DNA of 64,000 bases, taken from Lysobacterales bacterium (GTDB lineage Bacteria; Pseudomonadota; Gammaproteobacteria; Xanthomonadales; Xanthomonadaceae). Shown here one piece after another: positions 1-64,000 of the stretch. Location: positions 1 through 64,000 of the forward strand of contig JAEKKW010000068.1 of assembly GCA_019510195.1 (NCBI GenBank). The letters are read 5' to 3'. The notes beneath the pieces were generated by a model. The model worked only from the letters and a program-made list of their open reading frames with translations, had not been told where the DNA came from and did not search any database. Position numbers and translations under genes: made by a program. Numbering within the stretch: position 1 is the first letter of the stretch; each line of letters opens with the position of its first letter.

Positions 1-2932
1 GGAAGCTGGAATCGCCGGAGAACCCGAGCGCCAGCGGCAGCATGCCGGCGCCCATCGCGATCGTTGTCATCAGCACCGGGCGGGCGCGCTTGTGGCAGGC
101 ATCGACCACCGCATCGTGCTGGCTCATGCCGTGTTCGTCCTCGGCCATCACCGCGTAGTCGACCAGCAGGATCGAATTCTTGGTGGCGATGCCGATCAGC
201 ATCAGCAGGCCGATCAACGCCGGCAGCGACAGCATGTTCTGGGTGATCAGCAACGCGCCGAAGGCACCACCCGCGCACAACGGGATCGCGGCGAGGATGG
301 TCAGTGGCTGCGTGGCGTGGTTGAACAGCAGCAACAGCACCATGTAGATGCAGACGATGCCGGCGATCATCGCCAGCAGGAAGCCGGTGAACAGTTCGAC
401 GAAGATTTCGGCGTCACCGGTATTCTGGAACTGCACGCCCGCCGGCAATTTCTTCACCGATGGCAACGCCTGCACTTCCTTCATCACGTCGCCCAGCGGA
501 CGGCCGTTGAGTTCGGCGGTGAGGGTGACATTGCGCTGGCGCTTGTAGCGCGAGATTACCGACGGGCCGCTGCCCGGGCGAATGTCGGCCACCGCATCCA
601 GCGGCACCGGCCCGGATTTTCCGCGCACTTTCATGCGACTGATGGTGGCGGGATCCTGCAACTGGTCGAGGGCGAAACCGACGCGGATCGGGATCTGGCG
701 ATCGGCGAGGTTGAGCTTGGGCAGGCGCTGCACGTAATCGCCGGCAGTCGCGATGCGCGCGGCCTCGGCGATCGCCGCAGTCGAGACGCCGAGATCGGCG
801 GCGCGCGCGGAATCGGGACGGATCTGCAACTCCGGGCGCAGCAGCGACGCCGAGGAGGAAATGCTGCCGATGCCCTTGATGGTGTGCAGGTCGCGTTCGA
901 CCGCGGATGCCGCGCTTTCCAGTTTCTCGGGGTCGTCGCCGGCCAGCACCAGCATCATCTGCTGGCCGGGTTCGCTGCTGATGTAGCTGATCTTCACGCC
1001 GGGCAGGTCGGCCAGCGCCACCCGCGCCGCCTGTTCCAGCTGTTCCTGCGAACGCTTGCGATCCCCTTTCGCGCCCCAGTCGAGCACCAGCGTGGCGCGA
1101 CGCGGATCGGCCACGCCCGACTTCGCGGGGTCGCCGACGTCGGGCACGCTGCCGACCATGGTGAACACCTGCTTGAGTTCGGGAATCCCCGACTCCAATT
1201 TGCCGCGCGCGATTTCGGCAATGCGCGTGGTGTCCTCGATGCGTGCGCCGGGTGCGAGTTCGACACTGAGATTGCTCAGGCCGCGGTCGCCCGGTGGAAT
1301 GAAGGTCGCGGGGATGAACGGAATGATCGCCAGCGATGCGAAGAACAACACCGTCGCCATCGCCAGCGTCTTCCAGCGATTGTTCAACACCCAGTCGACC
1401 AGCCTGAGATAGCGCGTCATCAGCTTGCCGTCGGGCTGCTCGTGGCCGTGCGCGCCCTTCAGCGTGTAGGCCGCCATCATCGGCGTCAGCAGGCGCGCCA
1501 CCAGCAGCGAAAACAGCACCGCGGTCGCCGCGGTCCAGCCGAATTCGCGGAAGAACTTGCCGGCGATGCCGGGCATGAAGGCGACCGGCACGAACACCGC
1601 CGCCAGCGTCATCGACGTCGCGATCACCGCAGTGCCGATTTCGTCGGCGGCTTCGCGCGCGGCATCGAGCGGCGATTTGCCGTTGCCGAGATGGCGCACG
1701 ATGTTCTCGATCTCGACGATGGCATCGTCCACCAGGATGCCGACCACCACCGACATCGCCAGCAGCGTGATCATGTTGAGGGTGAAGCCGAGGAAATGGA
1801 TCACCGCGAACGTGGGGATGATCGACAACGGCAACGCCACCGCCGACACCCACGTCGCGCGCCAGTCGCGCAGGAACAGCCACACCACCAGCAACGCCAG
1901 CAACGCACCTTCGACCAGCATTTCCATCGAGGAGGAATAGCTGTTCCAGGTCTCGACGGTATTGTCGGTGACGAGATTGAAATGGATCGCCGGATGCGCC
2001 TTGTGCAATTCGGCCAGCGCCGCTTCGACGCCCGCCTTCACCTTGAGTTCGTCGGAACCGCGGGTGCGCGACATCGAGAAGCCGACTACCGGCTTGCCAT
2101 CGAGGAACGCCGCCTGGGTCGGATCGGCGGCGGCATCACTGATCGTCGCGATCGACGACAACCGCACCGCGCGACCATCGCTCAGAGCGATGCTGTAGTC
2201 GCGCAACTGCTGCGCATCCTTCACCGTGCCGATGGTGCGAATGGTCTGTTCGGCGCCACCGAGTTCTGCCTTGCCGCCGGGGCGTTCGACCTGCATCGCC
2301 AGCAATTGCTGGCTGACATCGCCGGCGGTGACGCCATAGGCTTCCAGCGCCTGCGGATCAAGATCGACGCGCACCTGGCGATCGATGCCACCGATGCGAT
2401 TGACCGCGGCCACGCCTTCCACGCCGTAAACCGCGCGTGCGACGTCGCGATCGACGAACCACGACAGTTCGTCCGCCGTCATCCCCGGCGACGACACCGA
2501 GAAGGTCAGCAGCGATCCGCCGATTTCCACCTTGGAGACGATCGGTTCCTGGATGTCCTGTGGCAGGTTGGTGCGCACGCGCGTCACCGCATCCTTGGTG
2601 TCGTTGAGCGCCACCATCAGGTCGGTGTCGAGGTTGAACTCGATCGCGGTGGTCGAAGTGCCCTCGACCACGGTCGAGGTCACGCGCTTGATGTGCGGGA
2701 TGGTCGCGACCGAATCCTCGATCTTGCGCGTGACTTCGGTTTCCAGTTGCGATGGCGATGCACCCGGCTGGATCACCGTCACCACCGTCATCGGGAAGGC
2801 GATGTCGGGGAAGCGCGCCACCGGCAGCTTGTGATAGCCCCACAAGCCGGCGACGCACAACACGAAGAACACCATCAGCGCCGGTAGCGGCCGCTTGATC
2901 GCCCACGACGAAACGCTGCCGCCACCACTCAC
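1..2932 (-). CDS. RND-family efflux permease (HAE1/AcrB type), 3' end outside window
   Basis: Inner-membrane proton-driven multidrug or solute exporter of a tripartite pump. About 977 codons are visible; the family is usually 1020-1060 residues, so only the C-terminal end is missing. The product opens with an N-terminal membrane helix (SSWAIKRPLPALMVFFVL), and the TM4 proton-relay pair is visible in VGILVDDAIVEIEN. The GTG start at 2932-2930 overlaps the adaptor's TGA (GTGA), so the two genes are translationally coupled. Substrate cannot be read from sequence. The opposite strand is open for about 930 codons over the same region, which reflects GC-rich codon use and not a gene. Confidence 0.93.
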   Translation of the reverse strand, partial: MSGGGSVSSWAIKRPLPALMVFFVLCVAGLWGYHKLPVARFPDIAFPMTVVTVIQPGASPSQLETEVTRKIEDSVATIPHIKRVTSTVVEGTSTTAIEFNLDTDLMVALNDTKDAVTRVRTNLPQDIQEPIVSKVEIGGSLLTFSVSSPGMTADELSWFVDRDVARAVYGVEGVAAVNRIGGIDRQVRVDLDPQALEAYGVTAGDVSQQLLAMQVERPGGKAELGGAEQTIRTIGTVKDAQQLRDYSIALSDGRAVRLSSIATISDAAADPTQAAFLDGKPVVGFSMSRTRGSDELKVKAGVEAALAELHKAHPAIHFNLVTDNTVETWNSYSSSMEMLVEGALLALLVVWLFLRDWRATWVSAVALPLSIIPTFAVIHFLGFTLNMITLLAMSVVVGILVDDAIVEIENIVRHLGNGKSPLDAAREAADEIGTAVIATSMTLAAVFVPVAFMPGIAGKFFREFGWTAATAVLFSLLVARLLTPMMAAYTLKGAHGHEQPDGKLMTRYLRLVDWVLNNRWKTLAMATVLFFASLAIIPFIPATFIPPGDRGLSNLSVELAPGARIEDTTRIAEIARGKLESGIPELKQVFTMVGSVPDVGDPAKSGVADPRRATLVLDWGAKGDRKRSQEQLEQAARVALADLPGVKISYISSEPGQQMMLVLAGDDPEKLESAASAVERDLHTIKGIGSISSSASLLRPELQIRPDSARAADLGVSTAAIAEAARIATAGDYVQRLPKLNLADRQIPIRVGFALDQLQDPATISRMKVRGKSGPVPLDAVADIRPGSGPSVISRYKRQRNVTLTAELNGRPLGDVMKEVQALPSVKKLPAGVQFQNTGDAEIFVELFTGFLLAMIAGIVCIYMVLLLLFNHATQPLTILAAIPLCAGGAFGALLITQNMLSLPALIGLLMLIGIATKNSILLVDYAVMAEDEHGMSQHDAVVDACHKRARPVLMTTIAMGAGMLPLALGFSGDSSF

Positions 2933-4050
2933 GGTGTCGTGCCCGTCTTCGCGTTCGCGGCGTTGGCGGTACTTGGCGCGACGATCTTCACCACGTCGCC
3001 ATCGGCGAGGAAGCCGGTGCCTTCGATCACCACGCGATCGCCGGCCTTGAGGCCGCGCAGCACCTGGACCTGGCCCGCATCCTTGTTTCCGGTCTCGATC
3101 CGCGTCGCGTGCACCTTGTTCTGCACATCGACCACGAACACGGTCTGGAAGCCGTCCCGCAACACGATCGCCGCGGCCGGCACCACCGGCGAATCGGCGA
3201 GGCCGGTGTCGATGCGGCCCTCGAGATAGCTGCCCGGATGCAAGCCTTCGGGATTCGGCAGGTCGGCATAGATGGTGCCGGTGCGGGTGCCGGCATCGAC
3301 GCCGGGACTCACCGCGCGCACGCGGCCTTCCACGGTTTCGCCATCACGCCCGCGCAGGGCGATGCGATCGCCGGGCTTGACCAGCGACAGCTGCGACGAC
3401 GGCAGTTCCGCGCGCCATTCCAATTTGCCATCGCGGATCAGGCGCATCAGCTCGGTGCCGCCAGCGACGATCTGGCCCGGCTGTACCAGCCGCTTCGAAA
3501 TCTGTCCATTCGCCGGCGCGCGCAATTCGGCGAAGCTGCGTTGCAGCGCCGAAGTGTCGCGCGCGGCTTGCGCGGTGGCGAGCTGGGCGTCGGCCTGCTG
3601 TTTCTCCGCGCGCAACTGGTCGAGCTGCGACGCGCTGATGAATTTGTCCTTGGCCAAGCCTTCGCCACGCACCAGATTGGACCTGGCGAGCGCTGCACCG
3701 GCCTGCGCCTGCCTGAGGTTGGCATTCGCCTGCGCAAGCCCGGCATCGAGCGTGCGGTGATCGAGCGTGAGCAGTACCTGTCCCGCCTTCACCCACTGGC
3801 CGACATCGACCTTGAGTGCGGTGACGCGTTGTCCGCTGACTTCCACGCCCAGCTGCATTTCCTCGACCGGCGACACCGGCCCGGACACGGTGATGCCGTT
3901 GGCGACCTGTTGCTGCAACACCGGAACGACACTGACGGTGAGCGCGGGCTCATTGGCTTTCGCGGCGGCATCGTCCTTCTTCCTGCAACCGGGCAATACG
4001 AGGACGAACAGGCAGGCGGCACAGGCGAGCCTGCGAATCGAGAGCAACAT
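2929..4050 (-). CDS. RND efflux periplasmic adaptor lipoprotein (membrane fusion protein)
   Basis: HlyD/AcrA-type adaptor of 373 residues, the usual length, that links the RND permease to an outer-membrane channel. The N-terminus is a lipoprotein signal with lipobox LPGC (Cys22). It is followed by the biotinyl-lipoyl segment (VDVGQWVKAGQVLLTLD), a coiled-coil hairpin rich in Ala/Gln (about residues 100-175), the second lipoyl half (LRAPANGQISKRLVQPGQIV) and beta-barrel/MP domains. It is first in a two-gene unit and overlaps the downstream permease gene by 4 bp. No outer-membrane partner or adjacent regulator gene is present, although a palindromic site lies just upstream. Confidence 0.93.
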   Translation of the reverse strand: MLLSIRRLACAACLFVLVLPGCRKKDDAAAKANEPALTVSVVPVLQQQVANGITVSGPVSPVEEMQLGVEVSGQRVTALKVDVGQWVKAGQVLLTLDHRTLDAGLAQANANLRQAQAGAALARSNLVRGEGLAKDKFISASQLDQLRAEKQQADAQLATAQAARDTSALQRSFAELRAPANGQISKRLVQPGQIVAGGTELMRLIRDGKLEWRAELPSSQLSLVKPGDRIALRGRDGETVEGRVRAVSPGVDAGTRTGTIYADLPNPEGLHPGSYLEGRIDTGLADSPVVPAAAIVLRDGFQTVFVVDVQNKVHATRIETGNKDAGQVQVLRGLKAGDRVVIEGTGFLADGDVVKIVAPSTANAANAKTGTTP

Positions 4051-4083
4051 GAAACGCTTCCGGAAAAGAATCTTCCGCGAAGT

Positions 4084-4102
4084 TTAACCAGTTAACATTA
4101 AC
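4084..4102. promoter_or_regulatory. Overlapping TTAAC inverted repeats upstream of the RND operon
   Basis: Between the tatD stop codon and the adaptor start lie TTAACCAGTTAA (4084-4095) and the overlapping GTTAACATTAAC (4091-4102). Both are inverted repeats of TTAAC/GTTAA in an otherwise GC-rich stretch. Position and symmetry suit the operator of a dimeric repressor such as the TetR-family proteins that usually govern RND pumps. The repeat overlaps the end of tatD. No regulator gene is nearby, so the binding protein is unknown. Confidence 0.4.
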
Positions 4103-4925
4103 CCTGCATGGCGTCCGGCAGGCGGAAAAACGCACGTGCGGCGTCCGTGCTCGCGCGCGCGGCTTCCTGCATCGGGACGCCGCGATCGCGCGCCAATTCC
4201 TCGACGATATGGGCAAGGAAAGCCGGTTCGTTGCGGCGATCCTTCGGCACCGGCTGCAGCGTGCGCGGCAGCAGATAGGGCGCGTCGGTTTCGATCATCA
4301 GGCGATTGGCCGGAATATGCTTCACCAGTTCGCGCAGGTGCGCGCCGCGGCGCTCGTCGCACAGCCAGCCGGTGATGCCGATATGCCAATCGCGATCGAG
4401 ATAATCGAACAGCTCCTCGCGGGTGCCGGTGAAGCAATGCACCACCGCCGGCCCGAGCCTGCCATCGAAGTTCTTCATCATCGCCATGAAGTCGGCATGG
4501 GCATCGCGCTGGTGCAGGAACAACGGCTTGCCCACGCCGTCAACGGCAAGGTCGACCGCGATCTGCAACTGGCGTTCGAAGGCCTTGCGCTGGCTCGGGC
4601 GCGGCGAGAAATCGCGGAAATAGTCGAGGCCGCATTCACCGACCGCCACCACTTCCGGGTACGCATGCAGCGCGCGCATCTCGGCATCGCATTCGTCGGT
4701 GTATTCGCTGGCGTGGTGCGGATGGACGCCCGCGGTCGCGAACAGCACGCCCGGATGTGCCTGCGCGAGTTCCAATGCCTTCGGCGAATGCTCGCGGCTG
4801 GCGCCGGTGACCACCAATTGCGCCACGCCCGCGGCACGCGCGCGTTCGAGCACGGCCTCGCGGTCGCGATCGAAGCTGTCGTGGGTGAGGTTGGCGCCGA
4901 TGTCGATCAGTTGGTCAATCTGCAT
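4098..4925 (-). CDS. tatD: TatD-family metal-dependent deoxyribonuclease
   Basis: Amidohydrolase-fold nuclease, 275 residues, slightly longer than the 260-residue E. coli protein. The start motif DIGANLT, metal and active-site segments GVHPHHA, GECGLDY, LHQRDAHADF and VHCFTG, and the closing ETDAPYLLPR are all present in order. Family members degrade DNA with 3'-5' exonuclease activity and act in DNA repair and fragmentation. The gene is divergent from hrpB across 38 bp. The RND adaptor gene follows 47 bp downstream on the same strand, with a likely operator between them. Confidence 0.93.
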   Translation of the reverse strand: MQIDQLIDIGANLTHDSFDRDREAVLERARAAGVAQLVVTGASREHSPKALELAQAHPGVLFATAGVHPHHASEYTDECDAEMRALHAYPEVVAVGECGLDYFRDFSPRPSQRKAFERQLQIAVDLAVDGVGKPLFLHQRDAHADFMAMMKNFDGRLGPAVVHCFTGTREELFDYLDRDWHIGITGWLCDERRGAHLRELVKHIPANRLMIETDAPYLLPRTLQPVPKDRRNEPAFLAHIVEELARDRGVPMQEAARASTDAARAFFRLPDAMQG

Positions 4926-4951
4926 CGGGCGATTTTACCGGGCCGCGCTCC

Positions 4952-4957
4952 TACAAT
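4952..4957 (+). promoter_or_regulatory. -10-like element TACAAT upstream of hrpB (possible leaderless start)
   Basis: TACAAT ends six bases before the hrpB ATG at 4964. A transcript starting the usual 6-7 bases downstream would begin at or next to the A of ATG, giving a leaderless mRNA. No Shine-Dalgarno sequence is visible before this ATG, which agrees. No good -35 hexamer is seen, so this is a suggestion only. Confidence 0.35.
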
Positions 4958-4963
4958 GCGCCG

Positions 4964-7453
4964 ATGCAGTTTCCCATCGCCGCCATCCTGCCCGAGTTGT
5001 GCGCCGTCCTGGCGACGCAGACGCGCCTGGTGCTGGAAGCGCCGCCCGGCGCCGGCAAGACCACGCAGCTGCCGCTCGCGTTGCTCGGCGAAGCCTGGCT
5101 CGCCGGCCGCAAGATCCTGATGCTGGAGCCGCGCCGCGTCGCCGCGCGTGCCGCCGCCGGCTTCATGGCCGCGCAACTGGGTGAACGCGTCGGCGACACC
5201 GTCGGCTACCGCATCCGCTTCGACAACAAGGTGTCCGCGCGCACTCGCATCGAGGTCGTCACCGAAGGCATCCTCACCCGCATGCTCCAGGACGATCCGC
5301 TGCTCGAGGGCATCGGCGCGATCCTGTTCGACGAATTCCACGAACGCCACCTCGCCAGCGATCTTGGCCTCGCCCTCGCACTCGACGTCCAGGCGTCGGT
5401 GCGCGAGGACCTGCGCATCGTGGTGATGTCGGCCACGCTCGATGGCGAAGCGCTCGCGCGCTGGCTCGATGCCCCGCGCGTCAGCAGCGCCGGCCGCAGC
5501 TTCCCGGTCCACGTCGGGCATTTCCCCGCGCGTCGCGACGAAGCGCTTGAACATCAGGTCAAGCGCGCGGTGGAAGACGCCATCGCCCTGCATCCCGGCG
5601 ACGTCCTGGTCTTCCTGCCGGGCCTGCGCGAGATCAACAAGACACAACGCCTGCTCGGCGATGCCCTGCGCGATGTCGACGTGCTCGCCCTGCATGGCGA
5701 ATTGCCGGTCGATCAGCAAGCAAAACTGTTGCAGCCGGGCGATGACGGACGCCGTCGCGTGGTGCTGGCAACCAATGTCGCCGAATCGAGCCTGACCCTG
5801 CCCGGCGTGCGCGTGGTGATCGACAGCGGCCTCGCCCGCGAACCGCGTTTCGATCCCAACAGCGGTTTCTCGCGACTGGACACGGTGGCGATCGCGCAAT
5901 CCTCCGCCGACCAGCGCGCCGGTCGCGCCGGTCGTGTCGCCGAAGGCCACGCCTATCGCCTGTGGCCGGAATCGAAGCGGCTCGATCCGCAACGCCGGCC
6001 CGAACTGGCGCAGGTCGATCTCGCCAGCCTGGTGCTGGAACTCGCGGCCTGGGGCGGCAGCGAACTGCGTTTCGTCGATGCACCGCCGCCGGGCCATCTC
6101 GCTTCCGCGCGCGACCTGCTGCAACGCCTCGATGCGATCACGGCCGATGGACACATCACGGGGCGCGGCCGGCGCATGCTCGCGCTCGGCACCCATCCGC
6201 GCCTGGCGGCGATGCTGCTATCGGCGCATGACGCGACAACCCGCGCGCTGGCCTGCGATCTCGCCGCCTTGCTGGAAGCACGCGATCCGCTGCGCAGCCG
6301 CAGCGACGCACTTGCCGGGCGCTGGCAGGCGTTGGTGGCGTTCCGCAATGGCCGCACATCGGTCGATGCCAATCGCTCCGCACTCGCCGCCATCGATGCC
6401 GCCGCCACGCAGTGGCGCCGTCGCTTGCGCGTCGATGCGACATCCCCAGCCCAGGTTCCCGCGCACGAACTCGGCATCCTGCTGGCGCACGCCTACCCCG
6501 ATCGCATCGCCCGCCAGCATTCGACGGATTCGCGTCGCTACCAGTTGAGCAACGGCCGCAGCGCGCGCCTGTTCGACGACAGCGCGCTCTACGGCGAACC
6601 GTGGCTGGTGGTCGGCGAATTGCGCCATGAAGCGCGCGATGCATTGATCCTGCGTGCATTGCCGGTCGACGAAAAACGCCTGCGCGAAGATTTTGCCGCG
6701 CATTGGCGCGAGGCCGACGAGGTGCGCTGGGATGCGGCGAAGCAGGCGCTGGTCAGCGAACGCATCGAACGCTTCGACGGCATCGTGCTGTCGGCGCGAC
6801 CGGCGGGCAAAATCGATCCGGAACTGGCCGCGACCGCGCTCACCACCGCCGTGCGCGCCGGCGGGCTCGAGTTGTTGCCATGGAGCGATGCGCTTTCGCA
6901 ATGGCGCATCCGCGTGCAGTGCCTGCGCGCGTGGATGCCGGAACTCGGTTTGCCCGATGTGTCCGACGCCGCGTTGCTGGCAACGCTTGACGACTGGCTG
7001 CGTCCCGCCTTCGCCGGCCTGCGCCGGATCGATGCACTGGACTCCTCTGCGTTGTCCGATGCATTGCGCGGATTGGCCGAGTGGTCGCTGCGGCAACGCA
7101 TCGACGCGCTGGCGCCGACGCGCATCCTGGTACCCTCGGGGCTCGAACGCGCGGTCGCATACGCCCTGCACGCTGACGGCGCGCCGGCATCGCCCGTTCT
7201 TGCCGTCAAGCTTCAGGAACTGTTCGGATTGGCCGAAACGCCACGCATCGCCGATGGCCGCATCGCGCTCACGCTGCACCTGCTGTCGCCGGGCGGACGC
7301 CCGTTGCAGGTGACCCAGGATCTGCGCGGGTTCTGGGACCGCACGTACCCGGAAGTGAAAAAGGAGATGAAGGGACGCTACCCCCGGCATCCATGGCCGG
7401 ATGATCCGTGGAACGCCGCCGCGACGCATCGGGCGAAACCGCGCGGGACCTGA
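4964..7453 (+). CDS. hrpB: ATP-dependent RNA helicase HrpB
   Basis: DEAH-type superfamily 2 helicase, 829 residues, matching the usual HrpB length. Visible motifs are Walker A APPGAGKTTQ, motif Ia EPRRVAARA, the HrpB-typical DEFHERH in place of DEAH, motif III MSATLDGE and motif VI QRAGRAGR, followed by the long HrpB C-terminal region that ends with a basic segment near PRHPWPDDPWNA. The ATG at 4964 gives the expected N-terminus. The cellular role of HrpB is poorly defined; RNA metabolism is assumed. It is transcribed away from tatD. Confidence 0.95.
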   Translation: MQFPIAAILPELCAVLATQTRLVLEAPPGAGKTTQLPLALLGEAWLAGRKILMLEPRRVAARAAAGFMAAQLGERVGDTVGYRIRFDNKVSARTRIEVVTEGILTRMLQDDPLLEGIGAILFDEFHERHLASDLGLALALDVQASVREDLRIVVMSATLDGEALARWLDAPRVSSAGRSFPVHVGHFPARRDEALEHQVKRAVEDAIALHPGDVLVFLPGLREINKTQRLLGDALRDVDVLALHGELPVDQQAKLLQPGDDGRRRVVLATNVAESSLTLPGVRVVIDSGLAREPRFDPNSGFSRLDTVAIAQSSADQRAGRAGRVAEGHAYRLWPESKRLDPQRRPELAQVDLASLVLELAAWGGSELRFVDAPPPGHLASARDLLQRLDAITADGHITGRGRRMLALGTHPRLAAMLLSAHDATTRALACDLAALLEARDPLRSRSDALAGRWQALVAFRNGRTSVDANRSALAAIDAAATQWRRRLRVDATSPAQVPAHELGILLAHAYPDRIARQHSTDSRRYQLSNGRSARLFDDSALYGEPWLVVGELRHEARDALILRALPVDEKRLREDFAAHWREADEVRWDAAKQALVSERIERFDGIVLSARPAGKIDPELAATALTTAVRAGGLELLPWSDALSQWRIRVQCLRAWMPELGLPDVSDAALLATLDDWLRPAFAGLRRIDALDSSALSDALRGLAEWSLRQRIDALAPTRILVPSGLERAVAYALHADGAPASPVLAVKLQELFGLAETPRIADGRIALTLHLLSPGGRPLQVTQDLRGFWDRTYPEVKKEMKGRYPRHPWPDDPWNAAATHRAKPRGT

Positions 7454-7526
7454 ACTTTTGCGTGCGCGTCACGCCGCCACAACATCGTGCGTCCGACACT
7501 GTCCGCAAGCCCGCAGGACATTCGTC

Positions 7527-7838
7527 ATGAGCAAATTCGACGCCTATACCGATCGCGTGGTCGATCTCGCCGGCAAGGTTGGCGGCGCGGTCAAGGATCA
7601 CATCCCCGATCACGCCATGCGCTGGTTCGAAACCGGCGCCGCCATCGGTGCGGTCAAGACCGGCTCGCGTGTCGCCGGCAAGTTCGTCAGGCGCAATCCC
7701 GCGATCGCCGCAGCGGCGGTCGCAGGTGCCGGGTTGCTGTGGTACGCCGCGCATCGCCGTGCCAAGCGCATCAAGGCCGGGGAAGGCGAAACCATCGACG
7801 GCGAATCCACCCGCGTCGCCAGCATCCGCCACGGCTGA
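7527..7838 (+). CDS. Small membrane-anchored protein, DUF883/ElaB-like C-terminus
   Basis: 103 residues from the ATG at 7527, preceded by an AGGA element. The N-terminal half is amphipathic and charged. The C-terminal part has basic residues, then RRNPAIAAAAVAGAGLLWYA and a basic tail (HRRAKR), resembling the C-terminal anchor of ElaB/YqjD-type ribosome- and membrane-associated proteins (my comparison, not a search result). A longer frame opens at 7401 but overlaps the end of hrpB and lacks a ribosome site, so I prefer the shorter start. Function is unknown. The neighbouring kinase gene converges on it with 1 bp between the stop codons. Confidence 0.7.
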   Translation: MSKFDAYTDRVVDLAGKVGGAVKDHIPDHAMRWFETGAAIGAVKTGSRVAGKFVRRNPAIAAAAVAGAGLLWYAAHRRAKRIKAGEGETIDGESTRVASIRHG

Positions 7839-7839
7839 C

Positions 7840-8937
7840 TCAGGCGCCGGGCAGCTCGATCACGAAGCGCGCGCCGCCGCCCTCGCGATCCTCGTAGAAC
7901 AACTGGCCGCCGGCACGCATCACGATGTGCCGCGCCAGTGACAGGCCAAGCCCGCTCGACAGTCCGTCGAGCGGATCGATCTCGGTCAGGCGCACGAATG
8001 GCTTGAACAATCTGCGCCGCTGGTCGGTGGTGATGCCGGGCCCGCGATCCTCCGCGACCAGGCGCCAGAATCCGGGCGCACCGGCCTGCGCGGCAAGATG
8101 CAGCTCGCCGCCCATGTCGGCGTATTTCAGCGCGTTGGTGACGAGGTTTTCCGCGACCTGGCGCAACACCAGCGGTTCGATCCGCACGCGCGGATCGCCG
8201 GCGGCACGACTGATGCGCAACACCAGTCCCTTGCCCTCGCATTGCAGTTCGTAGCGTTCGTTCAACCAGTCGAGCGTGGCATCGAGATCGGCAACGGCAT
8301 CGGCAATCACGCCGTCCTCGCCCGGCGCCTGCGATTCCAGGTAACGGCGAATGTAGCCGAGCGCATCTCCCGCACTCTCGTGGATCATCTGCTGGTAGCG
8401 CGGCACCCGCTCCGGCTTGACGCCGTTGTTCACCAGGATGTCGCTGGCGAACATGATGCTGGTCAGGGGATTCTTGAGATCGTGCGCAACCAGGTTGACC
8501 AGGTCCTGGCGTTCGTTGGCGACGCGCTCGAGGCGATCGCGCGTCAGTTTCAAGCCGATATGGACGCCGACGCGCGCCAGCAACTCCTCCGCGATGAAGG
8601 GCTTGGTGACGTAGTCCACCGCACCGGCTTCGAAGGCCTGCACCAGCAGGTCGCGATCCTGCACCGAGGTCAGGCAGATCACCGGCACCCGCATCAGGGC
8701 CGTGTCGCCACGAATCGTCTTGAGCAGGGTGAATCCATCCATGCCCGGCATCATCATGTCGAGCAGGATCAGGTCGGGGATGAATTCACGGCAGGCGTCG
8801 AGCGCCGCCTCGCCACCACCGGCCCCGGTCACCTGGTAACCGTGTCGTTCCAGCAGCGATGACACCACGCGCAGATTGATCGCCTGATCATCCACCACAA
8901 GGATGCGGCCGGCATGCGTGACGACTGGCAAACCCAT
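7840..8937 (-). CDS. Response-regulator receiver / histidine kinase hybrid (receiver first)
   Basis: 365-residue cytoplasmic signalling protein with no membrane segment. An N-terminal CheY-like receiver (acidic pair D16-D17, phospho-acceptor D60 in LLDMMMPGMDG, K112 in VTKPF) precedes a HisKA domain with H152 in VAHDLKNPLTSI. A HATPase follows, with N box LVTNALKYA, G1 DRGPGI and G2 GLGLSLARH. This reversed order, receiver before kinase, suggests the kinase is switched by an upstream phosphodonor. A strong AGGAGGGG ribosome site lies 8938-8946. Partner regulator and signal are not encoded next to it. Confidence 0.88.
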   Translation of the reverse strand: MGLPVVTHAGRILVVDDQAINLRVVSSLLERHGYQVTGAGGGEAALDACREFIPDLILLDMMMPGMDGFTLLKTIRGDTALMRVPVICLTSVQDRDLLVQAFEAGAVDYVTKPFIAEELLARVGVHIGLKLTRDRLERVANERQDLVNLVAHDLKNPLTSIMFASDILVNNGVKPERVPRYQQMIHESAGDALGYIRRYLESQAPGEDGVIADAVADLDATLDWLNERYELQCEGKGLVLRISRAAGDPRVRIEPLVLRQVAENLVTNALKYADMGGELHLAAQAGAPGFWRLVAEDRGPGITTDQRRRLFKPFVRLTEIDPLDGLSSGLGLSLARHIVMRAGGQLFYEDREGGGARFVIELPGA

Positions 8938-8950
8938 CCCCTCCTGCCTT

Positions 8951-8969
8951 CCACGTCGACTATACGTGG
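8951..8969 (-). promoter_or_regulatory. Promoter -10 TATAGT within an inverted repeat, upstream of the kinase hybrid
   Basis: On the minus strand a good -10 hexamer TATAGT (8959-8964) is flanked by CCACG/CGTGG arms (8951-8955 and 8965-8969). The start codon lies about 15 bp beyond, behind a strong ribosome site. The arms could form an operator over the promoter. A matching -35 is not clear. Confidence 0.4.
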
Positions 8970-8971
8970 CG

Positions 8972-9517
8972 TTATTCTCGCACGGGAATCTCGCGCCACT
9001 CTCCCGGCTGCAGATCCTCCAGCCGCCAGCGCCCGATGGCGTGGCGCACCAGTCGCAATGTCGGCAACCCGACGGCGGCGGTCATGCGCCGCACCTGGCG
9101 ATTGCGTCCTTCGTGGATGCCGAGGTCGAGCCAGGCGTCCGGCACAGTCCTGCGCACCCGGATCGGCGGATCGCGCGGCCAGAGCGGCGGCGGATCGATC
9201 CGCAGAGCGTCGGCCGGCAAGGTGATTCCGTCATTGAGTTTCACGCCCGCGCGCAGGCGGTGCAGGTGGTCCTCGTCGGGATCGCCCTCCACCTGCACCC
9301 AATAGCGCTTGCCCAGCGAATGGCGGGGATCGGTGATGCGATGTGCGAGCGCGCCATCGTCAGTCAGCAGCAGCAGGCCCTCGCTGTCGTGATCCAGCCG
9401 CCCGGCGGCATAGACCCGCGACGGCAGGCCGAACATCGCCAGCGTCGGCCGCGGTGGCGTGCTGCGATCGGTGAACTGGCACAGCACGCCATATGGCTTG
9501 TTGAATGCGATGAGCAT
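8972..9517 (-). CDS. rluE: 23S rRNA pseudouridine synthase, RsuA/RluE family
   Basis: RNA-modifying enzyme that isomerises a uridine in rRNA to pseudouridine. The start [15 protein letters not shown], the catalytic segment [15 protein letters not shown] (Asp in RLD) and the later [10 protein letters not shown] are family hallmarks. There is no N-terminal S4 domain, which fits RluE and not RsuA/RluB. The frame is open to an ATG at 9592, but the family begins at MLIAFNKP, so I set the start at 9515-9517. No clear Shine-Dalgarno precedes either ATG. The choice of RluE among close relatives is by domain content. Confidence 0.85.
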
Positions 9518-9734
9518 CGCGGTTTCGCATGCGACGGCACGCGCAGACGTCTGAATGGGGAAGGCATGCACCATACCCGATTGCATGTCCATTAACGGTT
9601 CATGTACATTCCGCTGAACCTGTTCAGCTTTGCGAAATTCGCGATCGGTCGTCGTCCATGGGCGTCCGGAACAGCCGGTTTCCGACGGCGACGGGGGCGT
9701 CGGTTCGCAATAGCAACGGTCTGGGAGCCTGGGG

Positions 9735-10526
9735 ATGATCGAGGTCGAATTGCGGGTCGTGTCGAGCTACAAGGAAGGGCTGCTCATCGCGTTGAGCGAC
9801 ATCCTGCTCGCCAACCAGTTCACTTTGCTGCGCCATCGCCGCGCCAATACCGACAACGGCGTAATGATGTCACTGATGGTCAAGGGACCGGAAGCCAATC
9901 TGCTGAAGCTGGAAGAGCAGCTCGGTTCGCACCACATGGTGAGCAGTCTCGAGGCCGGCGTCTTCGATCCGGCTGCCGGCAACGCGCCGATGATCCCGAC
10001 CGCGACCGCGGCGACTCCGGCCGCCGCATCCGCGCCCGCATCCACCGACGGGCCGCCGCCCCAGAGCACCGTGGCCGACCAGAAGCGCATCGACCAGATG
10101 CTGCCGCAGGTCGCACGCGACTATCCGCAGATCTTCGGCACCGTGCTGGCGCTCGAGCGCAGCGTCGATCCCGCGCAACGCGAAGCCACCATGCGCCACA
10201 TCGGCGCACGTGTCGGCGCCTGGGTCTTCAAGCGCGATTTCGCCCTCGGTGCGCGCCAGTCGCTGGCTGGCTCGATCACCCATCTCGCCCTGCCGGCACT
10301 CAAGCAGATGATCCCGGTCAAGCAGGAAGGCGACTCCCTCACCACGACCAGCAGTCCGTTCTGCACGCCGGGACAGAAATCGTTGCCGACGCCGCAATGC
10401 CATTTCTTCCGCGGCTTCCTCGAAGGCCTGCTCAAGGAATCGGGCCATCTGGGCACCATCCGCGTCAGCGAGTCCACCTGCTGCGCGCACGGGGACGACT
10501 GCTGCAGGTTCGAGTTCCACGCCTGA
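9735..10526 (+). CDS. V4R (4-vinyl-reductase/hydrocarbon-binding)-type small-molecule sensor protein
   Basis: 263 residues in three parts: an N-terminal ACT-like alpha/beta region (about 1-80), an Ala/Pro/Thr-rich linker (about 85-110), and a C-terminal V4R-like domain. That domain ends in the characteristic Cys-rich segment [17 protein letters not shown], matching the V4R pattern E-x2-C-x-A-x-G-D-x2-C-x-F. V4R domains bind small ligands, often through these cysteines, in regulators such as XylR. No DNA-binding or enzymatic domain is present. GGGAG at 9723-9727 supports the ATG at 9735. It lies 60 bp before the MHYT gene on the same strand, so the two probably form one unit. The ligand is unknown. 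Confidence 0.65.
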
Positions 10527-10586
10527 GCGCATCACGCGGCAGCGTCACTGCGCTGCTCCACCACCAACGAGGAAAGGGGAATCACC

Positions 10587-11333
10587 ATGCATGACCATGC
10601 GATCCAATGCGTCCACGATCCACTGCTCGTCGCTCTGTCCTACCTGGTTTCGGTGCTCGGTTCGTTCACCGCGTTGCAGCTGGCGGTATCGATCCCGGCC
10701 GCGCGCGGCAGCGGGCAACGCCTGCAATCGGTGCTCGGCTCGGCGGCCGCGCTCGGCGTCGGCGGAATCTGGGCCATGCACTTCATCGCCATGCTCGCCT
10801 GCAAGATGGACATGGCGGTCACCTATGACCTGCCGCTGACCGTGTTGTCGGCCATCATCGGGCTGGCTGCAGTCGCGATCGGACTGGCCATCGTCGGCAC
10901 CGGCCAGTTCAACATGGGCAAGCTGGTCCTCGCCGGCATCCTCACCGGCCTCGGCGTGTCCGGGATGCACTACACCGGGATGGCGGCGATGCGCATGCCC
11001 GCGGAAATCCAGTACGACGGGACGCTGGTCATCGCCTCGGTGGCGATCGCGATCGTCGCGTCTTGCGTGGCACTGTGGCTCGCCTTCAACCTGCGCGGCT
11101 GGGTGCAGATGCTGGGCAGCGCGCTGGTGATGGGCATCGCCGTGTGCGGCATGCACTACACCGGGATGGCTGCAGCCAGGTTCCTCCCCGTCGATGCCGG
11201 CAGCGCCACCAATGGCACCCTCGGCGGCGCCTGGCTCGGCATGGGCATCTTCGCGGTGGCAACGGTCCTGCTCTCGATCACGCTGGTGACCACCATGCTG
11301 CGCCGCCAGCAGCGCGCCGATATCGCGATCTGA
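10587..11333 (+). CDS. Stand-alone MHYT-domain integral membrane sensor
   Basis: 248-residue inner-membrane protein with about seven hydrophobic segments and three MHYT repeats: MHFIAM, GMHYTGM and GMHYTGM. The Met/His/Tyr residues of MHYT domains are proposed to bind copper and sense O2, CO or NO. Most MHYT proteins carry a GGDEF/EAL, kinase or LytTR output; this one ends with a short basic tail, so signal output must go through a partner. The gene directly upstream, encoding a V4R-type protein, is the obvious candidate. An AGGAAAGG ribosome site precedes the ATG and a strong terminator follows. Confidence 0.85.
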   Translation: MHDHAIQCVHDPLLVALSYLVSVLGSFTALQLAVSIPAARGSGQRLQSVLGSAAALGVGGIWAMHFIAMLACKMDMAVTYDLPLTVLSAIIGLAAVAIGLAIVGTGQFNMGKLVLAGILTGLGVSGMHYTGMAAMRMPAEIQYDGTLVIASVAIAIVASCVALWLAFNLRGWVQMLGSALVMGIAVCGMHYTGMAAARFLPVDAGSATNGTLGGAWLGMGIFAVATVLLSITLVTTMLRRQQRADIAI

Positions 11334-11357
11334 GTCATACGCATCGCCTGATGCAGG

Positions 11358-11386
11358 ACGGGGCGCCAGTGGCGCCCCGTTTTCGT
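11358..11386 (+). terminator. Rho-independent terminator after the V4R-MHYT unit
   Basis: A 10-bp stem (ACGGGGCGCC with its complement) closed by a 3-base loop is followed by TTTTCGTTT on the plus strand. It lies 25 bp after the MHYT stop and before the convergent icd gene. Confidence 0.85.
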
Positions 11387-11404
11387 TTCATCGCGTGGAA
11401 AAAA

Positions 11405-13780
<2,376 letters not shown>

Positions 13781-13796
13781 TCAGGCGATCACGAAG

Positions 13797-14288
13797 TCAC
13801 TTGACCTCGAATTCCTTGGTCTGGACCACGGCGCCGTCGAGCGAAACTTCGACCTTGTACTTGCCGGTCGGGAAACCGTCGGGCTTGCTGATCTTGAAGT
13901 CGGTGACACCCGTACTGGTGAAGCTGACTTCCTTGGCTTCCTCGTTGACGGTCATTGGCGTGCCGTTGTGGTCATAGGTCCACTTCGCGCTCAGCTTGCC
14001 CGGCACGGTGGCGGCGGGATCGCTGGTCGTGGTGGAGACCGCGGCATAGATGGAATCCTTCGGCTTGAAGGTGGTGGCCGGCGCGCTCACCTTGAAATCG
14101 TCGCCTACGGCGCTGCCGAGATCGACCGAGGCAACGGAAGCGGTGGCGGCGGCCGGGGCGGGCGCCGGTGCCGGCGTCGACGTGGCGGCCGGGGCGGGCG
14201 GCGTCTCTTCCTTCTTCTTGCAACCGACGATGGCGACGCTGGCGATCAGCGCCGAAGTGAGGATCAGCGGTAGACGGTTCTGCTTCAT
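13797..14288 (-). CDS. Predicted lipoprotein of unknown function
   Basis: 163 residues. The signal peptide has lipobox IVGC (Cys23), then KKKEE and an Ala/Pro/Thr-rich linker (about 30-50). A compact C-terminal domain of about 110 residues, probably beta-sandwich, contains DSIYAAVSTTT, KWTYDHNG and TGKYKVEVSLDG. This layout resembles periplasmic domains that bind other envelope components, but I recognise no named family. It is followed by a terminator. The LysM gene lies 47 bp upstream on the same strand and could be cotranscribed. Confidence 0.75.
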   Translation of the reverse strand: MKQNRLPLILTSALIASVAIVGCKKKEETPPAPAATSTPAPAPAPAAATASVASVDLGSAVGDDFKVSAPATTFKPKDSIYAAVSTTTSDPAATVPGKLSAKWTYDHNGTPMTVNEEAKEVSFTSTGVTDFKISKPDGFPTGKYKVEVSLDGAVVQTKEFEVK

Positions 14289-14335
14289 GGCAATCCTTCT
14301 CTGGATGAATAATGGGCGTAAGAAAAACGTCGCGC

Positions 14336-14587
14336 TTATTCCGCGGCGGGAATCTTGAGAACCTGGCCCGGCTTGATCTTGTCGGGATCATCGAGGATGT
14401 CGCGATTCGCCTCGAAGATCACGTTGTACTTGTTGGCATGGCCATAGAACTGCTTGGCGATCGCCGACAGCGTATCGCCCGACTTGACCGTGTAACTCTG
14501 TTCACCGGTCCCGCCGCCGTCGCCGGTAATCTGTTCGGTGGAGGTCACGCTGGACTGGACGTTGCTGAAATCGGGTTCGTTGCTCAT
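14336..14587 (-). CDS. Small LysM-domain protein
   Basis: 83 residues from an ATG with an ideal ribosome site AAGGAG. A Ser/Thr/Gly-rich N-terminal stretch precedes one LysM domain ([18 protein letters not shown] to LKIPAAE), which normally binds peptidoglycan. The LysM part resembles the C-terminal half of YgaU/Kbp, but the BON domain of that protein is absent. There is no signal peptide, so export is uncertain. An upstream extension to 14719 overlaps queF and is rejected. Confidence 0.85.
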
Positions 14588-14678
14588 GATGGACTCCTTG
14601 GCCCTCGGAAAGATGAGGCGAGCCGACGATGCCACGGCCGATGTTAAGGGATCATCACGTCCGTATTCATTTTGTGCG

Positions 14679-15491
14679 TCACTGGCGTGGCGTTCTCCAC
14701 ACTTCCAGTGCTTCGCCATTCGCGGTCGCGCGCCAGGGATTGATGTCCAGCCCGCCGCGACGGGTATAGCGCGCCTCCACCGACAGCATCTGCGGCCGGC
14801 AACGCGCCAATACGTCGACGAAAATCCGCTCGACGCATTGTTCGTGGAATTCGCGCTGGTCGCGGAAGCCGACGACGTAGCGCAGCAGGCCTTCGCGATC
14901 GATGCGCGGGCCGTTGTAACGAATCAGCAATGTTGCCCAGTCGGGCTGGCCGGTCACCGGGCAATTCGATTTCAACAGGTGCGAGACCAGGGTTTCCTCG
15001 ACATCATCCCCATTCCCCGCCAACAATGACGGATCGGGCGGCCCGTAGTGGTCGATGGCGATGTCGAGTCCGTCGATGCACGCGCCGCCCTCGTCTTCGT
15101 GGACTGGCGGCAGCCCGAAGCGCATCCGCACCGGCGCGGCGGCGGCATTCGACAAGTCGCGCTCGATGATGGCGCGCAAGGCATCCGGCGAAGCGACGCG
15201 GCGGGCATTGAAGGAGTTGAGGTAGAGTTTGAACGATTTCGATTCGACCAGGTTCGGCGACGTCGCCGGCACCTCGAAGATCGCCGTCGCCACCTGCGGC
15301 TTGCCGCGGCCATCGAGCCAACCCAATTCATACCCCTGCCAGCGATCGTGGCCGATGAAGGGCAAGGCATCGGCGCGGATGCCGATTTCGTCGCGGCCCT
15401 GCGCGCGCGAGATCGGGAACAGCAGCGACGGGTCGTAGTGTTGCGGGTAGGCGACTTCGCGGCCGAGCAGGCTGTCTTCGGGGGTATGCAT
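14679..15491 (-). CDS. queF: NADPH-dependent 7-cyano-7-deazaguanine reductase
   Basis: Reduces preQ0 to preQ1 in queuosine biosynthesis. 270 residues, the long (E. coli-like) form. Visible are the catalytic cysteine in [11 protein letters not shown], substrate-binding [13 protein letters not shown], and [11 protein letters not shown]. The ATG at 15491 gives the family N-terminus [16 protein letters not shown]; the frame opens 19 codons earlier without a ribosome site. It is divergent from the KefC-like gene across 56 bp. Confidence 0.95.
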
Positions 15492-15547
15492 GGGGGAATT
15501 ATCGCCCGGCACGGGCCTACACCGCATAATGACCACCGGAGGTCCCA

Positions 15548-17371
15548 ATGCCCGACAGTGGTTTGCAACTCGCCCTCGTGTTCCTGCTGGCCGCGGTCGT
15601 CGCGGTGCCGGTGTTCAAGCGTTTTGGCCTGGGTGCGGTGCTCGGCTATCTCGCCGCTGGCGTATTGCTCGGGCCGCATGCGCTGAAAGTGGTCTCCGAC
15701 CCCGAACGTGTGCTCACCGCCAGCGAAATCGGCGTGGTGATGATGCTGTTCGTGATCGGCCTCGAATTGTCGCTGCCGCGACTCAAGGTGATGCGCGGCG
15801 CGGTGTTTGGCGTCGGCGCGTTGCAGGTCGCGTTGACCGCGCTGGTGCTGGGCGCGATCTGCCTCTTCCGTGGTTCCGACTTCAACTCCGCGCTGGTGAT
15901 CGGCGTCGCGCTCGCGCTGTCGTCGACCGCGGTCGGGCTGCAACTGCTGTCGGAACGTGGCGAACTCAACAGCGACCACGGCCGCCTCGCCTTCGCCATC
16001 CTGCTGTTCCAGGACATCGCGGCGATCCCGCTGCTGGCCGCGATCCCGCTGCTCGGCAACGTGCAGCATGCGGATGTTTCGCCATGGCTCGCGGTCAGCA
16101 AGGCGATCGGCGCGATCGCGGTACTGCTGCTCGGCGGTCGCCTGCTGTTGCGCCAGCTGTTCAAGATCGTTGCCCGCACCGGCATGCCGGAAGTGTTCAC
16201 CGCCGCCGCGTTGCTGGTGGTGCTGGGCAGCGCGTGGTTCCTGGAGCTCGCGGGCCTGAGCGCCGGCCTCGGCGCCTTCATCGCCGGCGTCATCCTCGCC
16301 GATTCCGAATTCCGCCACGAACTGGAATCGCAGATCCAGCCGTTCGAAGGCCTGTTGCTCGGCCTGTTCTTCATGGCGGTCGGCATGAGCATCGACCTGC
16401 GCGAAGTCGCCGCGCATCCGGCGCTGATCGCGTCGGGCGTCGCCGTGCTGATGATGGTGAAATTCATCCTCCTGTTCGCGATCGGGCGCGCGCCCGGCAA
16501 GCTCGACACCCGCGGCGCGTTGCTGCTGGCCTCGGTGTTGTCGCTCGGCGGCGAATTCGCCTTCGTGGTGTTCAACGAAGCCCAGCGCGTGCGCCTGCTG
16601 CCGGCAGAAATGCGCGACCAGCTGGCCGCGATCGTCGGCCTGTCGATGGCGGTGACGCCGTTGCTGGTGATTGGCGTGAGCAGACTGGTGGGGCGCAAGC
16701 GCAAGAAGCCCGACGATCGTCCGTTCGACGACATCCCGGACGACCAGCCGCAGGTGATGATTGCCGGTTTCGGCCGCTTCGGCCAGATCGTCGCGCGCCT
16801 GCTGTTCACCCAGAACATCCGCTTCGTCGCCATCGATTCCGATGTCGAACAGGTGGAATTCTTCCGCCGCTTCGGCAATCCCATCTATTACGGTGATCCC
16901 AGCAAGCCGGAACTGCTGCGTTCGGCCGGCGCCGAACACGTCCGCCTGTTCGTGGTGGCGATGGGCAGCGTCGAGGACAGCCTGCGCACGGTGCGCCTGA
17001 TTCGCCGTTTCAACCCCGGTGCGACCATTCTTGCCCGTGCCCGCGATCGCAGGCACGCCTGGCAATTGATGGATTTCGGCGTCACCCCGATCCGCGAGAC
17101 GTTCTTCTCCGCGCTCAAGACCGGACGCGAAGCCCTGATCGCACTGGGCATGCCGGCGGACATGGCCGACGACCGCATGCGCCGCTTCAAGGCCGCCGAC
17201 GAACGCATGCTGGCCGCGCAACACCTGGTGTACGACGACGAGGAAGCGCTGAAGCAGACCTCGGCCGAAGCGCGCAAGGAACTGGAACAACTGTTCGCCG
17301 CCGACAAGGGCGAAGGCCTGCTGGGATCGGTGGTGCGGGAAGCGGTGACGTCGGAAGAACAACCGGACTAG
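15548..17371 (+). CDS. KefB/KefC-type potassium:proton antiporter (CPA2) with TrkA-N domain
   Basis: 607 residues. The first about 380 form a 12-13-helix Na/H-exchanger membrane domain ([31 protein letters not shown]). A Rossmann TrkA-N domain follows, starting at [16 protein letters not shown] and continuing IDSDVEQ. The layout matches glutathione-gated K+ efflux systems that protect against electrophiles by acidifying the cytoplasm. A GGAGG site at 15537 supports the start, with CATAAT (15525-15530) as a possible -10. No KefF/KefG ancillary gene is adjacent. Its stop overlaps the convergent SIMPL gene by 4 bp. Confidence 0.92.
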
Positions 17372-18084
17372 CGCAGCAGATCGAAAACGACCTGAACGCT
17401 TTCGTTGAACTCGATGGTGGGCGCGATGTACTGTCCGGCAGACACGACTCCGGGGGCGTTCATGGCGGTCACGGTCACCGTAGCGAGCTCTCCCCTGCCA
17501 TAACGGCTTGCCAGAGAAGATGCGACGCTGTTGATGCTGTAGATCTTGCCGAGCGTCGCGCCATACGCCATCGCGAGTTCTGTCGCGCGTTCGCGACTCT
17601 GCGCCGCCGCCTTGCGTCGCGCTTCCTGCCGCAACGCATCTTCATTGCTGGATTCGAAGGTGACCGAATCGATTTCGTTCATGCCGGCGGCAAGCCCTGC
17701 ATCCATCAGTGCATTGAGCTTGGAAACATCGCGCAGATGCACGCTGACATTGCGCGATCCGCGGAATCCACGCGACACCTTGCGGTTGTTCTGCCACTCG
17801 AAATCCTCGCCCAGAGAAATCGCCGAGGCGGAGACGTCCGCTTCGGAAATCCTGTTTCGCTTCAGCACTTCGAGATAGCCGTTGACCGCGGCATCGACCG
17901 CCTGTTTCGCGTTTGCCGCGACGGCATCGCGCTTCGACACCGACAGCACGATCCGCGCCATGTCCGGCGCCACCGACACCTTGCCCTCGCCGCTCGTCAC
18001 CACGTGCGGGCCATCCGGCAATGGCGTGCCGGCGTTCGCTGCTCCAGCCAGTGCCAGCAATCCGGACATCACGATCATGCGCAT
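17368..18084 (-). CDS. SIMPL-domain (DUF541) periplasmic/outer-membrane-associated protein
   Basis: 238 residues with a Sec signal (cleavage likely after ANA, residue 18) and one SIMPL domain. The domain runs from VVTSGEGKVSVAPDMARIVLSV through KAAAQSRERATELAMAYGATLGKI to the C-terminal beta hairpin. Relatives include E. coli YggE and Brucella BP26, linked to oxidative-stress resistance and oligomeric rings; the mechanism is unclear. It converges on, and overlaps by 4 bp, the KefC-like gene. Confidence 0.88.
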   Translation of the reverse strand: MRMIVMSGLLALAGAANAGTPLPDGPHVVTSGEGKVSVAPDMARIVLSVSKRDAVAANAKQAVDAAVNGYLEVLKRNRISEADVSASAISLGEDFEWQNNRKVSRGFRGSRNVSVHLRDVSKLNALMDAGLAAGMNEIDSVTFESSNEDALRQEARRKAAAQSRERATELAMAYGATLGKIYSINSVASSLASRYGRGELATVTVTAMNAPGVVSAGQYIAPTIEFNESVQVVFDLLR

Positions 18085-18119
18085 CGGCTTCTCCCCTGAA
18101 GTGTCTGCCCGATCCTACC

Positions 18120-19229
18120 TCAGCCGAGGTGATGCAGCCCGAGGTATTCCGCCGACTGCATCTCGACCAGGCGCGAAGTGGTGCGTTCGAACATCGCCGC
18201 CAGGCGCGCGCCGCGATAGAGATAGACCGACACGGCATCCGCGGTGCACACCAGCTTGACGCGGCGATCGTAGAACTCGTCGATGGCATTGATGAAGCGT
18301 CGCGCGGGATCGTCGTTGCCGCCGTCGAACACCGGGATGCCACCGACCAGCACGGTATGGAATTCCTGCGCGATCTCGATGTAATCACCGGTGCCGCGCG
18401 GTCCGTCGCACAACGCGGCGAAATCGAACCAGACCATGCCCTTGCTGCGCGCGCGCACCGGAATGCGCCGGCCTTCGATGATGAGCCCGGCGTCGAGGTG
18501 GGCATCGTCGCCGCCGAGTTCGTGCCAGCGCTGTTCCAGCCACGCGTCCGATTGAGCATCCAGTGGTGCGCGATATACCGGCGATCGCGTCAGCGCGCGC
18601 AGGCGGTAATCGGTTTCGCTGGGGATCTCCAGCACGTGGCAATGGCGTTCCAGCAGGTCGATCGCCGGCAGGAAGCTCGCGCGCTGCAGGCCATCACGAT
18701 AGAGATTGGCCGGCGCGGTGTTCGATGTCGTCACCAGGGTCACGCCGCCATCGAACAATCCACGCAACAGCCGCGACAGCAGCATCGCGTCGCCGATGTC
18801 GGTGACGACGAATTCATCGAGCACGAGTACCTGCAAGGTCTCGCGCCATTCGCGCGCGACGATGGCGAGCGGATCGGCTTCACCGGCGTGATCGCGCAGG
18901 CGCGCGTGCAATTCGCGCATGAACCGATGGAAATGCGTGCGTTGCTTGCGCGCGACCGGCAGGCCATCGTAGAAGAGATCGACCAGGAAGGTCTTGCCGC
19001 GGCCGACACCGCCCCACAGGTAGAGCCCGGCCACTTCGCGCGGCGCGCCATCGCCGCCGAACAGGCGCGAGAACAGGCCTGCCGCCTGCGCCGGTTCGGC
19101 GACGAGTTCGCGATGGATGCGATCGAGTTCGACCAATACCGCGCGCTGGGCGGGATCGTCCTGCCAGTCGCCGCGCGCCGCGCCTTCGGCATAACGCTGG
19201 CTTGGCAGCGGCGCCGCTTCCGCACTCAT
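18120..19229 (-). CDS. zapE: Cell-division ATPase ZapE (AFG1-like)
   Basis: 369 residues. The single P-loop ATPase domain has Walker A GGVGRGKTFL, Walker B VLDEF and the AFG1 family signatures FHRFMRELH and FINAIDEFYDR. ZapE associates with the Z-ring and is needed under low oxygen or high temperature in E. coli. The frame opens at 19259, but the ATG at 19229 overlaps the upstream hydrolase stop as ATGA, which points to translational coupling. Confidence 0.93.
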   Translation of the reverse strand: MSAEAAPLPSQRYAEGAARGDWQDDPAQRAVLVELDRIHRELVAEPAQAAGLFSRLFGGDGAPREVAGLYLWGGVGRGKTFLVDLFYDGLPVARKQRTHFHRFMRELHARLRDHAGEADPLAIVAREWRETLQVLVLDEFVVTDIGDAMLLSRLLRGLFDGGVTLVTTSNTAPANLYRDGLQRASFLPAIDLLERHCHVLEIPSETDYRLRALTRSPVYRAPLDAQSDAWLEQRWHELGGDDAHLDAGLIIEGRRIPVRARSKGMVWFDFAALCDGPRGTGDYIEIAQEFHTVLVGGIPVFDGGNDDPARRFINAIDEFYDRRVKLVCTADAVSVYLYRGARLAAMFERTTSRLVEMQSAEYLGLHHLG

Positions 19230-19876
19230 GCCGCGGGCGGCAGCAACGGTTGCGCCCACTGCTGGATCACCTGGCGCAGGTCGATCAATTTGCGATGGAA
19301 GAAGTGCGAGGTCTCGGGCATGCGCACCAGCGTCGGCGGTTTCGGCAGCGCGGCGATCCAGTCGAATACCGCCTTGGGCTCGACGATCTCGTCAGCCTCG
19401 CCCATCACCACCAGCCACGGCACCTGCGGCAGTTCGATCCGGCTGAAGTCCCAGCCGCGGCCCGCAACCGGCGGCGCGATCGAGATCACCGCATCGGCAC
19501 GCAGCTCGACCGCGTTCTTCAGTGTCACGAAGGAACCGAAACTGAAACCGGCCAGCCATACCGCATCCGCGGGACGCTCGGCGCGTAGCCAGGCGGCGAC
19601 GGCGCGGAGGTCGTCGCTTTCGCCGACGCCATGGTCGAATTCGCCTGCGCTGTTGCCGGTGCCGCGGAAGTTGAAACGCAGCGTGGTGATGCCGAGCTCG
19701 CGCAGCGCGCGCGCCGTCGTCGTCACCACCTTGTTGTCCATGGTGCCGCCGTCGGTCGGCAACGGATGGCAGACGATGGCACAGACGCCGCGAGGGGCGA
19801 CGCCGTCATCGGGAAATTCGAGTTTCGCTTCCAGTACGCCGACCGGGCCCTGCAGCTGCAAGGCGGTATCGGCCAC
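19226..19876 (-). CDS. Alpha/beta-hydrolase of the CHPHP/GGTMxNKV family
   Basis: 216 residues. The segment CHPLPTDGGTMDNKVVTTTARAL is the family signature. The nucleophile elbow is GFSFGS; the likely acid is Asp in GEADEIV and the base is His in ETSHFFH. It has no signal peptide and acts in the cytoplasm. Substrate is unknown; relatives are annotated as generic esterases. It sits between the cytochrome c5 gene (the stop and ATG abut) and zapE (4-bp overlap), so the three genes form one minus-strand unit. Confidence 0.88.
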   Translation of the reverse strand: MADTALQLQGPVGVLEAKLEFPDDGVAPRGVCAIVCHPLPTDGGTMDNKVVTTTARALRELGITTLRFNFRGTGNSAGEFDHGVGESDDLRAVAAWLRAERPADAVWLAGFSFGSFVTLKNAVELRADAVISIAPPVAGRGWDFSRIELPQVPWLVVMGEADEIVEPKAVFDWIAALPKPPTLVRMPETSHFFHRKLIDLRQVIQQWAQPLLPPAA

Positions 19877-20401
19877 TTACTTGCCGGTGGCCTGCGCCAC
19901 CATCCAGTCCACCGTCGCCTTGACCTGGTCGTCGGTCAGCGCCGGGTTGCCGCCCTTGGCCGGCATCGCGCCGGAGTTGCCGGTGAAGCCTTCGATCGCA
20001 TGCTTGTACAAGGTGTCCTTGCCTTCGGCCGCGCGTGCCGCCCAGTGCGAGGCGTCGAGCGTCGGCGCGCCGCCAGCGCCGCTGGTGTGGCAGCCGGTGC
20101 AGAGGTTGCCGAAGATGGTCTTGCCGTCGGTGGTGCCGCCGTAGGCGACTTGCGAGGCGGCGCGCTTCTTCGCGGCTTCGTCGGCGGCGGCCTGTTCGAT
20201 CTTGCCTTCTTCGCCGGCATAGACCGCGCCGACCGGCGCGATGCGCGCTTCGGTCTGCGCCGCGGCCTGCGGCGTCACTTCGTACGTGTGGTACTTGGCC
20301 GCCAGATGGCTGCCGAGAATGATCAGGATGATCGTGGTCGCCAGCAGGAAGGCAATCACCATCGAGAATTTCTTCAGGAAGTCGAGATCGGATCGATTCA
20401 C
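19877..20401 (-). CDS. Membrane-anchored cytochrome c5
   Basis: About 174 residues. A single N-terminal helix (FSMVIAFLLATTIILIILG) anchors a periplasmic domain with one heme c site CTGCH. The distal methionine is probably in SGAMPAKGG. Cytochromes c5 of this type donate electrons to terminal oxidases. I chose the GTG at 20401 (VNRSDLDFLKKF) because the more distal ATG at 20437 would place a perfect hairpin inside the coding region and lies almost at the predicted transcription start. The start is therefore uncertain. Confidence 0.85.
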   Translation of the reverse strand: MNRSDLDFLKKFSMVIAFLLATTIILIILGSHLAAKYHTYEVTPQAAAQTEARIAPVGAVYAGEEGKIEQAAADEAAKKRAASQVAYGGTTDGKTIFGNLCTGCHTSGAGGAPTLDASHWAARAAEGKDTLYKHAIEGFTGNSGAMPAKGGNPALTDDQVKATVDWMVAQATGK

Positions 20402-20411
20402 GCGCGTGCAC

Positions 20412-20453
20412 CCGGGGCTGTGCAGCCCCGGCCGCACTCAGCTATTCAGTATA
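20412..20453 (-). promoter_or_regulatory. Promoter and leader hairpin of the cytochrome c5 gene
   Basis: On the minus strand TATACT (20448-20453) can serve as -10. Just downstream, CCGGGGCTG (20412-20420) and CAGCCCCGG (20423-20431) form a perfect 9-bp hairpin with a 2-base gap. It would lie in the short 5' leader, about 10 bases before the GTG start. It could stabilise the transcript or gate translation. Confidence 0.45.
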
Positions 20454-20545
20454 CGGAAAGCCCCGATCCCGAGCCAGCCAAGGCATCTTGACGCGGCCAT
20501 GCGATATTTCGCCGGCGCCAATCGGGCGCAGGTGGAGTCCCGGTG

Positions 20546-21262
20546 ATGAAGAAACTTGCGGCGGAGTTCCTCGGTACCTTCTGGCTGGTCCTGGGCGGTT
20601 GTGGCAGCGCAGTGCTGGCCGCCAAGTTCGGCGGCGACGGCAATCCCCTCGGCATCGGCTTCGTCGGCGTGGCCCTGGCCTTCGGCCTGACCGTACTGAC
20701 CGGTGCCTATGCCTTCGGCCACATCTCGGGCGCCCACTTCAATCCCGCGGTCAGCATCGGCCTGGTCGCGGGCGGACGCTTCCCCGCGAAGGACCTGCCC
20801 GGCTACGTGATCGCCCAGGTCCTGGGTGGTGCGCTGGCGGCTTTCATCCTTTACCAGATCGCCAGCGGCAGGGACGGCTTCGCGATCGATCCCGCCTCGG
20901 CTGGCGCCTTTGCCAGCAATGGTTATGGCGCGCTGTCGCCCGGAGGCTATTCGCTCGGCGCGGCCTTCCTGTGCGAAGTGGTGATGACCGCGGTCTTCCT
21001 GATCGTGATCATGGGTTCGACCCACGGCAAGGCACCGGCCGGCTTTGCGCCGATCGCGATAGGCCTGGCGCTGACCCTGATCCACCTCATCAGCATTCCG
21101 GTCACCAACACTTCGGTGAACCCGGCGCGTTCGACCGCGGTGGCGCTGTTCGCCGGCAGCGGCACGATCGGCCAGTTGTGGCTGTTCTGGGTGGCGCCGG
21201 CGATCGGCGGCATCCTCGGCGGCGTGATCTACCGCTGGCTGGGCAGCGACAAGGCTGCCTGA
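20546..21262 (+). CDS. aqpZ: Aquaporin Z
   Basis: Water channel of the inner membrane, 238 residues, six helices and two half-helices with the NPA boxes (HFNPAVSIG and SVNPARSTA). The selectivity filter residues expected of water-specific channels are visible: Phe in the first helix (YAFGHISG region), His in TLIHLIS, and Thr and Arg in [18 protein letters not shown] at 20531 places the ATG at 20546; a GTG three bases earlier is also possible. A copy of the structured repeat follows the stop. Confidence 0.95.
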
Positions 21263-21266
21263 AGTC

Positions 21267-21404
21267 GCCACCGGCGGCGCCGGAGCGGTTCGTCCGCATG
21301 ACCGACCATACGAGGCATGGATGCCGAGTCGAGCCTACATGGACGTACTTGCGGCGTGTCGGGCATGTGGACAACCGCGGAAGGCGCTCAGCCGGGCGAT
21401 ACGC
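21267..21404. repeat. Structured dispersed repeat, copy 1 of 3
   Basis: About 138 bp between the convergent aqpZ and thioesterase stops. A long imperfect inverted repeat (arms 21277-21306 and 21358-21387) encloses a central hairpin (21307-21333). The block CTACATGGACGTA follows; read on the minus strand, the CTAC gives a GTAG head before the hairpin, as in REP elements. Copies 2 and 3 are alignable end to end, and paired positions in the arms change together. This copy has the weakest central hairpin. Confidence 0.85.
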
Positions 21405-21415
21405 ACTCCGGCAAC

Positions 21416-21838
21416 TCAGCTTCGGCGCCGGATCACCGCCAGCGTCAAACGCGAAATGCAGACGAGTTCGCCTGCCTCGTTCTCGATCTTCATTTCCCAG
21501 ACCTGGGTCGATCGTCCGACATGCAGCGGCCGGGCGGTGCCGGTGACCACGCCCTCGCGCACGCCGCGCAAATGATTGGCGTTGATCTCGATGCCGACCA
21601 CGCCTTCGTCCTCCCCCACGCACAGGCCGGCGGCCGTGCTGCCGAGGGTTTCCGCCAGCGCCGCCGAGGCGCCGCCATGCAGCAAGCCGTAGGGCTGGTG
21701 GGTGCGGGCATCCACCGGCATCGTCGCGCGCACGTAGTCGGCGCCCAGTTCGGTGAAGACGATGCCGAGTGGTTCCATCAGGGTGTTGCGGGATAAAGCA
21801 TTCAGCTGGTCGAGCGTGACCTGGCGACGGAACGGCAT
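21416..21838 (-). CDS. Hotdog-fold acyl-CoA thioesterase (PaaI/MenI type)
   Basis: 140 residues. The catalytic HGGASAALAETLGS segment and the LHGG pattern define the PaaI/YbdB/MenI hotdog group, which hydrolyses aryl- or acyl-CoA thioesters in the cytoplasm as a tetramer. The C-terminal strand VWEMKIENEAGELVCISRLTL is typical. The physiological substrate (for example 1,4-dihydroxy-2-naphthoyl-CoA or 4-hydroxybenzoyl-CoA) cannot be chosen from sequence. Repeat copy 1 lies just beyond its stop. Confidence 0.88.
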   Translation of the reverse strand: MPFRRQVTLDQLNALSRNTLMEPLGIVFTELGADYVRATMPVDARTHQPYGLLHGGASAALAETLGSTAAGLCVGEDEGVVGIEINANHLRGVREGVVTGTARPLHVGRSTQVWEMKIENEAGELVCISRLTLAVIRRRS

Positions 21839-21904
21839 GCGGGCGTTCTTTGGTGACGGGGACGACGCCAGACTAACCGACTCAGCTGGTCAGGCCAGGG
21901 TGGA

Positions 21905-22093
21905 TCAGCGCAGGGTGAAGCGTGCCGGGGCCCAGTCGCGGGTATAGCGGGGGCGCTGGACGTAACCGCTGCTGCGGCCATATCCGGTGCCGAAGGGAGC
22001 GGCTTCCTGGCGTTCGTAGGTGGACGGATTGGCGTGCGCGACCTGCGGGCTCATCGGGCGGCGAACGGTCTTGGGGGCGGCGTAGGCATACAT
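21905..22093 (-). CDS. Small basic protein of unknown function (62 aa)
   Basis: Starts at the ATG at 22093 behind an ideal AAGGAGTCC ribosome site. The sequence is rich in Tyr, Arg, Pro and Ala (YAYAAPKTVRRPMSP, GYGRSSGYVQRPRYTRDW) with no hydrophobic segment or cysteine; it is predicted disordered and basic (about 9 Arg). I recognise no family. The upstream 60 bp are AT-rich for this genome and contain an inverted repeat, GGTGTGTTG against CAACACC (22126-22148). Good translation signals and a separate promoter-like region argue that it is real. Confidence 0.6.
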   Translation of the reverse strand: MYAYAAPKTVRRPMSPQVAHANPSTYERQEAAPFGTGYGRSSGYVQRPRYTRDWAPARFTLR

Positions 22094-22204
22094 GGCGGAC
22101 TCCTTGTTGGTGTGATGTTGTTTCGGTGTGTTGGTAAAGTACAACACCAAATCGACTTTGGCCCCTGCCAGAAGTCACACAACTGGAGTCATGGATCGAA
22201 GGGT

Positions 22205-23884
22205 TCAGAGAAAGGGCGTCATCCCGGCCCCGAAGGCCGTCACCAGCCGGGTCAGCCACCATTTCACCCCGAGGACGGAGACCCCCGGGAAGTCGCCGAC
22301 CGCCCGGTAGCAACGATGGAAATCGGGATCGCGGATCGACAACGGCCGCGGACAGTCGGGACCGGCGCGGAACTCGAAGGCGGTGGCGTAGCGGCTCGGC
22401 CACAGGTCGAAGATCGGCAGGCGTTCGCTGGCGCGGACGATGGTGTCGTCGACATCGGCGATGCCGGGTTCGCGCGGCGCGATCACCCAGGCATTCGCCG
22501 GCTGGGTGTCGCGCTCGATGCTGTCGGCCACGCGCGCCGCGAAGGCCGGATCTCGGATGATCAGCGCGCTCTCGGTGTTGTAGTTGACACCGCGCGGATC
22601 AAAGTTGTGGGTGCCGACCACGGCGATGCTGCGGTCGACCACCAGCGATTTCGCGTGCAGGCCGACGCGCGGGCGATCGGATTCCGGCGGTAGTGGCCGG
22701 TTGAGGCCATACAGCAGCACGCCGCGCCGCGAGGCGTCCTCGCCACTGGCGGGCAACGGGCGACGGCCAGCCCCGCTTCCGCGCACGATGCTTCCGGCGC
22801 CCTCTTCGCCTGCCACGTCTTCGGCGGTCACCAGTTCTCCGACGCGCATCGGCACGTCCTGCGGAAACGGCTTGAGTTCATACATCTCGAAACCGAAGCG
22901 CTTGAGAAAGCGCCGGCGGTATTTGTAGGCCATTGCATAGGTGAGCGCGTTGTCGATGCCCGCCAGGCTGCTGGTCGACACGATCACCCGCGGCGGATCG
23001 GCACGCCGGTGCAGCGCCTGGAACAGCCGCTGCGCACCGTGGGTCAGCACCAGATAGGGCGTCTGCACCAGGACTTCGTGCTGCGCCGATTGCACCACCG
23101 CGCCGACCACGCTGGACGCGGGCGCAACGGTGCGTCGCTTGGCGCCATCGTCATGCTTGCCGGGCGGATCGGCGACGAACTCGACATCGGCGACGGCAAC
23201 CAGCGCATCGCCAAGCCGTTTGCGCAGCAACGCCGGATCGGCGGAAGCATCCTGCATCGCTTGCACGCGTTCCGGCATCTCGTAGCGCTTCGCCGACAAC
23301 GCCGGCACGCCATGGGCGAGCAGGATCTTCGCGACGTCATTCAATTGCTCGACCGGAACGCTCTGCGGCGCTGCCCAGAACGCGTCGAAATTGGTCTGCA
23401 TCGCCTTCGCCGCAGGCCCCGATACCAGCACGTCGCGGTCGAGGAAATTGTAGGCCTGCGACCAGTCGTAATAATCGTCGCTGTAGTTGCGACCGCCGGT
23501 GACACCGACTTCGCCATCCACTACCAGCACCTTGGTGTGCATGCGTTGGTTGAGCTGGCGGAAGCGCAGGAAACTGGCGAGCACGTAATCGACGTAGTTC
23601 GGCCGCCCGAGGTTGAACAGCGGGCTGTAGATGCGCAGCTGGAAGTTGCGATGGATGCCGGAGAGTGCCGCCAGGGTTTCCGGCGACTCCATCGCCGACA
23701 GCTGGTCGATCAACACGCGCACCTGCACGCCGCGCCGCGCCGCCGCCAGCAATTCGCGCAGGATCATGCGCCCGGCATCGTCTTCCTTGTAGATATAGGT
23801 CTGGAGGTCGATGCGTTCGCGCGCACTGCGGATCATGTGCATGCGCGCCAGCAGCGCATCCTGGCCGTCATCCAGCAGCAGCAT
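22205..23884 (-). CDS. Phospholipase D / cardiolipin synthase-like protein, apparent N-terminal truncation
   Basis: 559 residues from the first ATG. Two HKD motifs, HTKVLVVDGEVGVTGG and HAKSLVVDRSIAVVGTHN, mark a PLD-superfamily phosphatidyltransferase or phospholipase, with the family openings RIDLQTYIYKEDD and FNLGRPNYVDY. Recognisable family sequence continues upstream in frame (HAEAIAIAARSDGVDCQRADHC) to about 23998, but no ATG, GTG or TTG exists there before a stop at 24080. The usual signal or lipoprotein N-terminus is absent. At that point the DNA becomes the end of the SixA-like gene in another frame, as if a deletion joined the two. It may be translated from 23884 without a signal, or be inactive. 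Confidence 0.75.
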   Translation of the reverse strand: MLLLDDGQDALLARMHMIRSARERIDLQTYIYKEDDAGRMILRELLAAARRGVQVRVLIDQLSAMESPETLAALSGIHRNFQLRIYSPLFNLGRPNYVDYVLASFLRFRQLNQRMHTKVLVVDGEVGVTGGRNYSDDYYDWSQAYNFLDRDVLVSGPAAKAMQTNFDAFWAAPQSVPVEQLNDVAKILLAHGVPALSAKRYEMPERVQAMQDASADPALLRKRLGDALVAVADVEFVADPPGKHDDGAKRRTVAPASSVVGAVVQSAQHEVLVQTPYLVLTHGAQRLFQALHRRADPPRVIVSTSSLAGIDNALTYAMAYKYRRRFLKRFGFEMYELKPFPQDVPMRVGELVTAEDVAGEEGAGSIVRGSGAGRRPLPASGEDASRRGVLLYGLNRPLPPESDRPRVGLHAKSLVVDRSIAVVGTHNFDPRGVNYNTESALIIRDPAFAARVADSIERDTQPANAWVIAPREPGIADVDDTIVRASERLPIFDLWPSRYATAFEFRAGPDCPRPLSIRDPDFHRCYRAVGDFPGVSVLGVKWWLTRLVTAFGAGMTPFL

Positions 23885-24456
23885 GCGGTTGCCCGCCCGC
23901 GGATTGGCGCTTTCGAATACCGATGGATCGGCGCAATGGTCGGCGCGCTGGCAGTCGACGCCATCGCTGCGGGCGGCGATCGCGATCGCCTCGGCATGGG
24001 TTCGGCCACGCCGGGTTCGATCGCGGCATCGTCGGGCAGGCGCAGCACCACCGTGCCCGACGGCGGCATCCCGCGCGCTTCACCGCTGCGCCCTTCCGAC
24101 AGGAAGGCCGCCAGTTGTTCCAGCGCCGGGTTGTGCCCGACCAGCCACAGGACATGGGCATCGCGGGCATTTTCGATCAGTCCGATCAGCGTTCCGACAC
24201 CGGCTTCGTAGATCGCGGCTTCCTCGCGCACCGGCAAGTCGCCGGTGGCCTTCATCACTTCCTGCAGCGTTTCACGGGTGCGTTGCGCCGGTGAACACAA
24301 CACCAGATCGGGCGGTTGTGCATGCACCTTCAACCACACGCCGGCTTCCGTCGCTTCCTTGCGGCCGATCGTCGACAGCACGCGGTCCATGTCGGACTGC
24401 CCGGGCCCGTGCGGCTCGGCGTGTGCGTGGCGGATCAGCACCAGTTCTTTGGGCAT
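23833..24456 (-). CDS. SixA-like histidine phosphatase with an out-of-frame alien tail
   Basis: 207 codons, of which the first about 152 are a histidine-phosphatase domain: LIRHAHAEPHG (catalytic RH), CSPAQRTRETL and WLVGHNPALEQL. SixA proteins dephosphorylate His of phosphorelay or nitrogen-PTS proteins and are about 160 residues. After GVAE (24001) the frame continues for 55 residues of basic, low-complexity sequence (for example PMPRRSRSPPAAM), which is the shifted frame of the PLD gene. The true C-terminus seems lost. The start at 24456 gives the family N-terminus MPKELVLIRHA; the frame itself is open to 24516. Confidence 0.75.
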   Translation of the reverse strand: MPKELVLIRHAHAEPHGPGQSDMDRVLSTIGRKEATEAGVWLKVHAQPPDLVLCSPAQRTRETLQEVMKATGDLPVREEAAIYEAGVGTLIGLIENARDAHVLWLVGHNPALEQLAAFLSEGRSGEARGMPPSGTVVLRLPDDAAIEPGVAEPMPRRSRSPPAAMASTASAPTIAPIHRYSKAPIRGRATACCCWMTARMRCWRACT

Positions 24457-24531
24457 GAGGGGTGTCCGTGATTCGGGAGAAGACAGGTTATCGTTCAGGA
24501 TGCAAGCCGGCGTCAAGGCCGAATCGACACA

Positions 24532-26826
24532 TCAGCGCGGCACCAGCGTCACCCGATCGAGCACCCACATCGTCGGCCGGGTATCCCCGGTGAAGCGGAT
24601 GCACAGGTCGCTGGTGCCCGGCGCGTTCTGCAACCGCGCGCGCAGGGTGATGAACCCGTCGGCATCCGGTTGTTCCGGCATCGGCACCGCCGCCAGCAAT
24701 GGTCCGTCGCAACCTGCATGCACCTCGAGTTCACCATGGGCAGTCTTCGCCGGCTTGAACGCGCGACTGGGTTCGTCGTGCGCCAGCTGGAAGAAATAAG
24801 GGATGCGGCCAGCACGGACTTCCACTGCTCCAATGTCGGCCAGTGGCGCGCGCTTCCACGTCCAGCACGGATCGAAGATGTCCACATTGAAGATCGCGCG
24901 ATCGCCGGTGCGCGGGCCGTCATCCTCCAGCCGCAGGACAAGCTTGCGGGCGCAGGTCGCCAGTTCCTCGTCGCTGCGGCTGCGCAGCGAGGCGGCAGTG
25001 AATGTGCGCGTGACTGCTGCACCCAATGGTTTGCCGTCGAAGAACGCCTGCGCGCTGAGCGTGGCCGGCAATGGCAAGCCGAGGCTCGTGTAGTACGTCG
25101 GCGATATCGCCGTCGGTGCACTGCCATCGGTGGTGTAACGCATGGTGTAGCCCAGCGGTTCGCGCAACGCGATCTCCACGCCGCCATCCTGCGCTTCGGC
25201 CGACACGATCGGCTGGAACGGCGTCGCGGCATAGGCGATGCCCAGCGCGCGCCAGCGCGGCAACATCGCCGGCAGCCTCTGCAGGAATTCGCCGTAGTCG
25301 CGTGCCGATTTCGGCGACCATGCCACTTCGGCCAGCGCGGCGATGCGCGGGAACAGGGCGTGCTGCACGCGCGCGATGGTACGCATGTGCTCGGTCCAGA
25401 CATTGGCCTGCACGCCGAGGATGTGCGTCGCCTGTTGCGCATCCAGCACCTTCGGCACCGGTTCGAAATCGTAGACCTGCTTCAGCGTGACCAGCGTGGG
25501 GCGCCCCGGTATTTCATCGGGCGAATCGGTCTGCAGATAGTCGAGGTAGAGGTCGCCGGCCGGCGCCATCACCACGTCATGGCCTTGTTTCGCGGCGTCG
25601 ATGCCGCCCTCCGCGCCGCGCCAGCTCATCACCGTCGCTGATGGCGGCAGCTTGCCGGCGAGAATCTCGTCCCAGCCGATCAGGCGCTTGCCGTGCGCGG
25701 ACAGATGGCGTTCCAGTCGCGCGATCATCCACGCCTGCAGGCCTTCCTCGCCGTTGACGCCGAGTTCGCGGATGCGCGCCTGCATCTTCGCCGACGCCTT
25801 CCATTGATCCTTGACCGCCTCGTCGCCACCGATGTGCACGTAGCGACCGGGGAACAGTTTCGTCACCTGCCCCATCACGTCTTCGAGGAAGCGCATTGTC
25901 GCTTCGTCGGCATTGAACAGGTTGACGTTGACGCCCCACTCGCTGGAGACCGCAACCGGTTGGCCGGACACGCCGAGTTGCGGATAGGCAGCGATCGCCG
26001 CGGTGGCGTGGCCGGGAATGTCGACTTCCGGCACCACGTCGATATGTCGCGCAGCGGCGTAGGCCACCACGTCGCGGATCTGTGCCTCGCTGTAGAAACC
26101 GCAGTACGGCACCGGCTCGCGCGTGGCCTCATTGATGCCGGCATCGCCTGCGGGCACGCGACAAGCACCCGTCGTCGTCAGCTTCGGCCAACCCGGCACC
26201 GGGAAGCGCCAGCCCTGGTCATCGGTCAGGTGCCAGTGGAAGACATCGAGCTTGAGTTGCGCCATCGCGTCGAGCAGGCGCTTGATGTCGTCGACCGACT
26301 GGAAATGGCGCGCCGAATCCAGCATCAGCCCACGCCAGCCGAAACGCGGCGCGTCATCGACATGCAGTGCCGGCAATTCCACGCGAGGAGCGGGCTCGCC
26401 CGAAGTCAGCAACTGCGCCAGCGTCACTGCACCGTAGTACAGGCCCTTGTCGTCACCGGCACGCACGCGCACGCCATCCGCATCGATGTCGATGGCATAG
26501 GCGTCGGGCGACGGCCACGCCTGCGACGCATCGATGGCGAACGCGATGCCGCCCTTCGCCTTGCCCGCAACCGGCTTTGCTTGCAGTGGCACGGACGCCG
26601 GCAGCATCGCCGCGAATTGCGTGGCCACCGTGCGCGCGACGGCACCATCGGCATGGACGCGGATATTGCCGCCGACCACGAAGCTGCCCGGCTTCCGCAC
26701 CATGTGCGCCGGTTGCGGCAACAGTTTCGGAATGACGATGCCGGCATCTCCTGCCCATGCGCCGGGTGCGCAAAACAGGCCCAGGCAGAAAGCGACGATT
26801 GTCGGGACGACGGCGCGTGGCTTCAT
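24532..26826 (-). CDS. Exported GH20 beta-N-acetylhexosaminidase
   Basis: 764 residues. A Sec signal (cleavage likely after AWA, residue 25) is followed by an N-terminal GH20b domain and the catalytic TIM barrel with RGLMLDSARHF, DVFHWHLTDDQGWR and the catalytic Asp-Glu pair in HIGGDEAVK (about D335-E336). A C-terminal Ig-like region (MRYTTDGSAPT) and an extra beta-rich domain end it. It removes terminal GlcNAc from chito-oligomers in the periplasm or outside. AAGGAA before the ATG at 26826 sets the start. It lies downstream of the TonB receptor beyond a terminator, so its transcription may depend on read-through or its own promoter. Confidence 0.93.
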   Translation of the reverse strand: MKPRAVVPTIVAFCLGLFCAPGAWAGDAGIVIPKLLPQPAHMVRKPGSFVVGGNIRVHADGAVARTVATQFAAMLPASVPLQAKPVAGKAKGGIAFAIDASQAWPSPDAYAIDIDADGVRVRAGDDKGLYYGAVTLAQLLTSGEPAPRVELPALHVDDAPRFGWRGLMLDSARHFQSVDDIKRLLDAMAQLKLDVFHWHLTDDQGWRFPVPGWPKLTTTGACRVPAGDAGINEATREPVPYCGFYSEAQIRDVVAYAAARHIDVVPEVDIPGHATAAIAAYPQLGVSGQPVAVSSEWGVNVNLFNADEATMRFLEDVMGQVTKLFPGRYVHIGGDEAVKDQWKASAKMQARIRELGVNGEEGLQAWMIARLERHLSAHGKRLIGWDEILAGKLPPSATVMSWRGAEGGIDAAKQGHDVVMAPAGDLYLDYLQTDSPDEIPGRPTLVTLKQVYDFEPVPKVLDAQQATHILGVQANVWTEHMRTIARVQHALFPRIAALAEVAWSPKSARDYGEFLQRLPAMLPRWRALGIAYAATPFQPIVSAEAQDGGVEIALREPLGYTMRYTTDGSAPTAISPTYYTSLGLPLPATLSAQAFFDGKPLGAAVTRTFTAASLRSRSDEELATCARKLVLRLEDDGPRTGDRAIFNVDIFDPCWTWKRAPLADIGAVEVRAGRIPYFFQLAHDEPSRAFKPAKTAHGELEVHAGCDGPLLAAVPMPEQPDADGFITLRARLQNAPGTSDLCIRFTGDTRPTMWVLDRVTLVPR

Positions 26827-26864
26827 CTCGGATTCCTTGTTCGACATGGCGATTCTCCCACTTC

Positions 26865-26893
26865 GAAAAAAACGGGGCCCGGAAAGGGCCCCG
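26865..26893 (-). terminator. Rho-independent terminator after the TonB receptor gene
   Basis: On the minus strand CGGGGCCC-loop-GGGCCCCG (26893 to 26873) is followed by seven T residues. It ends transcription 37 bp after the TonB receptor stop and about 40 bp before the GH20 start. Confidence 0.9.
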
Positions 26894-26929
26894 AGGTGGG
26901 GTAGGTCAATGGAACGGTTGCCGTTGCGA

Positions 26930-29620
26930 TCAGAACTTGAAGTGCAGGTTGAGGTAGTACTGGCGGCCGTTGCTGTAGAACGAGGTCGGGATGGTCGCGG
27001 TCTGGTAGTACTTGATCACCGGGTCGTTGAGGTTCAGCGCATCCAGGCTGACGCTCAGCCACTTGGTGGCCTTGTAGCTCAACGACGCCGACAACGTGCC
27101 GAAGCTGTCCTGGTAGTACGGGTTCGCCGCCTTCAGCCCGATCAGGAACGAGGAACGGCGGGTATAGCTGACGCGCGCGCCGAAGGTGTCGTTCTCGAAG
27201 TAGGCACCGATGTTGTAGGTGTTCTTCGAGGTACCCAGCAGGTTGTGGCTGCCGTCCGTCCAGGTGTGCGACGACGAACCGTCGGCGTAGGTGTAGTTGG
27301 CGTTGATGCCGAAGTTCTTGCCGATCGGCTGTTCGTACACCAGTTCCACGCCCTTGACCTTGGCATCGGCATTGATCGGCATCGCGATCTGGTAGGCCTC
27401 GAGCTGGTGCGTCAGTTCACTGAACAGCATCTGGGTCTGGGTGCCGTAGGCGACGTAGTCCTTCATGTTCATCGAATACACGCCGGCCGACAGCAGGCCG
27501 CGCGGCATGAAGTACCACTCGAGGTTGGCATCGAAGTTGGTCGACAACACCGGCTTCAGCTTCGGGTTGCCGCCACCGCCGGTCTTGTCGAGATCCGAAC
27601 CCCAGGACGACGCGCCCAGCGCGGAATAATCCGGCAGGGTCTGCGTCTGCGAACCGGCAAGGCGCAGCACCAGGTTGCTGGCCAGGTCGTACTTGAAGTT
27701 GGCGCTCGGCAGGATGTGATTGATCTTGTTGCTCTGGTACACCCGCTTCCAGGAACCGAACAGGCTGCTGACGTCGGGATTCACCGTGTCGGCGAAATAG
27801 GTGTAGATGCCCTGCTTGATGTTGACCGAACGCAGGCCGAAGTTGCCGTTCCAGTGGGCACCCTCGAAGTTGGCCTGGGCGTAGAACGCCGTGCTCTTCT
27901 CGCGGACGGTGAACTCGCCGCCGTAGTTGTGGCGGCCGTTCGGGCCATCGTTGTTGGACAGCCATGTCGAGTTGTTGAGGATGGCGTTCTTCAGCGCATC
28001 CGGCGTGTAGTACCAGATGTTGCGCGGGAAGCTGCCGCCGATGTTGCTGGCGAAGCCGCCCGGGTAGTAGTCCACCGCAGCACCGTTCAGTGCGGATGCG
28101 ATATCGCCTGGGCTGGCGCCTTCCGGCGACACCGCGCGACGGGTATGGCTGGCCATGCGCACGCCGAAATCCAGCGAGGAGAACGCGCCGGCATTGAAGT
28201 AACGGGTGAAGTCGGCGGTCGCCCACTTCTCGCGATCGATCGCCTTCACCTCCTGGTTGCCCCAGGTACCGAAACCGGTGGTGGCCGGGCCGGTATTGCC
28301 GCCGACATTCCAGTCCACCGGCGAACCGGTGCCGTGTGTCTGCCAGCTGGCGCCGCCACCGACCGCACTGGTCACCTCCGCGATGAACTGGCGCGCGGTT
28401 TCGCCCTGGCCATAGCTCGAACCCAACTGGAACTTGGCGGAAAGATTTTCGGATGCCTGCCAGTCGCCATCAATGGTGAAGTAGCCGCTCTTGGCGGTGG
28501 CTTCGCGCGAGATCATGTCGTAGACGGCATAGGCCGTGCCGGCCTGTCCCGTGTAATTGGCCTTGGTCAGCACGCCGTTCTGCACCACGTACCCGGCGTC
28601 GGGCGATTGCGTGTTGGCGAAGTTTCCGCCCCACAGCATGTAGTTGCGGTTGTAGTTGTTGGCCTTCATGTTCGACACGAAGCCAGTCACGCCGAGGGTG
28701 AAGCTGTCGCTGGTCTTGACCTGCACCGAAACCAGGCCACCCCTGCGGTCACGTTCCTGTTCGAACAGGGTCGAGCCCAGCAGGCTCGGGTAATAGACGT
28801 TGGCGAGATCGGGATGCGCCAAGGCAACGGCCGAAGTCGGACTGATCTGCGCGAAACCGCCCGGCAGTTCCTGCGCCTGGCGACTCAGGTGGCGCTTCTG
28901 CGAGAAGGCCTGGACCATGAAAGCGAAGTTGCCGGCATTGTTCTTGTAGTTGAACAGCGCCGACAGCTGCGGATCGTACTTCTTGGCCTGGTCGGAATAG
29001 ACCGCGCCGATCGAGCCTTCACCGGTGATGCCCTTGGCGAACTGCAGCGGCTTGCGGGTGATGATGTTGACAGTGCCGGTGGTGCCACCGTCGGCCAACT
29101 TGGCCTGCGAGGTCTTGTTCACTTCCACCGAATAGACGAGTTCGGACGGCAGCAGGGTGTAGCTGACGCTGCGGCCCATGTTGCCGCCCTGGCTGAGCAC
29201 GAACCAGTCGGCCGACGCCACGGAATGGCCGTCGATCATGGTCTGGGTCAGGCTCGGGCTGGTGCCGCGCAGGCTGACGCGATCGGCTTCGTCGAAGCCG
29301 CCTTCATCGGCGCTGGACGAGCTGATGTTGACGCCCGGCAGGCGCTGCAGGGTGTCGGCGACGTTGTGCGCCGGCAGCTTGCCGACATCTTCGGCGGTCA
29401 CGACCTCGATGTGCGACTTGGCGTTGCGCTTGGTGTCGAGCGACTTTTCCTGCGCGCCGCGGATGCCGGTGACGACGATCGAGTCGAGTTCGCCGGGTTT
29501 CTGCTGCACGGTCTTCGCCGGCTGTTGTTGTGCCTGTTGCGCGTCCTGGGCCATCGCATTGCCGGCGGCACCGAGCGCCGCGAGAATGCTGATCGACAGC
29601 AGTGTCTTGTGAAGTTGCAT
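26930..29620 (-). CDS. TonB-dependent outer-membrane receptor, GlcNAc/chito-oligosaccharide locus
   Basis: 896 residues with a signal peptide (cleavage after AMA, residue 24), a TonB-box-like LDSIVVTGIR, a plug (LPAHNVADTLQRLPGVNI, VSLRGTSPS) and a 22-strand barrel ending QYYLNLHFKF, the C-terminal phenylalanine motif for barrel insertion. It belongs to the large Xanthomonas/Caulobacter-type carbohydrate receptors. Gene context points to GlcNAc oligomers. The ATG at 29620 follows GGAGAACCAAA; the frame is open upstream to 30049 but that part is antisense-like noise over glk. The glk gene lies 64 bp upstream on the same strand. Confidence 0.92.
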   Translation of the reverse strand: MQLHKTLLSISILAALGAAGNAMAQDAQQAQQQPAKTVQQKPGELDSIVVTGIRGAQEKSLDTKRNAKSHIEVVTAEDVGKLPAHNVADTLQRLPGVNISSSSADEGGFDEADRVSLRGTSPSLTQTMIDGHSVASADWFVLSQGGNMGRSVSYTLLPSELVYSVEVNKTSQAKLADGGTTGTVNIITRKPLQFAKGITGEGSIGAVYSDQAKKYDPQLSALFNYKNNAGNFAFMVQAFSQKRHLSRQAQELPGGFAQISPTSAVALAHPDLANVYYPSLLGSTLFEQERDRRGGLVSVQVKTSDSFTLGVTGFVSNMKANNYNRNYMLWGGNFANTQSPDAGYVVQNGVLTKANYTGQAGTAYAVYDMISREATAKSGYFTIDGDWQASENLSAKFQLGSSYGQGETARQFIAEVTSAVGGGASWQTHGTGSPVDWNVGGNTGPATTGFGTWGNQEVKAIDREKWATADFTRYFNAGAFSSLDFGVRMASHTRRAVSPEGASPGDIASALNGAAVDYYPGGFASNIGGSFPRNIWYYTPDALKNAILNNSTWLSNNDGPNGRHNYGGEFTVREKSTAFYAQANFEGAHWNGNFGLRSVNIKQGIYTYFADTVNPDVSSLFGSWKRVYQSNKINHILPSANFKYDLASNLVLRLAGSQTQTLPDYSALGASSWGSDLDKTGGGGNPKLKPVLSTNFDANLEWYFMPRGLLSAGVYSMNMKDYVAYGTQTQMLFSELTHQLEAYQIAMPINADAKVKGVELVYEQPIGKNFGINANYTYADGSSSHTWTDGSHNLLGTSKNTYNIGAYFENDTFGARVSYTRRSSFLIGLKAANPYYQDSFGTLSASLSYKATKWLSVSLDALNLNDPVIKYYQTATIPTSFYSNGRQYYLNLHFKF

Positions 29621-29645
29621 TTTGGTTCTCCGGTCAGTGGATGAC

Positions 29646-29678
29646 CCAGGCCCGTACTCGCGGGACCGTCGGGCCTGG
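29646..29678 (-). other. Intercistronic hairpin between glk and the TonB receptor gene
   Basis: CCAGGCCCG (29646-29654) and CGGGCCTGG (29670-29678) form a perfect 9-bp stem with a 15-base loop in the 64-bp gap. There is no T run on the minus strand, so it is not an ordinary terminator. It may protect or process the shared transcript and so set receptor level against kinase level. Confidence 0.55.
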
Positions 29679-29684
29679 TTGTTG

Positions 29685-30716
29685 TTATGCGTTGCCAGCC
29701 CACTCCCGCCGGGCTGTCGTTTCTTGCGGGTGCTCTTCCAGGTGCTGCTGGTACCAGCTCGCCGCGCCGAGCACGCCGAGTCGTTCGTTTTCGACAAGCC
29801 AGACCGGCACGCGCTCGAGCAGGGGTCGCATCGCGCCCTTGTCGACCAGTCGTTCGCGGAAGTCGCTGTGCGCCAGGAAATCCACCAGTTGCGGCAGCAC
29901 GCCACCGGCGACATGGACGCTGCCGGCGCAGATGATCGCGGCGAGATCGCCGATCGCGCTGCCAAGCAATGCGCAGAACGACAACACGGTATCGCGCGCG
30001 CGCGGGTCGCCGTCGCGGGCGCCACGCGTGACTTCGGCAGGCGAGGCAAAACGTGGAGTCACGCCTTCGATCGCACAGATGGCGCGATAGAGATTGCCAA
30101 GACCGGGGCCGGAGACCAGATGTTCGATCGCGACATGGCGCCCGCCGCGCTGCATCCAGCGCAGGATCTCGATTTCACGCGGCGTCACCGGCGCGAACGC
30201 CGGCCAGCCGGCCTCGGTCGGCAGCACCACGTTGCCGTGCGCGGTCGTGATGCAGACCGCCGCGCCCAATCCGGTGCCGGGGCCGACCACCAGCATCGGT
30301 CCCGGCGCCGCCTTGTCCACGCCCGGCGTGAGCAGGCGCCGGTCGTCCGCCGTCAGGCGCCCGGCGCCGTAAGCGGCGGCGGCGAAATCGTTGATGACGT
30401 GCAGGTCGCTCAGGCCGAGTTCGCGGCGCATCTCCGGCAACGACACGTCCCACGGCAGGTTGGAATTGACCAGCTGGCCATCCAGCATCAGCCCGGCGCT
30501 GGCGATCGCCATGCGGTCGGTGCCATCGCGCTGGCCGGCGACGAAGTCGGCAAGGATCGCGGTCAGGCTGGGGAATTCGGCGCAACTGTATTTGCGATAG
30601 GCCTGGACCTCGATGACGCGATCGCGATCGGTCTGCACCAGGGCGACGCGCGCATGCGTGCCGCCAATGTCGGCGGCGACGAAGCGTTCGGCGTTGGACC
30701 CCAGACTGCCTTGCAT
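29685..30716 (-). CDS. Glucokinase-family (Glk) sugar kinase, probable GlcNAc kinase
   Basis: 343 residues. The ATP-binding ADIGGTHARVALV, catalytic INDFAAAAYG (Asp), the sugar-binding VVGPGTGLGAA and TEAGWPAFAP segments are those of the bacterial Glk family (PF02685), distinct from ROK kinases. In xanthomonads Glk-type enzymes in this locus are described as NagK-II, phosphorylating cytoplasmic GlcNAc; I infer that role here from context. It is first in a minus-strand unit with the TonB receptor and divergent from nagP. The shared 295-bp region carries a perfect 16-bp palindrome. Confidence 0.88.
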   Translation of the reverse strand: MQGSLGSNAERFVAADIGGTHARVALVQTDRDRVIEVQAYRKYSCAEFPSLTAILADFVAGQRDGTDRMAIASAGLMLDGQLVNSNLPWDVSLPEMRRELGLSDLHVINDFAAAAYGAGRLTADDRRLLTPGVDKAAPGPMLVVGPGTGLGAAVCITTAHGNVVLPTEAGWPAFAPVTPREIEILRWMQRGGRHVAIEHLVSGPGLGNLYRAICAIEGVTPRFASPAEVTRGARDGDPRARDTVLSFCALLGSAIGDLAAIICAGSVHVAGGVLPQLVDFLAHSDFRERLVDKGAMRPLLERVPVWLVENERLGVLGAASWYQQHLEEHPQETTARREWAGNA

Positions 30717-30760
30717 GACAGGCCCCCGGCCTCATGTGACGGCGCGACATTGACCGGGGA

Positions 30761-30776
30761 TTGACAACGTTGTCAA
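30761..30776. promoter_or_regulatory. Perfect LacI-type operator palindrome upstream of glk
   Basis: TTGACAACGTTGTCAA is a perfect 16-bp palindrome with a central CG, the form of operators bound by LacI-family repressors. It lies 45 bp upstream of the glk start, in the divergent glk/nagP region. The LacI-family regulator encoded two genes away is the likely binder. The rest of the 295-bp intergenic region holds a second site near nagP and no gene. Confidence 0.7.
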
Positions 30777-30923
30777 CAAACTGCCGCATTCACCTTCCAG
30801 AATGGCGCTTTTGCCTCGTTTAACCGGATTTTTCTGCTGCATAGCAGCATGCACCTGGTGATCGCTCCAGTCTTTCCAAGGCAATCCTCGGCCATGACGA
30901 ATGGCAGTTTCCGCGTCAACGGA

Positions 30924-30939
30924 TGACAACGTTGCGCCG
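30924..30939. promoter_or_regulatory. Second, imperfect LacI-type operator upstream of nagP
   Basis: ATGACAACGTTGCGCC repeats the left half and centre of the palindrome at 30761 (TGACAACGTTG), with a degenerate right half. It lies about 75 bp before the nagP start. Two sites about 160 bp apart could allow looping between divergent promoters, as LacI-family repressors do. Confidence 0.5.
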
Positions 30940-31011
30940 ATTCCTGTCTTGTGTCTCAATCGGGTCATTCGTCATCACGCCGCCTGATTGGCGCACCGGG
31001 AGCCGCAGCGC

Positions 31012-32298
31012 ATGTCCACCTCCGCTATCCCCGCCGGCAGCACGCGCGGCAATACCGGCTCGATCGCCATCGTCGGCGCGCTGTTCTTCATCTTCGGATT
31101 CGTCACCTGGCTCAACGGCCCCCTTATCTCGTTCGCCAGGCTCGCGTTCGACGTCAGCGAAACACTGGCCTTCCTCATCCCCAGCGCCTTCTACATTTCC
31201 TACTTCTGCCTGGCGCTGCCGTCATCGCTGATCCTGCGCCGCACCGGCATGAAGAAAGGCATGGCGCTCGGCCTGTTCCTGATGGCAATCGGCGCACTGG
31301 TCTTCGGCCAGTTCACGACACAGCGCGTGTATCCGGGCGCGGTCGCCGGCGTCTTCGTCATTGGTGCCGGCCTCGCGATCCTGCAGACCGCGTCCAATCC
31401 CTACATCAGCATCCTCGGGCCGATCGAAGGCGCGGCACAGCGCATCGCGGTGATGGGGATCTGCAACAAACTCGCCGGCATGCTCGCACCGCTGGCGATC
31501 GGTGCACTGGTAATGCACGGCATGGGCGATCTTTCGGCCCAGGTCGCGACCGCCGATGCCGCCACCAAGGCGCAATTGCTCGATGCCTTCGCCGCCCGCA
31601 TCCACGGTCCGTACATGATCATGGCCTGCCTGCTGGCCCTGCTCGCCGTCGGCATCCTGTTCTCGCCGCTGCCGGAAATCCGCGCCGAGGAAGTGAACAG
31701 CAGCGGCAGCAGTCGTACCAGCCTGTTCCAGTATCCGCATGTGTGGCTGGGCGCGTTGTGCATCTTCGTCTACGTCGGCGTGGAAGTGATGGCCGGCGAC
31801 GCCATCGGTACCTATGGCGCCGGCTTCGGCCTGCCGCTGGATGAAACCAAATTCTTCACCTCGTTCACGCTGTTCGGAATGCTGCTCGGCTACGTGGTCG
31901 GCCTGATCGCGATCCCGCGCTTCATTTCGCAGCAACGCTATCTGGCGCTCTCGGCCATCCTCGGCGTGTTGCTCGTCATCGGTGCCTACCTGACCAGGGG
32001 ATATGCCTCGGTGGGATTCGTCGCCGCGCTCGGTTTCGCCAACGCGATGATGTGGCCGGCGATCTTCCCGCTCGGGATCCAGGGGCTCGGCCGCTTCACC
32101 GAATACGGCTCGGCGCTGCTGATCATGGGGATCGCCGGGGGCGCGGTGATCCCGCAGCTGTTCGTGCACCTGAAGCAGACGCACGATTTCCAGCTGGTAT
32201 TCCTGCTGCTGATGGTGCCGTGCTACCTCTACATCCTGTACTTCGGTGTACGCGGCCACGACGCCGGGCGTGAGAAGATGTCCGCTTCGCGTCATTGA
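31012..32298 (+). CDS. nagP: MFS sugar permease NagP (FucP-like), GlcNAc uptake
   Basis: 428 residues with 12 membrane helices, of the FucP/GluP type of major-facilitator sugar:proton symporters. Signatures are LFFIFGFVTWLNGPLI near the start and QTASNPYISILGP in helix 4. NagP replaces the PTS for GlcNAc entry in Shewanella and Xanthomonas. Because uptake is not coupled to phosphorylation, a kinase is needed, and one lies next door. A GGGAG element precedes the ATG at 31012; an upstream in-frame TTG at 30988 is unlikely. nagR follows 15 bp downstream. Confidence 0.92.
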   Translation: MSTSAIPAGSTRGNTGSIAIVGALFFIFGFVTWLNGPLISFARLAFDVSETLAFLIPSAFYISYFCLALPSSLILRRTGMKKGMALGLFLMAIGALVFGQFTTQRVYPGAVAGVFVIGAGLAILQTASNPYISILGPIEGAAQRIAVMGICNKLAGMLAPLAIGALVMHGMGDLSAQVATADAATKAQLLDAFAARIHGPYMIMACLLALLAVGILFSPLPEIRAEEVNSSGSSRTSLFQYPHVWLGALCIFVYVGVEVMAGDAIGTYGAGFGLPLDETKFFTSFTLFGMLLGYVVGLIAIPRFISQQRYLALSAILGVLLVIGAYLTRGYASVGFVAALGFANAMMWPAIFPLGIQGLGRFTEYGSALLIMGIAGGAVIPQLFVHLKQTHDFQLVFLLLMVPCYLYILYFGVRGHDAGREKMSASRH

Positions 32299-32313
32299 GG
32301 GGTCGAATCGTCC

Positions 32314-33354
32314 GTGGCACTGCGCAGATCCACCATCCGGGATGTCGCGGAACGCGCGCAGGTGTCGTTGAAGACGGTGTCGCGCGTGATCAACAACGAG
32401 GCCGGCGTCCAGGCGCGCACGCGCGATCGCGTGCAGATCGCCATCGCCGAACTCGACTACCTCCCCGATCCTTCCGCGCGCAGCCTGCGCAGCGCGCAGT
32501 CGTACGCGATCGGCCTGATGTACGACAACCCCAACCCGTACTACGTGATCGCGGTGCAGAACGGCGTGCTCTCGGTCTGCCGCGAGAACGGCTACGGCCT
32601 GCAGATCCATCCCTGCGATTCGTCGTCGCCCAGCCTCGCCCAGGAACTGATCGCCACCGCGCAACACGCGCGGCTCGCCGGAATCGTGCTGGCGCCGCCG
32701 ATGTCGGAACGCCACGAACTGGTGAAGGAACTGGTCGCCCACGGCATCCGCCTGGTGCGCATCGTGTCCGCCGCCGCCGATCCGCAGGATGGCAGCGCCT
32801 GCGTGTTCGTGGACGACCGCGACGCCGCGTACGAGATCACCGAGTACCTGATCCAGCTCGGGCATACCCGCATCGGTTTCCTGTGGGGCGGCAAGTCGCA
32901 TGGTTCGTCGTGGGAACGCTACAAGGGCTACGAGGACGCGTTGCACGATTACGGCATCGCCCTCGACGACGCGCTGGTGATCGAAGGCGACTACTCCTTC
33001 GACGACGGTTTCCGCGGCGCGCGCCGCCTGCTGGCGCTGGCCGATCGTCCGACCGCGGTCTTCGGCAGCAATGACGAAATCGCCGCCGGCGTGCTCGCCG
33101 CCGCGCGCTCGAGCGGCATGAACGTTCCTTACGACTTGTCGATTGCCGGTTTCGAGGACAGCCCGTTCTCGAAGCAGAGCTGGCCGGCGCTCACCACCGC
33201 ACGCCAGGCGACGGAAGACATTGCGCGCCACGCCGCGCAACGCCTGCTGCAGGAATTGCGCGACGACGCCCCGGTGCCGACTTCATTGAACGAAGGCTTC
33301 AGCCCGGAACTGGTGGTCCGCGGGTCGACCGCGCCACCGCGACCGAAGTCGTAG
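32314..33354 (+). CDS. nagR: LacI-family transcriptional regulator NagR
   Basis: 346 residues from a GTG. The N-terminal helix-turn-helix TIRDVAERAQVSLKTVSRVIN and hinge DYLPDPSARSLRS are classic LacI family. A periplasmic-binding-like effector domain follows (SYAIGLMYDNPNPYY, FVDDRDAAYEITEYLI, GFEDSPFSKQSWPALTT). It lies in one unit with nagP. By position it should control the divergent glk/nagP promoters through the 16-bp palindrome, with GlcNAc or GlcNAc-6-P as inducer; that is inference. Confidence 0.88.
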   Translation: MALRRSTIRDVAERAQVSLKTVSRVINNEAGVQARTRDRVQIAIAELDYLPDPSARSLRSAQSYAIGLMYDNPNPYYVIAVQNGVLSVCRENGYGLQIHPCDSSSPSLAQELIATAQHARLAGIVLAPPMSERHELVKELVAHGIRLVRIVSAAADPQDGSACVFVDDRDAAYEITEYLIQLGHTRIGFLWGGKSHGSSWERYKGYEDALHDYGIALDDALVIEGDYSFDDGFRGARRLLALADRPTAVFGSNDEIAAGVLAAARSSGMNVPYDLSIAGFEDSPFSKQSWPALTTARQATEDIARHAAQRLLQELRDDAPVPTSLNEGFSPELVVRGSTAPPRPKS

Positions 33355-33358
33355 CGGC

Positions 33359-34036
33359 TCAAGGCCGCGAGCACACCTCGTCGACGTGGTGCAGCAGGTC
33401 GGCGGGATCGTCGTAGACGCGGAAGCCGCCGGCGCGTTCCAGTTCTTCGCGGCCGTAACCACCGCTCAGCAGGCCGATGCCGAGCGCGTTCGCGCGCTGC
33501 GCCGCCAGCAGATCCCAGATGCTGTCGCCGACCACCAATGCATTGCGGATATCGACATCGAGGCGATCCGCCGCAGCCAGGAACAGATCGGGATCGGGCT
33601 TGGCATGCTTGACCAGATCGCGGGTGATGACGGGCACCTTGCCGGGATCGACGCCGAGCGCATCGAGATTGACCTTGGCCGTTTCCATGCGCCCGCTGGT
33701 CGCGATCGCCCAGGCGATGCCGGCCTCGTCGAGATAGCGCAGCAATTCCACCGCACCGGGCAACGGCCGTACCGCGACCGGCTGGCGCACATAGGCGGCG
33801 GCATGCAAATGGCGCAGGCGGTCGAGGCGTGCCTCGTCGAGTTCGAGACCGGTCTCGCGCAACAGCATGCGCGCGAACAGTCCGCCACTCATGCCGATCT
33901 TGCGGTGGATGCGCCAGATCGACAGCGGGATACCTTCGGCGTCGAGCGCCTCCTTCCACGCCAGCACGTGCTGGTAAACGCTGTCAACGAGGGTGCCGTC
34001 GAGGTCGAACAGGAAACTGGTCCGGGCGACGCGCAT
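33359..34036 (-). CDS. HAD-superfamily phosphatase (beta-phosphoglucomutase/phosphoglycolate-phosphatase-like)
   Basis: 225 residues. HAD motif I FLFDLDGTLVDS, motif II IATSGR, motif III Lys in VKHAKPDPDLF and motif IV VVGDSIWDLLAA are all present, with a C1 helical cap between I and II. The HAKPDP segment suits sugar-phosphate or phosphoglycolate phosphatases. It converges on nagR (4-bp gap) and is divergent from the GntR gene, sharing its promoter region. A housekeeping role in clearing sugar phosphates such as excess GlcNAc-6-P is possible but unproven. Confidence 0.85.
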   Translation of the reverse strand: MRVARTSFLFDLDGTLVDSVYQHVLAWKEALDAEGIPLSIWRIHRKIGMSGGLFARMLLRETGLELDEARLDRLRHLHAAAYVRQPVAVRPLPGAVELLRYLDEAGIAWAIATSGRMETAKVNLDALGVDPGKVPVITRDLVKHAKPDPDLFLAAADRLDVDIRNALVVGDSIWDLLAAQRANALGIGLLSGGYGREELERAGGFRVYDDPADLLHHVDEVCSRP

Positions 34037-34092
34037 CTGGACTCCTGCGGGCTTGCGATGACCGGCAGTCTAGCACGAAACAGACCAATCAA

Positions 34093-34136
34093 ATACCAAT
34101 CGTGGTGTATTTGCCATTTTGGTATCTTATTGGTAT
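34093..34136. promoter_or_regulatory. GntR/HutC-type operator half-sites upstream of nagQ
   Basis: An AT-rich patch holds ATACCAAT (34093-34100), TTTGGTAT (34118-34125) and ATTGGTAT (34129-34136). The first and last are perfect inverses; the last two are direct repeats 11 bp apart. TTGGTAT-type half-sites match what is known for NagR/YvoA-like GntR regulators of aminosugar genes. The last site ends 9 bp before the regulator's own ATG, so autoregulation and control of nagB-II/nagA from the same promoter are likely. Confidence 0.6.
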
Positions 34137-34145
34137 TGTTTTCGG

Positions 34146-34889
34146 ATGGAACTCTATCTCGCCGCCGAATTCCAGCGCCAGCGCGATACCCGTCGTGCGC
34201 CGGCCTACCAGCATCTGCGGCGGACCCTGCAGCACGCGATCGAGAATGGCGAACTGGAACCGCAGCAAGCCCTGCCGGGCGAACGCGATCTGGCGAAGCT
34301 GCTCGATGTCTCGCGCGTCACCGTGCGCAAGGCGATCTCGGGCCTCGTCGCCGAGGGCCTGCTGGTACAACGCCAGGGCGCCGGCACCTTCGTCGCCGAA
34401 CGCATCGTCAAATCGTTTTCGCTGCTCACCAGTTTCACCAATGACCTGCGCGCGCGCGGCCTCGATCCGCAGTCGGTCGTGCTCGAGCACGGCAGCGGCG
34501 AAGTGACGCCGGAAGAAGCCATGGCGCTGAACCTCTCGCCCGGCGCGCTGGTGGTGCGCAGTTACCGCCTGCGTACCGCCTCCGGGCAACCACTGGCGCT
34601 GGAACGCACCACGGTTCCGCGGTCGGTGTTGCCGGATTCCGGCGAGATCGGCCTGTCCTTGTACGAAGCGTTCGCGGCGCGCGGCATCCGTCCACTGCGC
34701 GCGTTGCAGCGCCTGCGCGCGATCGCCTTCGATGCCGAACAGGCACGGTTGATGCAGTTGCCGGAAGGCAGCCCGGGATTGTTCATCGAACGCCGCGCCT
34801 TCCTCGCCGATGGCCGCGTGGTCGAGTTCACCCGTTCGTTTTATCGCGGCGATGCCTACGACTTCGTCGCCGAACTGCACGCCGAGTGA
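34146..34889 (+). CDS. nagQ: GntR/HutC-family regulator of aminosugar use (NagQ)
   Basis: 247 residues. The winged helix (LPGERDLAKLLDVSRVTVRKAISGL) is followed by a UTRA ligand domain (LVVRSYRLRTASGQPLALERTT, IERRAFLADGRVVEFTRSFYRGD), defining the HutC subfamily. UTRA domains in NagQ/YvoA bind aminosugar phosphates. The ATG at 34146 (MELYLAAEF) is preferred over a start nine codons upstream, which would cover the half-sites. It heads a nagQ-nagB-nagA unit. Confidence 0.9.
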   Translation: MELYLAAEFQRQRDTRRAPAYQHLRRTLQHAIENGELEPQQALPGERDLAKLLDVSRVTVRKAISGLVAEGLLVQRQGAGTFVAERIVKSFSLLTSFTNDLRARGLDPQSVVLEHGSGEVTPEEAMALNLSPGALVVRSYRLRTASGQPLALERTTVPRSVLPDSGEIGLSLYEAFAARGIRPLRALQRLRAIAFDAEQARLMQLPEGSPGLFIERRAFLADGRVVEFTRSFYRGDAYDFVAELHAE

Positions 34890-34919
34890 TTTCCCATTCC
34901 TGTTACCGAATCGAACCCG

Positions 34920-35963
34920 ATGACCCGACTGCCTGATCCCAACGCCACCAAGATGCACGCCGAAGCCGCGGAAACCGCCGACGCCATCATCCGCCAGTTC
35001 GCCGCCAATGCGCCGGCGATCGAGGCATTGGCATCGCGCTTGCGCGCACAACCACCGCGCTTCATCGTCACCTGCGCGCGCGGCAGTTCCGATCACGCCG
35101 CCACTTACGGCAAATACCTGTTCGAGACCACGTTGGGACTCGTCACCGCGTCGGCCTCTCCATCGGTGGGATCGGTGTACGCGATCGCACCGAAACTCGA
35201 GGGCGCACTGTTCATCGCCATCTCGCAGTCGGGCAAGAGTCCCGACCTGCTGCGCAATGCCGAGATCGCCAAGGCCGCCGGCGCGATGGTGATCGCACTG
35301 GTCAATGTCGCCGACTCGCCGCTGGCCAGGCTCGCCGATACCGTGATCCCGCTGCATGCCGGACCGGAAAACAGCGTGGCCGCGACCAAGAGCTATCTGT
35401 GTTCGCTGGCGGCATTGCTGCAACTCACCGCGCACTGGAGTGGCGATGTCGATCTGCTTGCCGCGACGCGATCGCTGCCGGATGCACTGCGCAGTGCATG
35501 GGATGAAGACTGGTCGTCGCTGGTCGGCGGCTTGCGACTGGCGCGCGGCCTGTTCGTGATCGGGCGCGGACTCGGACTTGCCGCCGCGCAGGAAGCCGCA
35601 TTGAAGTTCAAGGAAACCTGCGGACTGCACGCCGAGGCATTCTCGTCGGCGGAAGTGAAGCACGGACCGATGGCGATCGTCGGCCCCGATTTCCCGGTGC
35701 TGGTGTTCGCGCAGGACGACGACACCGGTGCCAGCACCGCGGCGGTCGCCGAGGAATTCCGTTTGCGTGGTGCGCCGGTGTGGCTGGCGCGACCGGGCGC
35801 GAGCGGCGACGGCGTGTTGCCGCTGCCGGAATCGCCACATCCGGCGGTCACCCCGCTGCTGACCGTGCAGGCGTTCTATCGCGCGGCGAATGCGCTGGCG
35901 ATCGCGCGCGGACATGATCCCGACGTGCCGCCGCATCTCAACAAGGTCACGGAGACGGTGTGA
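34920..35963 (+). CDS. nagB-II: Glucosamine-6-phosphate deaminase, SIS-domain type (NagB-II)
   Basis: 347 residues with two SIS sugar-isomerase domains: first TCARGSSDHAATYGKYLFE and ISQSGKSPDLL, second FVIGRGLGLAAAQEAALKFKE and EAFSSAEVKHGP. It resembles the isomerase half of GlmS without the glutaminase half. Such NagB-II proteins convert glucosamine-6-P to fructose-6-P and ammonia in GlcNAc loci lacking classic NagB. It lies 30 bp after nagQ. Its TGA overlaps the nagA ATG by one base. Confidence 0.9.
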   Translation: MTRLPDPNATKMHAEAAETADAIIRQFAANAPAIEALASRLRAQPPRFIVTCARGSSDHAATYGKYLFETTLGLVTASASPSVGSVYAIAPKLEGALFIAISQSGKSPDLLRNAEIAKAAGAMVIALVNVADSPLARLADTVIPLHAGPENSVAATKSYLCSLAALLQLTAHWSGDVDLLAATRSLPDALRSAWDEDWSSLVGGLRLARGLFVIGRGLGLAAAQEAALKFKETCGLHAEAFSSAEVKHGPMAIVGPDFPVLVFAQDDDTGASTAAVAEEFRLRGAPVWLARPGASGDGVLPLPESPHPAVTPLLTVQAFYRAANALAIARGHDPDVPPHLNKVTETV

Positions 35964-37090
35964 TGACGACGCTCTTCCGCAATGGACAAGTCCTGACTCC
36001 GCATGGTTTCGAACGCGGCCTCGACGTGCTGGTCGAAGACGGTCGCATCGCCACGATCGCGTCGGATATCCATGCCGATGGCGCAGCGATCATCGATCTC
36101 GAGGACGGCCTGCTGGTGCCCGGCTTCATCGATACCCAGGTCAATGGTGGCGGCGATGTGTTGTTGAACGACACGCCGACCGTCGCGGGCGTGCGCCGGA
36201 TCGCCGAGGCCCATCGCAAGTTCGGCACCACCGGCCTGATGCCGACGTTGATCAGCGACGACGTCCCGGTAATGCGTGAAGCGCTCGCTGCCGTGCGTGA
36301 TGCCATCGCGCAGGGCGTGCCCGGCGTGCTCGGCATCCATCTCGAAGGCCCGTGGCTGGCCGAAGCGCGCAAGGGCGTGCACGATCCGCACAAATTCCAT
36401 ACGCCGGATGCTTCGGAACTCGACCTGGTGGCCTCGCTCGACAACGGCGCCACCATGGTCACGCTGGGGCCGGAACGTTTCGCGCCGGAAACGCTGCATG
36501 CGTTGGCCGAACGCGGTGTGCTGGTCTGCGCCGGACACACCGCGGCAAGCTACGAACAATTGCGCGAGGCCTTCGCCGCCGGTGTTCGCGGTGTCACCCA
36601 TCTGTTCAACGCGATGACGCCGATGGGCAGTCGCGCGCCGGGCGGCGTCGGTGCGGCGATCGACGATCCCGACAGCTGGTGCGGGATCATCGTCGATGGC
36701 CACCATGTCGATGACGCGCCATTGCGCATCGCCATCGCCGCCAAACCGCGCGGCAAGATGATGCTGGTCACCGATGCGATGCCGCCGGTCGGCGGCGAAC
36801 GCGAGGGCTTCACGCTCTACGGCATCGCCATGACCTGCCGCGACGGCAAGTGCGCCACCACCGAAGGTGCGCTCGCCGGTTCGGCGCTCGACATGGCGAG
36901 CGCAGTGCGCAATACCGTGCAGCGCCTTGGCCTGCCGCTGGACGAAGCCTGCCGCATGGCGTCGCAATATCCGGCGGAATTCCTGCGGCTGGGCGACGAA
37001 CTCGGCAAGATCGCGCCGGGTTATCGCGCCGACCTGGCCTGGCTCGATCGCGACCTCAATGTGCGTGGGACATGGATCGGCGGGCGTTGA
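35963..37090 (+). CDS. nagA: N-acetylglucosamine-6-phosphate deacetylase
   Basis: 375 residues, amidohydrolase family. Deacetylates GlcNAc-6-P to GlcN-6-P. Metal and active-site segments are HLEGPWLAEARKGVHDP (Glu ligand), CAGHTAASY and THLFNAMTP (His ligands), VDGHHV, and the catalytic Asp in VTDAMPP. GGAG at 35951-35954 places the ATG at 35963; a GTG three bases earlier is an alternative. It is last in the nagQ-nagB-nagA unit and followed by structured repeat copy 2. Confidence 0.95.
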   Translation: MTTLFRNGQVLTPHGFERGLDVLVEDGRIATIASDIHADGAAIIDLEDGLLVPGFIDTQVNGGGDVLLNDTPTVAGVRRIAEAHRKFGTTGLMPTLISDDVPVMREALAAVRDAIAQGVPGVLGIHLEGPWLAEARKGVHDPHKFHTPDASELDLVASLDNGATMVTLGPERFAPETLHALAERGVLVCAGHTAASYEQLREAFAAGVRGVTHLFNAMTPMGSRAPGGVGAAIDDPDSWCGIIVDGHHVDDAPLRIAIAAKPRGKMMLVTDAMPPVGGEREGFTLYGIAMTCRDGKCATTEGALAGSALDMASAVRNTVQRLGLPLDEACRMASQYPAEFLRLGDELGKIAPGYRADLAWLDRDLNVRGTWIGGR

Positions 37091-37107
37091 ACGCGCGGCC
37101 ACTCGCT

Positions 37108-37248
37108 ACCACCGGCAGCGCCTATGCGGTTCGTCTGCAGAGCCGACCATACGCAGGATGGATGCTGCGTATGAGCCTACATGGACGTATTCACGGCGTG
37201 TCGGCGGCTGCAGACAACCGCGATAGGCGCACAGCCGGGCGATAACGC
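37108..37248. repeat. Structured dispersed repeat, copy 2 of 3
   Basis: About 141 bp between the convergent nagA and ParA-gene stops, ending 2 bp before the ParA stop codon. The arms beginning GCGCCTATGCGG and ending GATAGGCGC fold over about 30 bp, with the variable core TCTGCAG pairing with CTGCAGA. The central hairpin (37148-37173) has arms CATACGC and GCGTATG, and CTACATGGACGTATTCACGG follows it. Orientation is the same as copies 1 and 3. Confidence 0.88.
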
Positions 37249-37249
37249 C

Positions 37250-37882
37250 TCAGCGCGCGCGATTCAACCACTGCAACAGCGGCGTCCAATCGGCCTGGTG
37301 CTCGCGGATCTGCGCCGAGTTGTAGTCGAAGATGCTGCGACCCAACCCGGCCATCATCACGTAGCCCTGGCTGTCGCGCAGCTGCCCGACCACCGGGATC
37401 GACCAGCCCTGCATCACCTCGACCGCCTGCTGGGACGCGTTGGTCCACGGCCGCAAGCGGTTGGCGACGACGCCGACCGGCACCTTGCCCTTCTTGATCT
37501 GCGGATGGCCGGCAAGATCGTTGAGGAAGTGCACGGTCGCTTCGATGTCGAGCGCGGACGGGCCGATCGGCACGACAACGGCGTCGGCGGATTCAAGGAA
37601 TTCGTCGAGCAGGTCGCGATGGGAACCGGCCGGGGTGTCCACCACCACGCGCTGGGTGTCCTCGGGAATCCGCTTGATCCACTGCTTGCGGGTGCCGTCG
37701 ACCGGCAGCACGGCGTGGTCATGATGGGCGCGGCGTTCGGCCCAGCGCATCCCGGAATGCTGCGGATCGGCGTCGATCAACACGGCGTGTTTGCCGTGCA
37801 CGGCCGCGTGGGCGGCCAGGTTCGTTGCGAGTGTCGTCTTGCCGACGCCACCCTTGGAGCTTGCCACCAGTACGGTCTTCAT
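37250..37882 (-). CDS. Orphan ParA/MinD-family P-loop ATPase
   Basis: 210 residues. The deviant Walker A KGGVGKTTLATNLAAH with signature lysine, Walker A' LIDADPQHSG and Walker B VVVDTPAG define a ParA-type dimerising ATPase. It lacks the N-terminal DNA-binding extension of plasmid ParA and has no ParB partner beside it. Small orphan ParA proteins of this kind position cellular cargo such as chemotaxis arrays or polar machinery; the cargo here is unknown. It is divergent from the oxidoreductase gene. Confidence 0.88.
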   Translation of the reverse strand: MKTVLVASSKGGVGKTTLATNLAAHAAVHGKHAVLIDADPQHSGMRWAERRAHHDHAVLPVDGTRKQWIKRIPEDTQRVVVDTPAGSHRDLLDEFLESADAVVVPIGPSALDIEATVHFLNDLAGHPQIKKGKVPVGVVANRLRPWTNASQQAVEVMQGWSIPVVGQLRDSQGYVMMAGLGRSIFDYNSAQIREHQADWTPLLQWLNRAR

Positions 37883-37962
37883 CCACCAACACCTGTTTTG
37901 GGCTCTGCCCGGAGCTTAGCATCGGCCCCGGCCGGCTCGCCCGGGCCGAATGGCCACACTGG

Positions 37963-37968
37963 TAAAAT
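37963..37968 (+). promoter_or_regulatory. -10-like TAAAAT upstream of the indolepyruvate oxidoreductase gene
   Basis: TAAAAT in a GC-rich intergenic stretch lies 66 bp before the start codon. No convincing -35 is seen. Confidence 0.35.
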
Positions 37969-38033
37969 TGCCGTTTCCCTGACGGTCCGGCCCCGCCACC
38001 ACGGCGCGTCCGGGCCTGCGCGAGGCCGCACGC

Positions 38034-41000
38034 ATGACCAGTACCGCAGAGCTTTCCTCCCCCGAATCCGCCAAGGGCACCCTGACCCACGGCGTGAGCG
38101 ACCGCGACTACACCCTCGACGACAAGTACACGCGTACCGAAGGGCGCATCTACCTGTCGGGCGTCCAGGCCCTGGTGCGCCTGCCGATGATGCAGCGCCT
38201 GCGCGATGCCGCGGCCGGGCTCGACACCGCCGGGTTCGTCAGCGGCTATCGCGGTTCGCCGCTGGGCGGCTTCGACCTCGAGCTGTGGCGCGCCCGCAAG
38301 TATCTCGACCGCAACGACGTGCGCTTTCAGCCGGGCCTGAACGAGGATCTTGGCGCGACGATGGTCTGGGGCACCCAGCAGACCAACCTGTTCCCGGGCG
38401 CCAAGGTCGATGGCGTGTTCGGCATGTGGTACGGCAAGGGTCCGGGCGTCGATCGCTGCGGCGACGTGTTCAAGCATGCCAATGCCGCCGGCACGTCGAA
38501 GCATGGTGGCGTGCTGGCGCTGGCTGCCGATGACCACGCCTGTCGTTCGTCGACATTGCCGCACGGTTCGGAACACGAATTCGTCAGCGCGATGATGCCG
38601 GTGCTCAACCCCGCCGGCGTGCAGGACATCCTCGAGATGGGCCTGTTGGGATTTGCGATGTCGCGCTTCACCGGCCGCTGGGTCGGCTTCAAGACCATCG
38701 CCGAAACGGTGGAATCCTCGGCCTCGGTCGACGTCAATCCGTTCGCGCAGCAGATCATCGTGCCCGGCGACGACGAATTCGAGATGCCGCCGGGCGGATT
38801 GAACATCCGCTGGCCGGATCCGCCGCTGGACCAGGAAATGCGCCTGCACCGTTACGCGGTGAAGGCCGCGCAGGCATTCGCGCGGGCGAACCGGCTCGAT
38901 CGCGTCGTCATCGATTCGCCCAACGCCCGCCTCGGCATCGTCACCACCGGCAAGAGCTATCTCGACGTGCTGCAGGCGCTCGAATACCTCGGCCTCGATG
39001 CACGCGCCTGCGCGGATCTCGGCATCCGCATCTACAAGGTGGCGATGACCTGGCCGCTGGAACCGCAGGGCATCCGCGCGTTTGCACGCGGCCTGCAGGA
39101 CATCCTGGTGGTCGAGGAGAAGCACAGCTTCATCGAGTCGCAGATGAAGGAGCTGTTCTACAACTTCGAAGGACAACGTCCCAGCATCGTCGGCAAGTTC
39201 GACGAATCCGGCGAGTGGATCCTGCCCTCGACCGGCGAACTCACGCCCGCGCGCATCGCCGGCGTCATTGCCAAGCGCATCCAGCGTTTCCATGACTCCG
39301 AACAGATCCGCAACGTGCTGGCGTGGATGGAAGGCAAGGAAGGCGAGCTCGCCCTGCCGCGCGCCAACTTCCCGCGCGTGCCGCACTACTGCTCGGGTTG
39401 CCCGCACAACACCTCGACCAAGGTGCCGGAAGGATCGCGCGCCTCGGCCGGCATCGGCTGTCACTACATGGTGACGTGGATGGATCGCAACACCGATACC
39501 TTCACCCACATGGGCGGCGAAGGCGTGACGTGGGCGGGACAGGCGGCTTTCACCGACACGCCGCACATCTTCCAGAACCTCGGCGACGGCACCTATTTCC
39601 ACAGCGGCTCGCTGGCGATCCGCCAGTCGATCGCGGCCGGCGTCAACATCACCTACAAGATCCTCTACAACGATGCGGTGGCGATGACCGGCGGCCAGCC
39701 GGTCGACGGCACGCTGACCGTTCCGCAGATCGCCCACCAGATGCTGGCGGAAGGCGTGCACACCATCGCGCTGGTGTCCGACGACATCACCAAGTGGACG
39801 CGCCAGCGTTATCTCTTCCCGAAGGAAGTCGAATTCCACGATCGCCGCGAGCTCGAGGCGGTGCAGGAACAGCTGCGCACGGTCAAGGGCACGTCGGTGC
39901 TGATCTACGACCAGACCTGCGCCACCGAGAAGCGTCGTCGTCGCAAGCGCGGCAAGATGGTCGATCCCAACAAGCGCGTCGTCATCAACTCGCTGGTCTG
40001 CGAAGGCTGCGGCGACTGCGGCGAGAAATCGTTCTGCGTGTCGGTGTTGCCGAAGGAAACCGAATTCGGTCGCAAGCGCGACATCGACCAGTCGAACTGC
40101 AACAAGGATTTCAGTTGCGTCGAAGGCTTCTGCCCGAGCTTCGTCACCGTCGAAGGCGGCCAGCTGAAGAAGGGCAAGCGCGCCAATGTCGCCCATCGCC
40201 TCGAAGACCTGCCGGCACCGATCTTCGCGACTTCGCTCGACAAACCGTGGAACATCCTGATCACCGGCGTCGGCGGTACCGGCGTGGTGACGATCGGTGC
40301 GTTGCTCGGCATGGCCGGACATCTCGAAGCCAAAGGCTCGAGCGTGCTCGATCAAACCGGCCTCGCGCAGAAGGGCGGCGCGGTCACGACACACATCCGC
40401 ATCGCGCGCACACCGGACGACATCCACGCCGTGCGCATCGCTGCCGGTGAAGCCGACCTCGTGCTCGGTTGCGACATGGTGGTGGTGAACGATTACTGGG
40501 CACTGTCGAAGATCCGTGCCGGTCGCACCTCGGTGGTGCTCAATACTTACGAGGCAATGCCGGGCACCTTCACCACCCGCCCCGACATGCAGTTCCCGGC
40601 CGCCGACATCGTCGCCGCCGTGCGTACCGCCCTCGATGGCGGCGCGCCGCTGACGGTCGACGCCACCGAACTCGCCACCGCGCTGATGGGCGACGCCATC
40701 GCCGCCAACCTCTTCATCCTCGGCTATGCCTGGCAGAAGGGACTGGTGCCGATCTCGTTCGAGGCGCTAATGCGCGCGGTCGAATTGAACGGCGCCGCCG
40801 TCGCGATGAACAAGACCGCGTTCGCGTGGGGTCGCCTTGCCGCGATCGACATGCCCGCAGTGGTCGAAGCCGCCGGCATCGTGCGCAACGCGCCGACCAA
40901 GGCCGAGGCGACGCCGCACAAGTTGCCGATGCTGGCCGCGACCGCCAACGAAGGCCACGAGTCCGGCCTGTCGCCGACGGCTACGCACGACGAAAGCGAG

Positions 41001-41726
41001 ATCCGTCGCGTGCCCGCCCACTTCGACGAAGGCGTCGCCTTCCTGCCGCTGGACGACGCCCGCCTGTCGCGCTCGCTCGACGAAGTGATCGCGCGCCGCG
41101 TCGGTTTCCTCGTCGACTACCAGGACGGCGCCTACGCCGAGCGTTATCGCGGTTTCGTCAACAACGTCCGCGATTTCGAGCATCGCCACGCGCCGGGCTC
41201 GACCGTGCTCACCGAGGCGGTCGCGCGCTACCTGTTCAAGCTGATGGCGTACAAGGACGAATACGAAGTCGCGCGCCTATACACCAATGGCGAATTCCAG
41301 CGACGCATCGCCCAGCAGTTCGAAGGCGACGTCACCCTGAAGTTCCACCTCGCGCCGCCGCTGTTCGCGAAGAAGGACGCCAAGGGTCGCCTGGTCAAGA
41401 AGCAGTACGGCCCATGGATGATGAAGGCGTTCAAGCAGCTGGCGAAGCTGAAGTCGCTGCGTGGCGGCACCTTCGACGTATTCGGCTACACCGAAGAACG
41501 CAAGATGGAGCGCAAGCTGATCGAGGATTACCGCGCGACCATCGAAACGCTGCTGAAGACGCTGGACGCCGGCAATGTCGGACTCGCCGCGGAAATCGCC
41601 AGTGTGCCGGAACATATCCGCGGCTATGGCCACGTCAAGGAAGCGAACTACGCCAAGGCCAAGGCGCGCGAAGCCGAATTGCTGCGGGAATGGAATAACC
41701 CGCTGCGCGTTGTGCAGGTGGCGTAA
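38034..41726 (+). CDS. Indolepyruvate:ferredoxin oxidoreductase-like protein (fused IorA-IorB)
   Basis: 1230 residues carrying all domains of 2-oxoacid:ferredoxin oxidoreductases in one chain. An N-terminal pyrimidine-binding domain (GFVSGYRGSPLGGFD, FQPGLNEDLGATMVWGTQQ) is followed by a TPP-binding domain (ASAGIGCHYMVTWMDR, GGEGVTWAGQAAF), a Cys-rich segment (CEGCGDCGEKSFC and CNKDFSCVEGFCPSF) that probably holds Fe-S, and the gamma/IorB part (ITGVGGTGVVTIGALLGMA). It oxidatively decarboxylates aryl or branched 2-oxoacids from amino-acid breakdown, giving the acyl-CoA. Fused forms of about 1150-1230 residues are common in proteobacteria. It stands alone, with two structured repeats after its stop. 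Confidence 0.92.
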   Translation: MTSTAELSSPESAKGTLTHGVSDRDYTLDDKYTRTEGRIYLSGVQALVRLPMMQRLRDAAAGLDTAGFVSGYRGSPLGGFDLELWRARKYLDRNDVRFQPGLNEDLGATMVWGTQQTNLFPGAKVDGVFGMWYGKGPGVDRCGDVFKHANAAGTSKHGGVLALAADDHACRSSTLPHGSEHEFVSAMMPVLNPAGVQDILEMGLLGFAMSRFTGRWVGFKTIAETVESSASVDVNPFAQQIIVPGDDEFEMPPGGLNIRWPDPPLDQEMRLHRYAVKAAQAFARANRLDRVVIDSPNARLGIVTTGKSYLDVLQALEYLGLDARACADLGIRIYKVAMTWPLEPQGIRAFARGLQDILVVEEKHSFIESQMKELFYNFEGQRPSIVGKFDESGEWILPSTGELTPARIAGVIAKRIQRFHDSEQIRNVLAWMEGKEGELALPRANFPRVPHYCSGCPHNTSTKVPEGSRASAGIGCHYMVTWMDRNTDTFTHMGGEGVTWAGQAAFTDTPHIFQNLGDGTYFHSGSLAIRQSIAAGVNITYKILYNDAVAMTGGQPVDGTLTVPQIAHQMLAEGVHTIALVSDDITKWTRQRYLFPKEVEFHDRRELEAVQEQLRTVKGTSVLIYDQTCATEKRRRRKRGKMVDPNKRVVINSLVCEGCGDCGEKSFCVSVLPKETEFGRKRDIDQSNCNKDFSCVEGFCPSFVTVEGGQLKKGKRANVAHRLEDLPAPIFATSLDKPWNILITGVGGTGVVTIGALLGMAGHLEAKGSSVLDQTGLAQKGGAVTTHIRIARTPDDIHAVRIAAGEADLVLGCDMVVVNDYWALSKIRAGRTSVVLNTYEAMPGTFTTRPDMQFPAADIVAAVRTALDGGAPLTVDATELATALMGDAIAANLFILGYAWQKGLVPISFEALMRAVELNGAAVAMNKTAFAWGRLAAIDMPAVVEAAGIVRNAPTKAEATPHKLPMLAATANEGHESGLSPTATHDESEIRRVPAHFDEGVAFLPLDDARLSRSLDEVIARRVGFLVDYQDGAYAERYRGFVNNVRDFEHRHAPGSTVLTEAVARYLFKLMAYKDEYEVARLYTNGEFQRRIAQQFEGDVTLKFHLAPPLFAKKDAKGRLVKKQYGPWMMKAFKQLAKLKSLRGGTFDVFGYTEERKMERKLIEDYRATIETLLKTLDAGNVGLAAEIASVPEHIRGYGHVKEANYAKAKAREAELLREWNNPLRVVQVA

Positions 41727-41769
41727 AGCTCCATCGCACGCGCTCGTGCGTGGTGCGGCGGTCAAGCTT

Positions 41770-41884
41770 GCGTCGTCCGCACCGGTGTACCTCCGCTTCC
41801 CGCGAACAGCACGTCCATGTGCTGGTCGCGGGCGCGCGGCATCCTGCCGCGCTGTGCGCTCCGGCACACCAGTGCGGACGACGC
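41770..41884. repeat. Diverged, inverted relative of the structured repeat
   Basis: Arms GCGTCGTCCGCACCGGTGT (41770-41788) and ACACCAGTGCGGACGACGC (41866-41884) are near-perfect inverses enclosing AGCACGTCCATGTGCT and a perfect hairpin GCGCGGCA-TCC-TGCCGCGC (41834-41852). The core ACGTCCATGT (41811-41820) is the complement of ACATGGACGT in the three main copies, and in both the core sits between hairpin and arm. So this is the same architecture with different arm sequence, in the opposite orientation to copy 3. It occupies the first half of a 403-bp gene-free gap, where a small CGCACG/CGTGCG stem (41735-41750) also lies. Confidence 0.7.
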
Positions 41885-41982
41885 TGCCAGCGTTATCGCC
41901 ATGCCGCGCGCGCGTTGTTGCTTTACGGAGCGAAAAGCTCGCAACCGGTAGATGCTGTTGCTTCTCCGAGACTCGAAAGCCT

Positions 41983-42120
41983 GCCACCGGCAGCGCCAGC
42001 TCGGTTCGTCCGTATGGCCGACCGTACGCAGCATGGATGCTGCGTACGAGCCTACATGGACGTATTCACGGCGTGTCGGACATACGGACAACCGACGCCA
42101 GCGCTAGGCCGGGCGATGAG
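41983..42120. repeat. Structured dispersed repeat, copy 3 of 3
   Basis: About 138 bp in the second half of the gap between the convergent oxidoreductase and YkuD-type genes. Arms with TCCGTATG and CATACGGA pair; the central hairpin CGTACGCAGCAT/ATGCTGCGTACG (42023-42048) is perfect. CTACATGGACGTATTCACGGCGTGTCGG follows, as in copy 2. It ends about 10 bp before the downstream stop codon. Confidence 0.88.
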
Positions 42121-42129
42121 TTTTAGCGC

Positions 42130-42885
42130 TTACGGCGCCGAAGCCGCCGCCACGCGCTGCGCACCACCGCGCATCGCACGCGCCGCGGCGACGATCTGAT
42201 CGGCACTGCGGCCATCGCAGGCGAACGACTGTCCCTTGTGCAGCCACGCCGCATCGTTGGCGTAGGAGAACAGCAGCATCTCGGGATTCACGTACCACGC
42301 GCCATGCATGACGATCGCGCGCGATCGCGCGTTGTCGTTGAAGCCGCGATCGACGCCATCAAGCTTGAGCGAGTAACCGTTGTTGCCGATATAGGTTTCG
42401 GCGGTCAGGAACAGCCCGAGGCTGGTCTGGTGGCTGTTGTCCTGGTTGGAGAAGCGGGTGGCGTAGTTGTCGCCGCTGCCCTGGCCATGGGCCACCAGTT
42501 CTCGGAACAGCAGCTGGTCACGGGCGACGTCGAACACCCACAGGCGCTTGTCGGTCGACGGTCGCGAGTAATCGATCACCGCCAGCTTGGCATCCTGTTC
42601 GACCTCGCCGTTGCGGACCGCGCAGTTGCGCGCTTCCAGTGCCAGCGCCAGCACGCCGGGATCGGCTTCCGGCGCCAGCACTTCCAGGCGCGCCAGGGTG
42701 GCCGCACCGGGATCGAGTTGGGAGGCTGATGCACCGGATTGCTGTCCGGTTGCGGACGGGGCCGAGCGCGCCACGGGCGATACGACAACCGAGGACGACG
42801 CGGTCGTTCCATGGTCGGGCACAGTGGTGCAGCTCACCAACGTCGAAGCAGCCAGCGAGATGAAGACCGCGTGAAGTTTCCTCAT
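42130..42885 (-). CDS. Lipoprotein with murein L,D-transpeptidase-like (YkuD_2) domain, altered active site
   Basis: 251 residues from the ATG at 42885. A lipobox LVSC (Cys19) marks a lipoprotein, followed by a Ser/Ala-rich linker. The YkuD_2-type domain shows SHQTSLGLFLTAETYIGNNG, LDGVDRGFNDNARSRAIVMHG and a final cysteine in GQSFACDGRS. The usual catalytic motif of this group is S-x-G-C-P or S-x-G-C; here it reads SFACD, keeping the Cys but losing the Gly and Pro. It may be a diverged or inactive crosslinking enzyme. It lies next to a standard L,D-transpeptidase gene (91 bp) on the same strand. Confidence 0.75.
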   Translation of the reverse strand: MRKLHAVFISLAASTLVSCTTVPDHGTTASSSVVVSPVARSAPSATGQQSGASASQLDPGAATLARLEVLAPEADPGVLALALEARNCAVRNGEVEQDAKLAVIDYSRPSTDKRLWVFDVARDQLLFRELVAHGQGSGDNYATRFSNQDNSHQTSLGLFLTAETYIGNNGYSLKLDGVDRGFNDNARSRAIVMHGAWYVNPEMLLFSYANDAAWLHKGQSFACDGRSADQIVAAARAMRGGAQRVAAASAP

Positions 42886-42976
42886 GTGCGTGACAATACA
42901 CGCACAAGCTCTTGATTTGTCTGAATGCGTTGCCCGGAGCAGCGCCCGGATCCGCATTCATGATGCTGGAACCGAC

Positions 42977-43897
42977 TCAGCGCGCGGGCTTGGCCGGAGC
43001 CTGGGCAGCCGGAACTTCCTGATTTTTGCCGTCCTCGACGGGCTTCTGGACCTTCAGGGCCGGATCATCGATCGGGGTTGGCAGCGGTTCAGATTTCGGC
43101 TCCGCAGCGGGGGCGGCTGCGGCATCGGCGGCCGTGGCGGCAGGCAGTGCATCGGTCGTGGCCGGATCGACACCCTCAGTGACCTTGGCCTTCTTCGATT
43201 TGGAATCGTCTTTCTTCGCCAATTGCTTCGGCGGCGGCAGCACGCCCGGTGCGGCATCGAGGATCGGCAGGCCGCTGAGCGCGTCGACCGGCGCTTCCGG
43301 ACCCGGATGCACGAGATTGTCGAGATCGCCGAGGCCACTGTCCTCGCTGATCAGCACGCGCGCACCCAGCCTGGTGATGCCGTACAACTTCTCGGCGAAG
43401 GCGCGCGGCAGGCGCACGCAACCGTGGCTGGCCGGATGGCCGGGCAGGCGGCCGGCGTGCAGGGCCAGGCCGTCCCAGGTGATGCGCTGCATGAAGGGCA
43501 TCGGCGCGTCGTCATACAGGTTGGAATGGTGCATCAACTGCTTTTGCAGGATTTCGTAGCTGCCGGGCGGGGTATCGCGGCCCTTGATGCCGGTGCTGAC
43601 GGTAGAGACGGCGATGCGCACGCCGTTGCGGTACACGTGCATGCGCTGTTCGGGCAGGCTGACCACCAGCACGATGGGCCCGCTCGGCGAACGTTCGGGT
43701 GCCCACGAAAAACTGCCGGGCTGCAGGATCGCGGCATCGGCGTCGATGTCCTGCTGGGTCGCCGGAACCGGCGCTGTCGCCATCTTGCCGGCCGTTGCCG
43801 CCGGTTTCGTCTTCGCCTTGGGCGCTGTCTTCTGGACGTCCGCCTGGGCACCGGCTGCAGCCAGTGCCAACGCGATCGCCAACCACCACGTACGCAT
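42977..43897 (-). CDS. L,D-transpeptidase (YkuD/ErfK family)
   Basis: About 306 residues. A Sec signal (cleavage after AQA, residue 19) and an Ala/Pro/Lys linker precede the YkuD catalytic domain: IVLVVSLPEQRMHVYRNGV, TPPGSYEI, ALHAGRLPGHPASHGCVRLP with catalytic Cys in SHGCVR. A long Ala/Pro/Lys-rich tail (about 100 residues) follows, possibly binding the cell wall. It forms 3-3 peptidoglycan links or attaches lipoproteins. GGGGA lies seven bases before the ATG at 43897, which I prefer to the ATG two codons upstream. Confidence 0.9.
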   Translation of the reverse strand: MRTWWLAIALALAAAGAQADVQKTAPKAKTKPAATAGKMATAPVPATQQDIDADAAILQPGSFSWAPERSPSGPIVLVVSLPEQRMHVYRNGVRIAVSTVSTGIKGRDTPPGSYEILQKQLMHHSNLYDDAPMPFMQRITWDGLALHAGRLPGHPASHGCVRLPRAFAEKLYGITRLGARVLISEDSGLGDLDNLVHPGPEAPVDALSGLPILDAAPGVLPPPKQLAKKDDSKSKKAKVTEGVDPATTDALPAATAADAAAAPAAEPKSEPLPTPIDDPALKVQKPVEDGKNQEVPAAQAPAKPAR

Positions 43898-43923
43898 TTT
43901 CATATCCCCGGATATTGCCGATT

Positions 43924-43983
43924 CCACGGTAGCAGTCCGTGCGTGAATGCTTCTTCAGCCTCGCGCACGGACCGCTGCGGTGG
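43924..43983. other. Large imperfect hairpin between the M61 peptidase and L,D-transpeptidase genes
   Basis: Arms CCACGGTAGCAGTCCGTGCG (from 43924) and CGCACGGACCGCTGCGGTGG (ending 43983) pair over about 22 bp with a few mismatches or wobbles and a 16-base loop. It fills most of the gap after the M61 gene. No T run follows on the minus strand, so it may be a processing or stabilising structure or a weak terminator. Its sequence differs from the dispersed repeat. Confidence 0.65.
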
Positions 43984-43998
43984 TCCCCTCCGGCAAGC

Positions 43999-45909
43999 TT
44001 ACTTCTTCGGCGAGAAGATGTCCGTCAGGTAATCCGGCGTGTTGGGGATGCGCTCCAGCGCCGGATAGCGCAGGCCGCCGTGGTAGTCGATGCTGACCGT
44101 GCGGAACTGGTTGAAATCCTTGACCAGCAGCTTGATCGGCGCCTTGTCGGTCTTGGCCGCCTTGATCGCGTCTTCCATCGCATCCTTGCTGTACTCGACA
44201 TCATTGACGGCGACGATGTTGTTGCCGGTGCCGATGCCGGCATTGAAGGCCGGGCCATCCCAACGCGCTTCGCCGACCTTGCCGTCCTTGTCCAGCATCA
44301 GGCCGATCGAATACACGAAGTCGCCACCGCCGCCGGCACCCGGACGACGCCCGCCGGCCTTGGCGGCGGCATTCGGCTCATCCTTGTAGACCAGCTTCCA
44401 GCCGGTCGACTCGATCGTGTTGGCGAACGGCACGCGGCCATCGAGGCGATCGCGCAGATAACTCGACCAGTCGTAGGGCACGACGCTGTTGAGGGTGGCG
44501 ACCACGTCCTCGAACTTGTAGGTGTTCTGCTTGCGCCATTCGCCGTCGTTGACGCCGAAGAAGGCCTTGGCGAAATCGTCCAGCGACTTCTGGTTGTTGG
44601 TCTTCTGGCGGATGATCGCATCGGCACCCAGCCAGATCAGCTGGCCGGCGGAGTAGTAGTCCTCGCTCATCTGGTAGCCGCGATACGACTTGGGGCGGCG
44701 CTGGGCGATGGTCGGGTCGTTGGTGGTGTCCTGCACGCTGCGCCACTGCAGGCCGGGACGGTTGTCCTGGTAGGTCGCCACGACCATTGCGAGCGTGTCG
44801 CGCGAGCGATCCAGCGGGCGCAGGCCGGAACGGGCGGCCAGCACATTGCCCCAGTACTGGGTCTGGCCTTCGTACACCCAAAGCAGCGAATCCTGCATCG
44901 GCGTGTTGAGATTCGGGACCCACAGGTCGGCGCCGCGACGGTACTTGCCGTTCCACGAATGCGTGTACTCGTGGGCAAGCAGGTCGGTGCTGCCGTCCTT
45001 CTCGCTCCAGTCCTTGAAGTAGCCGGGGCCGACGCCGTTCTCGCTGGAACGCTGGTGCTCCAGACCATTGCCGGTCAACTGGTTCGATATCGAGAACAGC
45101 AGGTTGTAATGATCGTAGTGCTGGGCGCCGTACAACTTGACGGCCTGGCGCACCAGCTCCTTGTGGCTTTCGAGGTGCTTGGGCTTGGCGACCAGTTCGT
45201 CGGCATCATCGGCGACGACGCTCAGGTGCACCGGCACCTTGCTACCGGCCGGCGTCAGGTCGTAATCCTTGGCGTAGCGACCGGCGAACACCGGCGAGTC
45301 GACCAGGATGTCGAAAGGCTCCTGCTTGTAGGTGACGACGTCACCGGCTTTCGATGCGACATCGAGCGCGGTGAACGCGGTCCAGCCGGTCGGATAGCGG
45401 ACCTTGGCGACATAGGGAATGCGCGCGCCGTAGTACCCGGCCGGATACAGCAGCACGGTGTTCCACTTCAGGTTGAGCAGCTTCGGCGTCATCTGCGCGC
45501 CGCCTTCGGCACTGGTGGCCGGCGACAGGTACTGGTACTCGGCGGTGACGCTCGACACGCCCGCCGGCACTTCGACCTGGAAGGCATAGACGTTGGCGGG
45601 ATCGCGCTTCCAGGCCAGGCGCTTGCCGTTCGCGGTGAAGACGAAACCGGCCATCTTGTCGATCGGGCCGCTCGGACTGTGCTGGCCGGGAATCCACTGC
45701 GAATACAGCAGGGTCAGCGTGCCCGGGCCGGCGGGAATGGTTTCCTTGACGCGGAAGATGCGCTGGGCCAGATCGGTGGCATCGACTTCGACGGTGACGG
45801 GACCACCGGGGAAATCGACGTCTTTCGGCTCGGGCACCTGCGCCTGCACGAGGGCGGATGCGAGCGCGAGGGGAAGAATGGCGAGGACGGGCAGGCTGCG
45901 ACGCAACAT
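43999..45909 (-). CDS. M61-family metallopeptidase (glycyl-aminopeptidase type) with PDZ domain
   Basis: 636 residues, with a signal peptide (cleavage likely after VQA, residue 23). A beta-sandwich N-terminal domain is followed by a thermolysin-like catalytic domain with zinc motif HEYTHSWNGK and third ligand Glu in YEGQTQYWG. A C-terminal PDZ-like domain (GLMLDKDGKVGEARWDGPAFNAGIG region) ends it. M61 enzymes of Sphingomonas cleave N-terminal Gly or Ala. It is periplasmic or secreted and probably scavenges peptides. It is single, between a hairpin element downstream and the tetA-like gene upstream. Confidence 0.92.
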   Translation of the reverse strand: MLRRSLPVLAILPLALASALVQAQVPEPKDVDFPGGPVTVEVDATDLAQRIFRVKETIPAGPGTLTLLYSQWIPGQHSPSGPIDKMAGFVFTANGKRLAWKRDPANVYAFQVEVPAGVSSVTAEYQYLSPATSAEGGAQMTPKLLNLKWNTVLLYPAGYYGARIPYVAKVRYPTGWTAFTALDVASKAGDVVTYKQEPFDILVDSPVFAGRYAKDYDLTPAGSKVPVHLSVVADDADELVAKPKHLESHKELVRQAVKLYGAQHYDHYNLLFSISNQLTGNGLEHQRSSENGVGPGYFKDWSEKDGSTDLLAHEYTHSWNGKYRRGADLWVPNLNTPMQDSLLWVYEGQTQYWGNVLAARSGLRPLDRSRDTLAMVVATYQDNRPGLQWRSVQDTTNDPTIAQRRPKSYRGYQMSEDYYSAGQLIWLGADAIIRQKTNNQKSLDDFAKAFFGVNDGEWRKQNTYKFEDVVATLNSVVPYDWSSYLRDRLDGRVPFANTIESTGWKLVYKDEPNAAAKAGGRRPGAGGGGDFVYSIGLMLDKDGKVGEARWDGPAFNAGIGTGNNIVAVNDVEYSKDAMEDAIKAAKTDKAPIKLLVKDFNQFRTVSIDYHGGLRYPALERIPNTPDYLTDIFSPKK

Positions 45910-45988
45910 GATGGACGGACTCCGGCGGATAACCGTCCCATCCTACGCAGCCACCGCCACCGCACCCGTGCCGAAAGTCAGTGTTCCG

Positions 45989-47266
45989 TCAAGGCGGAAC
46001 GATTTCATCCGGCACCGGCGACATGGCCGTGACGGACTGCACGGCTTCATCTCGGGTATAGCGCCATGCCACCACCAGCGCCAGCCCGACCAGCACCGCC
46101 GACAGCAGGAACGGCGCGCCGGGAACCTGCAGCGGCGCCTTCGGGCTGATGAAGTAGGCGAACACGGAAGTGAACAGCAATGGGCCGATGATGCCGGCGA
46201 CACTTTGCAACGATGCCAGCGCACCCTGCAGGCGCCCCTGTTCGTGCGGATCGACGTGGCGCGTCATGATCGACTGCACCACCGGACCGGCCATGCCCAT
46301 CAACGCGCCCAACGGCATCAGCGCGAGGAACACCCATCCATGCGCGGCCAGTCCATACACGGTGAGCGCGATCAATCCGCACAGCGTGCCGACCAGCAGT
46401 GAGCGGCGTTCGCCCAGTTTCGGGATGATCTTGCCGACGAGGAAGCCCTGGACGATCGCGGTGAGCACGCCGACCAGCCCGAGCACGTAGCCAACCTGTT
46501 GTTCACCCCAGTGGAAGCGGTAATCGACGTTGAGCACGAAGGTGGCGTTGTAGGCGTATTGCGCCAGCGCGAACAGGAAGACCACGAAGGCCATCGTCAG
46601 CACCTGCGGATAACGCTTGAGCAGCATCAGCGAGCCGACCGGGTTCGCGCGCTTCCAGTCGGTGGCGACGCGGCGTTCCTTTGGCAACGATTCCGGCAGC
46701 ACGAACAGGCCGTAGCAGAAGTTCGCCAGCGAGAGGATGGCCGCGCCCCAGAACGGCACGCGCGGCCCCCAGTGCGAAAGCGTGCTGCCCAGCGCGGGCC
46801 CGACGATGAAACCGAGGCCGAATGCCGCGCCCATCATCCCGAACGCGGCGGCGCGTTTGTCGAACGGGGTGACGTCGGCGATGTAGGCGTTCGCGGTGCT
46901 GAAACTCGCGGAAGTGATGCCGGAAATGACGCGGCCGATGAACAGCAGTGGCAGCGTGTTGACCAGCGCCATCAGGATGAAATCGAGGCCAAGCCCTAGA
47001 TTCGACAGCAGGATGACCGGGCGCCGCCCGAAGTGGTCCGAGAGCGCACCCTGCACCGGCGTGAACAGGAATTGCATCACCATGAAGGCGGTGCCGAACA
47101 ATCCGCTCCAGTGCGTCGCCGCGATGAAACTGCCCCCCGCCATGTCCTTGATGATGTGCGGCAGCACCGGGATGATCACGCCGATCGCCAGGATGTCGAG
47201 CATCACGGTGATGAAGATGAAGATCACGGCGGCGCGCCGCGCCTGCGGTTGCGTGGTTGCGTCCAT
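45989..47266 (-). CDS. TetA-like major-facilitator drug:proton antiporter
   Basis: 425 residues, 12 helices. The start VIFIFITVMLDILAIGVIIPVLP and the loop 2-3 motif GALSDHFGRRPVILLSNLGLGLD are typical of the TCR/Tet (DHA1) family. Motif C-like GFIVGPALGSTL in helix 5 marks antiporters. Chromosomal members are often uncharacterised and need not confer tetracycline resistance. No TetR regulator is adjacent. It lies 7 bp after the DUF2239 gene, so both may share a transcript. Confidence 0.9.
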   Translation of the reverse strand: MDATTQPQARRAAVIFIFITVMLDILAIGVIIPVLPHIIKDMAGGSFIAATHWSGLFGTAFMVMQFLFTPVQGALSDHFGRRPVILLSNLGLGLDFILMALVNTLPLLFIGRVISGITSASFSTANAYIADVTPFDKRAAAFGMMGAAFGLGFIVGPALGSTLSHWGPRVPFWGAAILSLANFCYGLFVLPESLPKERRVATDWKRANPVGSLMLLKRYPQVLTMAFVVFLFALAQYAYNATFVLNVDYRFHWGEQQVGYVLGLVGVLTAIVQGFLVGKIIPKLGERRSLLVGTLCGLIALTVYGLAAHGWVFLALMPLGALMGMAGPVVQSIMTRHVDPHEQGRLQGALASLQSVAGIIGPLLFTSVFAYFISPKAPLQVPGAPFLLSAVLVGLALVVAWRYTRDEAVQSVTAMSPVPDEIVPP

Positions 47267-47273
47267 GCGCGCC

Positions 47274-47870
47274 TCAGTGATGCAGTGCGTCGGCGGCGAG
47301 CATCAACGCGTGTTCGCGGATGTCGTCGGGCCAGCCGGCCATGTGCTGTTCGAGTCCGGCGACATCCTGCGCGAACAGCGCGCGCGTCGCCTCCTCGAAC
47401 CCCGGCAGGTCGCCGGCCATCGCATGCATGAAGCGATAGGCCGCTTCCTGGCAACCGCGCGCACGGTCGGATTGCGCACGATTGCGGCGGGCGTCCTCCA
47501 CCAGCTTGCGCAGGGCCACCGAAGCGCCGCCGGGCTGTGCGTTCAACCATTGCCAGTGGCGCGGCAACAACGTGACTTCGCGCGCGACCACGCCCAGGCG
47601 CGGGCGACCGCGGCCACGCCGCAACGGCGTTTCGTCCGGCGGCGGCGTGATCGGCGCCTCGCCGCTGAGACGCTGCATCAGGTCGGACATGCTGCCGCGC
47701 AGGTCGAGCTCGATCTGGCTGCCGTCGCGATCGTCGAACACCAGCAACCGCGCATTGGTGCGCACATCCACCGCCTGCTTGGCCTTGATGGCGACATGGC
47801 GCAGTTCGCCGGCGGCGACGCGGTGGCCATCGACGAAGGCGGTGCAGCGGGTGTGGGGGCTGTAAGACAT
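47274..47870 (-). CDS. DUF2239-family protein
   Basis: 198 residues, cytoplasmic. Segments CTAFVDGHRVAAGEL, LLVFDDRDGSQIELDLRG and RGRGRPRLGVVAREVTLLPRHWQWLNAQPGGASVALRKLVEDA match DUF2239, whose function is unknown. The central RGRGRPRLG resembles an AT-hook and the C-terminal helical part could bind nucleic acid, so a regulatory role is possible (inference). Its promoter region carries a clear palindrome. It is probably first in a unit with the TetA-like exporter. Confidence 0.85.
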   Translation of the reverse strand: MSYSPHTRCTAFVDGHRVAAGELRHVAIKAKQAVDVRTNARLLVFDDRDGSQIELDLRGSMSDLMQRLSGEAPITPPPDETPLRRGRGRPRLGVVAREVTLLPRHWQWLNAQPGGASVALRKLVEDARRNRAQSDRARGCQEAAYRFMHAMAGDLPGFEEATRALFAQDVAGLEQHMAGWPDDIREHALMLAADALHH

Positions 47871-47904
47871 GCGCGGAGACAGGATCCTGGAATCCTGCGC
47901 ATTC

Positions 47905-47929
47905 TTTTATACCCGGATTAAAATGTCAA
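47905..47929 (-). promoter_or_regulatory. Palindrome and TTGACA element upstream of the DUF2239 gene
   Basis: On the minus strand TTGACATTTTAATCCGGGTATAAAA contains a consensus -35 TTGACA (47924-47929) overlapping a 19-bp imperfect palindrome TTTTAnnCCGGGnnTAAAA (47905-47923). The -10 17 bp downstream reads AAGAAT, a weak match; TATAAA is nearer but at short spacing. The palindrome over the spacer looks like a repressor site. A second inverted repeat CAGGATTCCAGGATCCTG lies nearer the start. Confidence 0.5.
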
Positions 47930-47976
47930 GGAGCGGCGCCATTCCTGCGTCTCTCCTTGGCATCCCCCGCTCGCCC

Positions 47977-48582
47977 TCAGCGTCGCGTCGACTGGATGAA
48001 GCCGAGGAATTCGTTGCGGGTGCGCGCATCCTCGCGGAAAGTGCCGAGCATGCTGGAAGTCAGCATGCTGACGCCGCGCTTGTGGATGCCGCGCGTGGTC
48101 ATGCATTCGTGCGCGCCCTCCACCACCACCGCGACGCCTTGCGGACGCAGCGCGCGCTGGATGCAATGGGCGATCTGCGCGGTCATTTTTTCCTGCACCT
48201 GGAAGCGGCGGGCATAGGCTTCAACCACGCGCGCGAGCTTGCTGATCCCGACCACCCGCCCGTTCGGCAGGTAGCCAACGTGGACGCGGCCGATGATCGG
48301 CGCCATGTGGTGTTCGCAATGGCTTTCGTACTCGATGTCGCGCAGGACGATCATCTCGTCGTAGCCCTCGACTTCCTCGAAGGTGCGCTGCAGGTAGTCG
48401 TCGGGATCGATGGCATAGCCACTGAACCAGTCGCCATAGGCCTTGACCACGCGCTTGGGGGTGTCGAGCAGGCCTTCGCGCGTCGGGTCGTCGCCGGCCC
48501 AGCGCAGCAGGGTACGCACGGCGGCTTCGGCATCGCCGCGGGCGACGCCGTTGCGGTTGTCGGGGGAGTCTGGTTCGTCCAT
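47977..48582 (-). CDS. folE: GTP cyclohydrolase I
   Basis: 201 residues. Converts GTP to dihydroneopterin triphosphate, the first step to folate and (via QueD) queuosine, matching the queF gene elsewhere in the window. Zinc and active-site segments are [13 protein letters not shown] (Cys/His ligands), [24 protein letters not shown] and [14 protein letters not shown] (second Cys). The length is normal. It is read after the AIM24-family gene, 32 bp apart. Confidence 0.96.
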
Positions 48583-48614
48583 GGCGGAATGGTACCGCGG
48601 CGACTGTTGGGCGA

Positions 48615-49424
48615 TCAGAACGAATTGTCACCGTCGATGAGGCGACCGAGGCTGCCCAGCACCGAGCCCTCGCCGCGCGACTGCCCGCCACCCTGGGGGG
48701 CCGCCGCGAACATGCGCCCGGCCAGGCGCGAAAACGGCAGCGACTGCAGCCAGATCTTGCCGGGACCGGTGAGCGTGGCCAGGAACACGCCTTCGCCGCC
48801 GAAGAACATGCTCTTCAGTCCGGGGACGCGGCGGATGTCCATGTCGACGCCGCCGGTATAGGCGACCACGCAGCCGGTATCGACGTCGATGCGTTCGCCC
48901 GCGGCCAGTTCACGCTCGACCAGGGTGCCGCCGGCGTGCACGAAGACCCAGCCGTCGCCTTCGAGCTTCTGCATCAGGAAGCCTTCGCCGCCGAACAGGC
49001 CGGTGAGGATCTTGCGCTGGAAGGCGATGCCTAGCGAGACGCCGCGCGCGCCAGCGAGGAAGCTGTCCTTCTGGCAGATCAGGCGACCACCGAGGTCGGA
49101 GAGTTTCAGCGCCAGCACCGTGCCCGGATACGGCGCGGCGAACGCCACCTTGGCCTTGCCATTGCCGGTGTGGGTGTAGACGGTGGTGAACATGCTTTCA
49201 CCGGTGATGACGCGCTTGCCCGCCGACAACAGCTTGTCCATCAGGCCACCACCACCCTGCGAACCATCGCCGAAGATGGTTTCCATCTGCACGCTGGAAT
49301 CCTTGAACATCAGCGCGCCGGCTTCGGCCACCGCGCTTTCGCCGGGATCGAGTTCCACTTCCACGAATTGCATGTCGTAGCCGACGATGCGGAAGTCGAT
49401 GTCGTCTGCGTTGCGCTGGCTCAT
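48615..49424 (-). CDS. TIGR00266/AIM24-family protein
   Basis: 269 residues. An internal beta-prism repeat with [97 protein letters not shown] and [13 protein letters not shown] is diagnostic of the AIM24/TIGR00266 family. Bacterial function is unknown; the fungal relative acts in the mitochondrial inner membrane. Its ATG overlaps the recD stop (ATGA), so it is coupled to recCBD. Confidence 0.9.
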
Positions 49425-51172
49425 TGCGGTTCCTGGTGCATGGGGAATGCGGAAAGTCTACGGCCCAATCCCGACACGCGGCTGGCATGGCGCGACAATG
49501 CCGCGGCAATCACCTCGGCGCTGCCCGCGATGTGCAGCACGTCGCGAGCGCGGGTGATCGCGGTATAGAGCAGTTCGCGACTGAGGACGCGGCTGTCGGC
49601 GCGCGGCAGTTGCAACCAGACTTCGTCGAATTCGCTGCCCTGGGCCTTGTGCACGGTCATCGCGAACGCCGATTCGTGTTCGGGCAGCGCCGCCGGATGG
49701 AAGGCGCGCACGCCGCCTTCGCCGGCGAACCACGCCAGCGGCACGCCGTGTTCGTCCGGCAGGCAGACGCCGACGTCGCCGTTGAACAGGTGTTGCGGGT
49801 GATGGTTGCGGGTGATCAGCAGCAGGCGCCCGGGGAACCATGCCGGCGGCGTGCCGATGCGACGGCCGGACAGCAGCGTCTCGATTCGCGCATTGAGGCC
49901 GCGCGCACCTTGCGGACCTTCGCGAAGCGCCGTGAGCAGGCGCAGGCGATTGGCCCGCTCCAGCGCTTCGGCGGGATCACGGATCGTGGCGAGTGCGTGC
50001 CAGTGTTCGAGCAGTTGAGGTCGCGCCCGCAGCGGATCGTCAACGCCTTCATGGAAGTGCACATTGGACAACGCATCGCCGCGCAGCAACGCCAATGCTT
50101 GGTCGGCCCTGCCCTCGCGCACGGCCGTCGCCAGCGGCGCAAGCCGCAACGTGTCGCTCTGGCGCCAGCCGCGCTGCAGGTGCACGCGGTGGTCACGCAG
50201 ATCGTCTGCAGAGAGGATCGCCGCCAGCACGTCGCCGGCTTCGACCGAAGGCAGCTGGTCGGCATCACCCAGCAGGATCAGTTGCGCGCCATCGGCGATC
50301 GCATCGACCAGCTTGCACATCAACGGCAGGTCGACCATCGAGGCTTCGTCCACCACCACGATGTCGTAGGGCAGCGGATTGTCGGCGTCGTGGCGGAATC
50401 GCGCGGTATCCGTGATGGTGCCGAGCAGTCGATGCAGGGTACTGGCGGTGGAAGGCAACGCCGCGATCAGGTCGGCATCGGTGCCCGACGTCTCCAATTG
50501 CCGTGTGGCGCGGTGCAGGCTTTCCGCCATGCGTTCGGCAGCGCGTCCAGTCGGCGCGGCGAGCGCGATGCGCGGCAGCGGACCGCCGGCAGCGATCGCC
50601 TGGGCGATGCGCATCAGCAGCAGTCGAGCAATCGTGGTGGTCTTGCCGGTGCCGGGACCACCGGTGATCAGCACCAGTGCGCGTTGCAATGCCAACGTGG
50701 CGGCACGGGCCTGGAGATCGCCATTTGCCGCGTCGGGAAAAAGTGTCGCGAACAACGGCGCGATCGCCGCGTCATCGTCCACCAGTGCTTGTGCCGCGAT
50801 GCGTTGCAGGCCGAGTGCAAGTCGCCGTTCGTATTCGCGATAACGGCGCAGATAGAGCAATCCATGTTCGAGCACGAGCGGCGCGGCGCCGGATTCCGTT
50901 TCCGCGGACTCCGGCGTGGCGACGAAGCGGGAGGCCTGCAATGCCTGCAGCCACCCGGCGGCATCTGGCCAGGGCAAGTTGGCATCGACGAATTGTCGCG
51001 GCTGCGCCGGAGCGAACGCAGCGTGACCCTGCGCAACCGCCAGCGATGCCAGCGCGGCTGCAGCCAGCACGCAGTCCGGTGTTGATGGATCGAGCCGGCG
51101 CAAACTCTGCGCCAATGCATCATCCAGCGTGCGCAGGACCTTGGCATCGCGCAACGCGCGCAACAGGCTCAT
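49421..51172 (-). CDS. recD: Exodeoxyribonuclease V alpha subunit RecD
   Basis: 583 residues, 5'-3' helicase of the RecBCD double-strand-break repair enzyme. Walker A ITGGPGTGKTTTIARLL, Walker B VVVDEASMVDLPLM, motif III ILLGDADQLPSVEAGDV and the C-terminal MTVHKAQGSEFDEVWLQLP and TAITRAR are present. It overlaps recB upstream by 4 bp and the AIM24-family gene downstream by 4 bp. Confidence 0.95.
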   Translation of the reverse strand: MSLLRALRDAKVLRTLDDALAQSLRRLDPSTPDCVLAAAALASLAVAQGHAAFAPAQPRQFVDANLPWPDAAGWLQALQASRFVATPESAETESGAAPLVLEHGLLYLRRYREYERRLALGLQRIAAQALVDDDAAIAPLFATLFPDAANGDLQARAATLALQRALVLITGGPGTGKTTTIARLLLMRIAQAIAAGGPLPRIALAAPTGRAAERMAESLHRATRQLETSGTDADLIAALPSTASTLHRLLGTITDTARFRHDADNPLPYDIVVVDEASMVDLPLMCKLVDAIADGAQLILLGDADQLPSVEAGDVLAAILSADDLRDHRVHLQRGWRQSDTLRLAPLATAVREGRADQALALLRGDALSNVHFHEGVDDPLRARPQLLEHWHALATIRDPAEALERANRLRLLTALREGPQGARGLNARIETLLSGRRIGTPPAWFPGRLLLITRNHHPQHLFNGDVGVCLPDEHGVPLAWFAGEGGVRAFHPAALPEHESAFAMTVHKAQGSEFDEVWLQLPRADSRVLSRELLYTAITRARDVLHIAGSAEVIAAALSRHASRVSGLGRRLSAFPMHQEPQ

Positions 51173-54100
51173 GCCACGGCTCCCGTAGCAACGTGACCGA
51201 ACAGGGCATCCAGCGCATGCACCAGTTCAGGCGCAAAACATTGGGCGAAGATGCCCGGAGAATCGTTGCGCGCGGCATCGAGGCCACGGCAGAACAGATA
51301 GCGGATGCCGCCGAAATCGCGGGCGTAGTCGTAGGCCGTCCCGATGCGGAAACGCAACCAGCGATGCAGGGCCAGGGTGTAGATCAAGGCCTGCAGGTCG
51401 TATTCGCTGTGCGCCATTGCACGCTGTAGTGATGCGTCGTCATAGGTCGGCAGGCGATTGGATTTGTAGTCGAGCACGTACCACTTGCCGTCGACGCAAT
51501 AGGTGAGATCGATCAGGCCGGTCATCAGGCCTTCGAGGCGTTGGCGCAAACCGAAGCCATGGCGATCACGCACCACGCCGTGGGCGTGCAACAATTCGAG
51601 CATGGCGTCGACGCGCACCGGCTGCAGCGCGAACTGGAATTCGATTTCCGGACGCCGCTGGTCCTCAGGCACGTCGCACAGGCGCACGCCTTCCGGCAAT
51701 CCAACCGTCAGCGTCTGGCCAACCAGCCGCGTCGTCAGCGCGATGCCATCGTCGAGCACATCGGCGCCATAGCCTTCATCGCGCAGGGCCTTGGCGATGA
51801 TCCCGGTTTCGTCATCGGGTGCGGCATCACCGGACTTCCAGCCCTGCCAGCTGACGAAATCGGCGTGTTCCAATGCGGCGTGCAAGGCCACGCCGTAGCG
51901 ATTGCCGGCGAAGCGCGGATCGAATCCGTCATCGACCAGGTCTTCCGTTGCATCGGGCTCGTCGTTGCCGCCGCTGGCCGGCAGCGTCGCCGTGCTGCTG
52001 GCATCGCCAGCATCCGCTTTCGCCAATTGGCTGAAGCTGTAGACCCACCAGTCGTTCGCCAGATGGCGCGTGGTCTTGCGTGCCATCGGCACGTCGGCAT
52101 CATTCTCCGGGGGAAGGCGTGGCAAATCCTTCCGCGGCGCGACGCTGTCGATCACGATGTCTGCGCGTCCGGCGAGCGCGCCGACATCGCGCAACATTTT
52201 CACCAGCGTGGTCTTGTCGTGGTTGTAGAACTGGCCGCAGGCGAGCCACAACGCATGTTCGGCGCGGGTCAGGCCGACATACAGCAGGCGCGCATCCTCG
52301 CCGCGCTGGTCCTCCTGCCACTGCTGCTTCGCATCGTCCCACCGTGCTTCCGGCAAATCGGACTTCCAGTGCAGACAGCGACGATTGCCATCTTCGTCGT
52401 GCACCACGCAATGGCGCCCCGGTGACGATTCCCTGCGGCCGATGCCGGCGAAGGGCAGGAACACCAGCGGATATTCCAGCCCCTTGCTCTTGTGCAGGGT
52501 GACGATCTGCACGCACCGCGCATCGGACTCCAGGCGCAGAAGTTGCGTCTCGTCATTGTGATCGGCATCGGCGATGCGCCATTCCAGCCAGTCGACCAAT
52601 CCGTGCAGGCCGAGCGCGTCCTGCTGTGCTTCCTGCAGCAGTTCGGCCAATTGCAGATAGTTGCTGAGCCGGCGCTCGCCATCGAGCAGCCCGAGCAGGC
52701 GCTTCGCGGCGTGCGCGCAGAGATCACCGACCAGGGCGAGCGTGCCGGCGCGATTCCAGCGTTCGCGCCACGCCTGCGCATCCTGCTGTCGCGCATGGCT
52801 GACGGCGACCTCGCGATCGAGCTGTTCGATCGCGGCGGCATCCGTGCCGACCAGCACCGTTGACAACGCAGTACGCAAACGACGGTCATCGCCAATGTGC
52901 AACAACGCCAGCAGCAACGCATGCAATTCACGGGCCTCCGCCGTGGCGAACAGGCTCAGCTTGCCGGCGGCAACGGCGGGAATGCCGGCCTCGGCCAGCG
53001 CCTGCCGGATCATCGTCGCCTCGAAATGCGAACGCACCAGCACTGCGATGTCGCCGGGCTGCACGGCGCGCATGTCGCCGCCATCTTTCAGCATCGCCTG
53101 GCCGCGGCGCGCATCGGACAACACACCATGGATCGCTGCAACACATGCGCGGGTGGCGAGATCGCGCGATTGGCTGGCGCTCCACGGTTTCGGCTTGCCC
53201 TTGGGGTCATCGGGCGGCGGTGGCGCCTGCCACAACGTCAGCGCCGGCGCGACAACTCCATCGCGGAGGAAATCGTCGTCGCTGACCGAACCCCCGGGTT
53301 CGACCGCATGGAACTCGATGCGATCATCGACGAAAGCGTCATCGCCAGCCTGTTGGTACAGCGCCGCGATCGCGCCCACCAGCGATGGCCGCGAACGGAA
53401 GTTTTCCGACAGCGTCGGTGCTTCTTCCGCGCTGTCACGCGCAGCAAGATAGGTGTGGACGTCGCCGCCGCGAAATCCGTAGATCGCCTGCTTGGGATCG
53501 CCGATCAGGAACAATGCGGACGTCGGGCTGCCACTGCCGAAGACGCGATCGAAAATCGCCCATTGGCGCGCATCGGTGTCCTGGAATTCGTCGACCAGCG
53601 CGACCCGGTATTGCGTCCGCAGCCGTGTCGCCAGCAACTCGCCATTCGGGCCGGAAAGCGCATCGGCGACGCCATCGATCAGATCGTCATGGGTCTGCAC
53701 CCGGCGCTGGCGCTTGAGGGTGGAGATGCGCGCCCTTGCATCATCACGAATGCGATGCAGCAGCGCGATGCGGCGCCGCGCCAGATAGTCGCGCTGCGCC
53801 TGCAGGGCATCGAGGTATGGCGGAATCGCCGCGCACAACGAAGAATCCGGCGTCCGCTCGAGCTGCCCCTTGTTGGTCCTCGCCAGCAGGACCTCGCGCT
53901 GCAAGTGGGCGAGCTTGTCGTGTTCGAAGGGAATGCCGCCATCGCCGGCCGACCACTGCATCGCCGCATCGAACAAGGCGTGGATCCATTCCGGCTTGTA
54001 GCTCTGTCCGTTGAGGATCTTGTCCGCGCACGCCGCCAGCAATGCCGCGCGGAATTCCTCGCCATGGCCACGGAACGCCTCGGCCAGTGCAGCTCCGGTC

Positions 54101-54777
54101 TCGCGCAGCAATGGCGCCGGATCCTCCGGCAAGGCGGCTTCGGGCGGCAACAGGATCGGTTCGCGCAGCAATGCCGGCAGGTCTTCCGCCAATGTCGCAT
54201 GGCCCGAACTCCACAGCGCAGCGAGATCCCCGGCGGCTGCGTCATCCAGTGCATGCGCGCGCCAGAGGTCGGCGGCGATTTCGTCGCGCAGATCGCGATC
54301 GCTGGCCAGCAGTTCCGGCGCATCGAAGGCGTGGCCCGCTTCCAGCGCATGTTCGCGCAATACCCGCAAACAGAAACCATGGATGGTGAAGATGGCGGCG
54401 AGATCGGTCTCGAGCACGGCCTGGCGCAGGCGCCGGCGCAGGGCGTCGCGGCTCTCCGCTTCGAATGCGAGATGCGCATCGAGGATGCGGCGTGTCAGCG
54501 CGGCTTCCGATGCTTCATCGTCGGTCGATGGCGCATCGAGGATATCGAGCGCGAGTTGCAGGCGTTCGCGGATTCGCTTGCGCAATTCCTGCGTCGCCGC
54601 TTCGGTGAACGTCACCGCCAGGATTTCGCCGATGCGCAGGCCGTGTTCGACCACCAGCCGCGTGACCAGCGTCGCCAGCGTGAACGTCTTGCCGGTACCG
54701 GCGCTGGCTTCGATCAGGCGCACGCCATCAAGCGGCAACGCCAGCCAGGGATCCTGCGCGGCATCGATGGCGCTCAT
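51169..54777 (-). CDS. recB: Exodeoxyribonuclease V beta subunit RecB
   Basis: 1202 residues. UvrD-like helicase with Walker A IEASAGTGKTFTLATLV, Walker B VDEFQDTD, LIGDPKQAIYGFRGGDVHTY and TLHKSKGLEYPLVFLPF. The C-terminal RecB nuclease domain contains the catalytic D-x-K in YVLDYKSNRL and ends with YLFCRGLD. The length matches E. coli RecB (1180). It overlaps recC and recD by 4 bp each. Confidence 0.95.
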   Translation of the reverse strand: MSAIDAAQDPWLALPLDGVRLIEASAGTGKTFTLATLVTRLVVEHGLRIGEILAVTFTEAATQELRKRIRERLQLALDILDAPSTDDEASEAALTRRILDAHLAFEAESRDALRRRLRQAVLETDLAAIFTIHGFCLRVLREHALEAGHAFDAPELLASDRDLRDEIAADLWRAHALDDAAAGDLAALWSSGHATLAEDLPALLREPILLPPEAALPEDPAPLLRETGAALAEAFRGHGEEFRAALLAACADKILNGQSYKPEWIHALFDAAMQWSAGDGGIPFEHDKLAHLQREVLLARTNKGQLERTPDSSLCAAIPPYLDALQAQRDYLARRRIALLHRIRDDARARISTLKRQRRVQTHDDLIDGVADALSGPNGELLATRLRTQYRVALVDEFQDTDARQWAIFDRVFGSGSPTSALFLIGDPKQAIYGFRGGDVHTYLAARDSAEEAPTLSENFRSRPSLVGAIAALYQQAGDDAFVDDRIEFHAVEPGGSVSDDDFLRDGVVAPALTLWQAPPPPDDPKGKPKPWSASQSRDLATRACVAAIHGVLSDARRGQAMLKDGGDMRAVQPGDIAVLVRSHFEATMIRQALAEAGIPAVAAGKLSLFATAEARELHALLLALLHIGDDRRLRTALSTVLVGTDAAAIEQLDREVAVSHARQQDAQAWRERWNRAGTLALVGDLCAHAAKRLLGLLDGERRLSNYLQLAELLQEAQQDALGLHGLVDWLEWRIADADHNDETQLLRLESDARCVQIVTLHKSKGLEYPLVFLPFAGIGRRESSPGRHCVVHDEDGNRRCLHWKSDLPEARWDDAKQQWQEDQRGEDARLLYVGLTRAEHALWLACGQFYNHDKTTLVKMLRDVGALAGRADIVIDSVAPRKDLPRLPPENDADVPMARKTTRHLANDWWVYSFSQLAKADAGDASSTATLPASGGNDEPDATEDLVDDGFDPRFAGNRYGVALHAALEHADFVSWQGWKSGDAAPDDETGIIAKALRDEGYGADVLDDGIALTTRLVGQTLTVGLPEGVRLCDVPEDQRRPEIEFQFALQPVRVDAMLELLHAHGVVRDRHGFGLRQRLEGLMTGLIDLTYCVDGKWYVLDYKSNRLPTYDDASLQRAMAHSEYDLQALIYTLALHRWLRFRIGTAYDYARDFGGIRYLFCRGLDAARNDSPGIFAQCFAPELVHALDALFGHVATGAVA

Positions 54778-57700
54778 GCCGCATCCTCCGCATCGCCGTG
54801 TTCGGGCGGCATGATGCCGTCGATATCGATGGATCCGCTCGCACCAGACGCCAGTGCGCCATAGATATCGCCGGCCAGTTTCGCAAACGCCGAGCGCATG
54901 TCCTCGTCATCGAACAGATCGCGCCCGCGCAAGGCCAGCTGCCAGGCATCGCTGCCGCCTTCCGCCCATTGCCGCTCGCCGCCGCGCCATGTGCTCGCGG
55001 CGTTGCGCAGGCCAAGGGCGGGCGTCGGCGCGGAGTACAGCGCCCATGCACTGGATGGAGCGAACGGCAATGGTCGCCGCAATCCTTCCGTGCGGATCGC
55101 CAGCAGGATGCGCAGGGCTGCGATGGCAGCGTCGCGATCGATCGGTGTGCGCAGGTGCGGGCCAACGCCACCTTCCCTGGCCTGGTGGAATTCCACGAAT
55201 GGAAGTTCGATCCCGGCGGCCGTCGCCAGCAACCAGTCGAGGCCATTGCGAATAGCCGAGGGACCATTCGGCACGCCCAGGCGAATCCGCGCGATGCCTT
55301 GCGGCCAGACATCGGCGATGCGCCCATGCAAGCGGAGACCGTCGATGTCGACAGCCACCCGATGCATGGTTGCAGTCGCATCGCCACGCCAATTCCCGAA
55401 CGCGCGTGCATACGGATCGATTTCCGCCACCAGCGCGTCCAGCGCGAGTCGTCCCGACGCTCCCGACGGCAACAGGCCGCGCGCGCGCAGCGACGCCTGC
55501 AATGTCGAGGCGCTTGTGCCCGCGATCAAGCCGGCGAACACCGCGCGTTGCAGGCGACTGCGCTGCAATCCGCGCGCCGGGGCCTGCAGGGGTTCGATGT
55601 CCTCGCCCGCATCTTCGATCTCCGGCAGGCGCAGTTGCAGTCGCTGCTCCAGGAAGATCCTGGCCGGATCGAGCAGGAAGCGCCGCAAGGCATCCAGCGA
55701 CAATTCGCTTTCTTTCTCCGCCGCCGGCGCAAACGCTGCGGCCGCATCCATCCACGGCCGCAACCGCGCACGCGCGACCGAGAGGCCGGCCGCTGCCGGT
55801 TGCCAATCGCTGCGATAGCTGAAGAAACGATCATCGCCGCCGCCGAACGCCGCCGGTGAAAACGGTTGCAGGGCATGGTGCAGCACCCGCTGTTTCTGCG
55901 ACTGTCCGTCGTAGGCCCTCGCGGCGGCCAGCAATTCCGTCACCAGCACCGAAGGTTCGCGCGCGCTGCCGTCGCGCGGATCGGCGCCGAGCCAGCTCAG
56001 GTAGAACGCGTCCTGCGCGGACGCGAACAATTGCAGAAAGAGAAAACGGTCGTCATCGCGGGTCGAACGATCACCGCGCCGGCGCCGGTCGCTGCCGAGT
56101 TCGGCGGTAAGGCGATTGAGTCCGGCGGCGGAATCGCGGCGCGGGAAATCGCCGTCGTTCATGCCGAGCAGGCAGATCACCCGGAACGGCAGCAGGCGCA
56201 TCGGCACCATCCGCGCGAAGCTGACGCCACCGGTAAGCAACGGCGCGCGGGTGTCGGACGCACCCAGTTCCGCGGTGAAATGCGCGCGCACGACTTCGCC
56301 GGGAACCGGCGCGTTGTAACCGCCGCGTTCGGCCTGCTCCGCAAAGGCATTGATGGCCGTGCGCAGGCGATCCAGCGCGCGCTGTCCCGGCGCGGTCGCG
56401 GGCGGTCGCGGCAACAAGGCATCGAGCAGCGAAAGCAGGTGTTCGCGCCACTGCGCCGGCGTCATCGCCTCGCCGAACAGGCGCTCATGGCGGGCAAGCA
56501 CCCGCAACAGACGCAACACCACATCGAGCGCATCGAGCGCGCTGCCTTCCAGTTCCGTCCACGGCGCAACACCGGCGCCGCTTTCACCCGTGATGAAGTC
56601 CTCGCTGCCGCTGGCGTGGCCGAGCAACAGGCGATCGAGCGCGAACTGCCAAGTGTAGGCATCGTCGGCCGGTGCACCGTTGCGTGCGCGATGCGCGGCA
56701 TCGATGCCCCAGCGCGCGCCGGCATCCAGCAGCCACGCGTGCAGACGTTCGAAATCGCTGGCGTCGAGCCCGGCGGCTTCTGCCAGCGGTGCACTCGCCA
56801 GCAGGTCGAGGACCTCCTCCAGCCCGAAACGGGAAGTCGGCAATGCCAGCAGGCGCAGGAAGACTTCGGCCAGCGCTTCTTCCGCGAGCGGACTGGCATC
56901 GGCGACGGCATAGGGAATCGCATCGCCATGCGCCTGGCCACCAAACACGGCATCGAGATACGGCAGGTAGGGATCGATGTCGGGCGCCATCACCGCGATT
57001 TCGCGCGGCTGCAACGGCGGGTCGAAGCGCGGATCTTCCAGCAATGCACGCAAGCGGTCGTGCAGCACCTGCAGTTCGCGCAACCGCGTATGGCAGGCAT
57101 GGAACTGCAGGCTGGGATCGTTCTTGATGGGGTCGTCGACGACAGTCGCGGCACGACGATGGAAAAGATCGCCCTGCATCCGCCGCAACAGGCTGTCGTG
57201 CAGGGCACCGCCGCCCTGCGCGGGATCGGCCCAGGCGGTGATCTCGCCGGAGGGATGCACCACCTCGCCGCTGCCGAGCAGGGCCATGAAGTCGCGGCCA
57301 GCCGCGCCCCAGTCGCGCAGCAACGGATTTTCGTTGGCGTCGGCGAAGGGATCCTCGCCCGCGCGCAGACGCGTACCCGACGATTGCAGGTCGCCCCAGT
57401 ATTCCGCGCTCGGCGTCGGCAGATAAAAATGCAGCGTGCCGATCCGGGCCTGCGTCGCGATCACCCGCAATACGTCGGGCGAGACATTGAGTGTGGCGAA
57501 AACAAACAGACGCGATGGCAACCCGGATGGCAACGCATCACCGCTCGCATGCCGCGCGAGATAGTCCTGGATGCGCCGCGCGCGATGTGCATGCCCGGAC
57601 GCGACGGCGCGCCACAGGATCGCCTGCGGATCGTCGGGGTCGGCGCCGTCTTCCCAGCGCAGCAGCCAGTCGCGACGCCAGGCCTGGTATTTCTCGAAGA

Positions 57701-58145
57701 CATTGGCGAGTTCACCGGCCAGCGCCCACGGCTTCACCGCATCGCGCCCGCTCGCATCTTCCGCGAGATAGCCGGAAAGCTGCGCCAGCGCCGGCCGCGC
57801 CATCAACACGGGATCGCGCAGTGCCGCGTACAGCCGCCAGCGCAGGGTCGTCGCGTCAAGATCGTCGTCGATCGGACCGAGATTGGCCTCGAGCGCGCGC
57901 GCGACGAATTCGCCCGGCGTGAGGAATTCCAGGTTGGCCGCGATGCCATGGCGCTGGGCCAGGGTCGCCTGCAGCCAGCGTCGCATCGCGACCTGCGGGA
58001 TCAGGATGGTGTCCGGCGTCAGCAAGGATTGCCCTTCGGCCGGCGTCCGCAACGCGTCCGCCAGCAGTCCCGCCAGCACATCGAGCGCGTTCGAATGGTA
58101 GAGGCGGAAATCGGGTGCGTCGGCGTGGTTCATCGATGTCGGCAT
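54774..58145 (-). CDS. recC: Exodeoxyribonuclease V gamma subunit RecC
   Basis: 1123 residues; Chi-recognition and scaffold subunit of RecBCD. Typical segments are FRLYHSNALDVLAGLLAD, the inactive-helicase core (FVFATLNVSPDVLRVI, IAVMAPDIDPYLPYLDAVFG) and VICLLGMNDGDFPRRDSAAGLN. First gene of recC-recB-recD. The ATG at 58145 or four codons later (58133) is possible; neither has a good ribosome site. It is divergent from mlaF across 131 bp that I otherwise find empty. Confidence 0.94.
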   Translation of the reverse strand: MPTSMNHADAPDFRLYHSNALDVLAGLLADALRTPAEGQSLLTPDTILIPQVAMRRWLQATLAQRHGIAANLEFLTPGEFVARALEANLGPIDDDLDATTLRWRLYAALRDPVLMARPALAQLSGYLAEDASGRDAVKPWALAGELANVFEKYQAWRRDWLLRWEDGADPDDPQAILWRAVASGHAHRARRIQDYLARHASGDALPSGLPSRLFVFATLNVSPDVLRVIATQARIGTLHFYLPTPSAEYWGDLQSSGTRLRAGEDPFADANENPLLRDWGAAGRDFMALLGSGEVVHPSGEITAWADPAQGGGALHDSLLRRMQGDLFHRRAATVVDDPIKNDPSLQFHACHTRLRELQVLHDRLRALLEDPRFDPPLQPREIAVMAPDIDPYLPYLDAVFGGQAHGDAIPYAVADASPLAEEALAEVFLRLLALPTSRFGLEEVLDLLASAPLAEAAGLDASDFERLHAWLLDAGARWGIDAAHRARNGAPADDAYTWQFALDRLLLGHASGSEDFITGESGAGVAPWTELEGSALDALDVVLRLLRVLARHERLFGEAMTPAQWREHLLSLLDALLPRPPATAPGQRALDRLRTAINAFAEQAERGGYNAPVPGEVVRAHFTAELGASDTRAPLLTGGVSFARMVPMRLLPFRVICLLGMNDGDFPRRDSAAGLNRLTAELGSDRRRRGDRSTRDDDRFLFLQLFASAQDAFYLSWLGADPRDGSAREPSVLVTELLAAARAYDGQSQKQRVLHHALQPFSPAAFGGGDDRFFSYRSDWQPAAAGLSVARARLRPWMDAAAAFAPAAEKESELSLDALRRFLLDPARIFLEQRLQLRLPEIEDAGEDIEPLQAPARGLQRSRLQRAVFAGLIAGTSASTLQASLRARGLLPSGASGRLALDALVAEIDPYARAFGNWRGDATATMHRVAVDIDGLRLHGRIADVWPQGIARIRLGVPNGPSAIRNGLDWLLATAAGIELPFVEFHQAREGGVGPHLRTPIDRDAAIAALRILLAIRTEGLRRPLPFAPSSAWALYSAPTPALGLRNAASTWRGGERQWAEGGSDAWQLALRGRDLFDDEDMRSAFAKLAGDIYGALASGASGSIDIDGIMPPEHGDAEDAA

Positions 58146-58276
58146 TGTGCCGGAGCCAAATCGCAGCGATCGAGATCGTCGGCACGGTGGACATGCCCCC
58201 GCCCATGGATCGGCCGGGTTCCATTCAGCTACGCCGACGCACTCTGTAGCGTCCGGGGAATTCCATCTATATACGC

Positions 58277-59065
58277 GTGCGCGAACTTGCCGCCCCTGCC
58301 GTCCGACTGACCGACCTGCGCCTGATGCGCGGCGGTCGCGTGGTGCTGGACGACATCAACCTGGTCGTGCCGCGCGGCAGCGTCACCGCCGTGCTGGGAC
58401 CGTCGGGCAGCGGCAAGTCGACCATGCTCGCCGCGCTGACCGGTGAACTCGCGCCCAGCGCCGGTTCGGTCGAGCTGTTCGGCCAGCCGGTGCCGCAGGA
58501 TCGCCGCGCCCTGCTGGAACTGCGCAAGCAGGTCGGCGTGCTGTTGCAGGGCAACGGCCTGCTCACCGATCTCACCGCCGCCGACAATGTCGCGTTGCCG
58601 CTGCAGGCGCATACCGGTCTTCCCGTGCCGATCCTCGCGCGACTGGTGGCGATGAAGCTGCAGGCGGTCGGATTGCGCCACGCCGCAGACCTCTACCCGC
58701 GCGAACTTTCGGGCGGCATGGCCCGCCGCGTCGCGCTCGCACGCGCGATCGCACTCGATCCGCCTCTGATGATCTACGACGAACCGCTGACCGGTCTCGA
58801 TCCGATCGCGTCCGGCGTGATCATGAGCCTGATCGCCCGCCTCAACGCCACGCTCGGACTGACCAGCATCATCGTCAGCCACCACGTCCACGAAACGCTG
58901 CCGATCACCGACCAGGCGGTGGTGATCGCCGATGGCCGCATCGTCTTCACCGGCACGCCGGCGGAACTGCAGGCCAGCCACGATCCCTTCGTCCGCCAGT
59001 TCCTCGACGGCGCGCCGGATGGCCCCATTCCCTTCGATGCCGCGGCGCGGGCGGTGGCGGCATGA
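58277..59065 (+). CDS. mlaF: Phospholipid-transport ABC ATPase MlaF
   Basis: 262 residues. Walker A GPSGSGKSTMLAAL, Q-loop LLQGNGLLTDLTA, signature LSGGMARRVALARAI, Walker B LMIYDEPLTGLDP and H-loop SHHVHE. It powers retrograde phospholipid movement from the outer to the inner membrane. The start is a GTG at 58277 with no Shine-Dalgarno; ATATAT (58268-58273) just before it could be a -10 giving a nearly leaderless transcript. It heads the operon and overlaps mlaE by 4 bp. Confidence 0.93.
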   Translation: MRELAAPAVRLTDLRLMRGGRVVLDDINLVVPRGSVTAVLGPSGSGKSTMLAALTGELAPSAGSVELFGQPVPQDRRALLELRKQVGVLLQGNGLLTDLTAADNVALPLQAHTGLPVPILARLVAMKLQAVGLRHAADLYPRELSGGMARRVALARAIALDPPLMIYDEPLTGLDPIASGVIMSLIARLNATLGLTSIIVSHHVHETLPITDQAVVIADGRIVFTGTPAELQASHDPFVRQFLDGAPDGPIPFDAAARAVAA

Positions 59066-59817
59066 CGCCGGTGATCGACATCCTGCGTTCGCTCGGCCAG
59101 GCGGGCCTGTTCGCCGCCAGCGTGCTGCGCGCGTCGTTTCCGCCGACCCGCGACATGTTCACGGAATTCGTGCGCGAGCTCTACAAGATCGGCGCGCGCT
59201 CGCTGCCGATCATCTTGGTCGGCGGCGCCTTCGTCGGCCTCTCGGTGACCCTGCTCGGCTATCGCGCGCTCGATACCTACGGCGCCAGCAACCAGGTCAG
59301 CGCGATGCTCGGCCTCGGCCTCTATCGCGAACTGGCGCCGGTGCTCACCGCGCTGCTGTTCATCGGTCGTGCCGGTTCGTCGATCGCCGCCGAACTCGGA
59401 CTGATGCGCGCCACCGACCAGATCACCGCGCTCGGCCTGATGGCGATCGATCCGATCGCGAAGGTCGTGGTGCCGCGCTTCTGGGCGGCGGTGCTGGCGG
59501 TGCCGCTGCTGGTCGCGTTCTTCTGCTCGGCGGCCATCGCCGCCGGCTGGTTCGAATCGGTGAAAGTGATCGGCCTCGATGGCGGCACCTTCTGGCAGGT
59601 GATGAAGGATGCGGTCGATGTCCGCCACGATTTCCTGCCCGCCTTTCTCAAGGCCGCGGTGTTCGGCGCGACTGCCGCACTGGTCTCGGCCCACGTCGGC
59701 TTCCACGCCGAACCCACCATCGAAGGCACCTCGGTAGCGACCACCCGCGCGGTGGTCAATGCCTCGCTACTGGTGCTGATGTTCAACTTCGTGCTCTCGG
59801 CGCTGATGTTCCGATGA
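59062..59817 (+). CDS. mlaE: Mla ABC transporter permease MlaE
   Basis: 251 residues, MlaE/YrbE family, about five to six membrane helices. An amphipathic N-terminal helix precedes LPIILVGGAFVGLSVTLLGY; the signature ELAPVLTALLFIGRAGSSIAAELGLM follows, then RFWAAVLAVPLLVAFF. ATGA overlap with mlaF. It forms the inner-membrane channel of MlaFEDB. Confidence 0.94.
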   Translation: MTPVIDILRSLGQAGLFAASVLRASFPPTRDMFTEFVRELYKIGARSLPIILVGGAFVGLSVTLLGYRALDTYGASNQVSAMLGLGLYRELAPVLTALLFIGRAGSSIAAELGLMRATDQITALGLMAIDPIAKVVVPRFWAAVLAVPLLVAFFCSAAIAAGWFESVKVIGLDGGTFWQVMKDAVDVRHDFLPAFLKAAVFGATAALVSAHVGFHAEPTIEGTSVATTRAVVNASLLVLMFNFVLSALMFR

Positions 59818-59851
59818 GCGCTCCTACTTCATATTCCACGGAGATCCGGCC

Positions 59852-60382
59852 ATGAGCATTCGCGGCCCGCGCCTCGAATTCGCCGTCGGCGCCTTCCTGC
59901 TGCTTGCCCTGGGCACGTTGCTGGTGCTGGCGTTCGCCTCCACCAACGGCAAGTTCGGCTTCGGCGGCAGCGCCACCTACCCGCTGAAGGCGCACTTCTC
60001 CGCCATCGGCCAACTGCGCCCGCAGGCGCCGGTGAAAATCGGCGGCGTCACCGTCGGCAGCATTTCCGACATCCAGCTCGATCCGCAGAAGTACGACGCG
60101 GTGGTCACGATCGCCATGCAGTCGAAGTACAAGGACCTCCCGGCCGATACCACCGCCGGCGTGTTCACCAGCGGCCTGCTCGGCGAGTCCTACATCGGCC
60201 TGACCCCGGGCGGCGACCCCAATGTGCTGAAGCCGGGCGACGAGATCGCCTTCACCCAGCCGGCGGTCGATCTGCTCCAGCTGGTCGGCAAATACATGTT
60301 CAGCGGCGGTGCTGCCAAGCCGGGCAATGATGCGCCGGCTGCGTCTACCGACGCCAAATCCACACAGGAATCCAAGCCATGA
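59852..60382 (+). CDS. mlaD: Mla MCE-domain protein MlaD
   Basis: 176 residues. One N-terminal membrane helix (FAVGAFLLLALGTLLVLAFAS) and one MCE domain (YPLKAHFSAIGQLRPQAPVKIGGVTVGSI, TAGVFTSGLLGESYIGLTPGG). MlaD forms a hexameric ring in the periplasm that passes lipid to or from MlaC. It overlaps mlaC by 4 bp. Confidence 0.94.
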   Translation: MSIRGPRLEFAVGAFLLLALGTLLVLAFASTNGKFGFGGSATYPLKAHFSAIGQLRPQAPVKIGGVTVGSISDIQLDPQKYDAVVTIAMQSKYKDLPADTTAGVFTSGLLGESYIGLTPGGDPNVLKPGDEIAFTQPAVDLLQLVGKYMFSGGAAKPGNDAPAASTDAKSTQESKP

Positions 60383-61038
60383 TCCGCAATGTCCTTGCCG
60401 CCGCCATCGCCGCGACGCTGGCCCTTGCCGCACACCCGATCGATGCTTCCGCTGCCCAGCCCGCCGCCGCTGCCAGCGCGCAGCTCGGCGTCCCCAGCCA
60501 GCTGGTGCTGTCCAACAGCCAGCGCATCATCACCACGCTGGAAAAACGCCGCGCCGAGTTCACCAGGAATCGCACCGCGCTGCGCACGTTCGTCAACGGC
60601 GAATTCAACCAGATGTTCGACCGCGACTATGCCGCGCGACTGGTGCTGGGCCGCCATGCCCGCGGCGCCGCGCCGGCCGACATCAGCGCGTTCTCGACCG
60701 CGCTCGGCGACAACCTGATGCAGCGCTACGGCTCCTCGCTGCTCGACTTCAACACCAGGCTGACCCCGCGCGTGAAGTCGGAAACGGCGCTGCCGAACGG
60801 TCTCGGCGTGCGCGTCAACAGCGAACTGGTGCGCGGCGGCGGCGATCCGGTGCCGGTGACCTACTTCATGCACCAGGTCGGTGGCCAGTGGAAGGTGTTT
60901 GACGTCCAGGTGGAAGGCGTCTCGTTCGTGCAGACCTTCCGCAACCAGTTCGATGCGCCGCTGGCGCAGAAGGGCATCAAGGCGGTGGCGGCGGATCTTG
61001 CCAGCGGCCAGATGCAGGCCAGCACCAAGTCGAAATGA
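60379..61038 (+). CDS. mlaC: Periplasmic phospholipid carrier MlaC
   Basis: 219 residues with a signal peptide (cleavage likely after ASA, residue 25) and a Tol-Ttg2-type MlaC domain (TFVNGEFNQMFDRDYAARLVLG, YFMHQVGGQWKVFDVQVEGVSFVQTFRNQF). It shuttles phospholipid between MlaA at the outer membrane and MlaFEDB. ATGA overlaps occur at both ends. Confidence 0.94.
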   Translation: MIRNVLAAAIAATLALAAHPIDASAAQPAAAASAQLGVPSQLVLSNSQRIITTLEKRRAEFTRNRTALRTFVNGEFNQMFDRDYAARLVLGRHARGAAPADISAFSTALGDNLMQRYGSSLLDFNTRLTPRVKSETALPNGLGVRVNSELVRGGGDPVPVTYFMHQVGGQWKVFDVQVEGVSFVQTFRNQFDAPLAQKGIKAVAADLASGQMQASTKSK

Positions 61039-61319
61039 GCGAACGCACGTCCAGTGTCGAACTGCAGGAGGGGCGCCTCGTCTTCGACGGGGCGTTGCTG
61101 CGTCCGGCGCTGGCGGTGTTGTGGCCGCGCCTGGAGAACACCGGCGCCATCTCCGCGATCGACCTGGCCCATGTCGCACGCATCGACAGCGCCGGCATCG
61201 CCTTGATCGGCTGGCTGGCGGACAAGCATCCGCAGGCCGTGATCACCGGGTCTCCGGCAGGTTATGAAGACCTGCGCAACGCCTACCGGCTCGATGCACA
61301 TCTCGGCTTCACCGGCTGA
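61035..61319 (+). CDS. mlaB: STAS-domain protein MlaB
   Basis: 94 residues, a single STAS domain (LVFDGALLRPALAVLWPRL, AISAIDLAHVARIDSAGIALIGWLADKH). The Ser in the ARIDSAG loop corresponds to the regulatory position of STAS proteins. MlaB binds MlaF and stimulates its ATPase. It overlaps mlaC by 4 bp and precedes mlaA by 21 bp. Confidence 0.9.
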   Translation: MSERTSSVELQEGRLVFDGALLRPALAVLWPRLENTGAISAIDLAHVARIDSAGIALIGWLADKHPQAVITGSPAGYEDLRNAYRLDAHLGFTG

Positions 61320-61325
61320 TCCGCC

Positions 61326-63608
61326 TTAAACTGCGCCCCCATGATCGTGTTCCGCACTCTGCCCCGACTCCTTGCCGCCGCATTCGCGCTGGCGTTGGCC
61401 GCTTGCGCACAGCAAGGCGGCACCCGCGCCGACGCCGCATCTGCCGGCATCGTGGTTCCCGCGGATACGACCACCGCCACGCCACAGGCACCGACCGCCA
61501 CCCCCGCCATCGATGCCGACTATCAGGCGCTGTATGGCGATGCCGGCGGCACCACTGCAGGCGCGGCACAGGGAACACTGCAGCCCTGGGATCCCTGGGA
61601 AAAATTCAACCGCAAGATGCACGCGATCAACAGCACGGTCGATCACGCGATGATCCACCCGGTGGCGGTGACCTACGTGCACGTGGTACCGCGCCCGTTG
61701 CGCACCGGCGTCAGCAACTTCTTCCACAACACCGGCGGTCCCAGCAACATCATCAATTCGCTGCTGCAGGGCAAACCGTCGCAGGCCGGCAACTCGCTGT
61801 TTCGTTTCCTCGTCAACAGCACCTTCGGGATCGGCGGGCTGATCGACGTCGCCACCGCGATCCACATCCCCGACAAAAGCAACGATTTCGGCCGGACGTT
61901 CGCGACCTGGGGCTGGAAGAACTCGCGCTATCTCGAACTGCCGGTATTCGGCCCGCGCACCGTGCGCGATGCCGTCGGCGGACTTGGCGACATCCCGCTG
62001 AATCCCTTGCCTGCCAGCCACAGCCTGACCGGACAGGTGGCATTGCGCACCATCAACGTGATCAACATCCGCGCCCAGTTGTTGTCCACCGATGCGTTGC
62101 GCGAAGGCGCGGTCGACGATTACCGCCTGCTCCGTGACGCCTGGTGGCAGCGCCGCAATTACCAGCTGTGGGGCGAGGACAACGCCGATGCCGGATCGCA
62201 GCTGCCGGACTACCTGCAGACGACGCCCGCGCCGACGACCAAGCCGGACTGATCTATCCATCCCGAGCAAGGGTTGATCCTCGCCACCGTCCTGCGGCAA
62301 GGTTTCGACACCACGCAATTTACGTTCGATCGCGCGGCTGCGTATGCCGGTTTCCTCGATCTTGTTGCTGGCTTCGGCGAGTTTCTTCTTCACCGCATCG
62401 AGTGACGCGCCGAACTTGCCGAACTCGCTCTTGATCGCTGCGAGCGTCTGCCACACCTCGCTTGAACGCTTCTCGATCGCCAGCGTGCGGAAGCCCATCT
62501 GCAGGCTGTTGAGCACCGCGAGCAACGTGGTCGGCCCGACCGGGGTGACGCGCAACTCGCGTTGCAGCTGGTCGAACAAGCCGGGGCGACGCAGCACTTC
62601 CGCGTACAGGCCCTCGGTCGGCAGGAACAGCAGCGCGAAGTCGGTGGTGTGCGGCGGTTCGATGTATTTGTCGCGGATCTTCTTCGCCTCGTCGCGGATG
62701 GTCCGTTCCAACGCGGTCGCGGCTGTATTCGCCGCATCGATGTCGGCGCGTTCCTGCGCATCCAGCAAGCGCTCGTAATCCTCTCGCGGGAACTTGGCAT
62801 CGATCGGCAGCCAGATCGTGCCGCCTTCCTGTCCGCCCGGCAGGCGCACCGCGTATTCCACCCGCTCATTGCTGCCCGGACGCGTCACCACGTTGCCGGC
62901 GTACTGCTCCAGCGTCAGCACCTGTTCCAGCAATGCGCCCAGCTGCACTTCGCCGAAGGTGCCGCGCGTCTTGACGTTGGTGAGCACGCGCTTGAGATCG
63001 CCGACGCCGGTGGCCAGTTGCTGCATCTCGCCGAGGCCGCGCTGCACCGCCTCCAGTCGTTCCGACACCAGCCGGAACGATTCTCCCAGGCGCGTTTCCA
63101 GCGTGTTCTGCAGTTTCTCGTCGACGGTCGCGCGCATCTGTTCCAGCTTCTGCGCGTTGTCGGCTTGCAGCGATTTCAGCTGCGTTTCCAGCGTCGCGCG
63201 CAGTTCGCCCAGTGTTTGCGTATTGCGATCACCAAGTTCGCGCAGGCGCTGGCCGAGCGCATCGGCGAACTGTTGCTGCTGGCCACGCTGTTCCTCGCGA
63301 CTCTTGCGTCCGTCTTCGGCGATGGCGATGCGGAATTCGTCGAGGCGACGGTCGGTACGCTCGGTCAGATCGCCGACCTTCTGCGACAGCGCCTGTTGGT
63401 GGCGTGACTGCGCGCCATCCAATCCCTGCAGCGACTCGCGCAATTCACCGCGGCCCTCGCGCTGCTCATCGCGCAGCGCGCGTTCCAGACCGTCGCGCAG
63501 GCTGGCGAGGCCGGCGTCTGGCTTGCGCAACAGCAACACGACCAGCAGGACGATCGCGATCGCCACCACGGCCAGAAGGATGAGGACGAGCGTGGAGACT
63601 TCGGGCAT
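61326..63608 (-). CDS. rmuC: DNA recombination protein RmuC with a run-on C-terminus
   Basis: The frame is 760 codons. An N-terminal membrane helix (LVLILLAVVAIAIVLLVVLLL), a long coiled coil (about 40-200) and the RmuC nuclease-like core (VKTRGTFGEVQLGALLEQVL, WLPIDAKFPREDYERL, TTDFALLFLPTEGLYAEVL, GPTTLLAVLNSLQMGFRTL) end near residue 450 (SRAIERKLRGVE), the normal length of RmuC. The remaining about 308 codons (below about 62255) are antisense to mlaA and unlike RmuC. A stop at the natural end seems to have been lost by substitution or frameshift; a TAG exists there in a neighbouring frame (62255-62257). Confidence 0.82.
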   Translation of the reverse strand: MPEVSTLVLILLAVVAIAIVLLVVLLLRKPDAGLASLRDGLERALRDEQREGRGELRESLQGLDGAQSRHQQALSQKVGDLTERTDRRLDEFRIAIAEDGRKSREEQRGQQQQFADALGQRLRELGDRNTQTLGELRATLETQLKSLQADNAQKLEQMRATVDEKLQNTLETRLGESFRLVSERLEAVQRGLGEMQQLATGVGDLKRVLTNVKTRGTFGEVQLGALLEQVLTLEQYAGNVVTRPGSNERVEYAVRLPGGQEGGTIWLPIDAKFPREDYERLLDAQERADIDAANTAATALERTIRDEAKKIRDKYIEPPHTTDFALLFLPTEGLYAEVLRRPGLFDQLQRELRVTPVGPTTLLAVLNSLQMGFRTLAIEKRSSEVWQTLAAIKSEFGKFGASLDAVKKKLAEASNKIEETGIRSRAIERKLRGVETLPQDGGEDQPLLGMDRSVRLGRRRGRRLQVVRQLRSGIGVVLAPQLVIAALPPGVTEQAVIVDRAFAQRIGGQQLGADVDHVDGAQCHLSGQAVAGRQGIQRDVAKSADGIAHGARAEYRQFEIARVLPAPGRERPAEIVAFVGDVDRGGDVDQPADPEGAVDEETKQRVAGLRRFALQQRIDDVAGTAGVVEEVADAGAQRARYHVHVGHRHRVDHRVIDRAVDRVHLAVEFFPGIPGLQCSLCRACSGAAGIAIQRLIVGIDGGGGGRCLWRGGGRIRGNHDAGRCGVGAGAALLCASGQRQRECGGKESGQSAEHDHGGAV
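61341..62252 (+). CDS. mlaA: Outer-membrane phospholipid-transport lipoprotein MlaA (VacJ)
   Basis: 303 residues. Lipobox LAAC (Cys22), an Ala/Thr-rich linker, then the MlaA domain starting DPWEKFNRKMHAINSTVDH and continuing VPRPLRTGVSNFFHNTGGPSNIINSLLQGK, RFLVNSTFGIGGLIDVA and GRTFATWGW. It removes mislocalised phospholipid from the outer leaflet of the outer membrane. In E. coli it is encoded away from mlaFEDCB; here it completes the operon. The whole gene lies opposite the run-on 3' part of the rmuC frame. Confidence 0.94.
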   Translation: MIVFRTLPRLLAAAFALALAACAQQGGTRADAASAGIVVPADTTTATPQAPTATPAIDADYQALYGDAGGTTAGAAQGTLQPWDPWEKFNRKMHAINSTVDHAMIHPVAVTYVHVVPRPLRTGVSNFFHNTGGPSNIINSLLQGKPSQAGNSLFRFLVNSTFGIGGLIDVATAIHIPDKSNDFGRTFATWGWKNSRYLELPVFGPRTVRDAVGGLGDIPLNPLPASHSLTGQVALRTINVINIRAQLLSTDALREGAVDDYRLLRDAWWQRRNYQLWGEDNADAGSQLPDYLQTTPAPTTKPD

Positions 63609-63645
63609 GCCGGCAGTGTAGCCGTCGCCGTCTCAGTCGCCGAGA

Positions 63646-64000
63646 TCAGTTCGCGGCAACACCGAACAGATGGCCGATGGCGGCAGTCGCGGCCATCGCC
63701 GCGGCACCCCAGAACAGCACGCGCAGCGCGCCCTTCCATTTCGATGCACCGCCAAGCCAGCCGGCCAGCGCGCCCAGCACCGTCAGCAACACCAGTGTCG
63801 CGATGGTGAGGATCCAAGCGAAGCTGTCCTGTCCCGCGAACAGCCAAGCCGCCACGATCGGCGACAGCGCGCCCACCGAAAATGCCGCCGCCGAGGCCAG
63901 CGCCGCCTGCACCGGATTCGCCGACAGATGCCCGACGATGCCGAGCTCGTCGCGCAGGTGGGTGCCCAGCGCATCGTGCGCGGTCATCTCCTCCGCCACC
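63646..64000 (-). CDS. VIT1/CCC1-family transporter, C-terminal part (5' end outside window)
   Basis: The last about 118 codons of a membrane protein. EEMTAHDALGTHLRDELGI and NPVQAALASAAAFSVGALSPIVAAWLF are typical of the C-terminal half of the VIT/CCC1 family (iron or manganese transporters), followed by two more helices and ending FGVAAN. The ATG near the window edge is internal; homologues continue upstream. It reads toward rmuC with 37 bp between. Confidence 0.8.
   Translation of the reverse strand, partial: VAEEMTAHDALGTHLRDELGIVGHLSANPVQAALASAAAFSVGALSPIVAAWLFAGQDSFAWILTIATLVLLTVLGALAGWLGGASKWKGALRVLFWGAAAMAATAAIGHLFGVAAN

Follow-up and report, generated by a model that had tools for sequence, protein, structure and literature searches.

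The window, a stretch of 64,000 nucleotides (G000:C139), belongs to G000, a draft genome of 2.19 Mb that is spread over 149 contigs and is 90% complete. Three genes follow one another on its minus strand: a beta-hexosaminidase gene (glycosyl hydrolase family 20) at 26847-24532, a gene for a SixA-like phosphohistidine phosphatase that starts at 24456, and a gene of the phospholipase D (PLD) family that ends at 22205. sixA and the PLD gene adjoin on the same strand in 80 named loci of the Lysobacteraceae, among which the five close relatives discussed below (G015, G005, G008, G002 and G007, with 83-90% DNA identity over flanking DNA) are counted. The nearest named records with the locus, all Lysobacteraceae, are the drafts SZAS-108, -109 and -110, Lysobacter sp. 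clean267 and Lysobacter silvestris AM20-91. The features in and around the boundary of the two genes are listed in Table 1.

Table 1. Features at the sixA-PLD boundary, in window coordinates
Feature	Position	Strand	Remarks
Retained SixA-like phosphohistidine phosphatase gene	24001..24456	-	152 codons, ATG at 24456; RHAHAEP and GHNP motifs intact; Pfam His_Phos_1
Junction of the probable deletion	23999..24000	-	CC on the minus strand, aligned to neither flank of the relatives (BLAST, alignment)
Unrelated 55-residue sixA tail	23836..24000	-	Out-of-frame reading of the sequence that codes for the PLD N-terminus; stop codon 23833-23835
Retained PLD-family gene with two HKD motifs	22208..23998	-	First ~29 codons and lipoprotein signal gone; PLDc_2, two stretches
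Longest PLD frame still with a start codon	22205..23884	-	559 codons from the ATG at 23884; the intact form is longer by 68 residues
Overlap of extended sixA frame and shortened PLD frame	23833..23884	-	52 bases, from coordinates

The retained part of the SixA-like protein is 84-97% identical to its counterparts in the five close relatives, and it carries the motifs expected of branch 1 of the histidine phosphatases, a catalytic RH near the N-terminus and GHNP with the second histidine, whose residues R9, H10, G107, H108, N109 and P110 are invariant in 48 aligned sequences. NPr is the substrate named for SixA in PMC7948535. The protein is named SixA-like because both the window protein (60.7 bits) and the intact sister protein (66.3 bits) fall below the NCBIfam cut-off for SixA (TIGR00249, 74.5 bits); in the PDB, the intact sister protein matches a putative SixA best. 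As the first-pass annotation had described, similarity to all relatives ends after GVAE at 24001 and gives way to an unrelated tail. The C-terminal FWWP that is invariant in 47 aligned SixA relatives is missing from the window protein, and SixA ends in WWP in 79 of the 80 named loci, the exception being L119. The structure predicted for intact SixA closes with a strand at residues 152-157 (pLDDT about 93); most of this strand is gone from the window protein, whose tail is predicted to be disordered (AlphaFold2 pLDDT about 40). The window protein thus has the catalytic motifs and core in common with SixA phosphohistidine phosphatases (e.g. PDB 2rfl; TIGR00249), but differs from them in lacking the last conserved strand and in carrying an added tail. 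A second sixA was not found in G000.

Similarity of the PLD frame to all relatives begins at 23998, in a frame other than that of sixA, which agrees with the earlier placement of this boundary. The retained PLD sequence is 82-92% identical to that of close relatives and is free of internal stops, and its translation contains the two HxKxxxxD motifs of the PLD superfamily, HTKVLVVD and HAKSLVVD. It does not reach the NCBIfam cut-offs for cardiolipin synthase (81-100 bits vs 281-787), and the other PLD hits of G000 belong to distant paralogues. All 80 named loci encode a PLD with a hydrophobic N-terminal stretch that ends in a lipobox-like Cys, and both signal and lipobox are absent from the window PLD. 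Past the upstream stop (TGA, 24082-24080) the first ATG, GTG or TTG that the frame meets is the ATG at 23884, so that the first-pass annotation was correct in giving it neither a start codon upstream of 23884 nor a signal peptide. The window PLD therefore resembles the PLD-superfamily lipoproteins of Lysobacteraceae that adjoin sixA in its neighbour, its sequence and its two HKD motifs, but it differs from them in having no signal peptide, no lipobox and no start codon near its N-terminus. No promoter or terminator match was found near the junction.

Comparison with the close relatives identifies the DNA that separates the two genes elsewhere. When the window is compared with the five relatives by BLAST, the matching blocks break at exactly 23998/24001 in all five. 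Against G015, G005 and G007, whose spacing is ancestral, G000 is short by 162-164 bp (~163 bp); against G008 and G002, whose own spacer is ~70 bp shorter, it is short by 94 bp. In these five genomes the missing piece codes for the end of SixA (VLAFWWP-stop, directly after the retained GVAE), followed by the spacer and the PLD N-terminus with its lipoprotein signal; in the sister genome G015 the ~164 bp comprise the last seven SixA residues and the stop codon, a spacer of ~51 bp, and the first ~29 PLD residues including the lipoprotein signal. This is the composition that had been proposed for the missing piece from the window alone, and the gap that had been predicted relative to close relatives is seen with each of the five. 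Relatives that share the overlap and have their protein ends conserved, which would have refuted this reading, were sought and not found: the G000 junction is absent from the 16 other genomes of the genus and from the 80 named loci, all of which keep the lipoprotein N-terminus, and a shared ancestral overlap is accordingly rejected.

A tree built from the flanking DNA, with G007 as root, places G000 next to G015 as its sister and groups G008 with G002, at modest branch supports of 73-76. Since G015 has the full spacing, the ~163-bp loss is placed on the G000 branch, and the grouping suggests that the losses in G000 and in G008/G002 are two separate events. PLD apparently begins at a GTG a few bases past the sixA stop in G008 and G002.

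The first-pass annotation had left open whether the gap reflects a real deletion or a collapsed assembly. A collapse of the repeat type is unlikely: there is no direct repeat of the collapsing kind, no repeat or shared word of more than 8 bases was found within 30 bp of the ends or in the 60-bp stretches that surround them, and homology in register amounts to 0-1 base, which also removes a repeat-mediated deletion from consideration. Relocation of the missing piece is likewise rejected, as a search of the G000 assembly returned neither a second copy nor a fragment of it. The CC filler may have been templated, as the word CGAACCC is found again only a few bases further upstream within the sixA coding sequence, but no case can be built on two bases. 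Window 23975-23990 is occupied by a perfect 16-bp palindrome, GGCGATCGCGATCGCC, which most of the close relatives share; about 8 bases separate it from the right-hand edge of the deletion.

Two further gaps in the alignments proved to be of a different nature. At 33354 G000 seems to lack a further ~320-350 bp that G008 and G005 have, but these two genomes carry an intergenic insertion there, and G007 has the same state as the window; the gap at 15510 is due to a repeat insertion in G002. Insertions that contain CCATGTAGGCTCATGYGCNGCATCCATG account for the gaps between relatives at both positions; this intergenic repeat recurs in the genus (window 37157-37184 and 42032-42059 (-); L109:17334-17360, L110:349-375, L189:9953-9979). 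No other coding deletion specific to G000 was found in the ~37 kb compared.

Both genes have the appearance of genes under constraint. Private codon changes on the G000 branch number 21 synonymous and 3 nonsynonymous in PLD and 9 and 0 in sixA, and neither gene has stops or frameshifts. Pairwise dN/dS values of the G000 PLD (0.14-0.15) are inside the range of other pairs, the comparison set being the same two genes in other genomes. Synonymous divergence between G000 and its nearest relative is ~0.35-0.43 at these genes, and the lack of decay in either gene despite this divergence means that the loss is very recent, is a strain variant or is not real, or that the genes are still working. A hand estimate suggests that PLD has been unconstrained for at most roughly a tenth of the branch. 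A very recent loss is also what an assembly error would be expected to look like.

It is conceivable, though rather unlikely, that a chimeric read or a minor-strain variant entered the contig and that the dominant genome keeps both genes intact. An assembly or library artefact of this type would fit a draft of 149 contigs, the fully constrained look of both genes and a junction that occurs in no other genome, but the two non-homologous bases at the join, the failure to find the missing piece elsewhere in the assembly and the clean remainder of the contig over the ~37 kb compared argue against it, and the absence of direct repeats of more than 8 bases near the ends makes a repeat-driven collapse unlikely. 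The two extra bases, the lack of a repeat longer than 8 bp and the lack of another coding deletion favour a real deletion over an artefact. A recent deletion of ~163 bp, accompanied by loss of PLD function, is therefore the probable explanation, and a DNA molecule that truly carries the deletion likely exists.

Such a deletion would have taken the SixA C-terminus, the spacer and the PLD N-terminus and so brought the two genes together, and the junction looks like the product of end joining without long homology. SixA would have kept its catalytic core while losing the conserved last strand, VLAFWWP, and gaining the out-of-frame tail. Since the start codon and the export and lipidation signal are lost, PLD is most likely either not made or unable to reach the envelope, and would then be a fresh pseudogene. 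Alternatively, the tailed SixA could function and PLD could be a cytoplasmic enzyme whose translation begins at the internal ATG (23884) and is coupled to that of the overlapping sixA frame. Both frames are open and constrained, the SixA catalytic motifs and both HKD motifs remain, and the frames overlap by 52 bases, but the recency of the event explains the constraint equally well. This ATG lies within the ancestral coding sequence and is not kept as a start codon in relatives, where it is replaced by GTG in G008 and ACG in G007. The lipoprotein signal is universal in relatives, and a tail predicted to be disordered in place of the invariant FWWP end also speaks against a working SixA fusion. 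A functional fusion is thus very improbable, and a working overlapping pair kept by selection, in which translation of the tailed SixA is coupled to that of a PLD now cytoplasmic instead of in the envelope, is the least probable reading of all.

Seen as a recent deletion, the event is biologically ordinary. Unidirectional overlapping genes are formed when an upstream gene loses its stop codon and is extended at its 3' end (Fonseca et al. 2013, PMC3887535), and as in those overlaps sixA, the upstream gene, is without its stop and continues into PLD in a different frame. The case differs from them in that a deletion rather than a point change is involved, the downstream gene is also deprived of its start and signal, and nothing indicates that the overlap is maintained. 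Gene fusions born of deletions have also been described (Kaul et al. 2026 preprint, PMC12803068). As in those fusions, parts of two genes are brought together by a deletion and a new reading frame results; here, though, the deletion is small and affects neighbouring genes, and the fusion is out of frame and shows no sign of spread or selection. The ancestral arrangement without the deletion is seen in the relatives. The sixA-PLD case is a small, out-of-frame example of a known general kind.

The PLD gene of G005 (L112) carries an independent 5-bp deletion and frameshift at a GCGGC tandem repeat (about locus position 10140), possibly resulting from slippage or from sequencing error; G005 is also a draft assembly. 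This independent break suggests that PLD may be dispensable in the lineage. The distance from the end of sixA to the equivalent of window 23884 is ~800 bp or more in most loci, compared with 188-259 bp in the silvestris clade. One long sixA-PLD interval contains a YceI-domain gene, and a similar frame occurs in three other translated intervals (L114 and L162 are among the named loci with the YceI-like gene). The YceI-like gene is missing from the silvestris clade and from L167, L169 and L186, where it was scored as such because the interval is short.

Taken alone, the deletion carries little weight, being one more small private deletion that has probably produced a new pseudogene. It does offer a tidy case of neighbouring genes coming to overlap, and a practical warning: annotation would report a pair of intact genes at a place where both facing ends are damaged. 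In this lineage the gap between sixA and PLD has shrunk repeatedly: the silvestris clade is without the YceI-like gene, and G008 and G002 subsequently lost another ~70 bp of spacer.
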